Shown: piece by piece, positions 1 through 60,724 of the stretch
Layout of the letters: the number at the start of each line of letters is the position of its first letter
Position numbering within the stretch: the first letter of the stretch is position 1
Assembly: GCA_019118275.1 (NCBI GenBank)
Contig: DWZH01000020.1
Location: forward strand, 1 to 60,724
DNA from: Candidatus Brachybacterium merdavium
Lineage (GTDB): Bacteria > Actinomycetota > Actinomycetes > Actinomycetales > Dermabacteraceae
Reading direction: 5' to 3'
DNA: 60,724 nucleotides
The notes under the pieces: generated by a model
Databases searched by the model: none
Told to the model about the DNA's origin: nothing
What the model saw: the letters and a program-made list of their open reading frames with translations, nothing else
Program-made: the position numbers and the translations under genes

Positions 1-3
1 CGC

Positions 4-837
4 ATGGCCTCGCTCGCACCGATCATCGACCTCGCCCAGCTCCGCCGTCTCCTCGACGGCGACCGGCCCGTGCACCTGCTGGACGTGCGGTGGGCCCTCG
101 ACGGCTCCAAGGGCCGCCACGACCACCTCGAGGGACACCTGCCCGGCGCCGTCTACATCGATCTGCCCACCGAGCTGGCGGCCCCCGCCGCACCGGGTGC
201 CGGTCGCCACCCCCTGCCCGATCCGGAGAGCTTCGCCGCCACGCTGCGCCGTGCCGGGGTGAGGCAGGACGGTCTCGTGATCGCCTACGACGACACCGAT
301 GGCGCCCCCGCCGCGCGTCTGGTGTGGATGCTGCGGGCTGCGGGCCACGAGGCCGCGGTCCTGGACGGAGGACTGTCCGCCTGGGACGGGCCGCTGGAGA
401 GGACCCCGCAGCAGCCCGCCCAAGGTGACGTCACCGCCCGGCCCTGGCCCGCCTCCGCCATCGCCAGCATCGACGAGGTCGCCGACGGCGACGCCCTGGT
501 CATCGATGCGCGCGCCCCCGAGCGCTACCGCGGGGACGTCGAACCGATGGATCCGCGCGCCGGTCACGTGCCTGGCGCGATCAACCTGCCCTTCTCCGGG
601 AACCTCGGCCCCGAGGGCCGCTTCCTGCCGGCGGCGCAGCTGCGGGAGCGTTTCGCCGCGGCCGGCGCCGACCCCGAGGGGGAGGTCATCGTCTACTGCG
701 GCTCCGGGATCACCGCGACCCATGATGCGCTGGCCCTGCAGCAGGCCGGCTACGACCGGGTGCGCCTGTTCCCCGGCTCGTGGTCCCAGTGGAGCGCCGA
801 CCCGGACCGTCCGGTGGCCACCGGCCCCACCCCCTGA
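4..837 (+). CDS. Two-domain sulfurtransferase (rhodanese / 3-mercaptopyruvate type)
   Basis: 277-residue cytoplasmic enzyme expected to move a sulfane sulfur from thiosulfate or 3-mercaptopyruvate to a thiol or cyanide acceptor. It has two rhodanese repeats, about residues 8-130 (inactive copy) and 155-270 (catalytic copy). The catalytic loop YCGSGITA places the persulfide-forming cysteine at residue 232; the CGSG(V/I)T loop is the SseA/mercaptopyruvate form rather than the CRxGxR loop of thiosulfate sulfurtransferases. Length matches the family. Only three bases precede the ATG, so a start further upstream outside the window cannot be excluded. It converges on the next gene, with stop codons 4 bp apart. 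Confidence 0.9.
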   Translation: MASLAPIIDLAQLRRLLDGDRPVHLLDVRWALDGSKGRHDHLEGHLPGAVYIDLPTELAAPAAPGAGRHPLPDPESFAATLRRAGVRQDGLVIAYDDTDGAPAARLVWMLRAAGHEAAVLDGGLSAWDGPLERTPQQPAQGDVTARPWPASAIASIDEVADGDALVIDARAPERYRGDVEPMDPRAGHVPGAINLPFSGNLGPEGRFLPAAQLRERFAAAGADPEGEVIVYCGSGITATHDALALQQAGYDRVRLFPGSWSQWSADPDRPVATGPTP

Positions 838-840
838 CCT

Positions 841-2634
841 TCACGCCGTCGGGGCGATCTCCCGGATGGCGTCGATGATGTGCTGATGGCGGCGGCGCTG
901 CTCGCGCTCCTGTCCCTCGGGGGCGTCCTGGCCCAGTACGGCGGCCCAGATGGGGACCAGCTCCTCGTGGTAGGAGTGCCCGTGGCCGCCGGTGACCTTG
1001 ATCGACAGCGGCATGTCGGCCGCGACCTGCCAGAAGGTGATCCAGGGGAACCAGCGCACGGCGGGGGTGACGTCGTGGCCCACCCGCTCCTGCAGCCATT
1101 TCGGCTCGTCCCACAGCAGCGAAGGTTGCCACCAGGCCACCGGGTCGGAGGGGTGCTGGGCATAGACCACGCGCGGGTGCTGCCACCTCTCGTAGAGCCC
1201 TCCCCAGTAGTCCTGGTGCAGGTCACGAGGACGCGTGACCACGCGGACGTGCCGGCCGTTGTCGATGATCGGGGCGATCGCGGGGGCGCCGGGACGGCTG
1301 CGGGAGACCAGCTCGCGCCACATCGGCGTGACCGAGGGGGTGCCGGTCCAGACGGCGCCGTCGACCCGGGCGAGCATGTCGGGTACGTCCCGGAAGGCGG
1401 CGTGGCCGCCGAAGGAGCCCAGCGACTCCCCGGCCACGAACAGGCGGGGGCGCCGGGCGGGCGGCATCCGGTCCAGGCGCCGGCGCACCGCGTCGAACAG
1501 CAGGTGCCCGGCCCGCTCGGGGCTGCGCCGGTCGGCCAGGAAGCTCAGCGCGCTGGTGTAGACCGAGTACTGCAGCGAGGCGGTCGCGCAGTTGCCGGCG
1601 GTGAGGAACTCGATGGCGGACAGCGACCACTCCTGCAGCCACCCCGTCCCGGTCCCGGTGAACAGCACCAGCACCTCGCGGTCCCAGGCCCCGGTCCGGT
1701 CGAGCTCGGCGAGCACGGCGTCGACGGCCTGCTCGAGGGTGCGGTCGGAGGATTTGCCGGCATAGACCCGGATCGGCTCGGCCGCCTGGGCGCCGATGAC
1801 CGACGCGATCTGCGCGGCGCTCGCCCCTCCGGAGACGATCTTGCGGCCAGGGGCGCCCAGCGAGGGCCAGCTCTGCGTCGAGTCGGGACTGCCCGAGCGC
1901 AGCGGTGAGGTGGGGCGAGGCACGTCGGGGGAGATCAGGCGGTTGGCGTCCTCGGCCCGCTCGATGATCTGCTCCAGCAGCCGCCCCCGCACGAGCCGCT
2001 CGAGCAGCACCCCGACGGTCGCGGCCGTCAGCGCCAGCGACACGGCACCGACCAGACGCGAGGGCAGATAGGGCCGCAGCAGCGCCCGGTACATCTGGGC
2101 GGTGGAGATCACCGCGCGCGCCGCGATCAGCGCCCCGAAGGAGGCCGCCAGCCCGCCCACGGTCCCCACCAGGTGGGTGGCCAGGTTCTTGGGCTCCTGC
2201 CGCACCAGCAGGCTGATCTCCCGCTGGCGCATCACACCCCGGACCCAGGAATAGGCGGAGATCCCGACCAGCGCGCCGGCCCCCAGCCAGCGGGCCCGGG
2301 CCCGGCGGTCCTCGGCGATCGTCACGTGCAGCCCCAGGGCGCCGGCCGCCCGACGGATCAGCCGATCGGCCAGGGTCCCGGTCGCGTAGCCGTAGATCTG
2401 GGAGAAGCCGATGTTGACCGTCCACATCCACCAGGTGCGCGGCAGCAGGCTGGGGGAGGTGGAGATCCAGCCGGCGACGGAGGCGCCCAGGAAGCCGCCG
2501 GTGCCCAGTGGTGCGGCGATCGCGGCGCGACGGATCCGTCGGCCGGTCCTCCTGCTCGCGCTGCCCGCGATCCGCCCGGCACTGCTCAGTGTTCGCGTGA
2601 GGGCTGAGACGGATGAGCCGGTGCCGAGTGCCAT
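841..2634 (-). CDS. Membrane-anchored alpha/beta-hydrolase (Abhydrolase_9 family)
   Basis: 597 residues. The N-terminal 220 residues are hydrophobic with several likely membrane segments (about 45-85, 115-135, 155-175, 195-215). The C-terminal half is a soluble alpha/beta-hydrolase domain with a nucleophile elbow GESLGS (Ser404) and a late histidine in the GHGHSYH segment. This layout matches the actinobacterial PF15420/PF10081 pair; the substrate is unknown, with an esterase or lipase acting at the membrane the usual suggestion. The start is supported by a -10 hexamer TAACCT (complement of 2641-2646) ending 6 nt before the ATG, implying a leaderless mRNA. It is divergent from the dehydrogenase at 2706. 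Confidence 0.82.
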   Translation of the reverse strand: MALGTGSSVSALTRTLSSAGRIAGSASRRTGRRIRRAAIAAPLGTGGFLGASVAGWISTSPSLLPRTWWMWTVNIGFSQIYGYATGTLADRLIRRAAGALGLHVTIAEDRRARARWLGAGALVGISAYSWVRGVMRQREISLLVRQEPKNLATHLVGTVGGLAASFGALIAARAVISTAQMYRALLRPYLPSRLVGAVSLALTAATVGVLLERLVRGRLLEQIIERAEDANRLISPDVPRPTSPLRSGSPDSTQSWPSLGAPGRKIVSGGASAAQIASVIGAQAAEPIRVYAGKSSDRTLEQAVDAVLAELDRTGAWDREVLVLFTGTGTGWLQEWSLSAIEFLTAGNCATASLQYSVYTSALSFLADRRSPERAGHLLFDAVRRRLDRMPPARRPRLFVAGESLGSFGGHAAFRDVPDMLARVDGAVWTGTPSVTPMWRELVSRSRPGAPAIAPIIDNGRHVRVVTRPRDLHQDYWGGLYERWQHPRVVYAQHPSDPVAWWQPSLLWDEPKWLQERVGHDVTPAVRWFPWITFWQVAADMPLSIKVTGGHGHSYHEELVPIWAAVLGQDAPEGQEREQRRRHQHIIDAIREIAPTA

Positions 2635-2640
2635 GCGGGC

Positions 2641-2646
2641 AGGTTA
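2641..2646 (-). promoter_or_regulatory. -10 element of leaderless hydrolase mRNA
   Basis: Reads TAACCT on the minus strand, 6 nt before the ATG at 2634. There is no Shine-Dalgarno sequence in the gap. Confidence 0.5.
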
Positions 2647-2693
2647 TCGGACCGTGACCGGCGGCCGCATGCGCCTTTCGGCGGGCGCACACG

Positions 2694-2699
2694 TAACCT
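2694..2699 (+). promoter_or_regulatory. -10 element of leaderless dehydrogenase mRNA
   Basis: TAACCT lies 6 nt before the ATG at 2706. It mirrors the divergent -10 at 2641-2646. Confidence 0.5.
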
Positions 2700-2705
2700 G
2701 AGTCC

Positions 2706-3647
2706 ATGAAGATCCTGCTTCCCGACACCATCGAGCTCGACCCCGCCCTGCCCGAGGGCTGGGAATCCGCCACCGTCGACGCGCGCGCCGAGATCCCCGC
2801 CGAGCACCACGACGCCGAGGTGCTGGTGCTGTGGGGCCCCTCCCGCGCCCACCTGGTCTCCGCCGTGGAGAACCTGGACCGGCTCCAGCTGGTGCAGTCC
2901 CTCTCAGCCGGGGTGGAGGGGATCGTCGCGGCCGGGTTCCCCGAGCAGGTTCCGATCGCCACCGGTGCCGGACTGCACTCCAGGACCGTCTCCGAGCACA
3001 CCACGGCGCTGCTGCTGACCCTGCTGCGGCGGCTGCCGGAGGCCGGCCAGGCCCAGGCCCGCCACGAATGGTCCTCGGAGCTCGGCGGGCTGCAGCCGCT
3101 GCACCCCGAGGGTCGGCTGACCACGCTGATCGGTGCGCGAGTGCTGATCTGGGGCTTCGGTCAGATCGGGCAGACCCTGGCACCCACCCTGCAGGGGCTG
3201 GGGGCCAGCGTGCGCGGCGCGGCCCGCAGCGCAGGGGAGCGCTCGGGGTTCGAGGTGATCGCGGACACGGACGTCCTGGCCGCGCTGCCCGAGGTGGACG
3301 TGCTGATCAACATCCTGCCGGCCACCGACGCCACCCGGCAGATCATCGGCCCAGAGGTGCTGGCCGCACTGCCCGACCATGCGGTGCTGATCAACGTCGG
3401 CCGCGGCGCGACGGTCGATCAGCAGGCTCTGCGAGAGGCGCTCGAGGCCGGCACCCTGGGCAGCGCCGCGCTCGACGTCACCGATCCCGAGCCGCTGCCC
3501 GCGGGCGACCCGCTGTGGGACGCCCCGCGGCTGCTGATCACCCCGCACGCCGCCGGTGGCCGGCCCGTCGACGCCGATCAGCGCATCAGCGAGAACGTGC
3601 GGGCGCTGTCGGACGGCACCGAGATCGCCCACGTCGCGGCCCGCTGA
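2706..3647 (+). CDS. D-isomer-specific 2-hydroxyacid dehydrogenase
   Basis: 313 residues; NAD(P)-dependent oxidoreductase of the phosphoglycerate-dehydrogenase-like superfamily, interconverting a 2-oxoacid and a D-2-hydroxyacid. The nucleotide-binding motif GFGQIG is at about residues 150-155. The catalytic residues are in place: Arg233 in NVGRGATVD, Glu262 in TDPEPLP and His281 in TPHAAG. The protein lacks an ACT domain and is the length of glyoxylate/hydroxypyruvate reductases rather than of biosynthetic SerA. The exact substrate cannot be read from sequence. The start follows a -10 box directly, so the mRNA is probably leaderless. Confidence 0.88.
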   Translation: MKILLPDTIELDPALPEGWESATVDARAEIPAEHHDAEVLVLWGPSRAHLVSAVENLDRLQLVQSLSAGVEGIVAAGFPEQVPIATGAGLHSRTVSEHTTALLLTLLRRLPEAGQAQARHEWSSELGGLQPLHPEGRLTTLIGARVLIWGFGQIGQTLAPTLQGLGASVRGAARSAGERSGFEVIADTDVLAALPEVDVLINILPATDATRQIIGPEVLAALPDHAVLINVGRGATVDQQALREALEAGTLGSAALDVTDPEPLPAGDPLWDAPRLLITPHAAGGRPVDADQRISENVRALSDGTEIAHVAAR

Positions 3648-3683
3648 CCGGTGGTGGGGCTTCTGAACCGAGCTCCTACGAGG

Positions 3684-4424
3684 TCATAGCCCGCCGGCGA
3701 GCTCCGCGACGGCGCGGGCGGAGATCTCGGCGACCAGATCGATCTCGAGGTGGAACTGCTGACCGGCCGCCGGGCCGCACAGGTCCGAGACCGCCCGCAT
3801 CGCCACGAAGGGCGTCCCGAGCGCCTCGGCGGTGCGCGCGCAGGCGGTGGTCTCCATGTCCGCGCTGAGCGCGCCGGGGAACCGCTCGCGCATCGGCCCG
3901 GCGATCGAGGCGGTGACGAAGGCGTCGCCGGAGAGCATCAGGCCGCGACGGACCCCGTGCCCGGCGCCGGCCGTGTCGGCGTTGCGGGCGGCGCGCTCGG
4001 CCCGCTCCACCCAGGAGGGATCCGCCCGGTGCCGCTCGGGACCACCGGGGACCTGCCCCGGCGCGTAGCCGAAGGCGGTCGCGTCCGCGAGCGACCAGGT
4101 GAAGGAGTCCCCGACGATCAGGGTGCCGACCTCGACGTCGGCGGCGAGCCCCCCGCACGAGCCCGCCGCGACCACGGCACGGGGCCGGTGCTCCAGGATC
4201 GCCCAGGTGGCCGCCGCGGTGGCCGCGGCGATCCCGATCCCGGTGGTGACCACGACCGTCTGCGTCCCGCTGAGATGGCCACTCTCGGCGGTGGCACCGG
4301 CCAGCGGCACCGGCACCGGCTGCGGGCCGGTCAGCCGGGCGAGCAACGCCGCCGCTTCCTCGGGCATCGCGGCGAGCACCACGAGGGGGCCGGCATCGCC
4401 GGAGGGGGCGGAGGAGGTCGTCAT
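3684..4424 (-). CDS. Nucleoside phosphorylase family, MTA/SAH nucleosidase-like
   Basis: 246 residues of the purine nucleoside phosphorylase/hydrolase fold. Hallmarks of MtnN/Pfs are present: an early catalytic glutamate (Glu22 in AAMPEEAAAL), the TGIG glycine turn at 61-64, SGDAF at 165-169, DMETTA at 189-194 (ribose-binding Met-Glu) and Asp214 in AVSDLCG, the proton donor to adenine. It should hydrolyse 5'-methylthioadenosine or S-adenosylhomocysteine; futalosine hydrolase is a related alternative because the sequence is divergent and no menaquinone genes are near. A -10 TAGCCT (complement of 4431-4436) sits 6 nt before the ATG. Confidence 0.78.
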   Translation of the reverse strand: MTTSSAPSGDAGPLVVLAAMPEEAAALLARLTGPQPVPVPLAGATAESGHLSGTQTVVVTTGIGIAAATAAATWAILEHRPRAVVAAGSCGGLAADVEVGTLIVGDSFTWSLADATAFGYAPGQVPGGPERHRADPSWVERAERAARNADTAGAGHGVRRGLMLSGDAFVTASIAGPMRERFPGALSADMETTACARTAEALGTPFVAMRAVSDLCGPAAGQQFHLEIDLVAEISARAVAELAGGL

Positions 4425-4430
4425 GCCAGC

Positions 4431-4436
4431 AGGCTA
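4431..4436 (-). promoter_or_regulatory. -10 element of leaderless nucleosidase mRNA
   Basis: TAGCCT on the minus strand, 6 nt before the ATG at 4424. Divergent from TAGGCT at 4463-4468, which probably serves the hydrolase-like gene at 4521. Confidence 0.5.
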
Positions 4437-4520
4437 CCGATGCTCACCCAGCCGTGGCCCGTTAGGCTGGTGACATCCGCAGCAAGGCGACCGGAAGGTC
4501 GCGGGCAGGAGGCAGCAGGT

Positions 4521-5423
4521 ATGGGACGAATCCGAGACGCAGTGGTGATGGGGGCGCGCACGGTGCGCCGGATCCCGATCCCCTCCGCCCTGTCCCACCA
4601 GGCACTGCGGGAGGCCCGCCGCCCGAACCCGCCCAGCGCCGTGCTCAAGCGCCACGCGGTCGAGGTGGAGATGATCGGGCGCACCCGCTGCGTCTGGCTC
4701 GACGGTCACCTCGCGCGCCAGGAGCCGGTGATCGTCCACCTCAACGGCGGTGCCTACGTCTCGGGGCCCTTCGCGAGTGACTGGGCATGGCTGTCCCGCC
4801 AGGCCGACGCGCGCGGCTGCGCGGCCCTGATGATCGACTACCGCACCGCTCCCGATCACCAGCATCCGGTCGCGCTGGATGACACCGAGTCGGCACTGGC
4901 CGCACTCGTGGCCGACGGCCGCCTCGCCGATCTGCCCTGGGTGCTCTCCGGTGCGCACGCCGGCGGGGGACTGGCCTTCTCCGTCGCGCGGCGCCTGCGG
5001 GACCGCGGCGACATCCCCGCCCCGTCGGCTCTGATCACCATGTCTCCCTGGCTGGATCTCGAGCTGAGCAACGCGGGCATCACCGAGACCGGTCAGGTCG
5101 ATCCCGTCCAGGAGCGGCGGATGCTGCGCGAGGCCGCCCGCGTCTATGCCGGCCGCACCCCGCTGGACGACCCGGACCTGTCCCCGATCAACGCGAGTCT
5201 GAAGGGACTGCCGCCGGTGCACCTGAGCGTGGGGCTGCGCGACCTGTTCCTGGCAGACGTGCGGGTAGCACGGCTGCAGCTCGAGGAGCACGGACTGGAC
5301 CTGTCCTATCGGGAGATCAGCGGACGCCTGGGCATGCAGCTGATCCCGCGCCGCGGTGAGGACATCGAGCGCCTCCACCGCGAGCAGGCCGACCTGATCG
5401 AGCGGGTCCTCAGCCGGCCCTGA
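4521..5423 (+). CDS. Degenerate alpha/beta hydrolase-3 family protein (probable pseudoenzyme)
   Basis: 300 residues with the overall pattern of the HSL/alpha-beta hydrolase-3 family: an oxyanion-hole region VHLNGGAYVSG (73-82), the YRTAPDHQHPVALDD block after strand 5, and the elbow LSGAHAGGGLA. The elbow normally reads GDSAGG; here His146 replaces the nucleophile serine. The C-terminal region where the catalytic histidine normally sits reads ISGRLGMQLIP, with no histidine. Asp241 or Asp246 may be the remaining triad acid. The reading frame is open upstream, but the ATG at 4521 has a strong AGGAGG site and matches the family start. Likely a binding or regulatory protein. Confidence 0.75.
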   Translation: MGRIRDAVVMGARTVRRIPIPSALSHQALREARRPNPPSAVLKRHAVEVEMIGRTRCVWLDGHLARQEPVIVHLNGGAYVSGPFASDWAWLSRQADARGCAALMIDYRTAPDHQHPVALDDTESALAALVADGRLADLPWVLSGAHAGGGLAFSVARRLRDRGDIPAPSALITMSPWLDLELSNAGITETGQVDPVQERRMLREAARVYAGRTPLDDPDLSPINASLKGLPPVHLSVGLRDLFLADVRVARLQLEEHGLDLSYREISGRLGMQLIPRRGEDIERLHREQADLIERVLSRP

Positions 5424-5427
5424 GCCC

Positions 5428-6138
5428 TCAGCTCTCGACGATCACCAAGGAGGCGGCGCCGGTCCGCCGCGGGGCCCAGCGGCGCGTGGGGATCGCATGG
5501 ATCATCCCCGCGATCAGCAGGCCGTGCCCCAGCGTGTAGGTGAGCATCACCCATAGCTGGGAGGAGGCGATCGCCGCTCCGGGCAGGAACCAGTCCATCG
5601 CCAGCAGCGAGCTGGACAGCAGGAACAGGGTGCCGCCGGTCCAGGTCAGCCCGTTGCCGCCCGCGGCGAGGAAGGCCATCGTGGCCAGGGTGACCGCGTA
5701 GGCGGCCACCAGCGGCAGCATCCCACCGGCGTTGTCGGCGAAGGCCACGAACAGACCGATCACCACGCCGCCGTAGGGGATCGCCAGCGCGATGCGCATC
5801 GGATCCCGGTTCCGGTTCCACAGCGGCAGCAGTGTCGCCGCGTAGAAGATCAGCGCCAGCAGGAAGAACGCCGCCGAGATCTGCTGGACCGCGCCGGGGT
5901 TGAGCTGGCTGAGGGTGTCGCCGAGCGTGGCGCAGCCCAGCCCGACGAGGATCAGCACCACGGTGCGTGACATCCGCGGGACCGCGGTCAGCAGCACCCC
6001 GATCAGCAGGGGGCCGAACAGCGTCTGCGTGCTGCGCTGGAGCAGCTCGGCACCCGCGAGCAGCGACCCTAGGTGGATCAGGGCCGTCAGGGCATACGCG
6101 ACCCACAGGGTGGCGTGGGCGGTACGGATCGGAGGCAC
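5428..6138 (-). CDS. YhhN/TMEM86 family membrane protein (putative lysoplasmalogenase)
   Basis: 236 residues, almost entirely hydrophobic, with about eight transmembrane helices. Family motifs are visible: GDTLSQL in the third helix region and GGTLFLLSSSLLAMD in the sixth, where YhhN proteins carry conserved polar and acidic residues. Homologues cleave the vinyl-ether bond of lysoplasmalogens in the membrane, although the bacterial substrate is often unproven. The start is a GTG with TAGCCT (complement of 6145-6150) 6 nt upstream, again a leaderless arrangement. It ends 4 bp from the convergent hydrolase-like gene. Confidence 0.8.
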   Translation of the reverse strand: MPPIRTAHATLWVAYALTALIHLGSLLAGAELLQRSTQTLFGPLLIGVLLTAVPRMSRTVVLILVGLGCATLGDTLSQLNPGAVQQISAAFFLLALIFYAATLLPLWNRNRDPMRIALAIPYGGVVIGLFVAFADNAGGMLPLVAAYAVTLATMAFLAAGGNGLTWTGGTLFLLSSSLLAMDWFLPGAAIASSQLWVMLTYTLGHGLLIAGMIHAIPTRRWAPRRTGAASLVIVES

Positions 6139-6144
6139 GAGTCC

Positions 6145-6150
6145 AGGCTA
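6145..6150 (-). promoter_or_regulatory. -10 element of leaderless YhhN mRNA
   Basis: TAGCCT on the minus strand, 6 nt before the GTG at 6138. It decides in favour of that GTG start. Confidence 0.45.
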
Positions 6151-6274
6151 GAAAGCATCCGCCCCGTTCAGTAGGGGTTTGTCGCCCAGATCGGGCACGT
6201 TTGCGTAACGACCTGGCACAGTTCGGTCACGACGGGCCGAACGGCGCCGGATCAGCTGGATGACAGACAGCTGT

Positions 6275-8062
6275 TCACATCTGCTGGGGTGCGCTGACCC
6301 CGAGGGCGTCCAGTCCCTCGACCAGCACCTGCGCGGTCAGCGACGCCAGGGCGAGCCGACCCGCGCGGACCTCCTCGTCGGCTCCCTTGAGGATCGGGCA
6401 GGCCTCGTAGAACGAGGTGAAGGCCTGCGCGAGGCCGAACAGATAGGCGCACAGGCGGTGGGGCTCGTACGCCGCGCCGACCAGGGACAGGGTGGGGCCG
6501 AACTCGAGCAGCTGCAGCGCCAGCGCCCGTTCGGCGTCGGCCTCGACCAGCGGGGCGGTGCCCGTGGCGTCGATGCCCTGCTCGGCGGCCTTGCGCTGGA
6601 TGGAGCGGATCCGGGCCACCGCGTACTGCAGGTACGGGGCGGTGTTCCCGGTCAGGGCGAGCATCCGGTCGAGGTCGAAGGTGTAGTCGGAATCGTGGGC
6701 GGTCGACAGGTCCGCGTACTTCACGCCGCCGATGCCGATGGCGTGCGCGATCGAGGCGCGCTCGGCCTCCGGCAGATCCGGACGCAGCTCCTCGATCACG
6801 GTGCCGGCCTTGGCCACCGCTTCCTCGAGCAGCTGCATCAGGCGCAGGCTGCTGCCGGAACGGGTCCGCAGGATCTTGCCGTCCTCGCCCAGCACGGAAC
6901 CGATCTTGACGTGGGTGGCCTCGACCTCCCCGGTCAGCCAGCCGGCCTGCTTCGCCGCCTGGAACACCATCTGGAAATGCAGCTCCTGGGCCGCCCCCAC
7001 GACGTACCCGATCCGGTCCGCCCCCAGGTCGCGCACCCGGTGGCGCAGCGCCGCGAGGTCGGTGGTGGCGTACCCGTAGCCCCCGTCGGACTTGCGGATG
7101 ATCAGCGGCAGCGGCTGCTCGTCACGGCCGGTGAAGCCCTCGGGGAACACGCACAGAGCGCCCTCGGAGAGCACGGCGATCCCCCGCTGCTCGAGGTCCT
7201 GGCAGACGGCCTCGAGCTGGTCGTTGTAGGTGGACTCCCCGGCGAGGTGCTCGTCGGTCAGGGTCACGTCCAGCATCTCGTAGATGCGGTGGAAGTACTG
7301 CTTGGACAGCTCCACCAGCCTGGTCCAGATACGCAGGGACTCCGCATCGCCGGACTGGAGGGTGGCCACCCTCCGGCGGGCGCGGATGGCGAAGTCCGCT
7401 GGGCCGGTGCTGCCGTTGGCGTCGATGTCGGCCGGAGCCGAGGCGTTCTCGGCAGCGTCGAACTTCGCGCGAGCGGCCTGGTAGAAGGCGTTCGGGTCGG
7501 TCTGCAGCAGGTCGGCTTCCGCGGAGTCCTCACCGACGTCCAGCAGATGCTCGATGAGCATGCCGAAGGGGGTGCCCCAGTCGCCGATGTGGTTCTGGCG
7601 GATCACCTGGTGACCGAGCTTCTCCAGGGTGCGTGCGAGGGCGTCACCGACGACGGTGGTGCGCAGGTGACCGACGTGCATCTCCTTGGCAACGTTCGGT
7701 GCGGAGTAGTCGAGCACCACGGTGCGCGGGGTCTCCGCGGGCGCTCCCAGGCGCTCGTCGGCGGCGAGCTCGGCCGTCTGCCGGGCGATCCAGTCGGTGC
7801 GCAGGCGGATGTTCAGGAAGCCCGGCCCGGCGATCTCCGGCGTCTCGGCGATGTCCTCGAGGTCGACCGCCGTCAGGATCTCGGTGGCGATCTCGCGCGG
7901 CTTCCTCCCCAGACGCTTGGCCAGGCCCATCGCCGCGTTGCACTGGAAGTCGGCGAACTGGGAGGGACGGATGATCGGGTCCGCCTCGGCGTACTCGGGT
8001 CCGAAGGCGGAGGCGAAGGCGGACTGGAAACGCTCGGTCAGCGCGATCTCGGGAGCAGGCAT
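6275..8062 (-). CDS. argS: Arginyl-tRNA synthetase
   Basis: 595-residue class I aminoacyl-tRNA synthetase charging tRNA-Arg in the cytoplasm. It shows the N-terminal Add-1 domain, the HIGH-type motif HVGHLR in the segment following SAPNVAKEMH, and a DALR anticodon-binding C-terminal domain ending LVEGLDALGVSAPQQM. The canonical KMSKS is not obvious, as in many ArgRS; the equivalent loop reads GEDGKILRTRSG. The open frame extends about 130 codons upstream, but the ATG at 8062 has a TACCCT -10 box 6 nt upstream and gives the family's normal length, so the extension is rejected. Confidence 0.96.
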   Translation of the reverse strand: MPAPEIALTERFQSAFASAFGPEYAEADPIIRPSQFADFQCNAAMGLAKRLGRKPREIATEILTAVDLEDIAETPEIAGPGFLNIRLRTDWIARQTAELAADERLGAPAETPRTVVLDYSAPNVAKEMHVGHLRTTVVGDALARTLEKLGHQVIRQNHIGDWGTPFGMLIEHLLDVGEDSAEADLLQTDPNAFYQAARAKFDAAENASAPADIDANGSTGPADFAIRARRRVATLQSGDAESLRIWTRLVELSKQYFHRIYEMLDVTLTDEHLAGESTYNDQLEAVCQDLEQRGIAVLSEGALCVFPEGFTGRDEQPLPLIIRKSDGGYGYATTDLAALRHRVRDLGADRIGYVVGAAQELHFQMVFQAAKQAGWLTGEVEATHVKIGSVLGEDGKILRTRSGSSLRLMQLLEEAVAKAGTVIEELRPDLPEAERASIAHAIGIGGVKYADLSTAHDSDYTFDLDRMLALTGNTAPYLQYAVARIRSIQRKAAEQGIDATGTAPLVEADAERALALQLLEFGPTLSLVGAAYEPHRLCAYLFGLAQAFTSFYEACPILKGADEEVRAGRLALASLTAQVLVEGLDALGVSAPQQM

Positions 8063-8068
8063 GGGTCC

Positions 8069-8074
8069 AGGGTA
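8069..8074 (-). promoter_or_regulatory. -10 element of leaderless argS mRNA
   Basis: TACCCT on the minus strand, 6 nt before the argS ATG. Confidence 0.5.
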
Positions 8075-8179
8075 ATCGCGCCCGGTGACTGCGCCCGTGT
8101 GCACCGGAGCGGGTGCGGCCCAGATCTCCCTCCCCGCCCACCCGGGGCCAGCCCCCTGGTGGGCGGGGACGGCGGAATC

Positions 8180-8185
8180 TAGGGT
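8180..8185 (+). promoter_or_regulatory. -10 element of leaderless YccF-gene mRNA
   Basis: TAGGGT, 6 nt before the ATG at 8192. Confidence 0.45.
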
Positions 8186-8191
8186 GGGGGC

Positions 8192-8611
8192 ATGCGCACG
8201 CTCATCTCGCTGATCCTGAACATCATCTGGCTGCTGACCGCCGGCTGGTCGCTGTTCCTGGGGTACGTGGTCGCCGGTATCCTCGCCTGCATCTTCATCG
8301 TGACCATCCCCTTCGGGCTGGCTTCTTTCCGGATCGCGGGCTTCGTGATCTGGCCCTTCGGCCGCGAGGTCGTCGACACGGGCCGCGGCGGTGCCGTCGG
8401 CGCCATCGGCAACGTCATCTGGTTCGTGATCGCCGGCTGGTGGCTGGCCATCGGCCACGTGCTGACGGCCCTCGCGCAGGCGATCACAATCATCGGCATC
8501 CCCCTGGCCTGGGCGAACGTCAAGCTGATCCCCGTCACCTGCTTCCCCTTCGGCAAGGAGGTCATCGGCTCCGACGCCGCCCGCTCGCGCATGCTGCCCA
8601 CGGCCCGCTGA
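8192..8611 (+). CDS. YccF-domain inner membrane protein
   Basis: 139 residues with an internal duplication typical of YccF. The first repeat contains LILNIIWLLTAGW...IPFGLASFRIAGFVIWPFGREV and the second AIGNVIWFVIAGWWLAIGH...IPLAWANVKLIPVTCFPFGKEV. Each repeat has two hydrophobic helices and a terminal WPFGREV/FPFGKEV motif. The molecular function is unknown. The next gene starts 1 bp after its stop, so the two are probably co-transcribed. Confidence 0.85.
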   Translation: MRTLISLILNIIWLLTAGWSLFLGYVVAGILACIFIVTIPFGLASFRIAGFVIWPFGREVVDTGRGGAVGAIGNVIWFVIAGWWLAIGHVLTALAQAITIIGIPLAWANVKLIPVTCFPFGKEVIGSDAARSRMLPTAR

Positions 8612-8612
8612 G

Positions 8613-9107
8613 ATGCCCCCGGCTCCGATCGATCAGGACCGCTACCGGCGCCTGAGCGACCTGATCACCGCGGGCCTGGCGGTGATGACCACCCGCCAGG
8701 GCAGCCACGACGTGGCCGTGACCGTCGACTCCTACCTCGATGTCTCCTACGACCCGCCCACCATGCTGGTGGCTCTGTACGGGATGTCCCGAGCCGCCGA
8801 GGCGGCCGAGGAGACGGGCCACTTCTGCCTGAACGTGCTGGCCGAGGACCAGCAGGATCTGGCCGACCGTTTCGGGACCCCGGCCAGCCCCCTGATCGGG
8901 CTGCTCAGCGGCCTCGAGATCACCCGCACGGTCCAGGGCGACGCCGTGCTCGACGGCTCCCTGGCGCACTTCGCGATCCGCATCGAGCAGGCCGTGGACG
9001 CCGCCACCCACCGCCTGCTGATCGGGCCGGTGACCGAGATGGGGGAGGGGCGTGCCTCGGCGGGCCCCGCGGTGCGCTTCGCCGGGGAGAAGCACGATCT
9101 GCGCTGA
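8613..9107 (+). CDS. Flavin reductase-like (FMN-binding split-barrel) protein
   Basis: 164 residues matching the flavin_reduct domain. The N-terminal core ITAGLAVMTTRQGSHDVAVTVDSYLDVSYDPPTM is the FMN-binding split barrel seen in flavin:NAD(P)H reductases. HFCLNVLAEDQQDLADRF and a late FAIRIEQAVDAATHRLLIGPV strand follow in order. Such proteins supply reduced flavin to a monooxygenase or act as flavoprotein oxidoreductases; no partner monooxygenase lies next to it. The ATG is 1 bp after the YccF gene stop. Confidence 0.82.
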   Translation: MPPAPIDQDRYRRLSDLITAGLAVMTTRQGSHDVAVTVDSYLDVSYDPPTMLVALYGMSRAAEAAEETGHFCLNVLAEDQQDLADRFGTPASPLIGLLSGLEITRTVQGDAVLDGSLAHFAIRIEQAVDAATHRLLIGPVTEMGEGRASAGPAVRFAGEKHDLR

Positions 9108-9143
9108 GGCGTCAAGCCTCGCCCGCGGGCCCTGTCCGCGTCC

Positions 9144-9149
9144 TATCCT
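9144..9149 (+). promoter_or_regulatory. -10 element for the small leaderless ORF
   Basis: TATCCT, 6 nt before the GTG at 9156, the same geometry as at known genes in this window. Confidence 0.4.
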
Positions 9150-9155
9150 AGAGCC

Positions 9156-9242
9156 GTGGTGAACCCTGTATCGGCCGGCTGTGATCCTCTGCTGCGCGGG
9201 AGGGACGTGGATCACGAGGTCGCCAAGCGACTGCACCTGTAG
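9156..9242 (+). CDS. Candidate 28-residue leaderless small protein
   Basis: Begins with GTG GTG and reads MVNPVSAGCDPL, then LRGRDVDHEVAKRLHL, then TAG. A perfect -10 hexamer TATCCT ends 6 nt upstream, the spacing found at argS, serS and about a dozen other starts here. It contains one cysteine and a charged, helix-prone C-terminal half; no signal peptide or membrane segment. I do not recognise it. It lies 100 bp before a membrane-protein gene whose own -10 (TAGACT at 9289-9294) follows a 7-bp palindrome, so it could be a leader peptide or an independent small protein. Confidence 0.35.
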   Translation: MVNPVSAGCDPLLRGRDVDHEVAKRLHL

Positions 9243-9271
9243 ACGCTGTCAGCGGCGTGCCGCCCGCGCAC

Positions 9272-9287
9272 GGAGCACCTGTGCTCC
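9272..9287. promoter_or_regulatory. Palindrome before the promoter of the membrane-protein gene
   Basis: GGAGCAC-CT-GTGCTCC, 7-bp arms with a 2-bp centre, ending just before TAGACT (9289-9294). The position fits an operator covering the -35/-10 spacer, or a hairpin terminating the small upstream transcript. Confidence 0.35.
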
Positions 9288-9341
9288 ATAGACTCGGGCG
9301 AAACATGCCGGCCGGGCACGCCCGAAGCAGAGAGCGAGTCG

Positions 9342-11090
9342 ATGGACAGGGATCGAAAGCGCCAGAAGCGTCAGCAGCGCCAGGAGCGCCAGGACGCCGA
9401 CTGGATCTTCGCGTCCGACGATCCCCGCACCCTGCCCACGGACCGCCTGCCGGACCGCGAGGAATTCGATCGCTACGCCGCCCCGCTGCTGGCTCGACGC
9501 GCCGGGCAGGCAGCCTTGCCGGGCGAGAGTGAGCCCGCGGCGGAGGAGCCCGACACCGCCACTGGACTGATCCCGGCCCTGGGACCGGACAGCGAGGCGA
9601 ACGAGGAGCGCGAGGAGCCGGAGGAGCCGGACCCGACGGCCCCGCTGCGCCGACCCCGCGAGGTCACCTACGCCCGCTCCGGCACCACGCCCAACGCCGA
9701 GGACGAGGACGGGGGCGGGGACGGGATTCCGCTGCGCGGCATCGTCGTGCCGGACCGCTTCAAGGCCCTGGGCATCTTCGACGCGCTGCGGGACGTGTTG
9801 GCGCTGGTGTGTCTGGTCTCCGCGCTCACCACGACCTTCACGCTCGGCACGATCCCCGTGATCGAGAGCTTCGGCAAGGCCGCGATCGCCACCGGACTGC
9901 TGGCCCTGGTCGTCGTGCACCTGCTGCGCTGGATCCCGCAGCACCCGCCCCTGCCGCTGGTGCGCCTGGTGCGGATCATCGGGCTGATGCCGGCCCTGCT
10001 GGCCGCGATCGCGGTGATCCTCACCGACCTGGTGGTCTCGCTGCCGCTCCTGTTCGCCTCCCTGCCCGAGGGGCCTCCCGTCGGTCTCGGGGTGGGGGTC
10101 TCGCTGCTGCTGCTGGGATCGATCGTCGGCATCGAGCCGAGGGCGCACGAGGGCTATCTGCCCGGCGCGACCGCCCGCCGGCGCGCCCGGATGCTGCTGG
10201 TGGCCGTCACCGTCCTCGCGGCCGTCGGGCTGGCGCTGGCCCTGGTGATGATCGGGGGACGCATCTTCACCACCGGCTGGAGCTACTCGCTGATGGCGCT
10301 GGCCAACACGATCGTCTCCGCGGTCCTGCTGACGCTGGTGCTGAGCGCTGCGTTGCGGCGGGACCTGTCGCGCTACGTGTTCTCCACCGCTGCCGTGGGC
10401 GGGTTGGTGGTGGCCGCCTTCGCCGACAACACGCTGCAGCTGCAGTTCGCGGGCACGCTCAGCTTCGCCACCGGCTACGTGTACCTGCCCTTGTTGTTCG
10501 CGGGCTTCGGCGTGATGATCTCCCGCTCCTTCGTGCGCACCATGCCGATCTCCTTCCGCCGCGCGGACTGGCTGGTCTACACCGTGCGGGCCTTCGAGTT
10601 CAGCGCAGTGATGCACACCGCCGCGGTGGTGTGGCACCTGCTGGCCGTGATCGCCTCCCGCACCGGGGACGCCGCCCCGGGGGGCCAGGTGGTGCATCTG
10701 CTGGGCGCCGCGGTGTGCGCCTGCTTCGCGGCGGTGTCGTTGTTCGGCCGCCGGGCCCTGCTGGGGCGTCCCGCAGACCTGGCCCGCGCCAGCGGGGTGA
10801 TCGCGGGCCTGGTGCTGGTGGTGGTCGGGTTCCTGGCGGTCATCGTCAACTCCCTGGCGATGGGGGTGGGGGCCGGTCTGGTCACCGGCGGCGTGGCGCT
10901 GGCGATCGGCGTGGCCGCCGCGCTGATGCTGACCGTGCCCGCACCGGTGCGCGACGAGTTCGGCGCCCCGGACCTGGTCAAGATGTTCGCTGACTTCCGC
11001 ACCCGCGACGCCGGCCGCAGGTCCCTGCTGGACCGCGTGCCCGACGTCACCGAGGAGCGGGCACGGAAGAAGTCCTTTCCAGCCGCGTGA
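9342..11090 (+). CDS. Polytopic membrane protein of unknown function
   Basis: 582 residues. The first 130 residues are cytoplasmic-looking: a very basic start (MDRDRKRQKRQQRQERQ), then an acidic, Glu/Pro-rich linker (about 60-100). The remaining 440 residues contain about twelve hydrophobic segments with few charged residues, for example around LALVCLVSALTTTFTLG and LLVAVTVLAAVGLALALVM, followed by a short soluble tail. I recognise no transporter signature or catalytic motif. A -10 TAGACT lies at 9289-9294 and a weak GAGAG ribosome site precedes the ATG. It ends 68 bp before the permease gene and may be co-transcribed with it. Confidence 0.7.
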   Translation: MDRDRKRQKRQQRQERQDADWIFASDDPRTLPTDRLPDREEFDRYAAPLLARRAGQAALPGESEPAAEEPDTATGLIPALGPDSEANEEREEPEEPDPTAPLRRPREVTYARSGTTPNAEDEDGGGDGIPLRGIVVPDRFKALGIFDALRDVLALVCLVSALTTTFTLGTIPVIESFGKAAIATGLLALVVVHLLRWIPQHPPLPLVRLVRIIGLMPALLAAIAVILTDLVVSLPLLFASLPEGPPVGLGVGVSLLLLGSIVGIEPRAHEGYLPGATARRRARMLLVAVTVLAAVGLALALVMIGGRIFTTGWSYSLMALANTIVSAVLLTLVLSAALRRDLSRYVFSTAAVGGLVVAAFADNTLQLQFAGTLSFATGYVYLPLLFAGFGVMISRSFVRTMPISFRRADWLVYTVRAFEFSAVMHTAAVVWHLLAVIASRTGDAAPGGQVVHLLGAAVCACFAAVSLFGRRALLGRPADLARASGVIAGLVLVVVGFLAVIVNSLAMGVGAGLVTGGVALAIGVAAALMLTVPAPVRDEFGAPDLVKMFADFRTRDAGRRSLLDRVPDVTEERARKKSFPAA

Positions 11091-11158
11091 GTCGTAAGCT
11101 CGACCGGATCCCTCCGTCCGATCGGATCCGACCGCGCCCGAGATCCCCTGGGAGACCC

Positions 11159-12490
11159 ATGTTCCGCTGGACTCTGCATGGCGATGGCCGCACCATCGCC
11201 CCCGACGCCATCGTCAAGCCCGAAGAGCGCCTGACCTGGCCTTTGACGATCGGGATCGGTGCCCAGCACGTCGTGGCGATGTTCGGCGCAACCTTCCTGG
11301 TGCCGCTGCTGACCGGGTTCCCACCCTCGACGACGCTGCTGTTCAGCGGCCTCGGCACCCTGCTGTTCCTGGTCATCACCGCCAACAAGGTGCCCAGCTA
11401 TCTCGGCTCCTCCTTCGCCTTCATCGCCCCCATCACCGCCTCCATCGAGGCGGACTCGATGGGCGCGGCGCTCGGCGGGGTGATGATCACGGGCCTCCTG
11501 CTGGCGGCCCTGGGGCTGCTGGTGGCACGGATCGGGACCTCCTGGATCACCCTGCTGATGCCCCCGGTGGTGATGGGCTCGATCGTCGCCCTGATCGGTT
11601 TCAATCTCGCCCCGACCGCCTACGAGAACTTCCAGCAGTCCGCGGTCACCGCGACCGTGACCCTGTTCGCGGTGGTGCTGTGCACTGCCCTGTTCAAGGG
11701 CATGCTGGGCCGTGTCTCGGTGCTGCTGGGCGTGCTGGTCGGCTACGGCGTCGCGGTGCTGCGCGGCGAGGTCGACTTCGCGCCGGTCGCCGAGGCGGCC
11801 TGGATCGGGCTGCCGCAGTTCCACCACCCCGAGTTCAACTGGGGCCTGCTGCCCATGTTCCTTCCGGTCGTGTTGGTGCTGCTGGCCGAGAACGTCGGCC
11901 ACGTGACCTCCGTGGGCCTGATGACGGGCCGCAACCTCGATCACATGGTGGGTCGCACGCTGGCCTCCGACGGTATCGCCACTGCCCTGTCGGCCGGCTT
12001 CGGCGGCTCACCGACCACCACCTACGGCGAGAACATCGGTGTGATGAGCGCGACCCGCGTTTACTCCACCGCTGCCTACTGGGTGGCCGGCTTCGCCGCG
12101 ATCGCCCTGTCGCTGTCCCCGAAGGTCGGGGCCCTGATCTTCACCATCCCGCCGGGTGTGCTGGGTGGTGTGACCTTCGTGCTGTACGGACTGATCGGCA
12201 TCGTGGGCGTACGCATGTGGGTGGACGGCAAGGTCGACTTCTCCAAGCCCAAGAACCAGTTCACCGCGGGGGTCGCGCTGGTGGTCGGCATCGCCGACGT
12301 CACCTGGGAGGTCGGGGGCATCCAGCTCACCGGCATCGCGCTGGGCACGCTGGCGGCGCTGATCATCTACCACCTGATGAGCCGGCTGGGCCGCGCGACC
12401 GGCACGGAGGTCGATCGGGAAGAGACCCCGGCCTTCGCAACGTCCCGGCCCGGCTCGGGACAGGTGCGGTCCGCCGGGGACGGGCGATGA
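11159..12490 (+). CDS. Uracil/xanthine permease, NCS2 (NAT) family
   Basis: 443 residues, 12-14 membrane helices; proton-coupled nucleobase importer of the UraA/PyrP group. The N-terminus MFRWTLHGDGRTIAP and the block GIGAQHVVAMFGATFLVPLLTG are the UraA signature. LAENVGHVTSVG holds the substrate-binding glutamate, and GGSPTTTYGENIGVMSATRVYS is the NAT family motif. The frame is open 24 codons further upstream (GTG at 11087, overlapping the previous gene), but the ATG at 11159 has a GGGAG site and matches the family start. No pyrimidine salvage genes are adjacent. Confidence 0.92.
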   Translation: MFRWTLHGDGRTIAPDAIVKPEERLTWPLTIGIGAQHVVAMFGATFLVPLLTGFPPSTTLLFSGLGTLLFLVITANKVPSYLGSSFAFIAPITASIEADSMGAALGGVMITGLLLAALGLLVARIGTSWITLLMPPVVMGSIVALIGFNLAPTAYENFQQSAVTATVTLFAVVLCTALFKGMLGRVSVLLGVLVGYGVAVLRGEVDFAPVAEAAWIGLPQFHHPEFNWGLLPMFLPVVLVLLAENVGHVTSVGLMTGRNLDHMVGRTLASDGIATALSAGFGGSPTTTYGENIGVMSATRVYSTAAYWVAGFAAIALSLSPKVGALIFTIPPGVLGGVTFVLYGLIGIVGVRMWVDGKVDFSKPKNQFTAGVALVVGIADVTWEVGGIQLTGIALGTLAALIIYHLMSRLGRATGTEVDREETPAFATSRPGSGQVRSAGDGR

Positions 12491-12722
12491 GGGCCGTGCC
12501 GCGAGAGCCGGCTGGCTGAACAGCCCCTGGACACTGCGGCGGGCAGACGTTTTGGTGTGAGGTCCCCAACCGGTCCTACGTCGATCCCGGCACCTTCAGC
12601 GCGGCACTGACCTGCACATACGCCCACATGTGTAGTGTTCCGAGGCGATCTGGCCACCTGAAAGTAGGCTGGGGCTGTTGCATAGTGGGACGACATCCGA
12701 CGTGTGAGAGGAAAATTCGCGA

Positions 12723-14549
12723 ATGACTACCCCTGGAACGACCGACGATGTCGGAGATTCCGCGAGCCAGGCGCATCCCTCCGAATGGCCGGAAGGTCTT
12801 CCACGGACCGTGCATCTGCCGCAGTCCCAGCAGATCGCCCCCGACGACACCGATGACGAGATCACCGAGAAGCTGCGCCGTCAGGGAGCGCGCATCAGCA
12901 AGGGCACGATCGCCCCAGCAGTGTTCTGGCCCGCCATGATCGTGGTGGTCGGCGTCGCGGTGCTGTCGATCATCTTCCCGCAGACCGCCGGCGACGCGAT
13001 GCTGAACTCCCAGAACTGGATCGTGGCCAACATCGGCTGGTTCTACATGCTGGCCATCGGCATCTTCGTCGCATTCGCGATCATCGTGGCGCTGTCCTCC
13101 TGGGGCACCATCCGCCTCGGGAGGGACTCGGACAGACCCGAGTTCAGCCTCCTCTCCTGGTTCGCGATGCTGTTCTCGGCAGGCATGGGCGTCGGCCTCG
13201 TCTTCTACGGCGTGGCCGAGCCTCTCGGATACACCACCGGCAGCCCCAAGCCGGGGTGGGACGGTGAGGGCGTCGAGCTCTCCGGTCTGGCCATGGCCCA
13301 GACCTTCATGCACTGGGGTCTGCATCCATGGGCGGTCTATGCCGTGATCGGCCTGGCCCTGGCCTATGCCGTCCACCGCCGCGGTCGCCCGGTCTCCATC
13401 CGCTGGGCCCTCGAGCCGATCTTCGGGGAACGCGTCAAGGGATGGATCGGCGACGTCATCGACGTGCTGGCCATCTTCGGAACCGTCTTCGGCATCGCCA
13501 CCTCCCTCGGACTGGGCGCCCAGCAGATCGGGGCCGGGATGGAGGTGATCGGCCTGGTGGACAACGCCTCGACGAACCTCCTGATGGTCCTGATCATCGT
13601 GATCACCTTCCTGGCCACCTTCTCCGTGGTCAGCGGTGTGGGCGCAGGCATCAAGTGGCTCTCGAACGGCAACCTCACGCTCGCCGCGCTGCTGGCCATC
13701 ACCGCCCTGGTGTTCGGCCCCACCGTGTTCCTGATGCAGAACCTCGTGGAGTCCCTCGGTGTCTACCTCGCCAACGTCTTCAACATGACGCTGGATATCG
13801 GCGCCTACACGCGCTCCGAGGAGGCACAGAGCTGGTTCGCCGACAACACCCTGTTCTACTGGGGCTGGTGGATGGCCTGGGCGCCGTTCGTGGGTGTTTT
13901 CATCGCCCGCATCTCCAAGGGACGAACGGTGCGCCAGTTCGTGGCCGGCGTGCTGCTGGTACCCACCGTGGTGGGCATGTTCTGGTTCTCGGTCTGGGGC
14001 GGCAACGGCCTGTTCCGCCAGTGGTTCGGTGAGGGCGACCTGGGCGACATCACCGCCGAGGAGTCCATGTTCCGCATCTTCGAGAACTTCCCCGCCACGA
14101 CGCTGCTGTCGGTCCTCGGCATCATCCTGGTGGCGATCTTCTTCATCACCTCCTCGGACTCGGGCTCGCTGGTGGTGGACATGCTCGCCTCCGGCGGCCA
14201 CCCCAACCCGCCGATCTGGTCCCGGGTGCTGTGGGCCGTGCTGGAAGGTCTGCTGGCGGCCGCGCTGCTGCTGTCGGGCGGTCTGACCTCCCTGCAGGCC
14301 GGATCCCTGATGACGGCGCTCCCGTTCAGCGTGATCCTGCTGCTCATGTGCGTGGCATTGGTCAAGGCGTTGAGCCTGGACCGGGCTGTGCTGCGGGAAC
14401 ATGATCGGATCCGGCGCCTGCAGATGGTCTCCGAGTACGTCTCCGACGAGTTCAGCCACACCTACCCGTCCAACGAGAAGGTGACGACCCTGGTCGACGA
14501 TCGCATCGACTACCGCCTCTCCCGCACGAAGGGCCTGTTCGAGCGGTAA
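12723..14549 (+). CDS. BCCT-family betaine/choline transporter
   Basis: 608 residues, secondary transporter importing compatible solutes (glycine betaine, choline or similar) with sodium, in the cytoplasmic membrane. Twelve helices follow an 80-residue acidic N-terminal tail. BCCT signatures are intact: GMGVGLVFYGVAEPL, HWGLHPWAVY, the aromatic substrate box WGWWMAWAPFVGVFIARISKGRT, and the SSDSGSLVVDM loop. The C-terminal tail (about residues 545-608) is charged, as in osmosensing BetP homologues. An AGAGGA site precedes the ATG. The 232-bp upstream gap holds possible -10 boxes TAGTGT (12633-12638) and TAGGCT (12665-12670) and nothing else I can name. Confidence 0.93.
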   Translation: MTTPGTTDDVGDSASQAHPSEWPEGLPRTVHLPQSQQIAPDDTDDEITEKLRRQGARISKGTIAPAVFWPAMIVVVGVAVLSIIFPQTAGDAMLNSQNWIVANIGWFYMLAIGIFVAFAIIVALSSWGTIRLGRDSDRPEFSLLSWFAMLFSAGMGVGLVFYGVAEPLGYTTGSPKPGWDGEGVELSGLAMAQTFMHWGLHPWAVYAVIGLALAYAVHRRGRPVSIRWALEPIFGERVKGWIGDVIDVLAIFGTVFGIATSLGLGAQQIGAGMEVIGLVDNASTNLLMVLIIVITFLATFSVVSGVGAGIKWLSNGNLTLAALLAITALVFGPTVFLMQNLVESLGVYLANVFNMTLDIGAYTRSEEAQSWFADNTLFYWGWWMAWAPFVGVFIARISKGRTVRQFVAGVLLVPTVVGMFWFSVWGGNGLFRQWFGEGDLGDITAEESMFRIFENFPATTLLSVLGIILVAIFFITSSDSGSLVVDMLASGGHPNPPIWSRVLWAVLEGLLAAALLLSGGLTSLQAGSLMTALPFSVILLLMCVALVKALSLDRAVLREHDRIRRLQMVSEYVSDEFSHTYPSNEKVTTLVDDRIDYRLSRTKGLFER

Positions 14550-14615
14550 CGAGCCAGGACCTCCTCTCGTCTCGGCGAGACGGAGGATCCACCCCGGTCG
14601 AACTGATCCGGGTCC

Positions 14616-14650
14616 CTGATGCCCGGTCCCCCAGCGGGGCCGGGCATCAG
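14616..14650. terminator. Bidirectional terminator hairpin
   Basis: CTGATGCCCGG pairs with CCGGGCATCAG (11 bp), with an inner CCCC/GGGG stem. It lies between the convergent BCCT transporter and cyclodeaminase-like genes. The T-run is weak (CTTGTTC), usual in high-GC actinobacteria. Confidence 0.75.
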
Positions 14651-14655
14651 CTTGT

Positions 14656-15681
14656 TCAGGACGGCTGCGACAGCAGCGAGAACAGGTCCTTGGGGTCGTC
14701 CGGGTCGGCCACCAGGCCGATCCAGGTCTGCAGATCGGTGCCCTCGGTGGCGTCCCGCGCGAAGCGCAGCGCCGAGAAGTCCGCGATCGCGAAGCCGACC
14801 GAGTCGAACACGGTGACCTCATGGGCCGATACACGCCCCGGGGCGGTCCCCTCCAGCACCTCCCACAGCTCGGTGACGGGGAAGTCCCGAGGCATCTGCT
14901 GGATCTCGCCCTCGATGCGGGTCTGCGGCTCGAACTCGACCACCACCCGTGCATCCTCCAGGATCTGCGGGTCCAGCTCGGTCTTGCCCGGGCAGTCCCC
15001 GCCGATCGCGTTCAGATGTGTTCCGGGCCGGACCTGATCAGCGGTCAGCACGGAGAGGTGCGACTTGTCGGCGATGCAGGTGGTGACCACGTCCGTCCCG
15101 TCGATCGCCTCGTCGACCGATTCGGCGATATGCACGTGCATGCCCAGCGGTTCCAGGTTGCGGCGGACCTTCTCGACCGCGAGCGAATCGATGTCGAACA
15201 CCCGAAGCTGTTCCAGTCCGAGCACGGTGCGGAAAGCCAGGGCCTGGAACTCCGCCTGTGAGCCGGCGCCGATCAGGGCATGGACCTGGGCATCGGGCTG
15301 GGCGAGCTCCCGCGCCGCCAGGGCCGAGAGGGCGGCGGTGCGCAGCGCCGTCAGCAGCGACATCTCGGCCACGAACACCGGGTAGCCGTTGTCGACATCG
15401 GCCAGCACCCCGAAAGCGGTGACCGTCTGCAGCCCGCGGGCGGGATTGAGCGGATGGCCGTTGACGTACTTGACCGAGAACAGCTCGGCGTCGGAGGTGG
15501 GCATCAGCTCGATCACCCCGAAGTCGGTGTGGCTGGCCAATCGCGGGATCTTCTCGAAGTCCTGCCATCGGCGCAGGTCGCTCTCGAGGTAGCGGCTCAG
15601 CCCCGCCAGGATGTTCTCCACCCCGTCGCGCTGGATCCACCGGGCCATGTTGTCGACGTCGAGCAGCTGGGTCACCGTCAT
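14656..15681 (-). CDS. Ornithine cyclodeaminase / mu-crystallin family protein
   Basis: 341 residues with a Rossmann NAD(P)H site at ALIGAGSQAEFQALAF and the mobile-loop region GGDCPGKTELDPQIL, which matches the OCD motif GGDxPGKxEL. The substrate-side segment [16 protein letters not shown] is also conserved. True ornithine cyclodeaminases make proline and ammonia from ornithine; family members also act as Delta1-pyrroline-2-carboxylate reductases or in diaminopropionate synthesis. No siderophore genes are nearby, so the role is open. The frame opens 20 codons upstream, but the ATG at 15681 has a good GAAGGGA ribosome site. Confidence 0.85.
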   Translation of the reverse strand: MTVTQLLDVDNMARWIQRDGVENILAGLSRYLESDLRRWQDFEKIPRLASHTDFGVIELMPTSDAELFSVKYVNGHPLNPARGLQTVTAFGVLADVDNGYPVFVAEMSLLTALRTAALSALAARELAQPDAQVHALIGAGSQAEFQALAFRTVLGLEQLRVFDIDSLAVEKVRRNLEPLGMHVHIAESVDEAIDGTDVVTTCIADKSHLSVLTADQVRPGTHLNAIGGDCPGKTELDPQILEDARVVVEFEPQTRIEGEIQQMPRDFPVTELWEVLEGTAPGRVSAHEVTVFDSVGFAIADFSALRFARDATEGTDLQTWIGLVADPDDPKDLFSLLSQPS

Positions 15682-15796
15682 CACGTCCCTTCGTGCGGTG
15701 CCACGATGCACCGAGGAGAGTCTGCTCCCAGCGTAGGCCACCGCTGACAGGGAGACCGACCGGTCAGGGAGAGGGCAGCGCTCTTCCCGCCGCCCC

Positions 15797-15827
15797 GACG
15801 TCTGCGTACCTTGAGACCCCAGACGTC
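15797..15827. terminator. Inverted repeat downstream of truncated GNAT gene
   Basis: GACGTCTG and CAGACGTC arms (8 bp) separated by 15 nt; the second arm overlaps the stop codon of the truncated gene. It could be a weak terminator or an operator upstream of the cyclodeaminase-like gene. Confidence 0.3.
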
Positions 15828-16173
15828 ATCGCGGTCGAGAGTTCCATGAGAGCGCGGTGCCGTCGACGGCGCGACGCAGCGAGTCGCTGTACCCGGAGGG
15901 GAGGCCCTCGAGGGTGGAGTCCCAGGCGAGCGGGATGGCCCAGCCGGCGGCGACGGGCCCGTCATGGGTATCGAGCGCCAGCAGCTCGTAGTCACCGAAA
16001 CGATCCCTGACCACGGGCAGATACGGCTCGGCGACTCGGTCGGCGGAGATGAACGACGGCCATCCGGTGTCCAGCAGCTCGGACATCTGAGCGGGCTCGC
16101 GGGAGCGGGCCGACAGCTTCTCGAGAGCGACCATGTCCCGACCCTCGTCGCCTCCGGGATCGATCCGCATCAT
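15826..16173 (-). pseudogene. Truncated GNAT-family acetyltransferase (N-terminal part only)
   Basis: 115 codons, starting with an ATG that overlaps the stop of the upstream oxidoreductase gene (ATGA). The product resembles the N-terminal half of a family of roughly 260-residue actinobacterial GNAT proteins: TGWPSFISADRVAEPYLPVV, then FGDYELLALDTHDGPVAAGWAIPLAWD and the LPSGYSDSLRRAVDG segment. It stops right after this, so the acetyl-CoA-binding domain with its R/QxxGxG/A motif is missing. I could not find the missing half in another frame before the next gene. The remaining piece is probably non-catalytic; a genuine small protein is the less likely alternative. Confidence 0.6.
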
Positions 16174-19145
16174 CCGGTCACGACGGCCAGCAGCTCGAGC
16201 ACGTGGCGGTAGGACTTGCCGGTCGCGGCCTGCATGCCCAGCTCGCAGGTGCGGTTGGAGGAGACGTACCAGTCCGTCGGGTGCTGGGCGACCTCGGCGG
16301 CTTCGGCGGCGGTGGCCGACGCCGTCAGCTCCGGGTGCAGCATCCCGCGGTCGCCCGCGTATCCGCAGCATCCCCAGGCGACCGGCACCACCACGTTCTC
16401 CGCGGCGGCTTCCGCGATCGCCACCAGGTCCTCGGCCGAGCCCAGGCGCGTGGACGAACAGGTGGGGTGTACCGTCACCGACGCGGCACGCTCACCGACC
16501 TCGAGACGGCCCAGCAGGTGGCGGCGCACGAAGGTGACCGCGTCGACGACCTCGACACCGGTGCCCTCCATCGCGCCGACGATCCCCTCGGTGCAGCTGG
16601 CCGCGTCGACGATCACCGGCAGCTCACCGCCGCGGGAGGCCTCCAGCAGCGCGGCGCGGACCCGCTGGCGCATCCGCTCCTTCGCCCCGGTCATGCCCTT
16701 CGAGGAGAAGGGGGTGCCGCAGCACAGGGAGGCGGCGTCGTCGGGGACCGCCAGGCGCACGCCGGCCCGCTGGGCCAGCAGGTTCAGGGAGGCGGGGACC
16801 CCGTTGGCTGCGGGCGGGGGCATCTCGCCGGTGCCCACCGGCTCGGTCGATGTGGTCGGCTCCGTCGGTGAGCTCGGCGCACCCACCGGCACCGAGACGT
16901 CGAACGACGGGTTCGCGGCAGCCGGGGCGTCACCGCGCGCCGCCGACATGGCAGCTCGCGCCTTCGCCCCGCTACCGCCCCCGCTGCAGCCGCAGCTGCC
17001 GCCGCACCCGCCGCGGGGCTCCTCGGCGGCACCGAACATGGTGTGCACGCAGGCCGGCAGATACACGGCGAGGGTCTCGGCGCTCGCTCGGCCGCGCCCG
17101 CCGGGCCGTCGCACCGAGCCACCGGAGCGGGGCAGCTCGCTCTGATACTGCGGTACCGTCTCCCGGCCCAGCAGCGCCCGGCCCACGTCCGTCGCGGCCC
17201 GTGGCAGCGCCCGCGGCATGGTTCCGGCGGCGCTGATCGCGGACGAGGCCCCGCGGGTGAGCGTGTCCCATCCCGCCGCAGCGGCGCCCCAGGCGGCCTT
17301 CTCGACCGCTCCGGCGTCCTCGCCGCGCAGGCGGCGCACCAGATCGCCGGTGTTGATGTCCACCGGACAGGCCACCTGGCACATCCCGTCCGCTGCGCAG
17401 GTCTGCTTGCCCTGATACTCGTAGGCCTCGCGGATCGCGGCGGCGGTGGCGTGGTCGCCACGGGCGATTGCCAGCTGCTCGTCGCGGCGCAGGACGATCC
17501 GCTGCCGCGGCGTCAGGGTCAGGTCCTTGCTGGGGCACACCGGCTCGCAGTAGCCGCACTCCACGCAGCGGTCGACCTCCTCCTCGACCTCGACCACGGG
17601 CTTGAGATTCTGCATATGGGCCGACGGGTCCTCGGTCAGCACCACCCCAGGGTTCAGCACCCCAGTCGGGTCCACCAGCGTCTTGATCTCGCGCATCACG
17701 GCGTACAGCGCCGGACCGTACTGGCGCTCGACGAAGGGTGCCATCACCCGTCCGGTGCCGTGCTCGGCCTTGAGGTTGCCGCCGTGGCCGAGCACCAGAT
17801 CGGCCATGTCTTCGGTGAAGGCCTCCAGACGCGAGGAGGAGGTGCCCAGCTGCTCGTTGAGCAGGAAGTGGATGTTGCCGTCCTTGGCGTGGCCGAAGAT
17901 CACCGGTTCCGCGTAGCCGTGGGCATCGAACAGGTGCTGCAGGCCGCGGCAGGTCTCCGCGAGCGCCGGCACCGGCACCACCACGTCCTCCAGCAGGGCG
18001 GTCGATCCGTGGGGCCGGGCTCCGGCGACCGCTGCGTACAGGCCCTTGCGGGTCTTCCACAGCGCGGCGCGGCGCTGCTTCTCGGTGGTCATCTCGAAGG
18101 GGACGTCCAGGGGGAGTGAGGCAGCCAGCTGCTCGGCGGCACCCGCCTTCTCGGCGAGCTCCTCGGGGGCGTCGGCCCGGTGCTCGACCAGCAGCGCGGC
18201 CTGGCCGTCGATGCGCAGGGACCCGATCTCGGCGGGGGAGCCGGGCAGGTCCTGGGCCACCGTCAGCGAGCGGGCATCGAGCAGCTCGGCGGCGGCGAAG
18301 CCGGTCTCGACCACCCCGGGCAGGGCCGAGGTGGCCTCGGCCAGGCTGGGCAGGACCAGCAGCCCGGTGGTGACCTGCGCGGGCACCGGCACGGTGCGGA
18401 AGACCGCGGAGGAGACGAAGGCCAGCGTCCCCTCCGAGCCGACCACCAGATGGGCGAGCACCTCGGCCGGGGTCTCGAAGTCCAGCAGCGCGTTGATGCC
18501 GTAGCCCATGGTGTTCTTCAGCGCGAACCGTTCCCGGATCACCCGAGTGGCCTCCGCGTCGTCCCGCACGCGTCGCATCAGTCGCAGCAGGCCCTCGTGC
18601 AGCGCGGGCTCATCCTCGCGCAGGCGCGCGTCGGCCCCGGCCAGGCCCGTGTCCACGACGGTGCCCGTGGGCAGCACGAAGCGTAGCGACTCCAGGGTGC
18701 GGTAGGAGTTCTCGCTGATCCCCGCGGCCATCCCGGAGGAGTTGTTGGCGATCACCCCGCCGATCGTGCAGGCGGTCTCGCTGGCCGGGTCCGGACCGAG
18801 CCGTCGGCCGTGGCGCGAGAGGTGGGCGTTGACCAGGGCGACCGTGACGCCCGGGCCCACGCGCACCCGAGCGCCGTCGTCGAGCACCTCGACCGAGCGG
18901 AAATGGCGCCGCACATCGGCCAGCACCGCCTCGGACTGCGCCTGCCCCGACAGGCTGGTGCCGGCGGACCGGAACGTCACCGGCCGACGATCGGCCCTCG
19001 CGCGTCGCAGCAGCGCGATCATCTGCTCCTCGCTGTCGGGAGCGGTGACCGCCTCGGGCAGCAGCAGGAAGTGGGAGGCGTCGTGGGCCAGGGCATGCCG
19101 GGCCACGACATCCGTATCCAGGACGGGAGCTGCGTCGACACTCAT
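16170..19145 (-). CDS. FAD-linked oxidase / Fe-S oxidoreductase fusion (D-lactate dehydrogenase type)
   Basis: 991 residues. Order: PCMH-type FAD-binding domain (about 30-255, GGVIANNSSGM, GSEGTL), FAD-oxidase C-terminal domain (255-505, GHAKDGNIHF and AEHGTGR), a two-cluster ferredoxin domain (C527xxC530xxC533xxxC537 and C583, C589, C593), then two CCG domains (LPACVHTMFG, SLCCGTPF; HPTCSSTRLG, WGCCGYAG, SNRTCELGM). Homologues oxidise D-lactate or D-2-hydroxyacids and pass electrons to quinone. Unusual: a 75-residue Gly/Cys- then Pro/Thr-rich insert (706-781) inside the first CCG domain, beginning GGCGGSCGCSGGG. Start supported by TAGCGT 6 nt upstream. Confidence 0.88.
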   Translation of the reverse strand: MSVDAAPVLDTDVVARHALAHDASHFLLLPEAVTAPDSEEQMIALLRRARADRRPVTFRSAGTSLSGQAQSEAVLADVRRHFRSVEVLDDGARVRVGPGVTVALVNAHLSRHGRRLGPDPASETACTIGGVIANNSSGMAAGISENSYRTLESLRFVLPTGTVVDTGLAGADARLREDEPALHEGLLRLMRRVRDDAEATRVIRERFALKNTMGYGINALLDFETPAEVLAHLVVGSEGTLAFVSSAVFRTVPVPAQVTTGLLVLPSLAEATSALPGVVETGFAAAELLDARSLTVAQDLPGSPAEIGSLRIDGQAALLVEHRADAPEELAEKAGAAEQLAASLPLDVPFEMTTEKQRRAALWKTRKGLYAAVAGARPHGSTALLEDVVVPVPALAETCRGLQHLFDAHGYAEPVIFGHAKDGNIHFLLNEQLGTSSSRLEAFTEDMADLVLGHGGNLKAEHGTGRVMAPFVERQYGPALYAVMREIKTLVDPTGVLNPGVVLTEDPSAHMQNLKPVVEVEEEVDRCVECGYCEPVCPSKDLTLTPRQRIVLRRDEQLAIARGDHATAAAIREAYEYQGKQTCAADGMCQVACPVDINTGDLVRRLRGEDAGAVEKAAWGAAAAGWDTLTRGASSAISAAGTMPRALPRAATDVGRALLGRETVPQYQSELPRSGGSVRRPGGRGRASAETLAVYLPACVHTMFGAAEEPRGGCGGSCGCSGGGSGAKARAAMSAARGDAPAAANPSFDVSVPVGAPSSPTEPTTSTEPVGTGEMPPPAANGVPASLNLLAQRAGVRLAVPDDAASLCCGTPFSSKGMTGAKERMRQRVRAALLEASRGGELPVIVDAASCTEGIVGAMEGTGVEVVDAVTFVRRHLLGRLEVGERAASVTVHPTCSSTRLGSAEDLVAIAEAAAENVVVPVAWGCCGYAGDRGMLHPELTASATAAEAAEVAQHPTDWYVSSNRTCELGMQAATGKSYRHVLELLAVVTG

Positions 19146-19151
19146 GCGCTC

Positions 19152-19157
19152 ACGCTA
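19152..19157 (-). promoter_or_regulatory. -10 element of leaderless oxidoreductase mRNA
   Basis: TAGCGT on the minus strand, 6 nt before the ATG at 19145. Confidence 0.45.
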
Positions 19158-19243
19158 CCTGCCGCGCTGCCTCGCGGTTCAGGAGTCCGTGTGCAGGTCA
19201 GCGGCATCTGGGGGATGTGGCTGGACAGGAGGCGGGCAAGCGG

Positions 19244-19249
19244 TACCGT
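19244..19249 (+). promoter_or_regulatory. -10 element of leaderless glsA mRNA
   Basis: TACCGT, 7 nt before the GTG at 19257. Favours this GTG over upstream in-frame starts. Confidence 0.45.
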
Positions 19250-19256
19250 CAGGACG

Positions 19257-20234
19257 GTGACCAGCGCTCTGACCACATATCTCCAGCGACAGGTGGCGGC
19301 CCTGTCATCGGCCCCCTCCGAGGGGGACATCCAGCCCATGGCGCGCCTGTCCGGCGCGGAGGTCGACCATGTCGGTGTCGCGCTGTGCTCCGTCGACGGT
19401 GAGATCACCGCCGTCGGCACCGACCATCCCTTCCCGGTCCAGTCGATCTCCAAGGTCTTCGCCTACGGGGCGGCGATCGACCTGCACGGCCTGGACTACG
19501 TCACCTCGATCGTCGATGAGGAGCCCTCCGGCGAGGAGTTCAACGCCCTCAGCCTCGACGCCCTCACCAAGAAGCCGAAGAACGCGCTGGTCAACATCGG
19601 GGCGATCCGTACCCACGCGATGCTCGGCGTCACCCAGGAGGACCGCATCCAGCGGCTGCGCGACATGCTCGACGCCGCTGCCGGGCGCCCCCTCGAGCTC
19701 CATCGGCCGACGATGGACCAGGAGATGGCCGAGTCCGACCGCAACTTCGCGCTGGCCCACATCCTGCGCGCGGCCGGGTCGATGGAGGAGGACGCCAGGG
19801 AGGTGGTGGCCGGGTACACCGAGGGCTGTTCGGTGCTGACCACCGTCACCGACCTCGCGGTGATGGCAGCGACCCTCGCCTCCGGCGGCACCAATCCGCT
19901 GACCGGTGAGAGGGTGCTGTCCCGAGTGGCCTCCCGCCAGGTGCTGTCGGTGATGCTGACCTGCGGGATGTACGACAACGCCGGGGACTGGGTCAGCGAT
20001 GTCGGGCTGCCCGCGAAATCCGGGGTGGCCGGTGGGATCATCGCCGGCCTGCCCTCACGCTTCGGGATCGCCACCTACGCGCCGCAGCTGGACGCGCACG
20101 GCAACTCCGTGCGCGGCACCCACCTGTTCGAGCGGATCAGCGCGGACTACGCACTGCACATGCTCGACGGCGTCGAGCCGAAGCCGCTCGAGAAGCGCGC
20201 CCAGGAGCTGAACCAGATGGCCTCGACGGTCTGA
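19257..20234 (+). CDS. glsA: Glutaminase A
   Basis: 325 residues; serine-dependent beta-lactamase-fold enzyme hydrolysing L-glutamine to glutamate and ammonia. The catalytic SxxK motif reads SISK in FPVQSISKVFAY, and the family motifs NPLVNIGAI-like (NALVNIGAIRTHAM), AGYTEGCSVLTTVTDLAVMAATLA and GLPAKSGVAGGI are all present. The frame is open about 150 codons further upstream, antisense to the oxidoreductase gene, but homology begins near the GTG at 19257, which directly follows a -10 box. It stands alone, divergent from the oxidoreductase. Confidence 0.93.
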   Translation: MTSALTTYLQRQVAALSSAPSEGDIQPMARLSGAEVDHVGVALCSVDGEITAVGTDHPFPVQSISKVFAYGAAIDLHGLDYVTSIVDEEPSGEEFNALSLDALTKKPKNALVNIGAIRTHAMLGVTQEDRIQRLRDMLDAAAGRPLELHRPTMDQEMAESDRNFALAHILRAAGSMEEDAREVVAGYTEGCSVLTTVTDLAVMAATLASGGTNPLTGERVLSRVASRQVLSVMLTCGMYDNAGDWVSDVGLPAKSGVAGGIIAGLPSRFGIATYAPQLDAHGNSVRGTHLFERISADYALHMLDGVEPKPLEKRAQELNQMASTV

Positions 20235-20291
20235 GGGAGCGGAGCAGTGCCGCGCCCGGCGCCGCTCCCCGGGCCGGGGCGGCTCGCTCGC

Positions 20292-20297
20292 TACACT
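20292..20297 (+). promoter_or_regulatory. -10 element of leaderless DUF5926 mRNA
   Basis: TACACT, 6 nt before the ATG at 20304. Confidence 0.45.
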
Positions 20298-20303
20298 TGC
20301 CCC

Positions 20304-21134
20304 ATGAGTTCCACCACGAGCAACGACCTGGTCCGACGCCCCTTCGAGGGGCTGCCGAACGAGCGGGACCTGGTGGCGATGCGCCAGCTGATCCCCGCCG
20401 CGACCATGGCCGCGAGGACCACCGCCGAGCACGGGGGCGTGGACGTGGTGCTGGCGACCATCCTACCCATGGCCTGGCCCGCGGTGCGCCGCTCCGACGG
20501 CTCGATCACGGTCGGCATCCAGGCCAGCTTCCCCGGAGGGGACCTCTCCCGCGGCATCGGCCAGGCACTCAAGCAGGCCCTGGAGTCCGAGCCCGGCACC
20601 CCGGTGACCGCCGTGCGCCTCGACGAGGACTCGCCGCGCCTGCAGGAGCTGCTCGACCTGGACGGCGACTTCGAGATCGCAGTCCACGACACCTTCGAGT
20701 TCTGGATCGATCCGGGCGCCGAACGCACCCGTGAGGTCGAGCAGTCCATCACCCAGGCCAACGAGTCGATCATGCCCACCATCGCGATCGAGGGCCTTCC
20801 GCACGCCTACTGGGTCGACGCCGGATCCAAGGAGCATCTGCGCTGGGTGCTGGACGCCGATGAGGACGCGGTGATCGACGCGGTCACCCGTCTGCACGCC
20901 CGCCGCGAGTCGGGCATCGGGGAGGGCACCAAGTACGCCGGGTCCTTCCGCGCCGAGGGCCTCGCGGTGCCCGTCTGGGACCTGCCCAAGGGGTTCGGCG
21001 CCGAGGGCGTGGAGGCGGAGGCCGAGGCCTTCCGGACCCGTTTCGAGGAGGCCCTGGCCAGCCGGGAGCCGCTGAGCGTCAAGGAGCGCCGCGCGCGGGG
21101 TGGAATCGTGGCACGGCAGGTGACCCTGCGATGA
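20304..21134 (+). CDS. DUF5926 family protein
   Basis: 276 residues of an actinobacteria-restricted family of unknown function. Recognised by RPFEGLPNERDLVAMRQLIPAATM near the start and the central WIDPGAERTREVEQSI and EGLPHAYWVDAG segments. It lacks signal or membrane segments, and the C-terminus is acidic then basic (EEALASREPLSVKERRARGG). It overlaps the next gene by 4 bp (ATGA), so the DUF5926 protein and the glycosyltransferase are translationally coupled. Confidence 0.82.
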   Translation: MSSTTSNDLVRRPFEGLPNERDLVAMRQLIPAATMAARTTAEHGGVDVVLATILPMAWPAVRRSDGSITVGIQASFPGGDLSRGIGQALKQALESEPGTPVTAVRLDEDSPRLQELLDLDGDFEIAVHDTFEFWIDPGAERTREVEQSITQANESIMPTIAIEGLPHAYWVDAGSKEHLRWVLDADEDAVIDAVTRLHARRESGIGEGTKYAGSFRAEGLAVPVWDLPKGFGAEGVEAEAEAFRTRFEEALASREPLSVKERRARGGIVARQVTLR

Positions 21135-22594
21135 GCACCGCGGGACCGCTGACGGCCAACCGTCCCGAGCGGGTGGCCGTGGTGATCCCTGCCAAGAACG
21201 AGGAGCAGCGGATAGAGAAGACCATCGCCTCCGCCCGCTCGATCGCGGGCGTGGACCTCGTGGTGGTGGTCGACGACGGCTCGAGCGACGCCACCGCGGC
21301 GGTCGCCATGGGGGCCGACGCCGTGGTGGTGCGCCACAAGAGCAACCGCGGCAAGGCGGCGGCGATGGCCACCGGCGCGCAGATGGTCCAGATGCGCGAG
21401 GCCGCCGACCGGGCCGACGGCGGGGCCGGCTTCGTCGAGGAGCTGCACGCCGAGCCCCGCGAGCCCGGCCACACCGGGCCGCTGCCGGTGATCGACGACA
21501 GCGGCTTCATGCCGCGCGCCCTGCTGTTCCTCGACGCCGACATGGGGGACAGCGCCGCCGCCGCGCAGCCCCTGGTCGACGCGGTCCTCGGCGACGGGGT
21601 GGACATGGCCATCGCACTGCTGCCGCCGCAGGACGGGGCGGGCGGCATGGGCCTGGTGGTGCGCACCGCCCGCTCCGGCATCCAGCGCGCCACCGGGTGG
21701 CAGCCCTCCCAGCCCCTGTCGGGCACCCGCTGCATCACCCGCGAGACCTGGGACGCCTGCCAGCCGCTCGCGGCCGGCTGGGGTGTGGAGACGTCCCTGA
21801 CCATCGACGCGTTGACCGCCGGGTTCTGGGTCAAGGAGATCGAGGCCGAGCTGCACCATCGCGCCACCGGTCGTGACCTGCGCGGGCAGCTGCACCGCGC
21901 CGCCCAGCTGCGCGACGTGCTGCGGGCCCTGGCCCGGCGCCGGCACCTCGCCCCCGAGATCGCCGAGGACCAGCTCGAGCAGCCGGGGGAGGAGACCGGC
22001 CGGACCGACCCCGGGGAGCCTTCGGCAGCGCCCGCGCCTGCTCGGCCGTCGCCGCTGGCACCCGAGCCTGCCGCGGGGAAGGCCCCGAGCGGGGCGACCA
22101 CTGCACCCGGGACCGCCGGTCGATCCTCGGCCGATGCCTGGTCCGACGACGACGGGGTCCGGTGGACGGTGGCCGAGGACGACCCGGCCGTGCGCGCCGC
22201 CGCTCGCCGCGAGCGGCTCCTCCTGCTGCCCGTCGACGGCGGCTTCAGCGATGACCAGACCCGGCAGCTCGGCGATGTGGACGTCGACGAGCTGAACCGG
22301 GCGCTGCGCAGACTGCCCGTCGATGGTGGCTTCGCTCCCGACGATGTGGTGTTCCTGGCCGGGACGGATCTCGCCGCGCTCGCCGACAGGCTCCGCCTGG
22401 CGCCCGTGGACGGCGCGTTCAGCACCGAGCATGCGGTCATCATCGCCTCCCACCTCAGCGCGCCGGAGCCCGAGCTGCCCGCCTCGCTGCAGACGCCGTT
22501 GAGCCCGGACGAGTACACCTCGCTGGTCGTCCACGCCGCGGTCGAGGCCGGCAACAGCGATGACCAGACGGGGCACGGCCGAGCGGACAGCTGA
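21131..22594 (+). CDS. GT2 glycosyltransferase with a C-terminal 29-residue repeat domain
   Basis: 487 residues. Residues 14-270 form a GT-A family 2 domain: VVIPAKNEEQRI, VVVDDGSSDAT (49-55), the DxD-type LLFLDADMGD (134-140), and RTARSGIQRATGWQPSQPLSGTR, reminiscent of glucosyl-3-phosphoglycerate synthase and polyprenol-phosphate transferases. A Pro/Ala linker (285-340) follows. Residues 366-445 carry three copies of (L/A)PVDG(G/A)F at 366, 395 and 424, exactly 29 residues apart. The repeat tail is not part of the known GT2 fold; protein binding is a guess. Start overlaps the DUF5926 stop. Confidence 0.85.
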   Translation: MSTAGPLTANRPERVAVVIPAKNEEQRIEKTIASARSIAGVDLVVVVDDGSSDATAAVAMGADAVVVRHKSNRGKAAAMATGAQMVQMREAADRADGGAGFVEELHAEPREPGHTGPLPVIDDSGFMPRALLFLDADMGDSAAAAQPLVDAVLGDGVDMAIALLPPQDGAGGMGLVVRTARSGIQRATGWQPSQPLSGTRCITRETWDACQPLAAGWGVETSLTIDALTAGFWVKEIEAELHHRATGRDLRGQLHRAAQLRDVLRALARRRHLAPEIAEDQLEQPGEETGRTDPGEPSAAPAPARPSPLAPEPAAGKAPSGATTAPGTAGRSSADAWSDDDGVRWTVAEDDPAVRAAARRERLLLLPVDGGFSDDQTRQLGDVDVDELNRALRRLPVDGGFAPDDVVFLAGTDLAALADRLRLAPVDGAFSTEHAVIIASHLSAPEPELPASLQTPLSPDEYTSLVVHAAVEAGNSDDQTGHGRADS

Positions 22595-22666
22595 CGCGGC
22601 CGGCTGACCACCGCGCGAAGCATCCCCCGGCCGAGGTCACGCGATCACTGCTGCCACCACGCGGCA

Positions 22667-24661
22667 TCAGGGGACATACCGCCTCGGCCCGGGATCGGCA
22701 GCGCGGGCCGGATCCGGCAGCACGGCCGGCAGGTACGCGAGCCACAGACCGAGGATGGCGGCCACCAGCACCGGCCCGGTGTCGTTGACCGCGTAGCCGA
22801 CCCAGGTGCCGACCACCAGCGCCACCCGCACCGGGTACGAGGCCGGGTGCATCTCGTCCAGGGCCGCCAGCCGGTGCCAGCGGAACCGGTGGGGCGCGAG
22901 AATCGCCACTGACGCGATCACCGCCGCGATCATCACCACCGCCAGCGACCAGTACCCGGTGGTCATCGCGATGTTCTGGGCCAGCTTGCGCACGATGACC
23001 CCCAGCAGCTCGCCACTGAGGAGCTCGTCGATGAACCGGCCCAGGTGGGTACGGTCCTCCGGTGGCCGCAGCCAGTCCAGGAAGGACACGGCCAGCACCG
23101 CCAGCGCGCCACCGAGCCCGAGCACGAGCAGGTGCCACAGCCGCAATCGGACCCCCGAGACCAGCAGGGACAGCAGCCCGAAGGCCAGCACCACGGCCAG
23201 CATCGACCCGAAGTCCGCGCCCATCGAGGGGGACACGCACACCGCGGCCACGGTCACCCCGACCACGAGGGTCCACACGGTGCGGGCCCGCGGGGTGCGC
23301 ACCACCGTGAACAGGCACAGCACGGCCATCAACGCCGAGGCGAGCACCATGCCGAACAGATGGTTCGACAAGCCGTAGAACCGGCCCCCCGAGATGGGCT
23401 GCGCCCCCAGCGGGGAGGCGAGCTGGAACTTCGAGCCGGTGGCCGATTCGCCCAGCAGCAGGCCCGCGACCAGCGCCGCGGAGACACCGGCCGGGCCGAA
23501 GCGATGGCGACGCCAGGGACCGGCCAGCACCAGCACGGACAGCAGCGCGGAGCCCGCCCAGATCACCCCCGTCAGGGCGAGGGCGGGGTGGTCAGCGCGC
23601 CACCAGGGCACCACGGAGGCGAACATCCCCACCGGCAGTGCGAGCGGCGCGATCGCCGCGAGCGCGCGTCCCACCGCGGCCGTTCGCGGGCGCCGCGCGA
23701 GCGGCGGGACCAGCGAGAGCACCACCCCGATCACGCCTAGGGCTAGGAAGGAGCCGAGAGCGGGGAGGGTCGCGCCGTCCACCAGGCGGGCAGCCTCCGA
23801 GCGGTCCCATGCCAGCTGCTGCGGATCGTCGTGGTCGATGCCGCGGAAGGGCTGGCCCGGGATGAGCCCCTCGGCGGTGGCGTCATACGAGGCGAGCACG
23901 GTGGCGAGCACATCGGTCACCATCACCACCCCGGTCTGCTTGGTGGCCCCGGAGGTCAGCGCCTGCCCGGGGAGGGCGGAATCGAGCGCGACCTGCAGGC
24001 CGACGGTGCGGGAGGCGACCGCGCCGGTGCGCTCCATGCGCTCCGGGTCCTCGGGGTCGGTGGCAGCGACCGAGACCAGCAGGGTGCGGGGCAGTTCGGC
24101 CGCATCGCAGCCTCCGGCCGACTCGAGGACCTCTCCGAGCCGGGCGTCCAGCGCCGCGAGCTGCTGGGAGCGCGCGGGCTCGTCGTGAGAGGGCACCGAG
24201 CCGACGTCGACCAGCACGATCGTCCCGTCCTGGAGGTCGTCGGCGATCGAGGTGTCGCCGCTCGAGGCATCGACCTCGACCGTGTCGACCGGCAGCTGCT
24301 CCCACTGGTCCGTGGGCGGGGTGGGGATCCCGCTGGTGCGGGGGGCCTCCTCGGCCAGGCCCCGGTAGCCGGTGCGCAGCGTCTCCATCCCCTGCCGCTT
24401 GGTGCTGACCACGCTCGAGGAGGTGGTGTTCATCGCCCCGGCGCCGGAGCGGTCGGCCAGGCACTGCAGGGCGGGAGTCTCCTGCGCGGAGATGTCCTCC
24501 CAGGTCAGCCCTGCGGTGGCGATCACCAGCTGGACGGGCTCGTCGGCCGGGGCGTCATCGGCTGCGGCCGGGCTCGTCGGCAGCAGAGCCAGCAGGCCGC
24601 CGAGCAGCACGGCCAGCAGGATGACCAGGCGGGCGGGGGCAAGGCGGCACAGCTCGGGCAT
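22667..24661 (-). CDS. Membrane protein with N-terminal extracytoplasmic phosphatase-like domain
   Basis: 664 residues. A signal peptide or anchor (about 7-37, ending SPAAADD) is followed by a 270-residue exported domain. Its start, QLVIATAGLTWEDISAQETPALQCLADRSGAGAM, resembles the first strand and loop of alkaline-phosphatase-superfamily domains. From about residue 300 on there are nine to ten membrane helices, then a short Pro-rich tail. Similar two-part proteins occur next to cell-envelope glycosyltransferase genes in other actinobacteria; here the GT2 gene converges on it. Function unknown; a head-group transfer or hydrolysis role at the outer face of the membrane is inference. TACGAT lies 6 nt before the ATG. 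Confidence 0.72.
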   Translation of the reverse strand: MPELCRLAPARLVILLAVLLGGLLALLPTSPAAADDAPADEPVQLVIATAGLTWEDISAQETPALQCLADRSGAGAMNTTSSSVVSTKRQGMETLRTGYRGLAEEAPRTSGIPTPPTDQWEQLPVDTVEVDASSGDTSIADDLQDGTIVLVDVGSVPSHDEPARSQQLAALDARLGEVLESAGGCDAAELPRTLLVSVAATDPEDPERMERTGAVASRTVGLQVALDSALPGQALTSGATKQTGVVMVTDVLATVLASYDATAEGLIPGQPFRGIDHDDPQQLAWDRSEAARLVDGATLPALGSFLALGVIGVVLSLVPPLARRPRTAAVGRALAAIAPLALPVGMFASVVPWWRADHPALALTGVIWAGSALLSVLVLAGPWRRHRFGPAGVSAALVAGLLLGESATGSKFQLASPLGAQPISGGRFYGLSNHLFGMVLASALMAVLCLFTVVRTPRARTVWTLVVGVTVAAVCVSPSMGADFGSMLAVVLAFGLLSLLVSGVRLRLWHLLVLGLGGALAVLAVSFLDWLRPPEDRTHLGRFIDELLSGELLGVIVRKLAQNIAMTTGYWSLAVVMIAAVIASVAILAPHRFRWHRLAALDEMHPASYPVRVALVVGTWVGYAVNDTGPVLVAAILGLWLAYLPAVLPDPARAADPGPRRYVP

Positions 24662-24667
24662 GGCTCG

Positions 24668-24673
24668 ATCGTA
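24668..24673 (-). promoter_or_regulatory. -10 element of leaderless membrane-protein mRNA
   Basis: TACGAT on the minus strand, 6 nt before the ATG at 24661. Confidence 0.4.
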
Positions 24674-24838
24674 CGGCGAGCGGATCGGTGCGGACCGGAT
24701 GCGCCGGTGAGAGGTCCGCGAAGAATCCGCCACAGACGTGAAGAACTCCCGGAGGGCGCACACTGGACGGGGCCGCGCACAATGGTCGCTGTCCCTCATC
24801 CATCCCCTCACGGCCCACCGGCCGGCCTGGAGGTCCCC

Positions 24839-25258
24839 ATGGTCCATCTCGTCATCGACCCCTCGGACTCGACCCCGCCCTTCGAGCAGATCAAACGGGA
24901 CGTCCTCGACCAGGTCCGCACCGGGGTGCTGACCTCCGGGGACCGGCTGCCGGCGATCCGTGCCCTGGCGTCCGAGCTGCAGCTGGCGGCCGGGACCGTC
25001 GCCCGCGCCTACAAGGAGCTCGAGGAGGAGCAGGTCATCGTCACCCGTCGCGGGGCGGGCACCACCATCGCCCCCGATGCCTCGGCCGCGGCCGAGAAGG
25101 CGGTCGCGGCCCGCCCGATGGTCCCTGCCGACCGAGTCGACCCCCAGCTGCTGGAGCTGATCGCAGCGGCGGTCGCGACGGCCAGGGCCGGTGGGCACGG
25201 CGATGCCCAGATCCTGCGGGCGGTGCGCCAGGCCCTCGGCGAGGCCGACCGCGCGTGA
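24839..25258 (+). CDS. GntR-family transcriptional regulator, YtrA type
   Basis: 139 residues. N-terminal winged helix-turn-helix: DSTPPFEQIKRDVLDQVRTGVLTSGDRLPAIRALASELQLAAGTVARAYKELEEEQVIVTRRGAGT is the standard GntR pattern. The C-terminal part is short (about 60 residues), as in the YtrA subfamily, and lacks a large effector domain. The frame is open far upstream antisense to the membrane-protein gene; the ATG at 24839 is chosen because it carries a GGAGG site and the family start MVHLVID. The following GNAT gene starts inside its stop codon (GTGA), so they form an operon. Confidence 0.9.
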   Translation: MVHLVIDPSDSTPPFEQIKRDVLDQVRTGVLTSGDRLPAIRALASELQLAAGTVARAYKELEEEQVIVTRRGAGTTIAPDASAAAEKAVAARPMVPADRVDPQLLELIAAAVATARAGGHGDAQILRAVRQALGEADRA

Positions 25259-25764
25259 TCGACCTCCAGCCCCTGCGACCCCGCCATGGCGAGGCGATCC
25301 TGGCCGGCCAGGACGAGCTGCTGGCCCGGGAGATCATCGGCCGGCGCTGGGACCGCCCGGGGCTCGAGGCGTTCCTCGAGCGCGTGCAGAACTGGCGCAC
25401 CGACGGTCCGCTGCGGGAGTACGCCGCTCTGAGCGGCACCGGCCACGGGCAGGGCGAGCTGATCGGCGGCGGGGGACTGGCGCTGCTCGGCGCCGGGATC
25501 CAGCGGGGTCAGGCGGCGCTGACCTACTGGGTGCTCAAGGCCCACCGCGGTTGCGGGCATGGCCACGCCATCGCCGCCGCCCTGCTCCAGCACGCCCGCG
25601 CCGAGCCGAGGATCGGCGAGCTGGTGCTGCGTATCGATCCCGGCAACCATGCGTCCCAGGCGGTGGCGCGAGCCCTCGGCGCACGGCCGACGGGGCGCAG
25701 CGAACCCCATCCGTGCGCGCGGCGGCGCACCGTCGGCCGCTGGAGCCTGGTGCTCGATGCCTGA
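25255..25764 (+). CDS. GNAT-family N-acetyltransferase
   Basis: 169 residues. The GNAT core is visible as a central beta-bulge strand QAALTYWVLKAHRGCGHGHAIAAALLQHA, where the acetyl-CoA pyrophosphate loop R/QxxGxG/A is represented by RGCGHG. IGELVLRIDPGNHASQAVARALGA follows, the usual N-x-A-S-xx-V-xxxLGA segment of RimJ/RimL-like transferases. Substrate unknown. It starts with GTG overlapping the GntR stop and is followed by a second, unrelated GNAT gene. Confidence 0.8.
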   Translation: MIDLQPLRPRHGEAILAGQDELLAREIIGRRWDRPGLEAFLERVQNWRTDGPLREYAALSGTGHGQGELIGGGGLALLGAGIQRGQAALTYWVLKAHRGCGHGHAIAAALLQHARAEPRIGELVLRIDPGNHASQAVARALGARPTGRSEPHPCARRRTVGRWSLVLDA

Positions 25765-25804
25765 TCCCGAGGCGGCCGAGCGCGGAGGGTGGCACGATGG
25801 CTCG

Positions 25805-26398
25805 ATGCCCACCGAGATCCGCCTGGTGCCGCCGACGAGCGCCGGCCACGCCGCGTTCATCGACTGCCTCGCCGACTTCGCCGGGTCCGGTGAGGACGAG
25901 CTGGACGGCGCCGGGATCGCCCCGGGCGGTGACCTGCCGGCCGGCGACGGCGCCTTCATCGACTACGTCACCGAGCGCCTGGCCGAGGAGGACCCCGGCA
26001 CCGAGCTCGCGGAGGGCCGGGTGCACTGCTCCAGCCGGTGGATCGTCAGCGGGGGAGCTGTCTCGGCGGGAGAGGAGCACGACCCCGGCGGCGGGAAGCT
26101 GCGTGAGGGGGACCAGATCCTGGGCTTCCTGGCGATCAGGCACCGTCTGAACCGGTACCTGCTCGAGTTCGGCGGGCACATCGGCTACTCCGTGCGCCCC
26201 TCCGCCCGGGGGAGGGGGATCGCCACCGCGGCCCTGGAGCAGGCGCTGGTGGAGGCTCGCGAGCTGGGGATCGAGCGAGTGCTGGTCACCTGCGACGAGG
26301 ACAACGCCGCCTCCCGCCGCGTGATCGAGAAGGCGGGCGGACGCGTCGAGGACGTCCGTGAGAACCGGCGCCGCTACTGGTTCGGCGGGCAGCCATGA
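25805..26398 (+). CDS. GNAT-family N-acetyltransferase
   Basis: 197 residues. The C-terminal half contains the acetyl-CoA site GYSVRPSARGRGIATAAL, followed by EQALVEARELGIERVLVTCDEDNAASRRVIEKAGG, a textbook GNAT motif A/B. The N-terminal 100 residues resemble Acetyltransf_3/YkkB-type proteins (IRLVPPTSAGHAAFIDCLADFAGSGEDELDG). An in-frame ATG at 25757 overlapping the previous gene is an alternative start; 25805 is preferred because the homology begins there. It probably belongs to the GntR-GNAT operon and converges on the regulator at 26412. Confidence 0.82.
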   Translation: MPTEIRLVPPTSAGHAAFIDCLADFAGSGEDELDGAGIAPGGDLPAGDGAFIDYVTERLAEEDPGTELAEGRVHCSSRWIVSGGAVSAGEEHDPGGGKLREGDQILGFLAIRHRLNRYLLEFGGHIGYSVRPSARGRGIATAALEQALVEARELGIERVLVTCDEDNAASRRVIEKAGGRVEDVRENRRRYWFGGQP

Positions 26399-26411
26399 CC
26401 GAGCTGCTGTC

Positions 26412-27323
26412 TCAGCGTGTCCCGTCGACGCTCTCCTCGCCGACCGCGGAATCGGCTGGTTCGTCCACGGCGTCCGGTCGGGCCGACCAGCTGGCGAGCA
26501 TCGTGAGGGCGTCGGCCGTGCTGCTGCCGGGGGCAGCGGTGTAGACGATGAGCGCCAGGCCCGGCTCGGCCGGCAGCTCCATCGACTCGTAATCGAGGTC
26601 GAGCCGGCCGACGATCGGGTGGCGCAGGCGCTTCCGCCCGCTGCGATGGAACTGGACGTCGTGCGATGCCCAGCGCTGACGGAAGATGTCGCTGCGCGTC
26701 GACAGCTCGCCGACGAGCTCGATGAGCTCCCGGTCGTGCGGGGTGCGTCCCGCTTCCAGCCGCAGCATCGCGGCGGCGTCGTTGGCGACCTGGTCCCAGT
26801 CCACGAAGAAGTCGAGCGCAGCGGGGTCGAGGTAGACGAAGCGCGCGGTGTTGGCCGGGCGCCTGGGGTTCTCGAGCACGGGGGAGTAGAGGGCCCGGCC
26901 CATCCGGTTCATCGCCACGATGTCGTGGCGGCCGTTGCGCACCCAGGCGGGAGCGTCGGAGATCGCGTCGAGCACGTGCTGGATCGTGGGTCGCACCGCG
27001 GCGGGCGGGGTCCGACGCCGTGCCGGGCCTTTCGCCGCGCTCCGGGCGAGGGAGAACAGGTGCTCCTGCTCGGCGGCGTCGAGCTGCAGGGCGCGCGCGA
27101 GGGCCTCGAGCACCGACCCGGAGGCCCCGGAGAGGTTCCCGCGCTCCAGACGGATGTAGTAGTCGACGGAGACCCCGGCCAGCATCGCGACCTCTTCACG
27201 CCGCAATCCTTGGACCCGACGATTGCCGCCATAGGCGAGCAGCCCGGCCTGCTCGGGGGTGATCCGCGCGCGCCGCGAGGTGAGGAACTCGCGGACTTCG
27301 GCACGGTGATCGATCGGGGACAT
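26412..27323 (-). CDS. XRE/MmyB-family transcriptional regulator
   Basis: 303 residues. N-terminal helix-turn-helix (about 35-95: RVQGLRREEVAMLAGVSVDYYIRLERGNLSGASGSVLEALARAL) and a C-terminal MmyB-like ligand-binding domain (about 115-280: WVRNGRHDIVAMNRMGRALY, TARFVYLDPAALDFFVDWDQVANDAAAMLR). This is the common actinobacterial type that represses or activates a neighbouring oxidoreductase. It is divergent from the aldo/keto reductase at 27457, its likely target. A -10 TAGTCT lies 6 nt before the ATG, implying a leaderless mRNA. Confidence 0.92.
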   Translation of the reverse strand: MSPIDHRAEVREFLTSRRARITPEQAGLLAYGGNRRVQGLRREEVAMLAGVSVDYYIRLERGNLSGASGSVLEALARALQLDAAEQEHLFSLARSAAKGPARRRTPPAAVRPTIQHVLDAISDAPAWVRNGRHDIVAMNRMGRALYSPVLENPRRPANTARFVYLDPAALDFFVDWDQVANDAAAMLRLEAGRTPHDRELIELVGELSTRSDIFRQRWASHDVQFHRSGRKRLRHPIVGRLDLDYESMELPAEPGLALIVYTAAPGSSTADALTMLASWSARPDAVDEPADSAVGEESVDGTR

Positions 27324-27329
27324 GAGGCA

Positions 27330-27335
27330 AGACTA
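27330..27335 (-). promoter_or_regulatory. -10 element of leaderless XRE regulator mRNA
   Basis: TAGTCT on the minus strand, 6 nt before the ATG at 27323, inside the 133-bp divergent region shared with the reductase gene. Confidence 0.45.
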
Positions 27336-27423
27336 GGCGCGCCGCGTCCGCTCCGGGAGGGTCTGGCAGTACCCGGAAGGGCGGGTCCTTCCGGGACCGC
27401 GACACCCGGCATAGCGTGTCTGA

Positions 27424-28446
<1,023 letters not shown>

Positions 28447-28507
28447 CCGGAGCGGGCGGCCCGGACGAGTCGGCACGGCGCGCACGAGCGCATTACCCTT
28501 GCGTTCC

Positions 28508-29467
28508 ATGCGGTACGGATTCCTCGGCCCCGAGACCACCTTCACCCACCAGGCGCTCCTGCAGGCTCTCGCGGAGACCCCCGAGGAGTTCGCGAGCGCG
28601 GAGCCGCAGCTGGTGCCCTTCGCCTCCGTCGCCACCGCCACCACCGATCTGATCGCCGGTGACATCGACGCGCTGATGGCGCCGATCGAGAACTCGGTGG
28701 AGGGCGGGGTCTCCGGCACCCTCGACGTGCTGGCCGCGACGGACTCGATCACGATCGTGGCCGAGCAGACCGTGCAGATCACCTTCGTGCTCGCCGCGAG
28801 GGCCGCCACGCCGCTCGACCAGCTCGGGACGATCACCTCCCATCCCCACGCCCAGGCACAGGTGCAGGAATGGCTGCGCACCCAGGTCCCCGCCGCGGAC
28901 GTCGCGGCCGCATCCTCGACCGCCGCCGCGGCGCGTGATCTGGCCGCGCTGGACGCGGAGGCCGCCCGGGGCCGCGCCGCCGTGTGCTCGCCGCTGGCCG
29001 CTCAGCACTACGGGCTGGAGATCCTGGCCGAGGGCATCGAGGACCATGCGGGCGCGATCACCCGCTTCGTGCTGGTCACCCGCGAGGGCCGGATCCCCGC
29101 CCGCACCGGGGCCGACAAGACCACCCTGGCGATCCAGCTGCCGCACAACCGGGCGGGCGCGCTGCTCGAGGCGTTGGAGATCCTCAGCTCCAACGGTGTG
29201 AACATGTCCCGGATCGAGTCCCGGCCGGTCGGGGACTTCCTGGGCCGGTACTCCTTCTCGATCGACGTCGAGGGGCACATCGAGGACCGTCGGGTGGCGG
29301 CGGCCCTGCGCTCCCTGCACCGGCTGTGCCCGGTGGTCCACTACCTGGGCTCCTACCCCCGCGTGGACGGCGGCCGCCCCGACATCCGCGAGGACTACGC
29401 AGACGAGGCCTACGACGCCGCCCGCGTCTGGGTGGAGCGGCTGTCGGGGATGATCACCCCGTCCTGA
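28508..29467 (+). CDS. pheA: Prephenate dehydratase
   Basis: 319 residues; converts prephenate to phenylpyruvate in phenylalanine biosynthesis. The PDT domain begins at the first residues (MRYGFLGPETTFTHQAL), with DIDALMAPIENSVEGGVSGTLD and the catalytic AAVCSPLAAQHYGLEILAEGIEDHAGAITRFVLV block. A regulatory ACT domain follows from about residue 210, with GALLEALEILSSNGVNMSRIESRP as the GALV/ESRP motif that binds phenylalanine. No chorismate mutase domain is fused. TACCCT (28494-28499) ends 8 nt before the ATG. The frame is open upstream but homology starts here. Confidence 0.95.
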   Translation: MRYGFLGPETTFTHQALLQALAETPEEFASAEPQLVPFASVATATTDLIAGDIDALMAPIENSVEGGVSGTLDVLAATDSITIVAEQTVQITFVLAARAATPLDQLGTITSHPHAQAQVQEWLRTQVPAADVAAASSTAAAARDLAALDAEAARGRAAVCSPLAAQHYGLEILAEGIEDHAGAITRFVLVTREGRIPARTGADKTTLAIQLPHNRAGALLEALEILSSNGVNMSRIESRPVGDFLGRYSFSIDVEGHIEDRRVAAALRSLHRLCPVVHYLGSYPRVDGGRPDIREDYADEAYDAARVWVERLSGMITPS

Positions 29468-29484
29468 CGCCTGGGCCTTCGGCG

Positions 29485-29503
29485 CGGACCGGAGTAGGGT
29501 CCG
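29485..29503. promoter_or_regulatory. Palindrome upstream of the first universal stress protein gene
   Basis: CGGACC and GGTCCG arms with a 7-nt centre, 72 bp before the ATG at 29575. Possible operator. Confidence 0.3.
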
Positions 29504-29507
29504 AGGC

Positions 29508-29545
29508 GACGAGGACGGACTCGAGGACGGGGCGTCATCCTCGTC
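29508..29545 (+). promoter_or_regulatory. Leader hairpin of the first universal stress protein gene
   Basis: GACGAGGA (29508-29515) pairs with TCCTCGTC (29538-29545). A homologous hairpin occurs at 30600-30637 before the second copy. Confidence 0.4.
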
Positions 29546-29574
29546 CCGGTCGCCGGCCCCGCAGAGGATGCGCC

Positions 29575-30537
29575 ATGAGCATCGATGGTCAACCCGATCA
29601 CGACACCATCCCCTTCGACCCCGGAGCGCGGGACCTGGGCATCGTCGTCGGTTTCGACGGGTCCCCGAACTCCACCCAGGCCCTGCGCTACGGCGCCGGC
29701 ATCGCCGCGCGCCGCGGGGTGCAGCTGACCGTGATCACCACCTACCGTGCCCCGGTCCCGGTGTACGGGGCCTATGCGGCCGTGCCCGCGCAGCGCGAGG
29801 ACGAGGCGAACCGACGCCGCGCCCAGACCGCACTGGACGAGGCGGCGGTGCTGCTGGAGGGGCACCGCGGGGAGGTCTCCTACATGACCGCCGAGGGCGA
29901 CTCCGTGGGCACCCTGGCCGACGCCTCTGCGAACGCGCAGCTGGTCGTGGTCGGCGCGCGGGGCCGAGGCGGGTTCCTCGGGCTCGTGCGCGGCTCCGTC
30001 GCCACCACGCTGCCGGCCCACGCCCGGTGCCCCACCATCGTCGTCCCGGGCGAGGACCAGGAGGAGCCGGCGCCCACGTCCGCCCCCGTCGTGGTCGGCA
30101 TGGACGAGTCCCAGCGCAGCCGCGTCGCCGCCCTCCACGCGGCGCAGGTGGCCAGGGAGCGGGGGACCTCGCTGCTGGTGCTGATGGCCCTGCCGATGCC
30201 GGTGAGCGAGCTGTCCTGGTACCCCGAGCTCTCTCCTGACGCCGAAGGGATCGCGGAGCGCCGCCGGCAGGAGCTGCAGGCGGTCCTCGAGCAGGACATC
30301 GCCTGGATCAGGGCGCAGGTCCCCGCGATCGAGGTGGCGGGGGAGGTGCGCATCGGCGAGCCCGCGGTCGTCCTCCACGACGCGATCGGCGAGTCCCAGC
30401 TGACCGTGGTGGGCACCCGGGGGCGGGGCGCGGTCCGCAGAGTCCTGCTCGGATCGACCTCCCGCGCGATCCTGCACGAGGCGGAGGGGGCGGTGATGAT
30501 CGTCCCGCACCTGCAGGACGAGCGGCTGCCGAGTTAG
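29575..30537 (+). CDS. Universal stress protein, tandem UspA domains
   Basis: 320 residues with two UspA domains, about 20-160 and 175-315. Each carries the ATP-binding glycine motif: VVGARGRGGFLGLVRGSVA in the first, VVGTRGRGAVRRVLLGSTS in the second, matching G-2x-G-9x-G(S/T). Such proteins bind ATP and accumulate in starvation or hypoxia; their biochemical role is unsettled. An AGAGGA site precedes the ATG. It is the first of two tandem paralogues, both opening with a DTIPFDPGARDLGIVVG/ETIPFDPAARNLGVAVG segment. Confidence 0.92.
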   Translation: MSIDGQPDHDTIPFDPGARDLGIVVGFDGSPNSTQALRYGAGIAARRGVQLTVITTYRAPVPVYGAYAAVPAQREDEANRRRAQTALDEAAVLLEGHRGEVSYMTAEGDSVGTLADASANAQLVVVGARGRGGFLGLVRGSVATTLPAHARCPTIVVPGEDQEEPAPTSAPVVVGMDESQRSRVAALHAAQVARERGTSLLVLMALPMPVSELSWYPELSPDAEGIAERRRQELQAVLEQDIAWIRAQVPAIEVAGEVRIGEPAVVLHDAIGESQLTVVGTRGRGAVRRVLLGSTSRAILHEAEGAVMIVPHLQDERLPS

Positions 30538-30552
30538 GACTCGGCGAAAGGT

Positions 30553-30566
30553 GGGACGTTCGTCCT
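30553..30566. promoter_or_regulatory. DosR-like inverted repeat upstream of the second universal stress gene
   Basis: GGGAC-GTTC-GTCCT, matching the GGGAC-N4-GTCCC core of mycobacterial dormancy-regulator boxes in all but the last base. It lies about 100 bp before the ATG at 30667. Confidence 0.3.
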
Positions 30567-30599
30567 CGGCGCTGATGACCGAGCGGATAGCATCAAGAT

Positions 30600-30637
30600 G
30601 ACGAGGGCGGCCTCGACAGCGGGGCGCCGCCGTCGTC
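30600..30637 (+). promoter_or_regulatory. Leader hairpin of the second universal stress protein gene
   Basis: GACGAGGGCGGC (30600-30611) pairs with GCCGCCGTCGTC (30626-30637), 11 of 12 positions. Homologous to 29508-29545. Confidence 0.4.
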
Positions 30638-30666
30638 CTCCCCGGATGCCCCGCGCAGGAGACGCC

Positions 30667-31653
30667 ATGAACACCGAAGTCCCTACCGAGCCGGAGACGA
30701 TCCCCTTCGACCCCGCCGCACGCAACCTGGGCGTGGCAGTCGGCTACGACGGGTCCGAGAACGCTGAAGCGGCAGTGCGCTACGCCGCGGACATCGCCGC
30801 CCGCCGCGGCACCTCGCTCACGGTGGTCACCGCCTACCGGACCCCGATCCCGGTGTACGCCAACCCGGCCGCCCTCCAGGCATGGAAGGAGGACAAGGCA
30901 CATCAGCAAGTGGCCGAGTCCCTGCTGGAGAAGGCCGCCGGACTGCTCGCCGAGCACTCCGGGAAGGTCAAGTACGTCACCGTCGACGGCGACTCGGTGG
31001 GAGCCCTGGCCGAGATCTCGGCCAAGGCTCAGCTGATCGTCGTCGGCTCCCGGGGCCGAGGCGGATTCCTCGGGCTGCTGAGAGGATCGGTCGCCACCTC
31101 GCTCCCGGCCCATGCCACCTGCCCCACCGTGGTGGTGCCGAGCACTCCGCTGCCGAGCCGATCCGCGCCCGTCCTCGTCGGCGCCGATCTGTCGAGCCAC
31201 AGCCGGGTGGCCGCCCTGCAGGCGGCGCAGGTCGCCAAGGACCGCGGCTCCCCGCTGTTCGTGGTGATGGCTCTGCCGAGGTTCGACCGCGGGGGCACCT
31301 GGTACCCCGAGCCGCTCGACGAGGCCGACCGTAGGACGGAGCGGCGCCGACAGGAGCTGCAGGAGATCCTCGAGGCGGAGATCCGGTGGCTCGCGAAGCA
31401 GGTGCCGGGGATCAAGGCGAGCGGAGAGGTGCGGATCGGTGAACCCGCCCGGGTCCTGCGCGACGCCGCCGAGAGCGCCCAGCTGACCGTGGTCGGCTCC
31501 CGCGGACGGGGTGCGGTGGCCAGCACGCTGCTCGGCTCGACCTCGCGTGAGGTCCTGCACGAGGCGGACGGGCCGGTGATGGTCGTGCCGTACCTGGAGG
31601 ACGAGCGCGTGGACATCGAGGAGGAGGTCACTGCCGAGTCGGACGGGAGCTGA
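30667..31653 (+). CDS. Universal stress protein, tandem UspA domains (paralogue)
   Basis: 328 residues, a clear paralogue of the preceding protein with the same two-domain layout and both ATP-binding loops intact (VVGSRGRGGFLGLLRGSVA and VVGSRGRGAVASTLLGSTS). It starts at the ATG 30667 with an AGGAG site; the open frame upstream is the GC-rich leader that it shares by descent with the first copy. Its last 26 bp overlap the end of the convergent diacylglycerol-kinase-like gene. Confidence 0.92.
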   Translation: MNTEVPTEPETIPFDPAARNLGVAVGYDGSENAEAAVRYAADIAARRGTSLTVVTAYRTPIPVYANPAALQAWKEDKAHQQVAESLLEKAAGLLAEHSGKVKYVTVDGDSVGALAEISAKAQLIVVGSRGRGGFLGLLRGSVATSLPAHATCPTVVVPSTPLPSRSAPVLVGADLSSHSRVAALQAAQVAKDRGSPLFVVMALPRFDRGGTWYPEPLDEADRRTERRRQELQEILEAEIRWLAKQVPGIKASGEVRIGEPARVLRDAAESAQLTVVGSRGRGAVASTLLGSTSREVLHEADGPVMVVPYLEDERVDIEEEVTAESDGS

Positions 31654-32803
31654 CCGGGGCCCGCAGGCGCAGCCCTCCGGACTCGACGGTGGCGATCATG
31701 TGGGTCGCCTCCACATCGGTGTCGCCGTCGAGCTGGACCGGCTGCGCCTTGGCGGTCGCCACCCGGATGCCCGGGGTCAGATACCGCTCCAAGGTCGACA
31801 GGCGCGGCCCGAATCTCGGCTTCAGCCGTGGGTTGATCACCTGGGTGGCGACCTGACTGAACCCGGCCGCTCCGCGCCAGCCCGCCACCACCACCTCGAG
31901 GCGGCCGTTGTCGATGGTCGCGTCCGGCATCAGCACGAGCCCGCCGGGCAGCCGGCCGACGTTGCCCAGCAGCACGGTGCGGGCCTTGTGGGCGTGCTGG
32001 GACTCATCGGGCAGCTGGACCACCACGTCCACCGAGCGGCCCAGCAGGGTTCGCACGCCCCCGAGGACGTAGGCGATCCAGCCGATCCGCTTCTTCAGCC
32101 GGGGAACGGTGTAGCCGATCATCTCGGCGTCGGCCCCGAACCCGGCGATCACCAGGAAGATCTGGCGCGGTGCGGACAGTGCCGCGGCGGGGGAGTCGCC
32201 GGTGCGCAGCCAGCCGACGTCGACCTGCCGGTCCTCGCCGGTCAGCGCGGCGGTCATCGCCGCACCGGGGTCCTCGAGCGGCACCTCGACGTTGCGGGCG
32301 AGGAGGTTGCCGGTGCCGGCGGGGATGATGCCCATGGGGACGCCGGTGCCGGCCAGCACTGAGGCGACCATCCGCACGGTGCCGTCGCCCCCGGCCGCCA
32401 TGACCAGGTCGGCGCCCTCGCGCAGCGCCTGCTCGGCCTGCCCCTGCCCGGGATCGTCGATGGTGGTCTCGTAGAAGACCGTCTCGGCCCCCTCGATCCG
32501 CTCCACCAGCTCGGACAGGCGCTGCCGGATGGACTCCGTCTCGGCGAACTTCGAGGGGTTCAACACCACTGCGATCCGGTGCAGCCGGTCGTCGTCTCCG
32601 GAACCGGCCACGGGAGCGGGATCGCGAGCGTCGTCGGCGTCCGAGCCGGCGCGGCGCCGGGCGGAGCGATCCTCTGCGGCCGTGCGCAGGGCCGTGAGCT
32701 CCCGGCGGTGGCGCCCGAGGCGGCGCAGCACCATCACGAGCAGGGCGATCGTGATGACCGTGGTGAGCACCGAGACGATGCTCAGCAGCAGGGTGAGGTC
32801 CAT
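31628..32803 (-). CDS. Diacylglycerol/sphingosine kinase-like lipid kinase
   Basis: 391 residues. An N-terminal membrane helix (about 3-28) and a basic linker lead into the DAGK catalytic domain (about 80-215). That domain has VVLNPSKF, the nucleotide-binding [37 protein letters not shown] motif, and the downstream YegS/LCB5 domain up to [13 protein letters not shown]. It should phosphorylate a membrane lipid such as diacylglycerol. The start is fixed by TACTCT 6 nt upstream of the ATG. It is divergent from serS with only 44 bp between start codons. Confidence 0.88.
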
Positions 32804-32809
32804 TCCGCC

Positions 32810-32841
32810 AGAGTACTGCCGACCCGCAACGCGGGTACCCT
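32810..32841. promoter_or_regulatory. Overlapping divergent leaderless promoters with a central palindrome
   Basis: Minus-strand -10 TACTCT (complement of 32810-32815) is 6 nt from the kinase ATG; plus-strand -10 TACCCT (32836-32841) is 6 nt from the serS ATG. Between them is ACCCGC-AAC-GCGGGT (32822-32836), a perfect 6-3-6 inverted repeat that could bind a shared regulator. Confidence 0.45.
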
Positions 32842-32847
32842 GGTGCA

Positions 32848-34110
32848 ATGATCGATCTGCGGCAACTGCGCGAGAACCCCGACGTCGTCCGTGAGGCCCA
32901 GCGTGCTCGGCGCCGCGATGACGCCATCGTCGACGCCGTGCTCGAGGCCGACTCCCGCTGGCGCGAGGCCACCGCCGCCTTCGAGTCCGCCCGCGCCGAG
33001 CAGAAGGCCTTCGGCAAACGGGTCGCGACGGCCCAGGGTGAGCAGAAGCAGGAGCTGCTGGCCGAGGTCAAGCAGCTCGCCGCTGACGTCAAGCGCCTCG
33101 AGGCCGAGTCGGCCGCGGTCCTCGCCAGCCGCGATGAGCTGCTGCGCTCGATCCCCAACCTGGCCGAGGGCGCTCCCGAGGGGCTCGAGGAGGACTTCAC
33201 CGTCCGTGAGACCATCGGCGAGGTCCCCGCCTTCGAGCACCCCGTCAAGGACCACCTGGAGATCGCCGAGGGCCTGCGCGCGATCGACATGGGCCGCGGC
33301 GCGAAGGTCTCCGGCGCCCGCTTCTACTTCCTGACCGGCGTCGGTGCCCAGCTCGAGCTGGCGCTGCTGAACGCCGCCATCGACCAGGCCACCTCCTACG
33401 GGTTCACCCCGATGATCACCCCCACCCTGGTGCTGCCCGAGACCATGGACGGCACCGGCTTCCTGGGCGAGCACGCCGACGAGGTCTACCACCTCGACAA
33501 GGGCGATGACCTGTACCTGGTGGGCACCAGCGAGGCCGCGCTGGCCGGCTACCACCAGGGCGAGGTCATCGACGTCTCCACGGGGCCCGTGCGCTATGCG
33601 GCCTGGTCGGCCTGCTACCGCCGCGAGGCCGGCAGCTACGGCCGCGACACCCGCGGCATCATCCGCGTCCACCAGTTCCACAAGGTGGAGATGTTCTCCT
33701 ACTGCCGCCTCGAGGACTCCTACGCCGAGCACGAACGGCTGCTGGACTGGGAGCGCGAGATGATGGCCCGCATCGATGTGCCCTACCGGATCATCGACAC
33801 CGCCGCCGGGGACCTGGGCACCTCCGCCGCCCGCAAGTTCGACTGCGAGGCCTGGATGCCCAGTCAGAAGACCTACCGCGAGCTGACCTCCACCTCGAAC
33901 TGCACCCAGTTCCAGGCGCGCCGGCTGAACATCCGCGAGCGCACCGAGGACGGCCTGCGCCCCGTCGCCACCCTCAACGGCACCCTGGCCACCACCCGCT
34001 TCATCGCCGCGATCCTCGAGAACCACCAGCAGGCCGACGGCTCGGTGGTGGTCCCCGAAGGCCTGCGCCCCTATCTGGGAGGACGCGAGGTCTTCGAGGT
34101 CGTGGCCTGA
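32848..34110 (+). CDS. serS: Seryl-tRNA synthetase
   Basis: 420-residue class II synthetase charging tRNA-Ser (and tRNA-Sec where present). An N-terminal helical hairpin (about 1-105, charged coiled coil that grips the tRNA long arm) is followed by the catalytic core. Motif 2 is [35 protein letters not shown] and motif 3 is [33 protein letters not shown] binds serine. Length is normal. The mRNA is likely leaderless. The HAD phosphatase gene starts 2 bp after its stop. Confidence 0.97.
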
Positions 34111-34111
34111 G

Positions 34112-35131
34112 ATGACCCCGGATGCCTCCGGGCCCGACGACACCCCGACGGACCGCACCCCGGCGCCCCCACGCCGCCGCGCGGGACACCTGGCCTCCCT
34201 GCTGTCGGCCCTGCGCCGCCGCAGGTCGACCCAGCGGCCAGGAGAAGCTGAGACACTGCCCGATATGGAGGCCACGACACGGATGACCGATCTCGAGACG
34301 GCGCGCACGCGCCTGGACACGCACCTGCGCGAGCTCGCCGGCCAGGATCTGCTGCTCTGTCTCGACATCGACGGCACCCTGGTCGACCACGACGGCACCA
34401 TGACCCCGCCGATGCGCACTGCGTTGCGCCGCGCCGCCGAGGAGCAGGTCGTGGTCATCGCCACCGGCCGCTCGATCGGGGCGACACTGCCGATCGTGGA
34501 GGCCGCGGGCATCGAGAGCGGCTACGCGGTGTGCTCCAACGGCGCCGTGACCGTGCGCATGGACCCGCAGGCCGAGCGCGGGTACCGGGTGGTCGACACC
34601 CGCACCTTCCAGCCCGGCCACGCCCTGCGCACCCTGCGCGACATCGCGCCCGACGCGCACTACGCGGTGGAGATGGCCGACGGCACCTTCCACGCCACCG
34701 TCGGCTTCCAGGACGCCAGCTTCGGCGTCGAGGCCATCGAGAGCGACCTCGAGCACCTGATGTCCCTCGAGGCGGTGCGCGTGGTCGTCCACGTCCCGGA
34801 CCTGACCCCGCAGGAGTTCAGCGACGTCATCGCCGAGTCCGGGGTGCACGGTGTGGAGTACTCGATCGGCTGGACCGCCTGGCTGGACATGGCGGCCCCC
34901 GGTGTCTCCAAGGCCAGCGCCCTCGAGGAGATCCGCACGGGACTGGGCATCGACCAGGCCCGCACGGTCGCGGTCGGGGACGGCTTCAACGACTCCGAGA
35001 TGCTCGTCTGGGCAGGGGTCGGCATCGCGATGGGACAGGCGCCGCAGGGCGTCAAGGACCTCGCCGACACCGTCACCGAGTCCGTCTACGCAGACGGCAC
35101 CGTGCTCGTGCTCGAACAGCTGCGCGGCTGA
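34112..35131 (+). CDS. HAD-superfamily hydrolase, Cof-type
   Basis: 339 residues. After a 70-residue Pro/Arg-rich N-terminal segment comes the HAD core: motif I LLCLDIDGTLVDHDG (nucleophile and acid/base aspartates), motif II ATGRS, a C2-type cap, motif III lysine in APGVSKASALEEI and motif IV VGDGFNDSEMLVWAG. Cof-type enzymes dephosphorylate sugar phosphates or flavin phosphates. The start at 34112, 2 bp after serS, is provisional; ATGs at 34265 or 34283 would remove the disordered extension and give a more usual length. Probably co-transcribed with serS. Confidence 0.85.
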   Translation: MTPDASGPDDTPTDRTPAPPRRRAGHLASLLSALRRRRSTQRPGEAETLPDMEATTRMTDLETARTRLDTHLRELAGQDLLLCLDIDGTLVDHDGTMTPPMRTALRRAAEEQVVVIATGRSIGATLPIVEAAGIESGYAVCSNGAVTVRMDPQAERGYRVVDTRTFQPGHALRTLRDIAPDAHYAVEMADGTFHATVGFQDASFGVEAIESDLEHLMSLEAVRVVVHVPDLTPQEFSDVIAESGVHGVEYSIGWTAWLDMAAPGVSKASALEEIRTGLGIDQARTVAVGDGFNDSEMLVWAGVGIAMGQAPQGVKDLADTVTESVYADGTVLVLEQLRG

Positions 35132-35144
35132 GGCGGGCGGGCGT

Positions 35145-35558
35145 TCACCGCTTCTGGCGCAGCCACTGCCTCATCGCCTTCTCCCGGCGCCGGTTCTCCT
35201 CGCGCAGCGGGCGCGCCCACCGCGGATAGACGAGATCGGGCAGGGGGAGGAACACCACCAGGGTCCAGAGCATGACCAGCAGCAGGAGCGCGCCGAGTGG
35301 GAACGTGACCAGCATCAGGTACCGCCCGATCACCGGCAGGACGCCCAGGGCGAAGCACAGGCAGATCAGTCCGAACAGCGGCCCGCCGAGGACGGTCATG
35401 CGCTCGTTGAACGGCTCGTTGCCGAACTCGTTGCCCATCCAGCGCCGAGCGCCGGGGGACCCGCCGTGCCGGGCCCAGGCACCATAGGCCAGGAAGGCGA
35501 GGCCGATCACGGCCGCCCCGGCGGACAGCAGCAGACGTACGGTGACCTGATCGTCCAT
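35145..35558 (-). CDS. Small integral membrane protein, unknown
   Basis: 137 residues with four hydrophobic segments (about 7-27, 55-75, 78-97, 98-110) and a strongly basic C-terminal tail (REENRRREKAMRQWLRQKR). I do not recognise a family. The region between the first two helices has an unusual Asn/Glu/Phe-rich loop (WMGNEFGNEPFNERM). It converges on the HAD gene and is divergent from the WXG-type cassette. Confidence 0.65.
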   Translation of the reverse strand: MDDQVTVRLLLSAGAAVIGLAFLAYGAWARHGGSPGARRWMGNEFGNEPFNERMTVLGGPLFGLICLCFALGVLPVIGRYLMLVTFPLGALLLLVMLWTLVVFLPLPDLVYPRWARPLREENRRREKAMRQWLRQKR

Positions 35559-35595
35559 GCGCGCAGTCTCTCATCCCGGGGACATGCCCCAGGAG

Positions 35596-35619
35596 GCCAT
35601 GGGGAGTAGTCCCCATGGC
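35596..35619. promoter_or_regulatory. Perfect 10-bp-arm palindrome upstream of the WXG-type cassette
   Basis: GCCATGGGGA-GTAG-TCCCCATGGC, about 57 bp before the GTG at 35676. A second short palindrome, GACAG-ATG-CTGTC, follows at 35635-35647. Operator-like. Confidence 0.45.
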
Positions 35620-35675
35620 TGTCCCGGCGGAGATGACAGATGCTGTCCTGGTCGAGACCGCACGAGGGGAGAGCC

Positions 35676-36497
35676 GTGAGCTTCTACGGAATGGACACCG
35701 AGCAGGGCGAGTCCTTCGCCCAGCTCCTCGCGGAGCGCCGTGGCACGATCGAAGAGCGTGCCGCCCAGCTGGACGGCGTGATCCAGGGGATCGACTCCTT
35801 CTGGAGGGGCGCCGACGCGCAGAACTTCCGCAGCGAGTGGAGCAGCATCCACGGCAGCGTGATCTCCCAGGCGGTCGAGCGGCTCTGGGGCATGGCCCGC
35901 GAGCTGTCCGACCACGCCCAGGAGCAGGACGTCTGCTCCGCCGAGGGGGTGGGGAAGGTCGGCGAGATGCTGGGGGACATCTTCCCCTTCGGGGGACCGC
36001 TCAAGAATCCCCTCGCGGGATTCGGGGATCTGGCCAGCTATACCCCTTTCGGTGTCCCCGGTGCCGCGGCCAAGGAGATGTTCAAGCATGCGGGGGAGGT
36101 CTTCGCGCACGGAGGCGAGGGCGCCATCGTCCCGTGGCTGCGCAACGCCTACGAGCTGAAGTCCGCGAGCAAGGTTCTGGGACCGATCGGCTACGGCGTG
36201 ACCGGCGGGTTCGAATTCGCTGATCGCTGGGCCGAGGATGCCGGGGACCCCAGCCTCAGCACCGGGGAGCGGTTCACCCGGGCGGGTGTCGATGCCGGGG
36301 CGAACGTCGCGGGCGGCGCCGCCGGGGCGTGGCTAGGTGCGAAGGGAGGTGCCGCGGCCGGCGCGGCGATCGGTTCGATCTTCCCTGGCGCGGGCACCGC
36401 GGTCGGGGGCGTGATCGGAGGCGTCGTCGGCGCCGTCGGGGGCGGCATCGCAGGCAGCGGTATCGCCAATACGGCCATAGACTGGATCCTGGGCTGA
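35676..36497 (+). CDS. WXG100-like protein with C-terminal glycine-zipper domain (putative type VII substrate)
   Basis: 273 residues. Residues 8-85 look like a helical hairpin of the WXG100/ESAT-6 type: a long charged helix (SFAQLLAERRGTIEERAAQLDGVIQGI), the turn SFWRGADAQ with Trp43-Arg-Gly45 in the WxG position, and a second helix. A middle region follows (about 100-200). Residues 205-264 are a glycine-zipper, Gly/Ala-rich and uncharged (AAGAAIGSIFPGAG, GGVIGGVVGAVGGG), able to insert into membranes. The GTG start has a GGGGAG site. It is followed by LpqN/DcrB-like and EspG-like genes. No ESX core gene is in the window. Effector or toxin role is inferred. Confidence 0.6.
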   Translation: MSFYGMDTEQGESFAQLLAERRGTIEERAAQLDGVIQGIDSFWRGADAQNFRSEWSSIHGSVISQAVERLWGMARELSDHAQEQDVCSAEGVGKVGEMLGDIFPFGGPLKNPLAGFGDLASYTPFGVPGAAAKEMFKHAGEVFAHGGEGAIVPWLRNAYELKSASKVLGPIGYGVTGGFEFADRWAEDAGDPSLSTGERFTRAGVDAGANVAGGAAGAWLGAKGGAAAGAAIGSIFPGAGTAVGGVIGGVVGAVGGGIAGSGIANTAIDWILG

Positions 36498-36546
36498 CCG
36501 GCCCATCCGCCACCAGCGCAGGACCGACCCAGGGGGAACCGACCGC

Positions 36547-37047
36547 ATGACGTCCGAACTCACGGCCCACGAGGTGGTGCTCCCGGGGCTCGAGGAGCTC
36601 AGGGTGGAGGTGGGCGCTCCCGCCGACTGGGAGATCAGCGTCGTGGAGGACCCGCCCTTCTTCCTCGCTCAGATGCCCCAGGCGCTCGCCGGACCCTTCG
36701 CCGACAACCTGATCGTCAACATCGAGCGGCTCGGGGACGACGCCCCCGCCGACCTCGAGGAGCTGCAGGGGCTCATCTACGCCCAGGCCTTCGCCTCGGT
36801 GCCGGACTTCTACGCCGTCGACGACCGGCCCCACGAGGTCGATGGCCGTCCCGGTTGGTTCCGTGCCTCCCTGCAGACGGCACCCCCCGGCATCACCGCG
36901 GTGAACCGCCAGGTGTTCACCCTCCGCGGGGACCTCCTGGTGACCCTGTCGCTGACCACGATGGCTTTCCGCGACCCCGAGGCCTCGGAGCTGTTCGATG
37001 CCCTCATGGACTCCTGTCGGATCCTCAGCACGACGGAGGAGGACTGA
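36547..37047 (+). CDS. LpqN/DcrB-like (DUF1795-type fold) cytoplasmic protein
   Basis: 166 residues with no signal peptide. The pattern fits the DcrB/LpqN/Mog1-like fold: LRVEVGAPADWEISVVEDPPFFLAQMP, NLIVNIERL, a helix, then RPGWFRASLQTA, TAVNRQVFTLRGDLLVTLSLTT and a terminal helix ASELFDALMDSCRIL. Such small proteins often accompany WXG100 substrates in actinobacteria as accessory or immunity factors; that link is inferred from position. AGGGGGA precedes the ATG, and its stop overlaps the next start (TGATG), so it is translationally coupled to the EspG-like gene. Confidence 0.55.
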   Translation: MTSELTAHEVVLPGLEELRVEVGAPADWEISVVEDPPFFLAQMPQALAGPFADNLIVNIERLGDDAPADLEELQGLIYAQAFASVPDFYAVDDRPHEVDGRPGWFRASLQTAPPGITAVNRQVFTLRGDLLVTLSLTTMAFRDPEASELFDALMDSCRILSTTEED

Positions 37048-37790
37048 TGTCGATCACCCAGCTGGACCCCGGTCTGTTCCGGGGCACGGCCCGCCGGATC
37101 AGCGCACTGCGCCAGAGGCTGGCACGCACACCGGACCCCGCCGGTCTGGCCGCGGTGCTGCGAGAAACTTCGATCACGGGCGAGACGTCCCCGGACGATC
37201 AGATCCTGGAGAACATCCGGGCCGCGCTGGTCACCCCCGTCTTCAGCGTCGAGGTGTCCAACGCCGGTCCCGGCGGTCTCCACCGCCATTCCATCACCGC
37301 CGGCGCGAACGCGGTCTGCGTCCGGATGAGCACGGCGGGCGAGGACTTCGCCGACCTGGCCGGCTCGCCCTTCCCGCTGCTGCCCGGAGAGCTGACCCGC
37401 CTGGTGCAGTTCCTGCCCGGTCAGCCCCCGCCGCCCGCGGCCACCGAGATCGAGCTTTCGGCAGACCTGATCGCGGACCTGGCCGATGAGGACCAGTCGA
37501 CGAGAGTTGCCGCCTGGGCCCGGATCCGGCCCCGGCTGGCCGAGGCCGTCGAGCTCGATCCGCAGGACGAGAGCTGGCAGCTCGTCGAGTCCCGCACCGA
37601 CTGGACGGGCACCGATGGCCGCCCGGTCGACACCCTCGGCATCTACCTGCGGGCCGGGCAGCACCACCTGCTGCCCGTGCAGGACTCGGCCGAGACCGTG
37701 CGACTGGTGCCGGTGCCCTCGATCCAGGCCTGGGAGCAGCTGGTCCATGTCCTGCCGGGCAAGGACGAGGTCCAGCGACCGAGCTCCTGA
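37047..37790 (+). CDS. EspG-like (ESX secretion-associated) protein, tentative
   Basis: 247 residues, soluble, no signal peptide. The order of elements is an N-terminal helical part (FRGTARRISALRQRLA), a beta stretch with TPVFSVEVSNAGPGG and HSITAGANAVCVRM, then LLPGELTRLVQFLPGQPPPP. A second half ends LVPVPSIQAWEQLVHVLP. This resembles the two-lobed EspG chaperone family that loads PE/PPE-type substrates onto the ESX machine, but similarity is weak and the call rests partly on the preceding WXG-like gene. It starts at an ATG overlapping the previous stop behind GGAGGA. Confidence 0.45.
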   Translation: MSITQLDPGLFRGTARRISALRQRLARTPDPAGLAAVLRETSITGETSPDDQILENIRAALVTPVFSVEVSNAGPGGLHRHSITAGANAVCVRMSTAGEDFADLAGSPFPLLPGELTRLVQFLPGQPPPPAATEIELSADLIADLADEDQSTRVAAWARIRPRLAEAVELDPQDESWQLVESRTDWTGTDGRPVDTLGIYLRAGQHHLLPVQDSAETVRLVPVPSIQAWEQLVHVLPGKDEVQRPSS

Positions 37791-38741
37791 TCAGCCGCCG
37801 CCGGTAGCGGTGACCTCGAGGACCACCTTGCCCAGATGACCGCCCTCGCGCAGGATCGCGTGGGCCTCGGCCGCCCGTTCGAGCGGCAGCCGGGCATGGA
37901 CCGGGATGTGCAGGCTGCCGCTGGTGAGCAGCGGCCACACCAGCTCGCGAGTGCGCTCGAGGATCTCGGCCTTCTCGGCGGTCGGGCGGGAACGCAGGGT
38001 GGTGCCGATGACCCGGGCGCGCTTGCCCATCAGCATGCCCACCGGCAGCTCCCCGTCGGCGCCTCCCAGGGTGCCGATGATGACCAGCCGGCCGTGCTGG
38101 CGCAGCATGGCGACGTTGTCGGCCAGCATCGAGCCGCCGACGATGTCCAGGATCAGATCGGCCCCGCCCGCCTCGAGCACGGCCTCGCGCAGCTCGACCG
38201 TGCGGCGGTTCCAGGCGAGGTCGGCCCCCAGCTCGCGCACCTGGGCCACCCCCTCCTCGGAGCCGACGCTGGTCAGCACCCGCGCTCCGAGCTCGCGGGC
38301 CAGCTGGATGGCGGTGGTGCCGATCCCGCCGGTGCCGCCGTGGATCAGCACCGTCTGCCCCTCGCCCAGGCCGCCCTCCATCACGAGATTGGAGACCACG
38401 GTCGCGCAGACCTCGATCACGCCCGCGGCGTCGACCAGGTCCAGGCCGTGCGGAACGGGCAGCAGCTGCTCCTCGGCCACGGCCACCACCTCGGCGTAGC
38501 CACCGCCGGCCAGCAGGGCCACGACCGGCTCGCCGGTGTCGCGGCGGTGGCCGCAGACCTCGAGCCCGGGCAGCTCGGAGGCGCCGGGCGGCGGCGGGTA
38601 CTTCCCGGCCGCCTGGGCGAGATCGGCCCGGTTGACCCCGGCGGCGACCACGTCGACGAGCACTTCTCCGGGGGCGGCGACGGGCTCGGGGATCCCGGCC
38701 GGCTCGAGACGGTGATCGGCGGTGATGGTGATGGCGCGCAT
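37791..38741 (-). CDS. NAD(P)H:quinone oxidoreductase, PIG3/QOR-type MDR
   Basis: 316 residues of the zinc-free medium-chain dehydrogenase family. GroES-like N-terminal domain begins MRAITITADHRLEPAGIPEP and includes the quinone-reductase run GVNRADLAQAAGKYPPPPGASELPGLEVCG. Rossmann motif: HGGTGGIGTTAIQLARELGARV. It closely fits the TP53I3-like group reducing quinones with NADPH. The ATG at 38741 is chosen; a GTG 6 bp upstream overlaps the stop of the preceding gene. The two MDR genes form an operon. Confidence 0.9.
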   Translation of the reverse strand: MRAITITADHRLEPAGIPEPVAAPGEVLVDVVAAGVNRADLAQAAGKYPPPPGASELPGLEVCGHRRDTGEPVVALLAGGGYAEVVAVAEEQLLPVPHGLDLVDAAGVIEVCATVVSNLVMEGGLGEGQTVLIHGGTGGIGTTAIQLARELGARVLTSVGSEEGVAQVRELGADLAWNRRTVELREAVLEAGGADLILDIVGGSMLADNVAMLRQHGRLVIIGTLGGADGELPVGMLMGKRARVIGTTLRSRPTAEKAEILERTRELVWPLLTSGSLHIPVHARLPLERAAEAHAILREGGHLGKVVLEVTATGGG

Positions 38742-38743
38742 GG

Positions 38744-39721
38744 TCACAGGCTCACATCCACCACGGTGCGTCCGCGGACGCCGCCGGACAGGATCCGTTC
38801 GGCGTAGGGGATCACCTCGGACAGGCCGATCGAGGTGGTGATCGAGTCCAGCAGCTCGGTGTCCAGCTCCCGGGCCAGGGCCTCCCAGGCACGTTCGCGC
38901 AGCGGCAGCGGCGCCTCGACCGAGTTCACGCCGGCCAGGGTGATGCCACGCAGGATGAACGGGAGCACCGTCGTGGACAGGTCGGGACCCTGCACCAGGC
39001 CATAGGCGGCCACCGTGCCTCCCCAGGCGGTCTGGGCCAGGATGTTGGCCAGCGTGGTGCTGCCCACCCCGTCGACGGCGGCGGCGAAGCGCTGGGACTG
39101 CAGCGGCCTGCCGGGCTCCTCGGACAGCTCCCGGCGGTCGATCACCTCGGCCGCGCCCAGCTCGCGCAGGTACTCGCCGTTCTCCTCGCCCCGGCCGGTG
39201 GAGGCGATCACCCGGTGCCCGCGCCCCGCCAGCAGGGCGATCGCGATGGACCCGGCGCCGCCCGAGGCCCCGGTGACCAGCACGTCCCCGGCCTCGGGTG
39301 TGATGCCCGTGTCCTCCAGGCGCAGCACGGCCAGCATCGCGGTGAACCCGGCGGTGCCGATCGCGGCGGCATGCTCGGGGGAGAGGTCCGCGGGAAGCCG
39401 CACCAGGGCGTCGGCCCGCACCCGGGCGCGGGTGGCGAAGCCGCCGTGATGGGACTCGCCGATGCCATCGCCGTTGAGCACCACCAGGTCACCCGCCGAG
39501 AACCGTTCGTCCTGCGAACCGGTCACCCGGCCCACCAGGTCGATGCCCGGGATCAGCGGATGGGCGCGGGCGATGCCCTTGCCCGCGAGCGCCATGCCGT
39601 CCTTGTAGTTGTAGCTGGACAGCAGCACATCCAGCTCGACGTCCCCGCTGAGCAGGGATTCGTCGGCGTCGTCCACCAGGCGCGGTGCGGCGCCCTCGGA
39701 GTCGATAAGTACGGCGCGCAT
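38744..39721 (-). CDS. YhdH/AcuI-family quinone or acrylyl-CoA reductase
   Basis: 325 residues, zinc-free MDR of the YhdH/YhfP type. Diagnostic segments: VELDVLLSSYNYKDGMALAGKGIARAHPLIPGIDLVGRV, GFTAMLAVLRLEDTG and VTGASGGAGSIAIALLAGRGHRVIASTG, the NADPH site. AcuI members reduce acrylyl-CoA; other members reduce quinones. A GAGGAG site precedes the ATG. The frame stays open a further 160 codons upstream but only as antisense to the GntR region. It overlaps the following MDR gene. Confidence 0.9.
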   Translation of the reverse strand: MRAVLIDSEGAAPRLVDDADESLLSGDVELDVLLSSYNYKDGMALAGKGIARAHPLIPGIDLVGRVTGSQDERFSAGDLVVLNGDGIGESHHGGFATRARVRADALVRLPADLSPEHAAAIGTAGFTAMLAVLRLEDTGITPEAGDVLVTGASGGAGSIAIALLAGRGHRVIASTGRGEENGEYLRELGAAEVIDRRELSEEPGRPLQSQRFAAAVDGVGSTTLANILAQTAWGGTVAAYGLVQGPDLSTTVLPFILRGITLAGVNSVEAPLPLRERAWEALARELDTELLDSITTSIGLSEVIPYAERILSGGVRGRTVVDVSL

Positions 39722-39833
39722 GAGGCGCTCCTCTCCCTCGAGTGCAGATAGCGCCAGCCTATGCGCCGCGCTCACGGCAGAGCGATCCCCATCGCCGCCG
39801 CGCGGCGGTCCCGGGACGATCTCCGCGGGACTC

Positions 39834-39879
39834 TTGACGGTTGGTTGGTTACGTGGTTCATTAGTGGAGTAATGAACCA
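39834..39879 (+). promoter_or_regulatory. Promoter and GntR operator of the ABC operon
   Basis: TTGACG (39834-39839) is a consensus -35; 17 bp later TTCATT (39857-39862) is a fair -10. The -10 lies inside a perfect inverted repeat: TGGTTCATT (39854-39862), 8-bp centre, AATGAACCA (39871-39879). A regulator bound here would block RNA polymerase, fitting autorepression by the GntR protein encoded next. Confidence 0.7.
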
Positions 39880-39919
39880 ATGAGCCGTGGTCACGGCAGC
39901 CGACATCGGGGAGGTCTGC

Positions 39920-40279
39920 GTGCTCGATGACACGAAGCCGCTCTTCATCGCCGTGGCGGAGCAGATCGAGGACGGGATCCTCGACGGCACCTATCCGGAG
40001 GACTCCCCGGTGCCCTCCACGAACGAGCTGGCCGGCTTCCTGCGCATCAATCCGGCCACCGCAGGCAAGGGGCTCAATCGCCTCGCCGACACCGGTGTGC
40101 TGGTCAAGCGCCGGGGTGTGGGGATGTTCGTGGCCGTGGGAGCCACCGAGCTGCTGCGGCAGCGCCGGCGCGAGGCCTTCGCCCGCGCCTACATCGCCCC
40201 GCTGCTGCGAGAGGCCGAGCACCTGGGGATCGACCCCCGAGAACTCTCCGAGATGATCACGAAGGAGGCGTCCCGATGA
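39920..40279 (+). CDS. GntR-family regulator, YtrA type
   Basis: 119 residues. Winged helix: DDTKPLFIAVAEQIEDGILDGTYPEDSPVPSTNELAGFLRINPATAGKGLNRLADTGVLVKRRGVGMFV, followed by a short helical tail typical of YtrA regulators that control ABC exporters. A GTG at 39887 is possible, but the GTG at 39920 has GGGGAGG five bases upstream and matches family N-termini. Its stop overlaps the ABC ATPase start (ATGA). Likely represses its own operon through the palindrome at 39854-39879. Confidence 0.9.
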   Translation: MLDDTKPLFIAVAEQIEDGILDGTYPEDSPVPSTNELAGFLRINPATAGKGLNRLADTGVLVKRRGVGMFVAVGATELLRQRRREAFARAYIAPLLREAEHLGIDPRELSEMITKEASR

Positions 40280-41151
40280 GCGCCATCGAGACCCGCAATC
40301 TCAGCAAGCACTACCGCGACGTCGCCGCCATCGACGACGTCTCCCTCTCCTTCGCCGAGGGGCGCGTGCACGGCCTGCTGGGCCGCAACGGCGCCGGGAA
40401 GACCACGATGATGAAGCTGCTGACCGGGCAGATCTTCGCCAGCTCCGGCACCATGCGCGTGCTGGGCGAGAGCCCGGTGGAGAACCCGCAGGTGCTCTCC
40501 CGGACCTGCTTCATCCAGGAGAGCCAGAAGTACCCCGACGGGTTCCGGCCCCTGGACGTGCTGCGCATCGCCGAAGGCCTGTACCCCTTCTGGGACGAGG
40601 CGCTGGCCCGAGACCTCGTGGCCGACTTCCGGCTGCCGCAGAAACGGGCCATCAAGAAGCTCTCACGCGGCCAGCTCTCGGCCGTCGGCATCATCGTCGG
40701 CCTGGCCTCGCGTGCTCCGCTGACCTTCTTCGACGAGCCCTACCTCGGTCTGGATGCGGTCGCACGGCGGCTGTTCTTCGATCGGCTGCTGGCCGATTTC
40801 GCCGAGCACCCCCGTACCGTGGTCCTGTCCACCCACCACATCGACGAGGTCTCCAACCTGCTCGAGCACGTGGTGCTGCTGGACGAGGGCCGAGTGGCGA
40901 TCGCCGACGAGGCAGATGCGCTGCAGAGCGCCGCGATCGAGGTCTCCGGCCGGCTCCAGGAGGTCCAGGGCTTCATCGCCGGGGCGGACGTGCTCCACCT
41001 CCAGGAGATCGGCTCGCTGGCCACGGCCACGGTGCATGCCGAGCCGGGCAGCGCCGAGCGGGCACGGGCAGCCGGCCTGCAGGTCGCCCCCGTCTCCCTG
41101 CAGAACTACATCGTCCACCGCACCACCGCTGCCGCTTCCGCGGCGCTCTGA
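40276..41151 (+). CDS. ABC transporter ATP-binding protein
   Basis: 291 residues. Walker A GLLGRNGAGKTTMMKLL, Q-loop around RTCFIQESQKYPDGF, signature LSRGQLSAVGI (a variant of LSGGQ), Walker B PLTFFDEPYLGLD and the H-loop VVLSTHHIDEV are all intact. A C-terminal 80-residue extension follows. The YPDGFRPLDVLRIAEGLYPFWDE segment is typical of YtrB/BcrA-like exporters paired with GntR regulators. Substrate unknown; envelope stress or cationic antimicrobial export is the usual suggestion. Middle gene of a three-gene operon. Confidence 0.93.
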   Translation: MSAIETRNLSKHYRDVAAIDDVSLSFAEGRVHGLLGRNGAGKTTMMKLLTGQIFASSGTMRVLGESPVENPQVLSRTCFIQESQKYPDGFRPLDVLRIAEGLYPFWDEALARDLVADFRLPQKRAIKKLSRGQLSAVGIIVGLASRAPLTFFDEPYLGLDAVARRLFFDRLLADFAEHPRTVVLSTHHIDEVSNLLEHVVLLDEGRVAIADEADALQSAAIEVSGRLQEVQGFIAGADVLHLQEIGSLATATVHAEPGSAERARAAGLQVAPVSLQNYIVHRTTAAASAAL

Positions 41152-41164
41152 GAGGAGACCCGAG

Positions 41165-41881
41165 ATGCGCTCTCGCAATGTCATCGAGATGCACCTGGTC
41201 AACCGGATGCAAGCCTTCGGCTGGCCCCTGGTCGGCCTCGCTATCGCCCTGGCCGTCGTCCTCGGGGTCGGCGCGCTGATCGGTTCGCAGGCGCCCGAGG
41301 CCCGGGCGGAGATGTACGACGGCATGCAGTGGAACGGCGCGATCTTCGCGCTGCTCGGGGCACTGCTCGGCTACGGCTTCACCTCGATGGCGCAGTTCTT
41401 CCCGCTCGCGCTCGGCCTGGGCCTGACCCGCCGTGAGTTCGCCGCGGGGCTGAGCCTGGTGTTCGTGGGCAATGCCGCGGCCTATTCAGTGCTGATCACG
41501 ATCGGTAAGACCATCGAATCGGCCACCGACGGCTTCGGGCTGTGGATCCGTTTCTTCGACGTGTTCTACACCAGCACCGGTGCCCCCTGGCAGACCCTGG
41601 TGCAAACGTTCCTGCTGATCCTGGGAGCGCTGTTCCTGGGCGCCGCGATCACCGCGGCCTTCCTGCGCTTCGGCCAGCTCTTCCTCTGGGTCGCGGGCAC
41701 CGTCCTGGCGCTGATCGGCCTAGTGGTCCTGGCGGGGGTGCTCCTGTTCGACGGCTTCGGCCGGCTCCTGCTGGACTTCTTCACGATGGGCTGGGGGCCG
41801 TGGATGGTCGTGATCGCGGCGATCGGGCTGGCCTCGGCCGGGGCCTGGCTGCTGCTGGTCCGGCGCACCCAGGTCAGCTGA
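41165..41881 (+). CDS. ABC transporter permease
   Basis: 238 residues with six predicted membrane helices and a short cytoplasmic start MRSRNVIEMHLVNRMQAFGWP. It pairs with the preceding ATPase. The loop between helices 1 and 2 (SQAPEARAEMYDGMQW) is probably outside. GAGGAG seven bases before the ATG is a good ribosome site. No duplicated or FtsX-like domain is present, so the transporter is probably a homodimeric membrane part. Its stop codon lies within a bidirectional terminator. Confidence 0.85.
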   Translation: MRSRNVIEMHLVNRMQAFGWPLVGLAIALAVVLGVGALIGSQAPEARAEMYDGMQWNGAIFALLGALLGYGFTSMAQFFPLALGLGLTRREFAAGLSLVFVGNAAAYSVLITIGKTIESATDGFGLWIRFFDVFYTSTGAPWQTLVQTFLLILGALFLGAAITAAFLRFGQLFLWVAGTVLALIGLVVLAGVLLFDGFGRLLLDFFTMGWGPWMVVIAAIGLASAGAWLLLVRRTQVS

Positions 41882-41903
41882 GCGCGCCGGCCGGGCGCGC
41901 TCA
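41879..41903. terminator. Bidirectional terminator overlapping two stop codons
   Basis: TGAGCGCGCC and GGCGCGCTCA are perfect 10-bp arms around a 5-nt loop. The first arm begins with the permease stop TGA and the second ends with the acetyltransferase stop (TCA, read on the minus strand). Confidence 0.75.
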
Positions 41904-42476
41904 GCCCTCCTCGGTCACCGGGCGCACCACCCGGGCGGGGGAGCCCATCACCAGCATCCCCGCCGGTACGTCGCGGGTGACCAGAGAGGTCGCGGCCACC
42001 ACGGCGTCCTCACCGATGGTCACACCGGGAAGGATGGTGACGTTCGCGCCGATCCACACGTTGCGGCCGATGGTGACCGGAGCCGGGACCAGGTCGGCGC
42101 GGCGGGAGGGGTCCACCGGGTGGTTCAGCGTCGCGACCACCAGGTTGTGGCCGATCAGCGCATCGTCCCCGATGCTCACGCCGCCCTGGTCCTGGAAGCG
42201 GCAGCCGGAGTTGACGAACACGTTCTTCCCGATCCGCAGGTTCTTCCCGAAATCGGAGTGCAGGGGCGGGAACAGCGTCACCGAGGCGTCGACCTCCGTG
42301 CCGGTGAGCTCGGAGAGCAGCTCTCGGATGCGGGCAGGCTCGTGGTAGCCGGTGTTCAGCTCGCCGGTCACGCGCAGAGCCTCCTGGCTGGTGCGGTGCA
42401 TCACCTCGTGCAGGGGCGAGTTGCCCTCGATCCGCTCCCCGGCATCCAGCGCCTCCAGCAGGTCCTCGAGCTCCAT
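41901..42476 (-). CDS. Sugar O-acetyltransferase, LacA/Maa/NodL type
   Basis: 191 residues. An N-terminal helical segment (about 15-60, ELLSELTG) is followed by left-handed parallel beta-helix repeats: IRIGKNVFVNSGCRFQDQGGVSIGDDALIGHNLVVATLNH, VTIGRNVWIGANVTILPGVTIGEDAVVAATSLVTRDVPAGMLVMGSPARVVR. The catalytic histidine is in the ATLNHP loop. Members acetylate galactosides, maltose or other sugars with acetyl-CoA. AAGGA precedes the ATG. The Crp/Fnr gene lies 35 bp upstream on the same strand, so it may be co-transcribed. Confidence 0.92.
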   Translation of the reverse strand: MELEDLLEALDAGERIEGNSPLHEVMHRTSQEALRVTGELNTGYHEPARIRELLSELTGTEVDASVTLFPPLHSDFGKNLRIGKNVFVNSGCRFQDQGGVSIGDDALIGHNLVVATLNHPVDPSRRADLVPAPVTIGRNVWIGANVTILPGVTIGEDAVVAATSLVTRDVPAGMLVMGSPARVVRPVTEEG

Positions 42477-42511
42477 GGTGTCCTTCCGTCGTCGTGGTCG
42501 GGGGGTCGTGG

Positions 42512-43318
42512 TCAGAGGGTTGTGGCCGGGCCCTCGCCGGCGGCCTCGTGCGCGAGTCGTGCGCGGTCCAGCACCGCGGTCCAGCGCCTGCCCGAGTCGA
42601 TGATCCCGTCCTTCTTCCAGCGGCTCATCACGCGGGAGACGGACTCCGGGGTGGAGCGGGCCAGCCCCGCCAGGTCGGCGCGCGAGAGCGGGACCTCGAG
42701 CATGATGCCCTCGCTCCCGCGGTCCTGCCCGAGCTTGTCGGCCAGTCGGAGCAGCACGGTCGCCACCCGCTGCGGGACGGTCTCGGTGCCCTGACCGCCG
42801 ATATCGGACTGGGTGCGCGCCAGGCGGGCGGCGACATCGTCGAGGACCCGCAGCGCGACCTGTGGCTGAAAGGCCAGGACCTCCCGGAAGTCCCGCTGGC
42901 CGATCCGCAGCACGCAGCTGCCGACCAGGGCGGAGGCGGACTGCAGATGGTGAGGCTCGCCCAGGGAGCTCATCGCCCCGAACAGCTCGCCGGGGACCAG
43001 CAGATCGGTGACGGTCTCGGTGCCGCCCGCCGTGGTCCGCGACAGCTTCACGCGGCCCTCGGCGACCACGTAGAGGTACTCGGCGCGTTCGCCGGCCCGG
43101 TAGATCGGATCGCCCGCTGCGTACGAGCGGGTGTGCATGCGATCGTCGATCCGGCCCAGCTCTTCCTCGCTGAGCCCCTCGAAGTACGGGGCGCGGGCCA
43201 GCACGTGCATCCGCACCGGGCGGGGACAGCGGTGCGGCAGGGTGATCTCCCGCAGGGGGATGGTGCGGCGCGCGCCGGCCGACGGGGACCGGTCCAGACC
43301 GATGTCCTGCGATGCCAT
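42512..43318 (-). CDS. Crp/Fnr-family transcriptional regulator
   Basis: 268 residues. Cyclic-nucleotide-binding-fold domain (about 35-155: YFEGLSEEELGRIDDRMHTRSYAAGDPIYRAGERAEYLYVVAEGRVKL, PGELFGAMSSLG) and a C-terminal winged helix (LSRADLAGLARSTPESVSRVMSRWKKDGII). Two cysteines lie outside the wing, Cys31 and one in VGSCVLRIG; the four-Cys Fe-S pattern of Fnr is absent, and the phosphate-binding Arg-Ser/Thr of Crp is not obvious, so the ligand is unknown. A 37-residue leader precedes the domain. GGAGGG lies upstream of the ATG. Confidence 0.9.
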   Translation of the reverse strand: MASQDIGLDRSPSAGARRTIPLREITLPHRCPRPVRMHVLARAPYFEGLSEEELGRIDDRMHTRSYAAGDPIYRAGERAEYLYVVAEGRVKLSRTTAGGTETVTDLLVPGELFGAMSSLGEPHHLQSASALVGSCVLRIGQRDFREVLAFQPQVALRVLDDVAARLARTQSDIGGQGTETVPQRVATVLLRLADKLGQDRGSEGIMLEVPLSRADLAGLARSTPESVSRVMSRWKKDGIIDSGRRWTAVLDRARLAHEAAGEGPATTL

Positions 43319-43567
43319 CGCGCCCTCCCTCCTACCCGGACCGACGCCCGATGCGGGGTGCGGTCGACCTCAGCGTAGTGCCGGATCCCGGGGCGCTGCG
43401 GAGCAGCGGATCGGGTGGACATGCGCACGATCGACGGCCGTCATCTCGCAGCTGCGCGGACCTTCCTGGATGGAGGACGCGTCGAGGGCACGATAGGCTC
43501 TCCGTCGGTGCTTCCGGCAAGGATCAGATGTGCGCACGGTGCCCTCTGGTCGGCACGGGAACATCCA

Positions 43568-43655
43568 GGAGGGTTGTCAGAGCGGCCGAATGAGGTGGTC
43601 TTGAAAACCATTGTGCGGTAACCCCGTACCGCGGGTTCGAATCCCGCACCCTCCG
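43568..43655 (+). tRNA. tRNA-Ser (anticodon UGA)
   Basis: Acceptor stem GGAGGGT pairs with ACCCTCC. The anticodon stem GTGGT/ACCAT encloses the loop CTTGAAA, with TGA at 43602-43604. A long variable arm (TGTGCGGTAACCCCGTACCG region) and the T-loop GGTTCGAATCC are clear. 88 nt including the discriminator G; CCA is not encoded. A possible -10 TAGGCT lies near 43497. It reads UCA codons. Confidence 0.96.
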
Positions 43656-43663
43656 CGCCCCGG

Positions 43664-43676
43664 GCCTCGCTGAGGC
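43664..43676 (+). terminator. Possible short terminator after tRNA-Ser
   Basis: GCCTC-GCT-GAGGC, a 5-bp stem 9 nt after the tRNA. Weak without a T-run. Confidence 0.3.
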
Positions 43677-43734
43677 ACCGCCACGGGCCTGCAACGCCAT
43701 GCCGTCGGCGTCCCCCGCGGCGCCGCGAGAGCGG

Positions 43735-44553
43735 TCACCGCTCCGTCTGCTCGACCCGCTGCTCCCCGGCGCGCACCGGCACCGGGATGTGGTTCCCGTG
43801 CGGTGGACGCGGGCAGGTCGCCCAGGCGCTGAAAGCCGCCGGGGGGTTGACGGCGTAGTTCAGGTCCAGCCGGATCGCCTCCCCGTCCAGCTCCGCGTTG
43901 ACCACACGCCAGTCCGCGCTCGTCGACCCCGAGGTCCCATCGGTGAACAGGATGCTGGACTCCCCGGTCAGCACCAGATCCAGCCCTCGATCGCCGATCT
44001 CCACGGTGGCGACCCCGGGGGAGGGGAGCTCGTGCTCGAGCCACGGCAGGGCGGCGCCGACGGTGACCATGGCGGGCCGGGCGGTCCAGATGCCGGTGAC
44101 CACCAGTTCGGGGTCGTAGGGGTAGGTGGGGACGCCGGTGAAACCGGTCAGGCGCGGGGCCGAGGGGTCCAGGATGCGCAGCCCGGTGCGACCCCCGCGC
44201 CGGATCACCTCGATCTCCACCTCGTCCCCGAAGCGGGCCAGGCGCACATCGGCCGCGGAGAGCACGGTGGCGCGCTGGGTCCCGTCCTGGTCACCGGCCT
44301 CCACCTCGGGTGACCCGGTGAGCAGCCGCAGCTGCTCACCCTCCCAGGTCACCGTCAGCCGGTCCGCGGTGAGCTGCCACTGTCCGGGCACCCCCGGGAC
44401 GGTCTGCGGGCCGGCGCCGGGCTCGATCCAGTGCAGGGCCACCTGCGCGAGCACCCCGTGCGGCGCGGAAAGGCCCTGCTCGCGCCGGATCCGGAACTCC
44501 TGCCAGGCGGGGTTGACGGCTGCGGCGTCGGACGATGGGTCGCTGGTGCTCAT
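43735..44553 (-). CDS. DUF1684 family protein
   Basis: 272 residues, soluble. The C-terminal signature WRVVNAELDGEAIRLDLNYAVNPPAAFSAWATCPRPPHGNHIPVPVRAGE is the DUF1684 hallmark (the family usually reads DFNRAYNPPCAF...CPLPP..N.L...AGE). Here the first cysteine of that motif is alanine. The N-terminal half contains FRIRREQGLSAPHGVLAQVALHWI, also typical. Biochemical role unknown. A GAGGAG site precedes the ATG. It is divergent from the erm leader. Confidence 0.88.
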   Translation of the reverse strand: MSTSDPSSDAAAVNPAWQEFRIRREQGLSAPHGVLAQVALHWIEPGAGPQTVPGVPGQWQLTADRLTVTWEGEQLRLLTGSPEVEAGDQDGTQRATVLSAADVRLARFGDEVEIEVIRRGGRTGLRILDPSAPRLTGFTGVPTYPYDPELVVTGIWTARPAMVTVGAALPWLEHELPSPGVATVEIGDRGLDLVLTGESSILFTDGTSGSTSADWRVVNAELDGEAIRLDLNYAVNPPAAFSAWATCPRPPHGNHIPVPVRAGEQRVEQTER

Positions 44554-44709
44554 GACGGTCTCCTCGGGGTCTTCTCGCCGGCCCTCGCCGGTCCTTCGTC
44601 CTGCCCTGTCCCCTCCCGAGTCTTCCCCCGGTGCCCCTCCCGCGTCGAGTCCGCCGGCGCATGGCGTGATCCGCGTTCATCCCCGCGGCGCCGGTGCCCG
44701 AGAATTCCG

Positions 44710-44738
44710 TTGCCGGTCGCAGCCGGTGCCCGTACCGT
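44710..44738 (+). promoter_or_regulatory. Promoter of the erm leader transcript
   Basis: TTGCCG (44710-44715), exactly 17 bp, then TACCGT (44733-44738). The expected transcription start falls on or next to the leader ATG at 44746, so the leader peptide is probably translated from a leaderless mRNA. Confidence 0.65.
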
Positions 44739-44745
44739 TTTCCTC

Positions 44746-44787
44746 ATGGGTATCAACGCCATCTTCATCCGGATCCGCCGCCGCTGA
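44746..44787 (+). CDS. Erm leader peptide (translational attenuator)
   Basis: 13 residues: MGINAIFIRIRRR. The MGI..IF.I pattern matches the ErmC leader MGIFSIFVIST, in which macrolide-bound ribosomes stall at IFVI; here the equivalent is IFIR, followed by Arg-rich RIRRR, which recalls the RLR stalling class. It ends 105 bp before the methyltransferase GTG and its stop codon sits in the loop of a long hairpin. It should act as the drug sensor: stalling would change mRNA folding and expose the erm ribosome site. Stalling itself is inferred from family behaviour. Confidence 0.75.
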   Translation: MGINAIFIRIRRR

Positions 44788-44799
44788 CGGCGCGGATCC
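44771..44799 (+). promoter_or_regulatory. Attenuator hairpin spanning the erm leader stop
   Basis: GGATCCG (44771-44777) pairs with CGGATCC (44793-44799) and CGCCG (44779-44783) with CGGCG (44788-44792). One C is bulged and the tetraloop CTGA contains the stop. It would be opened by a ribosome stalled in the leader. Confidence 0.7.
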
Positions 44800-44832
44800 G
44801 CTTCACCACCCTCTGGACGATCTCGCGCCGCT

Positions 44833-44848
44833 CCCGGCCCCTGCCGGG
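44833..44848 (+). promoter_or_regulatory. Second attenuator hairpin
   Basis: CCCGGC-CCCT-GCCGGG, 6-bp perfect stem between the leader hairpin and the ribosome-site hairpin. Confidence 0.55.
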
Positions 44849-44866
44849 CGGCCCGTCCTGCTGCCC

Positions 44867-44889
44867 GGCTCCGCACCATCCCAGGAGCC
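44867..44889 (+). promoter_or_regulatory. Hairpin sequestering the erm ribosome-binding site
   Basis: GGCTCC (44867-44872) pairs with GGAGCC (44884-44889), which contains the AGGAG Shine-Dalgarno (44883-44887) of the GTG at 44893. This keeps erm translation off until refolding. Confidence 0.65.
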
Positions 44890-44892
44890 CTC

Positions 44893-45651
44893 GTGCCTCG
44901 TCACCATCCCGGAGCCCATGAACTGGGCCAGAACTTCCTCCGCGACCGCCGCACCATCGCCCGCATCGTGGAACTCGCCGCCCGCCGCGACGGCCCGATC
45001 GTCGAATGGGGCCCAGGAGACGGAGCGCTGACCGTCCCCCTGTCCGAGCTCGGCCGACCCCTCGAGGCGATCGAGATCGATCAGCGCGCGGCCTCCGAGC
45101 TCGCCCGCCGGCTCGGCCCGCACGTCACCGTGCGACACGGCGACCTGTTGCGACACAACCCGCCCGCAGGCTCCACCCTGGTCGCCAACCTGCCCTACCA
45201 CCTGACCACTGCGGCGCTGCGTCACCTGCTGACCCGGCGCGGCTGGGAGCGGGCGGTGCTGATGACCCAGTGGGAGGTCGCCCGCAAACGCGCCGCAGTG
45301 GGCGGGGCGACACTGATGACCGCCCAGTGGTGGCCCTGGTTCGAATTCATCCTGGACCGTCGGGTGCCCGCCTCGGCCTTCCGGCCGCGACCCGGCGTGG
45401 ACTCCGGTCTGCTGCTGATCCACCGCCGCGGCGAGCCGCTGCTGTCGCTGCGGGAGCAGCGCGCATACCAGCAGTTCGTCCGCCGCATCTTCACCGGGCG
45501 AGGGCGCGGGCTGCAGGAGATCCTGCAGCGCAGCGGAGAGCTGCCGGCGGGCCGGGCCCGCGCATTCTGCCGCCGCCACGGCTACCGGCCCGCGCAGCTG
45601 CCGCGCACCGTGGACCCGGCGCACTGGGCCGAGGCGTTCCGGCTCCGGTGA
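44893..45651 (+). CDS. Erm-type 23S rRNA (adenine-N6)-methyltransferase
   Basis: 252 residues; SAM-dependent methyltransferase expected to modify A2058 of 23S rRNA and confer macrolide-lincosamide-streptogramin B resistance. The Erm/KsgA hallmarks are in order: LGQNFLRD (11-18), SAM motif I EWGPGDGALT (38-47), acidic motif II Glu61, DLLRH motif III, and the catalytic motif NLPYHLTT (99-106). The start fragment HELGQNFL and short C-terminal domain favour Erm over the housekeeping KsgA, which normally is longer and has NxPYxxxS. Behind a leader-peptide attenuator, which KsgA genes lack. Intrinsic chromosomal gene or old acquisition; GC content is like its neighbours. Confidence 0.9.
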   Translation: MPRHHPGAHELGQNFLRDRRTIARIVELAARRDGPIVEWGPGDGALTVPLSELGRPLEAIEIDQRAASELARRLGPHVTVRHGDLLRHNPPAGSTLVANLPYHLTTAALRHLLTRRGWERAVLMTQWEVARKRAAVGGATLMTAQWWPWFEFILDRRVPASAFRPRPGVDSGLLLIHRRGEPLLSLREQRAYQQFVRRIFTGRGRGLQEILQRSGELPAGRARAFCRRHGYRPAQLPRTVDPAHWAEAFRLR

Positions 45652-45672
45652 TCACCGATAGCCTGAGCGGAC

Positions 45673-46677
45673 ATGGCTTCCCTGCATCCCACCCGTCTGC
45701 TGTCCCTGCCCGAGCTCGAACGACTGTGCGCCGATGCCGTCCGCGCGGCAGGCGGATCGCCCGAGCTGGCCTCCTCGCTGGCGACCGCGACCGTCGCCGC
45801 CGAACGTCGCGGCAAGAGCGCGGTCGGGGCCGCCCACCTGGTCGACTACCTCGATGCGCTGCGCACGACACGACTGAACGGCACGGCCCGGCCCCGCCTC
45901 ACACACCGCCGAGCCGCCGCCCTGACCGTCGATGCGGATCGCGGCGCCGCCCAACTGGCCTTCGACCACGCCGCGGACTGCCTCGTCGAGGCGGCCCGCA
46001 GCTGCGGCGTCGCCGTGCTGTCGATCCACGACTCCTTCCCCGGCGGGGAGCTGGGCCACTTCGCCACCCGCCTCGCCGAGCAGGGACTCATCGCCCTGGT
46101 GTGCGGGAACTCTCCGGCGCTGATGGCCGCCTACGACTCCACCGAAGCGGTCACCGGCACCAACCCGCTCGCCTTCGCCCTGCCGCACAGCTCCGGTCCC
46201 CGCGTGTTCGACCAGGCCAGCAGCGCGACCGCCTTCGTGAGCATCCGGCAGGCCGCCGAGCGCGGCGAGCACATCCCGCCCGGCTGGGCACTGGACGCCG
46301 ACGGACAGCCGACCATCGACCCGGCAGCGGCCCTGACCGGGGCGCTGCTGCCCTTCGGCGGCGCCAAGGGCGCGAACATCGCGATGATGATCGAGCTGCT
46401 CGCCGCGATGTCGGGCGGGTCCTTCTCCCTGGACGCCGCCCCCTTCGACACCGGCTCGCGTTCACCGCGCCTGGGACTGTTCATCGCGGCCATCGACCCC
46501 ACCGCCTTCGACCCCGGCTACGAAGAGCGCGCCGAGACGCACCTGCTCCGGCTGCACGAGCGGTTCGGGATCGACGTCGGCCGACGCAGGCCGCCCCGCA
46601 CCCACGTCGAGATCCCCGAGGGCCTGTACCAGGCACTGGCCGCCACCACCGACCACGAGCGAGAGCCGACAGCATGA
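45673..46677 (+). CDS. Ldh2/malate-L-lactate dehydrogenase family oxidoreductase
   Basis: 334 residues of the MDH2/LDH2 superfamily (NADPH-dependent). Recognised by GVAVLSIHDSFPGGELGHFATRLAEQGLIALVCGNSPALMAAYDSTEAVTGTNPLAFALP and the cofactor-site segment LLPFGGAKGANIAMMIELLAAMSGG. Members reduce Delta1-pyrroline- or Delta1-piperideine-2-carboxylate as well as ureidoglycolate or lactate. The coupled proline-racemase-family gene (4-bp ATGA overlap) strongly suggests Delta1-pyrroline-2-carboxylate reduction to L-proline. TAGCCT ends 8 nt before the ATG. Confidence 0.87.
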   Translation: MASLHPTRLLSLPELERLCADAVRAAGGSPELASSLATATVAAERRGKSAVGAAHLVDYLDALRTTRLNGTARPRLTHRRAAALTVDADRGAAQLAFDHAADCLVEAARSCGVAVLSIHDSFPGGELGHFATRLAEQGLIALVCGNSPALMAAYDSTEAVTGTNPLAFALPHSSGPRVFDQASSATAFVSIRQAAERGEHIPPGWALDADGQPTIDPAAALTGALLPFGGAKGANIAMMIELLAAMSGGSFSLDAAPFDTGSRSPRLGLFIAAIDPTAFDPGYEERAETHLLRLHERFGIDVGRRRPPRTHVEIPEGLYQALAATTDHEREPTA

Positions 46678-47672
46678 GAAGCACGCGGATCATCCATACC
46701 GTCGACGCCCACGTCGAGGGGCTGCCCGTGCGGGTGGTCACCGGGGGAGCGCCCACCGTCCCCGGCGCGACCATGGACGAGCGCCGCCACTGGTTCCTCG
46801 ACAATGCTGACGAGCTGCGCACCCTGCTGATGTGCGAACCGCGCGGCAGCGGCTGGATGTCGGGGGCGATCCTGCAGCCGCCCACACGCCCCGACGCCGA
46901 CTGGGGCGTGCTGTTCATCGAAGTCACCGGCGTGCTGCCGATGTGCGGCGCCGGCACCATCGGGGTGGCGACCGTGCTGGTCGACACCGGCATGGTGGCC
47001 GTCACCGAGCCGGTCACCACGGTCCGTCTGGACGCCCCGATCGGCCTGATCACCGTCGACGTTCAGGTCGCGGGCGGCAAGGCCACCTCGGCCACCATCC
47101 GCAACGTCCCCTCCTACGCCCACGCCCTGGACCAGAGAGTCGACGTGCCCGGCTACGGGACCCTGGCCTGCGATCTTGCCTTCGGCGGGAACTTCTACGC
47201 CATCGTCGACCTCGAGCAGCTCGAGATCCCCTTCGAGGTGGCCGCCGCGGACCGGCTGATCTCCGCCGGGAAGGCCGTCATGGCCGCGGTCGACGCGCAG
47301 CACCCGCTCACCCATCCTGAGAGCGGCTTCACCGGCTGCGAGCACGTGGTGATGATCGCCCCGGGGTCCGACGCGAGACACACCCGCCACGTTCTGATCA
47401 ACCATCCCGGATGGCTGGACCGCTCCCCGGGCGGAACCGGCACCAGCGCCCTGATGGCGGTGCTGCACGCCCGCGGCCGGCTGGACCTCGAGACGGACTT
47501 CGTCAACGAGACCCTTCTCGGCACCTCGTTCACCGGTCGCCTGGTCGACACCGATCGGGTGGGGCAGCACGAGGCGGTCGTGCCCACCATCGCCGGCAGC
47601 GCCTGGATCATCGCCACCACCCAGCAGATGCTCGATCCCACCGACCCGTTCCCGGCCGGATTCACGCTCTGA
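46674..47672 (+). CDS. Proline racemase superfamily enzyme, probable trans-3-hydroxy-L-proline dehydratase type
   Basis: 332 residues. The first catalytic cysteine is present (Cys91 in LPMCGAGTIG, the family norm being MCGHGTIG). The second catalytic position, cysteine in racemases and epimerases (DRSPCGxGT) and threonine in 3-hydroxyproline dehydratases, is Gly253 here (DRSPGGTGTSA). With only one thiol it cannot use the two-base racemase mechanism, so dehydration of trans-3-hydroxy-L-proline to Delta1-pyrroline-2-carboxylate is the best guess, passed to the upstream Ldh2-type reductase. The open frame extends far upstream over erm and the reductase, but the ATG overlapping the reductase stop is the real start. 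Confidence 0.85.
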   Translation: MRSTRIIHTVDAHVEGLPVRVVTGGAPTVPGATMDERRHWFLDNADELRTLLMCEPRGSGWMSGAILQPPTRPDADWGVLFIEVTGVLPMCGAGTIGVATVLVDTGMVAVTEPVTTVRLDAPIGLITVDVQVAGGKATSATIRNVPSYAHALDQRVDVPGYGTLACDLAFGGNFYAIVDLEQLEIPFEVAAADRLISAGKAVMAAVDAQHPLTHPESGFTGCEHVVMIAPGSDARHTRHVLINHPGWLDRSPGGTGTSALMAVLHARGRLDLETDFVNETLLGTSFTGRLVDTDRVGQHEAVVPTIAGSAWIIATTQQMLDPTDPFPAGFTL

Positions 47673-47805
47673 GTCCGCCGGTGCCGGGCACGTCACCGGC
47701 CCGTCGCCCCGTAGGATGAGCATGTCGTGATGCGATGGCCTGCAGACGGGAGCAGCCGACTCCGTTGCGCCACCGCCCTGGATCCGATCGAGGGAGGGGA
47801 CGTGG

Positions 47806-49536
47806 ATGTCCCAGTACACAGGTGTTGCCGTCAGCCCGGGCCGTGTGATCGGCACGATCTACTCGATGGCGCCCCCTGTCGCCGAGCCCCCGGCCGGCGA
47901 CACGATCCCCGAGGGCGCCGACCCGGCGACCGAGGCCGCGCGCATCCCCGCCGCGGCCGCCACGGTGCAGGCCACCTTGAGCCGCCTGGCCGAGCGGGCT
48001 CCGGGAGAGGGCAAGAAGATCCTCGAGGCCACCGCCCAGATGGCCGCTGATCCTTCCCTGAGCCAGACCGCGCAGGGCCTGGTCACCTCGGGCGGGAAGT
48101 CACCGGAACGCGCCGTGTGGGAGGCCGGTGACCAGGTCGCCGCGATGCTCGAGGGGCTGGGCGGCTACATGGCCGAGCGCGCCACCGACGTCCGCGATGT
48201 GCGCGCCCGCATCGTCGCCGAGCTGCGCGGCGAGCAGGCCCCCGGCATCCCCGAGCGGGACGAGCCCTTCGTGCTGACCGCGATCGACCTCGCCCCGGCC
48301 GATACCGCGACCCTGGATCCCACCCGCGTGATCGCCTTGATCACCTCCGATGGCGGCCCTCAGTCGCACACCGCGATCCTGGCCCGGCAGCTGGGCCTGC
48401 CCGCGATCGTCGCCGCCAAGGGCATCCACGAGTTCGACGACGGCACCGAGGTGTTCGTCGACGCCGGGCTGGGCACCATCACCGACGAGGTCACCGAGGA
48501 GCACCACCGCTTCGCCGCCGCCTGGACCGAGCTGCAGGAGAACCCGCTGACCTATGAGGGCGGGGGAGGGGTGCTCGCCGACGGCACCCGCGTGCAGCTG
48601 CTGGCCAACATCGGCAACGCCGCCGACGCCCAGGAGGCCGCCGCCGCGCACGCCGACGGCGTCGGGCTGTTCCGCACCGAATTCCTGTTCCTGGACCGGG
48701 ACGAGGAACCCGGAGTCGAGGAGCAGGCCGCCGCCTATGCCGAGGTGCTGCGCCACTTCCCCGGGCAGAAGGTCGTGGTGCGCACGATCGACGCAGGGGC
48801 CGACAAACCACTGCCCTTCCTCACCGACGCCGATGAGCCCAACCCCGCGCTCGGGGTGCGCGCCTACCGCACCTCCTGGGAGAAGCGCTCGGTGCTGACC
48901 AACCAGCTCGACGCGATCGCGGCCGCGGCGAAGACCGCGACACCGGGCGGCGCCGCGATCCCGTGGGTGATGGCCCCCATGATCGCGACCGTCGAGGAGA
49001 CCGAGGACTTCGTGGCCCTGTGCACCGAGCGCGGGCTCCAGCCGGCCGGGATCATGGTCGAGACGCCGTCCGCCGCGCTGATCGCCGACCGGCACCTGAC
49101 CGTGTGCGACTTCGCCTCCATCGGCACCAACGACCTGACCCAGTACACGATGGCCGCCGACCGGCAGCTGGGCTCGCTCGCTCACCTGAACAGCCCGTGG
49201 CAGCCTGCCGTCCTGGCCCTGGTCGGTGCCACCTGCACCGGAGCCCGAACAGCGGGTGGGGACCCGCAGGCCTACGGCGAGGAAGCGCAGCGGCCGGTGG
49301 GCGTCTGCGGTGAGGCCGCGGGCGACCCGGGACTGGCCGTGGTGCTGGTCGGCCTGGGCGTCAGCAGCTTGTCGATGACCCCGCGCTCCCTTCCGGCGGT
49401 CGCCCGGGTGCTGTCCACCGTCAGCCTCGAGCAGGCCAAGGACCTCGCTGCGCAGGCGCTCGCCGCCCGCAGCGCCGAGGACGCCCGCGATGCCGTGCGC
49501 GCGGGCCTGCCGATCCTCGGGGAGCTGGGCCTCTGA
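47806..49536 (+). CDS. ptsI: PTS enzyme I (phosphoenolpyruvate-protein phosphotransferase)
   Basis: 576 residues; first enzyme of the sugar phosphotransferase system, autophosphorylated by PEP and passing phosphate to HPr. Swivelling His domain GGPQSHTAILAR (active His188), PEP-binding ADGVGLFRTEFLFLDRDEEPG and RTIDAGADKPLPFL, EIGTNDL-type SIGTNDLTQYTMAADR, and the C-terminal VGVCGEAAGD cysteine are all conserved. The N-terminal HPr-binding helices are somewhat short. AGGGAGGGGA lies upstream of the ATG. HPr (ptsH) is encoded convergently 1.8 kb away, across a repeat-rich island. Confidence 0.95.
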   Translation: MSQYTGVAVSPGRVIGTIYSMAPPVAEPPAGDTIPEGADPATEAARIPAAAATVQATLSRLAERAPGEGKKILEATAQMAADPSLSQTAQGLVTSGGKSPERAVWEAGDQVAAMLEGLGGYMAERATDVRDVRARIVAELRGEQAPGIPERDEPFVLTAIDLAPADTATLDPTRVIALITSDGGPQSHTAILARQLGLPAIVAAKGIHEFDDGTEVFVDAGLGTITDEVTEEHHRFAAAWTELQENPLTYEGGGGVLADGTRVQLLANIGNAADAQEAAAAHADGVGLFRTEFLFLDRDEEPGVEEQAAAYAEVLRHFPGQKVVVRTIDAGADKPLPFLTDADEPNPALGVRAYRTSWEKRSVLTNQLDAIAAAAKTATPGGAAIPWVMAPMIATVEETEDFVALCTERGLQPAGIMVETPSAALIADRHLTVCDFASIGTNDLTQYTMAADRQLGSLAHLNSPWQPAVLALVGATCTGARTAGGDPQAYGEEAQRPVGVCGEAAGDPGLAVVLVGLGVSSLSMTPRSLPAVARVLSTVSLEQAKDLAAQALAARSAEDARDAVRAGLPILGELGL

Positions 49537-50104
49537 GCTGGCAGGCTGGGGCCCTGGCTCGTCGGGGCCGCGGCTCTGGCTTGTCAGGGTTGGGGCTCTG
49601 GCTCGTCGGGGACCGAATTCGGACTCGCCGGGGACTGAACCGTGAGAAACGGACACGCGCCGCCTCGGGGCGCCATGGACTCGGGTCGCCATGGACTCGG
49701 GTCGCCATGGACGGGGCCCACCGTGCAGTTGCCACCGCGCAGCTCCCACCGCGCAGCTCCCACCGTGCAGCTGCGCTCTGAAAACTTCCACCCGGTGGAA
49801 GTTTTCAGAGCTCAACTACGCCCGCGGCCCACCCCGCGCCAACTGCGCCGCGCCAACCGTCGCTGTTGCCCACCGCCACCGCTGCCCACCGCCACCGCTG
49901 CCCACCGCCACTGTTAACCACCGCCCCGTGTCGACCGCCGCTGTCGCACACTGCCACCGCTCCTGTTGCCCTTCGAGTGCCGACCGCCTCCGTTGCGGTT
50001 GTCCGCCACGCGCCGGGGTTCGTTCCTCCTCCCCGAGGCCCTGTCGTCCCCATCCGAGGGAGCTGGGCCGAGGCGTGAGGACTGGGCGCCTACGGTCCGC
50101 TGGT
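49537..50104. repeat. Gene-free, repeat-rich segment after ptsI
   Basis: 568 bp with no credible gene. It holds three imperfect GGCTCTGGCTCGTCGGGG-like units (about 49548-49611); a 16-bp unit CGCCATGGACTCGGGT repeated 2.6 times (49671-49711); a 14-bp unit CCACCG(C/T)GCAG(C/T)T(C/G) repeated four times without gap (49718-49773); the hairpin element 49775-49811; and a 16-bp unit TGCCCACCGCCACCGC repeated three times (49867-49914). Unit lengths not divisible by three argue against coding. Confidence 0.8.
49775..49811. terminator. 37-bp near-perfect palindrome, copy 1 of an inverted pair
   Basis: GCTCTGAAAACTTCCACC, one central base, then its exact complement. The AT-rich stem ends with GAAGTTTT, so it may terminate ptsI; with its flank GAGCTCAAC it is also an inverted copy of 51197-51236. 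Confidence 0.7.
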
Positions 50105-51166
50105 ATGACACTTCGCCCGCATGACCTTCGACCCCGGACCCTCTATCCGAGTGCGTGGCTTCTGGGCGAGGGAATGCACCCGCGTGACCTCGCATCCGAG
50201 GAGCTGACCCGTGCGATCCCCGGCTACGTCATGCGGACGGACGCGCCCGCCGACCTCCGCTCGATCGCCGAGGTCGTGCAGCGTCGTCTTCGTCCGGGGG
50301 CGGTGATCAGCCATGAGACGGCCGCTGAGATCTTCAGATTCCCACTGCCGAAGGACCTCACGAGAGAGGGCGGCGCACCGATTCGCTGTCGAGTGACTGC
50401 GGGTGGCAAACGAACTGCAGGCAGACTGCTCGTGGTGCATGTGAGAGCTGCTGCACCCACGATCCGATTTCACGGACTCACGATCTCCCATCCGGTGATC
50501 GCGCTGCAGGAGATCGCAGGGTCGCTGTCTCATCCGGACCTGGTCGCCTGCGTGGATGCGGTGGCGGCCGATCGTCACGGAGCGGCGGTACCTGTGAGTC
50601 TGCAGCAGATCAGAAAAAGCGTCGCACCGCTCAAGGGACGCGGTGCGGATGCCCTTCGCAGTGCTGTGGCCGATGCACGAGAACGGGTCTGGTCGCCGAT
50701 GGAGACCAAGGTGAGACTTATGATCCTCGCTCGCGGCTACCCCGAGCCAGTGCCGAACCTGGAGTTCATAGACCCGGCCACCGGGATCGTGTACTACGTC
50801 GACCTCGCCTATCCGCAATGGAAGATCGCCATCGAATACGACGGGCAGGGGCATTGGGACGATAAGCAGCAGTGGGAGAAGGACCTGCACAAGAATGAGG
50901 TCCTCCACGACCAGGCCTGGAAGGTCCTGCGCATCGCGATCGCCGACTATATGGAACCGGAAACCTTCTTCCAACGCCTGGACGCGGCGATCGCCGAACG
51001 CGAGCAGACACGCCCTGACCGTGCACGCCCTCGATCACCGGTCCGGACAGGCCCCGTCGCATCCTTCACATCCAGCGTCCAAGCCGCCGGGGATCGTCGA
51101 GCCCGTCCTCAGGCCGGTGTCATGTCGCAGGACATCGGTGACAGTTCCCCATCAGGACATCGGTGA
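50105..51166 (+). CDS. AbiEi/DUF559-like protein with Vsr-type endonuclease-like C-terminus
   Basis: 353 residues. N-terminal 90 residues resemble AbiEi-type regulators (AIPGYVMRTDAPADLRSIAEVVQRRLRPGAVISHETAAEIFRFP). The middle has HPVIALQEIAGSLSHPDLVACVDAV. The C-terminal part (about 205-295) fits the DUF559/Vsr-like fold: VYYVDLAYPQWKIAIEYDGQGHW, with acidic and Gln residues placed as in PD-(D/E)XK nucleases, then WKVLRIAIADY. DNA binding or cleavage is possible but unproven. The last 20-odd residues (VMSQDIGDSSPSGHR) are encoded by IS481-like end sequence, so the original C-terminus was replaced. Slightly lower GC than its neighbours. Confidence 0.72.
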   Translation: MTLRPHDLRPRTLYPSAWLLGEGMHPRDLASEELTRAIPGYVMRTDAPADLRSIAEVVQRRLRPGAVISHETAAEIFRFPLPKDLTREGGAPIRCRVTAGGKRTAGRLLVVHVRAAAPTIRFHGLTISHPVIALQEIAGSLSHPDLVACVDAVAADRHGAAVPVSLQQIRKSVAPLKGRGADALRSAVADARERVWSPMETKVRLMILARGYPEPVPNLEFIDPATGIVYYVDLAYPQWKIAIEYDGQGHWDDKQQWEKDLHKNEVLHDQAWKVLRIAIADYMEPETFFQRLDAAIAEREQTRPDRARPRSPVRTGPVASFTSSVQAAGDRRARPQAGVMSQDIGDSSPSGHR

Positions 51167-51199
51167 CAGTGTCATGTCGCAGGACAATCGGTGACAGTT
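51118..51199. repeat. Three partial copies of an IS481-like terminal sequence
   Basis: TGTCATGTCGCAGGACATCG plus GTGACAGTT at 51118-51146; CAGGACATCGGTGACAGT at 51153-51170; and a near-full copy with one inserted base at 51170-51199. The complement, TGTCACCGATGTCCTGCGAC, looks like the ends of actinobacterial IS481-family elements. No transposase is present. Confidence 0.55.
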
Positions 51200-51203
51200 G
51201 AGC

Positions 51204-51236
51204 TCTGAAATCTTCCAAGCTCTGGAAGTTTTCAGA
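51204..51236. terminator. Palindrome, copy 2 of the inverted pair
   Basis: TCTGAAATCTTCCA (51204-51217), 5-nt loop, TGGAAGTTTTCAGA (51223-51236), 13 of 14 paired. Preceded by GTTGAGC. Lies 96 bp beyond the ptsH stop and could terminate it. Confidence 0.65.
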
Positions 51237-51331
51237 CCCGAACCCGACAAGGCGACCTGGTACAGGGACTCTCGCCCTGGCCCGGTCATTCCTGCTCCCC
51301 AGGCCCGGTCACTCCTGCTCCCCTGAACCGG

Positions 51332-51604
51332 TCACTCCTCCGCATCGAGGTCCTTCTCCAGCAGATCGGCCAGGGCGTTGACGGACTCCTCGGCGCCCTC
51401 GCCCTCGGCGCGCAGCGTGACCTCGTCGCCCTGCGCGGCGCCCAGTGTCATCAGCATCAGCATGCTGGAGGCCTGCACGGCGTTGCCACCGGGCTTCTCG
51501 ATGGTCACGGTCGCAGGCTGCTGCTCAGCGGCCTTGGCGAAGATCCCAGCGGGACGTGCGTGCAGGCCGGTCTTGCTGGCGATGGTGACGGTGCGCTCTG
51601 CCAT
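51332..51604 (-). CDS. ptsH: Phosphocarrier protein HPr
   Basis: 90 residues; carries phosphate from enzyme I to PTS EIIA domains. Active-site His15 in KTGLHARPAG; the regulatory-serine segment reads QASSMLMLMTLGA (Ser46). Length and fold are standard. It is the last gene of the mtlA-mtlD-ptsH cluster. Its 194-bp upstream gap is filled by a 26-bp tandem repeat, and AAGGAAA lies just before the ATG. Confidence 0.96.
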   Translation of the reverse strand: MAERTVTIASKTGLHARPAGIFAKAAEQQPATVTIEKPGGNAVQASSMLMLMTLGAAQGDEVTLRAEGEGAEESVNALADLLEKDLDAEE

Positions 51605-51652
51605 GGTGTGTTTCCTTTCGAGTGCCGCGGGAGCGGCGGGGTGGATCTGGTC

Positions 51653-51769
51653 GCTGAGACGGTGGGCTGAGACGGCGGGGTGAGACGGTGGGCTGAGACG
51701 GCGGGATGAGTCGTGACGCTGAGACGGCGGGATGAGTCGTGACGTTGAGACGGCGGGATGAGCCGTGCC
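51653..51769. repeat. 26-bp tandem repeat in the ptsH leader
   Basis: Three contiguous 26-bp units of GCTGAGACGGCGGGATGAG plus TCGTGAC (51692-51717, 51718-51743, 51744-51769; the last has four changes), preceded by three partial CTGAGACGG(T/C)GGG units from 51653. Lies wholly between mtlD and ptsH, upstream of ptsH on its strand. Confidence 0.85.
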
Positions 51770-51798
51770 GCTGAGGTGTCTGGGCTACGGTGTGCCGC

Positions 51799-52941
51799 TC
51801 AGGTGGCGGGGTGGTGGATGGTGATGCGTTTGAGCACTGCCGCGAAGGCCGGATCATCGGGAGTCAGTCCGGTGACCTCGGTGGCGACGACATGAGCGGG
51901 CTCGGTGCGCAGCAGCTCCTGGAGCCGGTCGACCTCCTCGTCCCCCTCGGGGGAGAAGGCCAGCGCCGCGGAGAAGGCATCCAGCAGGGCGTCGTGGGAC
52001 ATGCCCCGATCGGCGAGCTCAGCGGCGGGAGCGATGATCCGCTCGTGTCGGGAGAGCTTGCGCAGCACGGCCCGTCCCACCCGCTCGACCGGATCGGGCA
52101 GATGCGGGTTGGCGAACCGGTCCAGGCACCGGTGGGCGTACTCCTCCTGGGTCTCGGTCTCGAAGCCGTGCTTGGCGACCAGCAGGGCCGAGGTCTCGGC
52201 CAGCACCGAGCGGACCCGGTCGCGCACCGAGTGATCGGCGAGGGCATCGGCGATAGTGGCATGGCCGGCGCCCCAGCCGTGCCAGGCGGCTGCGGCGTGG
52301 CCGGTGTTGACCGTGAACAGCTTGCGCTCGATGTATGGTTCCAGATCCTCCACCCAGGTGATGCCGGGGATGTCGGGCTCGGTGCCGTCGAAGGGTCCGC
52401 GCTCTACCGCCCACTCGTGGAAGTCCTCGACCGTCACGTCCAGTCCCGCATCCGGGGCCTGGATGGGCACGATCCGATCCACCGCGGTGTTGGCGAACAG
52501 CGCCTTCTCGTCGAGGTCCTCACCCTGGTAGTGGGAGCGGACCTCCGCTTCCAGCAGGTCGGTCGCGTTCAGCGCGTTCTCGCAGGCCATCACGGCGATG
52601 CGCGGGGAACCGGCGGGTCGAGCCTCGATGCCGGCCGCGATGCCGGGCGCGACGAGGCGCAGGATGTGGGCCCCCACGGCGGTGGTGACCACGTCGGCGG
52701 CGGCGATCTCATCGGTCAGATCTTGGGGGTTGGTGGCCGAGTTGATCGCCCGGAACCCGTCGACCACCGTGGAGCTCGGCGTCTGGCCGACGGTGCGGAC
52801 CGTGTAGGAGCCGGCCGCCTGGAGCGAGGCGATGAGGTCCTCGGCGACGTCGGAGAACACCAGCTCGTAGCCGGCCTCGTGCAGCAGCAGCCCCACGAAA
52901 CCACGGCCGATGTTCCCCGCCCCGATATGGACTGCTCTCAT
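51799..52941 (-). CDS. mtlD: Mannitol-1-phosphate 5-dehydrogenase
   Basis: 380 residues; oxidises mannitol-1-phosphate to fructose-6-phosphate with NAD. Rossmann motif MRAVHIGAGNIGRGFVGLLLHEAG at the very start, then DVVTTAVGAHILRLVAPGIA and the catalytic-domain segment ERKLFTVNTGHAAAAWHGWGAGHATIADAL, whose Lys and His positions match polyol long-chain dehydrogenases. It begins 7 bp after mtlA ends; the two are clearly one operon delivering and processing mannitol. Confidence 0.96.
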   Translation of the reverse strand: MRAVHIGAGNIGRGFVGLLLHEAGYELVFSDVAEDLIASLQAAGSYTVRTVGQTPSSTVVDGFRAINSATNPQDLTDEIAAADVVTTAVGAHILRLVAPGIAAGIEARPAGSPRIAVMACENALNATDLLEAEVRSHYQGEDLDEKALFANTAVDRIVPIQAPDAGLDVTVEDFHEWAVERGPFDGTEPDIPGITWVEDLEPYIERKLFTVNTGHAAAAWHGWGAGHATIADALADHSVRDRVRSVLAETSALLVAKHGFETETQEEYAHRCLDRFANPHLPDPVERVGRAVLRKLSRHERIIAPAAELADRGMSHDALLDAFSAALAFSPEGDEEVDRLQELLRTEPAHVVATEVTGLTPDDPAFAAVLKRITIHHPAT

Positions 52942-52948
52942 GTCCGGT

Positions 52949-55144
52949 TCACTCCTCTTCGTCGCTGAAGATGGCCAGGATCTCTTCGGCCGTGGTGGCC
53001 TCCTCCAGCCGGGTGACCTGGGAGGGGTCGGAGAAGGTCATGGCGACATTCTGCAACAGGGTCAGGTGCTCGTTGCCGACTCCGGCGATTCCGATGACGA
53101 ACTTGGCTTCGTTGCCGCCCCAGTCGATCCCGCCCGGGTAGCGCACGAACGACATCGCCGACCGGGTGATGGACTCCTTCGCGTCACCGGTGCCGTGAGG
53201 GATCGCCAATCCGTTGCCCATGAAGGTCGAGACCGTCGCCTCACGGTCGTGCATGGCCTGCACGTAGCTCTCGTCCACGGCGCCGGCGGCGACCAGCAGG
53301 GACCCGGCCTCGTCGATGCCGGAGGCGGCGTCGGTGGCCGAGCCGTCCAGGATGATCGAGGAGCGGGCCAGGATCACCGGCTCGGCGGAGGCGTCCGCGG
53401 GCGTGTCCGCGGCGTCTGCGGGGGCGTCGGCCTCGGCTTCGACCTCGGCCCGAGCGTCCGCTGCCTGTCGGCCCTCGACGTCGGCCCGGTGGGTCGGGCG
53501 GTGATCCGGGCCGGCCGCGGCGGCACCTGCGGCCGGGGCGTCGGAGCTGTCAGCCGGTGCGGAATCGTCGGCCGGTTCGGTCGCCGTCTCGGGATCGTTG
53601 CGCTGGGCGATCAGCTCGACGACCTCGTCGTAGCGCGGGGAGTTCATGAACTGATCCACGCTGACATGCACGGCGGAGCCGGTCCGCTGGCGGGCGCGGT
53701 CGGTCAGCTCCTTCTGGGTCACCACCACGTCCCACTCGTCGCTGAGGCTCGAGATGGCCTTGTTGGTGACCTCGATGTCGTCGAAGCCCGCCGCGCGCAC
53801 CTTCCTGCGCAGCACGGTCGCGCCCATCGCGGAGGAGCCCATGCCGGCGTCGCAGGCGAAGACGATCTTCTCGATGGGCCCGGTGTGGCTCGAGTCGTCG
53901 GCGGCGACCCCGGCCGCGCCGGCTGCGCCACCTCCGGTCAGAGCGCCGGAGACGGAGGACTTCTTGCCCTTCATCTGCTCCATCTTCGCGGTCGCGGAGG
54001 TGATGTCGCCGTCCTCCTGCTTGCCGATCCGCAGGAACAGCGTCGAGAGGGCGAAGCTGACGGCCGCTGCGGCCGCCACCGCCAGGGCGATGCCCACATA
54101 GGAGTCGCGGGCGGCGACCCCGAACACCGCGATGATCGATCCGGGCGCGGCGGGAGCGATGAGCCCGGTGTCGAACAGAACGTTGACGAACACGCCGGTC
54201 ATGCCGCCGCCGATCGCGGCGAGGATCAGCACCGGCTTCATCAGCACGTAGGGGAAATAGATCTCGTGGATGCCGCCGAAGAACTGGATGATCGCCGCGC
54301 CGGGGGCCGAGGCGCGGGCCGCTCCGCGGCCGAAGATCGTGTACGCCAGCAGGATGCCGACGCCGGGGCCCGGGTTGGCCTCCAGCAGGAACAGCACCGA
54401 CTTCCCGTTGAGGCCGGCCTCGGAGATGCCGAGCGGGGTGAGGACCCCGTGATTGATGGCGTTGTTGAGGAAGAAGACCTTGGCCGGCTCGATCAACAGC
54501 GACACCAGGGGCAGCAGCCCGGCGTTGACCAGGCCGGCGACGCCGTTGGCCAGCAGGGTCATCAGGCCGTTGACCAGCGGGGCGAGGCCGAAGAATCCGG
54601 CCACCAGCATCACGAAGCCGAAGATGCCGGCCGAGAACATGTTCACCAGCATCTCGAAGCCGGCCGGGATGTGGTCCTGCCACAGCCGGTCCAGCTTCTG
54701 CATCAGCCAGGCGGTGAGCGGGGCGATGATCATCGCCCCGATGAACATGTGCACCTCGGGCAGGGCCTCGAAGGCGGACTCGGCGTTGCCCGCGGCGAGC
54801 CATCTCTCGAGCTCGGCGGCGTTCTCCTGCGCGATCAGCCAGTCCGAGCCGGCGATCACGCCCATGGTGGCGATCACGCCCACCACGGCGCCGCGCGCCT
54901 CGTAGATCATGCGGCCGCCGGTGTTGGCGATCAGCAGCGGCAGCAGGTAGTGGATCATCGGGCCGACGGCGCTGGCCAGCGGCTCGTTCGGCGTCCAGCC
55001 ATCGGGGATGAAGAAGGCGGTCAGGATGCCCCAGGCGATCAGCGCCGGGATGTTCGGCATCACCATGTTCGACAGGGAGGTGCCGACCTTCTGCAACGCC
55101 ACACGCGGGCTGAACCCGCGCTCGGCCTCAGTAGCTGTGCTCAT
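52949..55144 (-). CDS. mtlA: PTS mannitol transporter subunit IICBA
   Basis: 731 residues, three fused PTS domains. EIIC membrane domain 1-370 with the signature GGIHEIYFPYVLMKP (291-305) and NHGVLTPLG. EIIB 425-515, phosphorylation site Cys431 in FACDAGMGSSAMG. A 75-residue Ala/Asp-rich linker (about 518-590). EIIA 591-731 with His650 in GLAIPHGTGD. It imports mannitol and phosphorylates it to mannitol-1-phosphate using HPr. A 155-bp leader precedes it with a possible -10 TAGACT (complement of 55266-55271). No MtlR activator gene is nearby. Confidence 0.96.
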   Translation of the reverse strand: MSTATEAERGFSPRVALQKVGTSLSNMVMPNIPALIAWGILTAFFIPDGWTPNEPLASAVGPMIHYLLPLLIANTGGRMIYEARGAVVGVIATMGVIAGSDWLIAQENAAELERWLAAGNAESAFEALPEVHMFIGAMIIAPLTAWLMQKLDRLWQDHIPAGFEMLVNMFSAGIFGFVMLVAGFFGLAPLVNGLMTLLANGVAGLVNAGLLPLVSLLIEPAKVFFLNNAINHGVLTPLGISEAGLNGKSVLFLLEANPGPGVGILLAYTIFGRGAARASAPGAAIIQFFGGIHEIYFPYVLMKPVLILAAIGGGMTGVFVNVLFDTGLIAPAAPGSIIAVFGVAARDSYVGIALAVAAAAAVSFALSTLFLRIGKQEDGDITSATAKMEQMKGKKSSVSGALTGGGAAGAAGVAADDSSHTGPIEKIVFACDAGMGSSAMGATVLRRKVRAAGFDDIEVTNKAISSLSDEWDVVVTQKELTDRARQRTGSAVHVSVDQFMNSPRYDEVVELIAQRNDPETATEPADDSAPADSSDAPAAGAAAAGPDHRPTHRADVEGRQAADARAEVEAEADAPADAADTPADASAEPVILARSSIILDGSATDAASGIDEAGSLLVAAGAVDESYVQAMHDREATVSTFMGNGLAIPHGTGDAKESITRSAMSFVRYPGGIDWGGNEAKFVIGIAGVGNEHLTLLQNVAMTFSDPSQVTRLEEATTAEEILAIFSDEEE

Positions 55145-55265
55145 GACGTGTCCTCATCGACAGTCGGCGGGACCGGGGATCCCGTCGAGCGGCTGGGCGC
55201 ACCGGGCGGCACGCTGCGACCCGTCGGAGCGGCCCCGCAGGAGAGTGCTCCGTCGGCGTATGGGC

Positions 55266-55271
55266 AGTCTA
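55266..55271 (-). promoter_or_regulatory. Possible -10 of the mannitol operon
   Basis: TAGACT on the minus strand, about 120 nt before the mtlA ATG; the only well-placed -10 seen in the gap, no clear -35. Confidence 0.35.
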
Positions 55272-55299
55272 AGCCGGAAATGCGGGAGCCGCCCACCAC

Positions 55300-56040
55300 T
55301 CACGGGCGGACGTCATGTTCGTGGTGCGCGGCACGCCAGCGACGGAAGGCCAGGAACGTCAGCACGAGCACCGCTGTCCAGGAGATCGCGACGATGATCC
55401 CGTGCAGCAGGTTGGAATCAGCGATGAAGGCCCCGATCGCCACCAGGGAGAGCTGGCCGGGCAACGAGGACACGATGGTGGCGATCAGGAAGTCGCGGCT
55501 GGGCACGGCCAGCGCCCCGCTGCCGTAGTTCACCGGCCAGTAGGGCACTCCGGGCAGCAGCCGCAAGGTGCACACGGCGTAGAAACCGCCGCCCTCCAGG
55601 CGATCCTCGACCATTCCGGCGTGCGATCCCAGCAGGCGCATCACGGTCTCCCGGCCCAGCCCGCGCGCGAGCCAGTAGGCGCCCCAGCAGCCGGCCACCA
55701 CCCCGATCATCGACAAGGCGGTTCCCACCGGGATCCCGAACACCAGGCCGCCGGTGACCGCCATGATGGTCACCGGGATCGGGGTCAGGGCCACCAGCGC
55801 GTACAGCACGACGAAAGCGGCCACTCCCCACGTCCCGAGCCCGGCGATATCGGCCTGCAGAGTGCCCAGATCGGGCAGGCGCACGTTGAAGGCCAACCAC
55901 AGCATCGTCACCAGCGTCAGCACCAGGGCGATGTTGCGCAGGATCGAACCCCAGGGCGTGCCGTCGCGCTCACGCGTCCGGCGCGCCTCGCGCGTCTCGG
56001 ACGGCGTCGTCGCGGGCGTGGGCTCGGTCGGGTCGGACAT
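55300..56040 (-). CDS. VTT-domain (TVP38/TMEM64, DedA-like) membrane protein
   Basis: 246 residues with about six membrane segments after a basic cytoplasmic start. VTT motifs are clear: VALTPIPVTIMAVTGGLVFGIPVGTALSMIGVVAGCWGAYWLARGLGRE, and RLLPGVPYWPVNYGSGALAVPSRDFLIATIVSSLPGQLSLVAIG with the conserved Arg, Pro and Gly residues of the re-entrant loop. Homologues act in lipid scrambling, undecaprenyl-phosphate recycling or proton-coupled homeostasis. The ATG at 56040 is used; the frame opens 26 codons earlier over low-complexity Pro/Arg sequence. It ends 155 bp from the divergent-facing mtlA start. Confidence 0.87.
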   Translation of the reverse strand: MSDPTEPTPATTPSETREARRTRERDGTPWGSILRNIALVLTLVTMLWLAFNVRLPDLGTLQADIAGLGTWGVAAFVVLYALVALTPIPVTIMAVTGGLVFGIPVGTALSMIGVVAGCWGAYWLARGLGRETVMRLLGSHAGMVEDRLEGGGFYAVCTLRLLPGVPYWPVNYGSGALAVPSRDFLIATIVSSLPGQLSLVAIGAFIADSNLLHGIIVAISWTAVLVLTFLAFRRWRAAHHEHDVRP

Positions 56041-56114
56041 CGGTCTCCGGATCGGACGAGGGGGAGGAGGGGAGGGACGAGCCAGTCTCCCATGGGCTGC
56101 GAGGGCCGGGCTCC

Positions 56115-56375
56115 CCACATCGTGCGCAGCACCCGGATCACGGCGTCGAGGTCGAGTCCCTCGCGACGGCCGATGGTCACCAGTCGGCGTGCCGCCTGGA
56201 CGACGGAGGAGGGCACCACGGCCACCTGTTCGCTGACCCGGGTCTCCGAGCCGACGCGGGAGACGACCAGCCCCTCGGCCTCGAGGGGCCGATACGCCTT
56301 GGCGACCGTGCCGGGGGCGACCTCGAGATCGGAGGCCAGCTGACGGACCGACGGCAATCGCTCATCGGTGCCGAC
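56115..56375 (-). pseudogene. Decayed GntR/YtrA-type regulator gene
   Basis: The reading frame encodes most of a YtrA-type winged helix and tail (VGTDERLPSVRQLASDLEVA, then GTVAKAYRPLEAEGLVV, ETRVSEQVAV, RREGLDLDAVIRVLRTMW). The first 30-35 residues that normally open such proteins (xPPYEQIRxQI...SG) are missing, with no start codon at a suitable place. At the other end the frame runs without stop into the VTT-protein gene. The sequence upstream is instead a GTGTCA/TGACAC inverted repeat (56395-56414) and the 47-bp palindrome. I conclude the gene is broken; expression of a fragment from a weak start cannot be excluded. Confidence 0.6.
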
Positions 56376-56394
56376 CTCATGGGCGCCTCCAAGG

Positions 56395-56414
56395 CGTGTC
56401 AGCAAGGTGACACG
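56395..56414. promoter_or_regulatory. Inverted repeat at the broken end of the GntR gene
   Basis: CGTGTCA-GCAAGG-TGACACG, 7-bp arms. Looks like a GntR-type operator, possibly the former autoregulatory site. Confidence 0.35.
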
Positions 56415-56468
56415 AAACGCACCAAACGAATGGAACGCTCGCGAGGGTGGAGGTCGAGACGCGGGGCT

Positions 56469-56528
56469 CCGCCCTGTGCTGATCCGCCCTGTGCTGATCC
56501 GCCCGGGGCGGATCAGCACAGGGCGGAT
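56469..56528. repeat. 15-bp repeats forming a 47-bp near-perfect palindrome
   Basis: CCGCCCTGTGCTGAT occurs twice directly (56469-56483, 56484-56498). The arms 56482-56504 and 56506-56528 are exact 23-bp inverted copies around a single G (56505). It lies between the decayed gntR and clpP, about 40 bp before the clpP ATG. Confidence 0.85.
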
Positions 56529-56568
56529 ATCGATGCGCGAGCACCCGGAGCGGGCGAACACTCGGAGC

Positions 56569-57228
56569 ATGACCACACGAACTCCTCACCCACCGACCCT
56601 CTCCGACCCCGGCACCGCCCCCGAACGCACCGGCACGGCGCTCGCCGACCGCACCGGGCTCGGGCTGCTCCATCAGCGGATCCTGCTGCTGGACCGCGAG
56701 CTCGACCAGGACAACGGGGCCCAGCTGTGCGCGGGCCTGCTGCTGCTGGCGGCCGAGGACCCGCGCAGCGACATCACGGTGCTGATCAACTCACCGGGCG
56801 GGATGGTGCCGTCCATGCTCGCCATCGGCGACCTCTTCGACCTGGTGCCGTGCGACGTGCGCACCGTCGCCCTCGGCATGGCCTACAGCGCCGGGCAGTA
56901 CCTGCTGACCCACGGCACCCCGGGCAAGCGGCTGATCCTCCCGCACGGCCGGGTGCTGATGCACCAGGGCTCGGCCGGTTTCGGGGGCTCGGCGGCCGAC
57001 ATCGAGATCCAGGCCGAGGACCTGCGTGCCAATCGCGATCTGCTGATCGACATCACCGCCGAACGCACCGGTCGCAGCCGCGAGACCATCGCCCGGGACT
57101 CCGAGCGGGACCACTTCTGGGACGCGGAGGCCGCCGTCGAGTACGGGTTCTGCGACCGGGTGATCACCGACCTCGCCGAGATCCTCCCGCTCAGGACCGG
57201 GACCGCAGCAGCGGGGCCGGGACGATGA
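56569..57228 (+). CDS. clpP: ClpP-family protease subunit (catalytically complete)
   Basis: 219 residues; subunit of the ATP-dependent Clp protease. The triad is intact: Ser107 in LGMAYSAGQYLL, His132 in GRVLMHQGSAG and Asp181 in SERDHFWDAEAAVEYGF. NSPGGMVPSMLAIGD is the oxyanion/handle strand. The nucleophile context YSAGQ differs from the usual ASMG of housekeeping ClpP. Together with the adjacent second clpP and a PopR-like gene this resembles the Streptomyces clpP3-clpP4 locus. An upstream ATG at 56533 is an alternative start with a somewhat better AGGG site. It overlaps the next gene by 4 bp. Confidence 0.9.
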   Translation: MTTRTPHPPTLSDPGTAPERTGTALADRTGLGLLHQRILLLDRELDQDNGAQLCAGLLLLAAEDPRSDITVLINSPGGMVPSMLAIGDLFDLVPCDVRTVALGMAYSAGQYLLTHGTPGKRLILPHGRVLMHQGSAGFGGSAADIEIQAEDLRANRDLLIDITAERTGRSRETIARDSERDHFWDAEAAVEYGFCDRVITDLAEILPLRTGTAAAGPGR

Positions 57229-57824
57229 GCGGCTACACCATCCCCAGCGTCATCGAGCGCACGGTCAACGGCACCGAGCGTGCCACCGACATCTTCTCCC
57301 GGCTGCTCAGCGACCGCATCGTCTACATCGGCACCCCCATCGACGACGGCGTCGCCAACACCGTCATCGCCCAGGTGCTGCACCTGGAGAACGAGTCCCG
57401 GGACCAGCCGATCCAGGTCTACGTGAACTCCTCGGGCGGAGACGTGCAGGCGATGCTGGCCATCCACGACGCCCTGGCCTACGTGCGCAGCCAGATCGCC
57501 GTGACCTGCGTCGGGCAGGTCGTCGCGGCCCCGGTGCTGCTGCTCGCCGCGGGCACGCCGGGACTGCGGGCGGTGCTGCCCCATGCGCGGGTGGTGCTGC
57601 GTCCGCTCGAGGCCAGCGGTCGCGGGGCGATCCCCGACCTGATCCTGGCCACAGAAGAGGTGGAGCGACTCCGCAGGCAGATCGAACAGCTCCTGGCGGA
57701 CGCCACCGGCCGCCCCCGCGAGCAGGTGCGACGCGACCTCGAGCGAGAACGAGTGCTGGATGCGCAGGCCGCGGTCGCCTACGGCCTGGCGGATCAGGTG
57801 CTGTTCACGCGGCCGACGCCATGA
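57225..57824 (+). CDS. ClpP-like subunit lacking the whole catalytic triad
   Basis: 199 residues with the full ClpP fold pattern (RIVYIGTPIDDGVANTVIAQVLHLENE, VYVNSSGGDVQAMLAIHDAL). Aligned with the preceding ClpP, the nucleophile is Ala101 (CVGQVVAAPVLLL), the histidine is Arg126 (ARVVLRPLEA) and the aspartate is Glu175 (LERERVLDAQ). It therefore cannot cleave peptides by the ClpP mechanism and probably forms a mixed ring with its active partner, like ClpR of cyanobacteria and plastids. Translation is coupled to the first subunit (ATGA). Confidence 0.88.
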   Translation: MSGYTIPSVIERTVNGTERATDIFSRLLSDRIVYIGTPIDDGVANTVIAQVLHLENESRDQPIQVYVNSSGGDVQAMLAIHDALAYVRSQIAVTCVGQVVAAPVLLLAAGTPGLRAVLPHARVVLRPLEASGRGAIPDLILATEEVERLRRQIEQLLADATGRPREQVRRDLERERVLDAQAAVAYGLADQVLFTRPTP

Positions 57825-58167
57825 CACCCGGACCCGTCGGGCCGACGTCGGCCGGGGCATCCGGGCGGGTCCTTCGCAGGGTGTCCGTGAGATCGAGGAT
57901 GACCGGCGCCACCGCGCGGTCGGTGCGCCCGGCCTCCGTCGCTCCGGCCAGGCTCATCAGCTGCCCGAGAGTCAGGTCCAGGGCTCCGCAGATCGCGGCG
58001 ACCATCTCGCTGGAGGGATCCTTGCGGCCGCGTTCGACATCGGAGAGGTGCTGCATGCTCATCCCGGCCTGTGCGGCGACGTCGGCGAGTGTGCGCCCCT
58101 GAGCACGACGGCGGCGGCGCAGCGCCTCGCCGAGCAGCTCACGCAGCAGCGGTTCCAGCGGGGTCAT
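57805..58167 (-). CDS. PopR/ClgR-like XRE regulator
   Basis: 120 residues. A helix-turn-helix (about 20-80: RTLADVAAQAGMSMQHLSDVERGRKDPSSEMVAAICGALDLTLGQL) closely follows the ClgR/PopR pattern. The C-terminus ends MASAA; the terminal Ala-Ala in Streptomyces ClgR and PopR is the degradation signal read by ClpP1P2, and PopR activates clpP3-clpP4. Here the gene converges on the clpP pair with a 20-bp overlap, instead of lying upstream as popR does. TAGGTT sits 6 nt before the ATG. Function as activator of the clpP pair is inference. Confidence 0.8.
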   Translation of the reverse strand: MTPLEPLLRELLGEALRRRRRAQGRTLADVAAQAGMSMQHLSDVERGRKDPSSEMVAAICGALDLTLGQLMSLAGATEAGRTDRAVAPVILDLTDTLRRTRPDAPADVGPTGPGVMASAA

Positions 58168-58173
58168 GCACCG

Positions 58174-58179
58174 AACCTA
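58174..58179 (-). promoter_or_regulatory. -10 element of leaderless PopR-like mRNA
   Basis: TAGGTT on the minus strand, 6 nt before the ATG at 58167. Confidence 0.4.
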
Positions 58180-58241
58180 CGCGCAGCAGGGGTCACCTCG
58201 CAGCGATCTCCGCCGTGAGCGGAAAGGCTGAGCGGAAAGGC

Positions 58242-58553
58242 TCAGAGCTGTCCCTGGGCCTCCGTGCCCCCCGGAATCGGGGTCATCCTGGTGACCAGCG
58301 TCGGCTTCTCGATCAGCTCGGCGATGTCGGCGTTCAGGGTCTGGACCGGCTCACCGGCCCCATGGGCGTCGAGGTCCTCGGCCGTCGTCCACTTCTCGAG
58401 CATGGTGATGGTGCCGTCCTCGGCGTCATGGATGGCGTAGAGCTCGCAGCCCTTCTCCTCGTGGACGGCCGCGATGCCGCGCTGCATGGCCTGGGCCAGT
58501 TCCTGCTTCTTGCCGGGCTTGGGGTAGAACACGGCGGTGACGACGACGGTCAT
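58242..58553 (-). CDS. ABM-domain protein, putative quinol monooxygenase (YgiN-like)
   Basis: 103 residues, single antibiotic-biosynthesis-monooxygenase (dimeric alpha+beta barrel) domain: VVVTAVFYPKPGKKQELAQAMQRGIAAVHEEKGCELYAIHDAEDGTITMLEKWTTAEDLDAHGAGEPVQTL. The EKW segment and following DAH match YgiN-like proteins, which oxidise quinols or act on small aromatic substrates without cofactor. AAGGAG lies upstream of the ATG. No obvious partner genes. Confidence 0.85.
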   Translation of the reverse strand: MTVVVTAVFYPKPGKKQELAQAMQRGIAAVHEEKGCELYAIHDAEDGTITMLEKWTTAEDLDAHGAGEPVQTLNADIAELIEKPTLVTRMTPIPGGTEAQGQL

Positions 58554-58638
58554 GGCAGCTCCTTCGATGGGGGTGGGCGTTGCCGCGAAGCTACCAGGGG
58601 CGTCGTGCCCGCGAGCCCTCCGTTCAGCCCGCGGGACC

Positions 58639-59535
58639 TTAAGGCGAGTCGGGCAGTCCCACCAGCTCCGCGCTGCGCCGCCACAGCGCGTCGGCCAGTG
58701 CCAGATCGTCGGCCTGAGGGTTCACCCGGCCCGTCGGGCGCCGCAGCTCGTAGTAGCGGCCCGAGGTCCAGGTGCGCCCGGGCGTGCCGGTGACCAGCCA
58801 GGACAGCACCTCGGCGCTCTCCTCCGAGGTGATCGTCACCAGCGGCGCGAGCGGCGAAGCATACAACATCCGCATCAGGCTGGAGGACCCCAGCGCGAAG
58901 TTCGAGCGCACCATTCCGGGATGGAACGCGACCGAGGAGAGCCCTCGGGCATGGAACCTCTGATGCAGGCTGCGGGTCATCAGGACGTTCGCGAGCTTCG
59001 CCTCGGCGTAGACGGCCAGGGCCGGGGCGCGGCGCGGTCGCCCGAGCTCGGCGAGGTCGATCCGCCCGGCCATCCGGTTCGCCCTGCTCGAGGTGGTCAC
59101 CACGCTGGCGCCGCCGTTCGTCTCCAGGCTCGGCAGCAGCAGGTTCGTCAGCAGGAACGGGGCGAGATGGTTGACCTGCAGGGTGATCTCGAACCCATCG
59201 GCCGTGGGGGTGCGGTCCCCGAAGATCCCGCCGGCGTTGTTGGCCAGCACGTCGATCCCGGCCGGACCGGCCGCGTCGCTGAGCTCACCGGCCAGGCGGC
59301 GCACGTCGTCCAGCCGCGCGAAGTCCGCCACGAAGGGCTGCGCTCCCGTCGTGCGGGCCACGGCTGCGGTCTTGTCCGGGGAGCGGCCGACGATCAGCAG
59401 GTGATGCCCCTGTTCGGCGAGCCGGTGTGCGGCAGCCGCACCGATGCCGTCGGATGCACCGGTGATCACCACGGTGCGCGGCACGGTCGGGACCGGTGCG
59501 GCAGATTCGGTGGCTGCGGTCGGTGGCACGGTCAC
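58639..59535 (-). CDS. Short-chain dehydrogenase/reductase
   Basis: 298 residues. NAD(P) motif TGASDGIG (about 25-32), structural NNAGG (about 99-103), the active-site tetrad N in LQVNHLAPFLLTNLL, S in VVTTSSRANR and YxxxK in YAEAKLAN. The insertions and the long C-terminal segment (YELRRPTGRVNPQADDLALADALWRRSAELVG) match the retinol dehydrogenase/WW-domain oxidoreductase-like classical SDRs of actinobacteria. Substrate unknown. Its GTG start overlaps the stop of the UvrA-like gene by 4 bp (GTGA), so it is translated from the same mRNA. Confidence 0.9.
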   Translation of the reverse strand: MTVPPTAATESAAPVPTVPRTVVITGASDGIGAAAAHRLAEQGHHLLIVGRSPDKTAAVARTTGAQPFVADFARLDDVRRLAGELSDAAGPAGIDVLANNAGGIFGDRTPTADGFEITLQVNHLAPFLLTNLLLPSLETNGGASVVTTSSRANRMAGRIDLAELGRPRRAPALAVYAEAKLANVLMTRSLHQRFHARGLSSVAFHPGMVRSNFALGSSSLMRMLYASPLAPLVTITSEESAEVLSWLVTGTPGRTWTSGRYYELRRPTGRVNPQADDLALADALWRRSAELVGLPDSP

Positions 59536-60724
59536 GCCTGGCCCCTCAGATGCGCTCGTAGATACCGGGCGGTCGCGCCAGTGCCCTGGGCGGCGACCTG
59601 CTCGGGGGTGCCGGTGGCGATGATGCGGCCGCCTGCCTCACCGCCGCCGGGGCCCAGGTCGATGAGGTGGTCGGCATTGGCGATCATGTCCAGGTCGTGC
59701 TCGATGACGATCACCGTCGCGCCTCGGCTGATCAGCCGGTCCAGCACGTCCAGCAGGGTGCGCACGTCCCGCGGGTGCAGGCCCACGCTGGGCTCGTCGA
59801 AGACGAACAGGGCATCGCCCTGCCGCCGGTCGACCTGCCCGGCCAGCTTCAGCCGCTGCGCCTCCCCGCCCGAGAGCGCGGGGGTGTCCTGCCCGAGGGT
59901 CAGGTACCCCAGGCCCAGGTCGATCAGGGCCTGCAGGCGTTTGCGCACCCCGGCGATGTCGGCGACCAGAGGCGCCGCCTCGCGCACTGTCAGCGACATC
60001 AGCTCGGGCAGGGAGACGGACTCGTCGGCCCGGCCGTCGTCCTGGGGCGCCCTCACCGGGCGGCGGATCTCCGCGGCGGCGGGGGCGTAGCGGCTGCCCT
60101 CGCACTCGGGGCAGTCGATGTCGATGTCGGGCAGGAACTGCACGTCCAGCTCGACCCGGCCGGTGCCGTCGCAGCGCGGGCAACGCAGCGAACCGGTGTT
60201 GTAGGAGAAGTCGCCGGCGCCGAGGTCCTGCGCGCGGGCATCGTCGGTGCGGGCGAAGGCCCGGCGCAGCTCATCGAGCGCCCCGGAGTAGGTCGCGATC
60301 GTGGAGCGGATGTTCACCCCGATCGGGCTCGCATCGATCTGGTGGCCCCGGCGGATCCCGGCCGCGTCCACCTGCCGCACATGCGCGGGCACCTCGGTAC
60401 CGTCGAAGGTGGCCCGCAGCGCCGGGATCAGAGACTCCAGCACCAGCGTGGTCTTGCCCGAGCCCGACACCCCGGTCACCGCCGTCAGCCGGCCGCGCGG
60501 GATCCGCACGTCCAGGGCGTGGACGGTGTGCAGCGGCGCGGTGCACAGGGTGAGCGCCCCGTCCGCGAAGACCTCGCCCGGCTCGGCGCGCTCGCGCACG
60601 ATCACCTCCTCGCGTCCGTCGAGGAAGCCACCCAGCCGGGTGGCGGGGGAGGCCGCCACCTGCGCGACCGTGCCCGCGGCGACCACCTGCCCGCCTTCGC
60701 GACCCGAGCCGGGGCCGATCTCGA
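59532..60724 (-). CDS. UvrA-like excinuclease/ABC ATPase, C-terminal half (partial)
   Basis: The frame runs off the right end of the window, so only the last 397 codons are seen. It contains the end of the first ATPase domain (EIGPGSGREGGQVVAAGTVAQVA), then the second one: Walker A VSGSGKTTLVLESL, a zinc module CPRCDGTGRVELDVQFLPDIDIDCPECEG, signature LSGGEAQRLKLAG and Walker B/H-loop DEPSVGLHPRDVRTLLDVL, IVIEHDLDMI. UvrA recognises damaged DNA; the rather compact spacing and coupling to an SDR suggest a UvrA2-like or drug-resistance paralogue rather than the housekeeping copy. Confidence 0.88.
   Translation of the reverse strand, partial: EIGPGSGREGGQVVAAGTVAQVAASPATRLGGFLDGREEVIVRERAEPGEVFADGALTLCTAPLHTVHALDVRIPRGRLTAVTGVSGSGKTTLVLESLIPALRATFDGTEVPAHVRQVDAAGIRRGHQIDASPIGVNIRSTIATYSGALDELRRAFARTDDARAQDLGAGDFSYNTGSLRCPRCDGTGRVELDVQFLPDIDIDCPECEGSRYAPAAAEIRRPVRAPQDDGRADESVSLPELMSLTVREAAPLVADIAGVRKRLQALIDLGLGYLTLGQDTPALSGGEAQRLKLAGQVDRRQGDALFVFDEPSVGLHPRDVRTLLDVLDRLISRGATVIVIEHDLDMIANADHLIDLGPGGGEAGGRIIATGTPEQVAAQGTGATARYLRAHLRGQA

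Follow-up and report, generated by a model that had tools for sequence, protein, structure and literature searches.

In the attenuator of ErmC a leader ORF is translated by a ribosome that stalls when the drug is bound, and the resulting swap of hairpins frees the Shine-Dalgarno (SD) sequence of erm (PMC13410324). The stretches IFVI and IAVV have been named as stall motifs in other erm leaders (PMC11836684, PMC12698558), and the leader of ErmD (ErmDL), which belongs to the +X+ or RLR class, stalls the ribosome when the Leu of its Arg-Leu-Arg occupies the P site (PMC8298421). Leader ORFs that are leaderless have been found by RNA-seq in amino-acid attenuators of C. diphtheriae (ilvB) and S. lividans (PMC5784534, PMC8079986). 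Translational attenuation has been suggested for erm(X) (PMC3350403), and the ErmE mRNA is reportedly translated without a conventional ribosome-binding site (a work cited in PMC9031893). For erm(56) a transcription start was predicted 153 bp upstream of the gene, with no leader named in the part of that report available to us (PMC10470526); this distance is within the range of the actinobacterial loci read here. A survey from 2024 of erm upstream regions in many phyla describes no universal pattern of leader ORF and hairpins and considers that there may be independent origins (PMC11264731). There is earlier work on Erm attenuators, on +X+ leaders, on leaderless leader ORFs and on the control of erm by WhiB7, each taken singly, and a leaderless translational attenuator is known in kind. 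In the open-licence papers of PubMed Central no description was found of its actinobacterial form, or of leaderless erm leaders as an actinobacterial rule.

The locus that was analysed lies in a stretch of 60,724 nucleotides from Candidatus Brachybacterium merdavium (contig DWZH01000020.1), which is called the window throughout, and all features given below are on its forward strand. With a probability of about three in four we consider it to be an inducible macrolide-resistance gene under the control of a leaderless translational attenuator. Like ErmC of the Firmicutes, the leader of which reads MGIFSIFVIS, it has a leader ORF with a predicted stall and a predicted swap of hairpins, and the N-terminus of its leader, MGINAIFI, is similar. 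Unlike in ErmC, the leader has no SD and is located at the predicted 5' end of the mRNA, it contains Arg-X-Arg, and the RNA has more arms, with hairpin 1:2 and the pairing of the SD set against helices 2:3 and 4:5. Arg-X-Arg is shared with the ErmD class, where it is the X that occupies the P site in the stalled ErmDL complex (PMC8298421), but the leader of the window is predicted to be leaderless and its RIRRR closes the ORF, within arm 1. With the leaderless ilvB, leu and trp attenuators of actinobacteria it has in common a leader ORF at the 5' end of the mRNA, which is here a predicted end; those leaders respond to amino-acid supply, whereas here the predicted signal is a drug within the exit tunnel and the predicted target is translation. 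Erm(X), Erm(36), Erm(46), Erm(50), Erm(51) and Erm(55) are on the same branch of Erm, at about 45-52% identity, and the six loci read have the same geometry of -10 element and leader, but their leader sequences differ from that of the window and the copies read are plasmid-borne.

The gene at 44893-45651, with a GTG start at 44893 and the stop at 45651, encodes a protein of 252 aa that is identified by its sequence as a member of the 23S rRNA (A2058) methyltransferase family. It scored 236.8 bits against NF000499, the broad Erm model of NCBIfam, for which the cut-off is 212, and its best match among solved structures was Erm(38) (7f8a, E 5.2e-78). The top-scoring named NCBIfam models were Erm(46), Erm(38) and Erm(55), each under its own cut-off. 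That the gene could be ksgA was ruled out, because the KsgA model gave 137.9, under its cut-off of 171, and a separate and better KsgA candidate is present on another contig of the genome (G000:C106), with 168.1 bits against RrnaAD compared to 114.3 for the Erm of the window. The initial annotation had named it an Erm resistance gene, which agrees with these scores, and from its family the protein is predicted to methylate A2058 and to confer MLS resistance. The SD of the gene, AGGAG at 44883-44887, was read directly and is five bases ahead of the GTG. An Erm with 100% identity is present on a contig of a Brachybacterium sp. (L033). In the window erm is flanked by a DUF1684 gene and an Ldh_2 gene.

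Direct reading of the region upstream of erm gives a -35 element TTGCCG (44710-44715), a spacer of 17 nt, a -10 element TACCGT (44733-44738) and, 7 nt further on, the ATG of the leader at 44746. TTGCC(C/G) with a 17-nt spacer is also present in four relatives (L005, L007, L008 and L009). A generic E. coli-type promoter scan of 44400-45800 found no promoters, which was not counted against the promoter because the consensus of the scanner is E. coli-like. TACCGT fits TANNNT and does not match TATAAT, and support for this -10 element was drawn from the relatives. Actinobacterial RNA polymerase starts at a purine located 6-7 nt past a TANNNT -10 element. The leader of the window has the two marks of a leaderless ORF, namely a -10 element 6-7 nt before its start codon and no SD.

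Erm matches were found in 16 of 47 genomes of the family, the window's own included (E up to 1e-20), and in 55 of 396 genomes of the order (E up to 1e-45). Loci from the family and the order were pooled with plasmid loci and with loci from named genomes, of which the best 80 of 555 confirmed loci were used. In the search of the order, loci were taken for 30 of 57 matches, one (L022) was already in the set, and the other 26 were scored apart. The 139 loci, of which 4 were not this erm, yielded 116 distinct upstream regions, and the 115 with at least 340 nt were counted; the misses among these 115 include a gene that is split (L021/L023) and a relative at 34% (L022). Null models were dinucleotide shuffles for the geometry, the SD opening and the pairing of arms, single-base shuffles for the AAA box and residue shuffles for the leader motifs. 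An ORF of 9-30 codons that starts with ATG or GTG 6-7 nt past TANNNT is present in 96 of the 115 distinct actinobacterial erm upstream regions, compared to a mean of 1.2 and a maximum of 4 in 50 sets of shuffles of these regions. In real control DNA the geometry was found in 1 of 115 regions on the antisense strand, in none of 115 on either strand inside erm, in none of 113 on either strand downstream of it and in none of 111 further upstream. When the loci were clustered by Erm identity at 90%, 80%, 70% and 60%, at least one member had the geometry in 74 of 93, 53 of 67, 36 of 45 and 17 of 21 clusters, respectively.

The geometry was also counted from the side of the peptide. When ORFs were chosen by a +X+ near their end and the promoter was ignored, 105 of the 115 loci had such an ORF (18.9 in shuffles) and 89 of them showed the 6-7 nt gap (0.06 in shuffles), the gap from TANNNT being 7 nt in 79, 6 nt in 10 and some other distance from 5 to 12 nt in 16. 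The 26 loci scored later, which are mostly from a few related groups, had the +X+ ORF in 26 of 26 and the geometry in 20 when the span from -380 to -50 was scanned and in 12 when the first span, from -330 to -60, was used; in the six that missed it the -10 element is 8 nt away in five and 10 nt away in one. The exact geometry is missing in 19 of the 115 regions, but one of these, L049, has it outside the scanned span because its erm start had been placed too far downstream by the script, as was the case in L012 and some others. This data shows that the leader geometry exceeds what is expected by chance and is widespread among actinobacterial erm genes.

A set of 102 leaders with TANNNT 6-8 nt before the start, in which the +X+ ORF was preferred where there were several, was used for the finer features. 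The base at -1 of the leader start is C in 93 of these and the start codon, for which only ATG and GTG were allowed, is ATG in 92 and GTG in 10; in L005, a genome with the identical Erm, it is GTG and not ATG. Ahead of the leader 3 of 102 have an SD-like word, and the last 25 nt ahead of erm contain one in 98 of 102 loci, a count that is partly built in because the script that placed the erm starts preferred those with such a word. From the conserved TANNNT-7-ATG, the C at -1 and the lack of an SD in front of the leader, the mRNA most likely starts on the leader ATG, in accordance with the initial annotation, which had placed the start of the promoter there. The ribosome would then be loaded as a 70S at this 5' end, by analogy with leaderless mRNAs in general.

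The leader ORF itself, MGINAIFIRIRRR at 44746-44787, reads directly as the 13 codons described initially, ends with UGA and is conserved in relatives. Its Arg9-Ile10-Arg11 (44770-44778) places it in the +X+ class, and Arg/Lys-X-Arg/Lys is present in 95 of the 102 leaders, in a set where +X+ ORFs were preferred when a locus had several. In 78 of the 88 distinct leaders with +X+ its first residue is the fifth from the end, and the number of residues that precede +X+ is from 6 to 20. Counted over all 102 leaders, position five from the end is occupied by Arg in 85 (CGG 30, CGC 19, AGG 19, CGT 17) and by Lys in 3. Since this position is held as Arg/Lys through five codons, the amino acid itself seems to be kept by selection and RNA structure would not be the sole constraint. 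In the window the stalled ribosome would have Ile10 in the P site and Arg11 in the A site, a register that is taken from ErmDL because there the middle residue of Arg-Leu-Arg is in the P site. Two hydrophobic residues right before the first basic residue of +X+ occur in 37 of 88 distinct leaders (13.1 expected, maximum 23), (A/S)IF in 9 of 88 (1.0, maximum 5) and IAV in 9 of 88 (0.8, maximum 5), all compared to residue shuffles that ignore relatedness. It had been claimed that this leader blends two classes of stall peptide, and at the level of the sequence this is partly supported, by +X+ in most leaders and by the enrichment of (A/S)IF and IAV in subsets, but most leaders have neither an ErmC-like IF(V/I) nor an ErmA-like IAV stretch; that the blend also functions as such is a prediction. 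The MGINAIF of the window is found again in Sciscionella (L085) with two synonymous differences.

In 54 of the 102 leaders AAA is present at -47 to -40 of the leader start, compared to a mean of 2.3 and a maximum of 8 in single-base shuffles, and AAA is nearly missing elsewhere between -60 and -14. This box matches the WhiB7-type box and WhiB7 is predicted to bind it. The A/T-rich box of the window, GAGAATT at 44700-44706, was read directly 3 nt ahead of the -35 element and is a weak version of the GAAAATCCG-TTG of relatives such as L012; since it has no AAA it is a degenerate match, also in comparison to the promoters of the WhiB7/WblC regulon. The Brachybacterium genome has four WhiB-type matches, one of which (L143) carries the AT-hook KRGRGRPRK and is WhiB7-like.

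Past the start of the leader, hairpin 1:2 (44770-44800) has 13 bp with one bulge and the leader stop UGA in its loop (z -4.58, none of 200 shuffles as stable); the initial annotation had a hairpin of 12 bp enclosing the stop, of which the enclosure holds and the length does not. Hairpin 4:5 (GCCGGGCGGC/GCUGCCCGGC) at 44843-44869 (z -4.55, 0 of 200), nearly invariant in 16 close relatives, is the second hairpin that had been proposed. Hairpin 5:6 (44867-44889), in which GGCUCC at 44867-44872 pairs with GGAGCC at 44884-44889, buries the SD as stated (z -3.46, 1 of 200 shuffles), but in the minimum free energy (MFE) structure of the whole leader (z -3.21, 1 of 200) the SD is held not by 5:6 but by the anti-SD GCUCC at 44830-44834, which pairs with GGAGC at 44884-44888, and hairpin 4:5 is already formed. 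The alternative helix 2:3 (GGCGCGGAUC with GAUCUCGCGCC) at 44788-44830 (z -3.19, 0 of 200) is the predicted induced state. Hairpins 1:2 and 2:3 are mutually exclusive and 4:5 and 5:6 overlap by three bases, and it is the presence of the competing 2:3 helix that would make the array a switch. In the folding prediction without drug the SD is sequestered, the probability of the GGAG being unpaired is 0.01, and this rises to 0.07 in equilibrium folding when the leader is masked. When a ribosome is taken to cover the first 42 nt, helix 2:3 forms and the cost of opening the SD falls from 5.0 kcal/mol to 4.1 kcal/mol. Leader, hairpins and buried SD, as judged by folding against shuffles, support the complete attenuator ahead of erm that had been proposed. 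At gathering scores a tRNA is the sole Rfam match in the window, which means that none of the described attenuator families fits. Three features were absent from the initial annotation, namely helix 2:3 as a competitor, the WhiB7-type box and the wide occurrence of the layout.

In 92 loci the cost of freeing the SD fell from 6.49 to 4.91 kcal/mol when the predicted footprint of the stalled ribosome was masked, compared to a fall from 5.24 to 5.06 kcal/mol with the intergenic part shuffled, i.e. 1.58 versus 0.18 (Wilcoxon P 6e-8, which like the other P values in this paragraph is overstated because related loci were treated as independent). The seed of these shuffles was not fixed and they cannot be repeated exactly. 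The drop was more than 0.5 in 59 of the 92 loci and a change of more than 0.5 in the opposite direction was seen in 17. In the window and the six closest relatives scored the fall was 0.9 (window), 0.8 (L005), 1.1 (L007), 3.7 (L008), 3.9 (L009), 4.7 (L010) and 3.0 (L011); L012 was omitted because its erm start was misplaced. Pairing of arms 1:2 was -17.0 compared to -12.9 in shuffles, with 42 of 92 loci within the best 5% of shuffles, and that of arms 2:3 was -17.8 compared to -16.0, with 16 of 92. Among 65 distinct arms, cognate 2:3 arms paired at -17.7 and arms from other loci at -16.2 (P 1e-6 for the whole arm), and no cognate preference was found for the outer eight bases of arm 2 (P 0.74).

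Equilibrium folding showed hardly any release of the SD across these 92 loci, its accessibility on masking being 0.159 compared to 0.135 before, with 27 loci up and 20 down, and this counts against the proposed switch. This weak release could be due to co-transcriptional folding, to a wrong footprint or energy model, or to the scheme being incomplete. No compensatory changes were found in the hairpins of the 16 closest relatives because this stretch is too conserved; hairpin 1:2 is the consensus hairpin of these relatives. In the 38 distinct leaders that end with RRx-TAG the inner six pairs of hairpin 1 are kept in 89-100%, and the outer pairs reach 0.561 compared to at most 0.544 in 500 re-dealings, in which relatedness was ignored. 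For leaders of the window type (TGA, RIRR) the register that was tried was wrong, giving 0.53 versus 0.66 one step on, and nothing was concluded from it.

A probable course of events is that the sigma-A-type promoter, with its weak WhiB7-type box, would direct transcription from the A of the leader ATG, and because transcription would begin there, a ribosome would start the 13-codon leader at a bare 5' end. In the absence of drug, translation would run through the leader, hairpin 1:2 and the pairing of the SD, either in 5:6 or as GCUCC/GGAGC, would form, and erm would be off. A drug-bound ribosome would stop at Arg-Ile-Arg and cover arm 1, upon which arm 2 would pair with arm 3 and arm 4 with arm 5, leaving the AGGAG of erm exposed.

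It is unlikely that the same attenuator works from an mRNA that starts upstream of the leader, so that the leader would be reached by SD-led or scanning ribosomes. The generic scan gave no promoter at 44400-45800, the 5' end is a predicted one and 19 of the 115 loci do not have the tight spacing, all of which would fit such a start, but the gaps at +X+ ORFs, which were chosen with the promoter ignored, gather at 7 and 6 nt (79 and 10 loci, with 16 spread over other distances from 5 to 12), 93 of 102 leaders have C at -1, and an SD-like word precedes the leader in 3 of 102. The position of the Arg/Lys residues bears on another reading, which we find quite unlikely, that the short ORF is no sensor and that erm is controlled by RNA structure and a WhiB7-type promoter with transcriptional induction as in erm(37). 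Residue five from the end is Arg/Lys in 88 of 102 leaders by way of five different codons, +X+ remains fixed there in 78 of 88 although the N-terminal part varies from 6 to 20 residues, and the MGINAIF of Sciscionella L085 differs from that of the window by two synonymous changes, all of which argue against this reading. This has to be weighed against the AAA box in 54 of 102 leaders, the WhiB7-like protein of the genome, the description of erm(37) as exceptional among the genes of the WhiB7 regulon (PMC4128351) and the location of arm 1 inside the Arg codons, some of which could be kept through constraint on the RNA alone.

Drug-controlled termination, i.e. transcriptional rather than translational attenuation, is a frequent mode in actinobacterial amino-acid leaders (PMC8079986). 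Here it is very unlikely: the scan found no terminator-like site between the leader and erm, the sole terminator-like match (44724-44737) overlaps the -10 element and precedes the leader, and the SD is directly paired; transcriptional attenuation was set aside for the lack of such a site. That the attenuator of the window has decayed or is constitutive would agree with the small change in its opening cost and with the U-to-C change that weakens GGCUCC/GGAGCC in L005, but its leader, the spacing of its promoter, its hairpins and its SD are all intact and also conserved, and we regard this too as very improbable.

The pattern of -10 element, 6-7 nt, start codon, +X+ five from the end, hairpin at the stop and buried SD is consistent across the actinobacterial branch. 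Because hydrophobic pairs, (A/S)IF and IAV are enriched before +X+, it is conceivable, though we hold it as a tentative idea that is rather more doubtful than probable, that most actinobacterial Erm descend with one ancestral sensor. This would be a WhiB7-boxed promoter that starts on the start codon of a bipartite leader, with an IF(V/I)/IAV stretch for cladinose macrolides followed by Arg-X-Arg for ketolide-like drugs, and one 70S ribosome that enters at the 5' end would read both. If so, one promoter-leader unit would combine two layers of control, the activator responding to stress in general and the switch to the drug. If the leaders are leaderless, sensing of the drug would be independent of SD-led initiation, and the sensor would be an actinobacterial ribosome that enters at the bare 5' end; among the resistance genes concerned are some from clinical or animal isolates, those of Erm(46), Erm(55), Erm(X) and Erm(50). 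The pattern also gives a simple rule by which probably inducible erm genes may be spotted in high-GC genomes.

When the leader region of the window (44746-44892) was compared with that of L005, the locus of a Brachybacterium genome that encodes an identical Erm, the leader start codon was found to be ATG in the window and GTG in L005, and the arm that pairs with the erm Shine-Dalgarno (SD) sequence was GGCUCC in the window whereas it was GGCCCC in L005. A single Brachybacterium genome (L015, L021, and L023) was found to carry more than one erm-like stretch. One of these is split into two pieces that overlap and contains an internal stop, and the other leader in this genome, MCSTAIAVDRGRRF, is of the Micrococcus/Streptomyces type. 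Further leader types were seen among relatives. In Promicromonospora and Myceligenerans (L037, L041, L043, L047, L050, L053, and L067) the leaders are of a distinct type that ends in MIRERSAR, MIRQRSAR, or MIRLRSAR, with the -10 element 8 or 10 nt before the start codon and with a different sequence of the hairpin around the leader stop codon, as looked at in L037 and L050. The order-level genomes (L144-L166 and L169) added a MGTLNSSAMTAPCFYIRHRSA-like type with the -10 element at 7 nt and a VSCNFTAMIIRPRTA-like type with it at 8 nt, and in Streptomyces (L044, L061, L091, and L106) some leaders are long and consist mainly of Ala, Cys, and Ser ahead of the Arg/Lys-X-Arg/Lys motif, as in MSACSCACAACACAACAAMTRIRRP.

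In the window, a gene for an Ldh_2-family dehydrogenase (45673-46677) starts 21 bases past the stop codon of erm, and the two genes may share a transcript. About 1.2 kb upstream of erm lies a tRNA-Ser gene with anticodon tga (43568-43656); the DUF1684 gene next to it is encoded on the opposite strand.

Autoregulation of WhiB7 is known. Upstream of the WhiB7-like gene of the window's genome (L143) there is an A run and, further downstream, TAGACT followed immediately by CATG, an arrangement that somewhat resembles the erm promoters.
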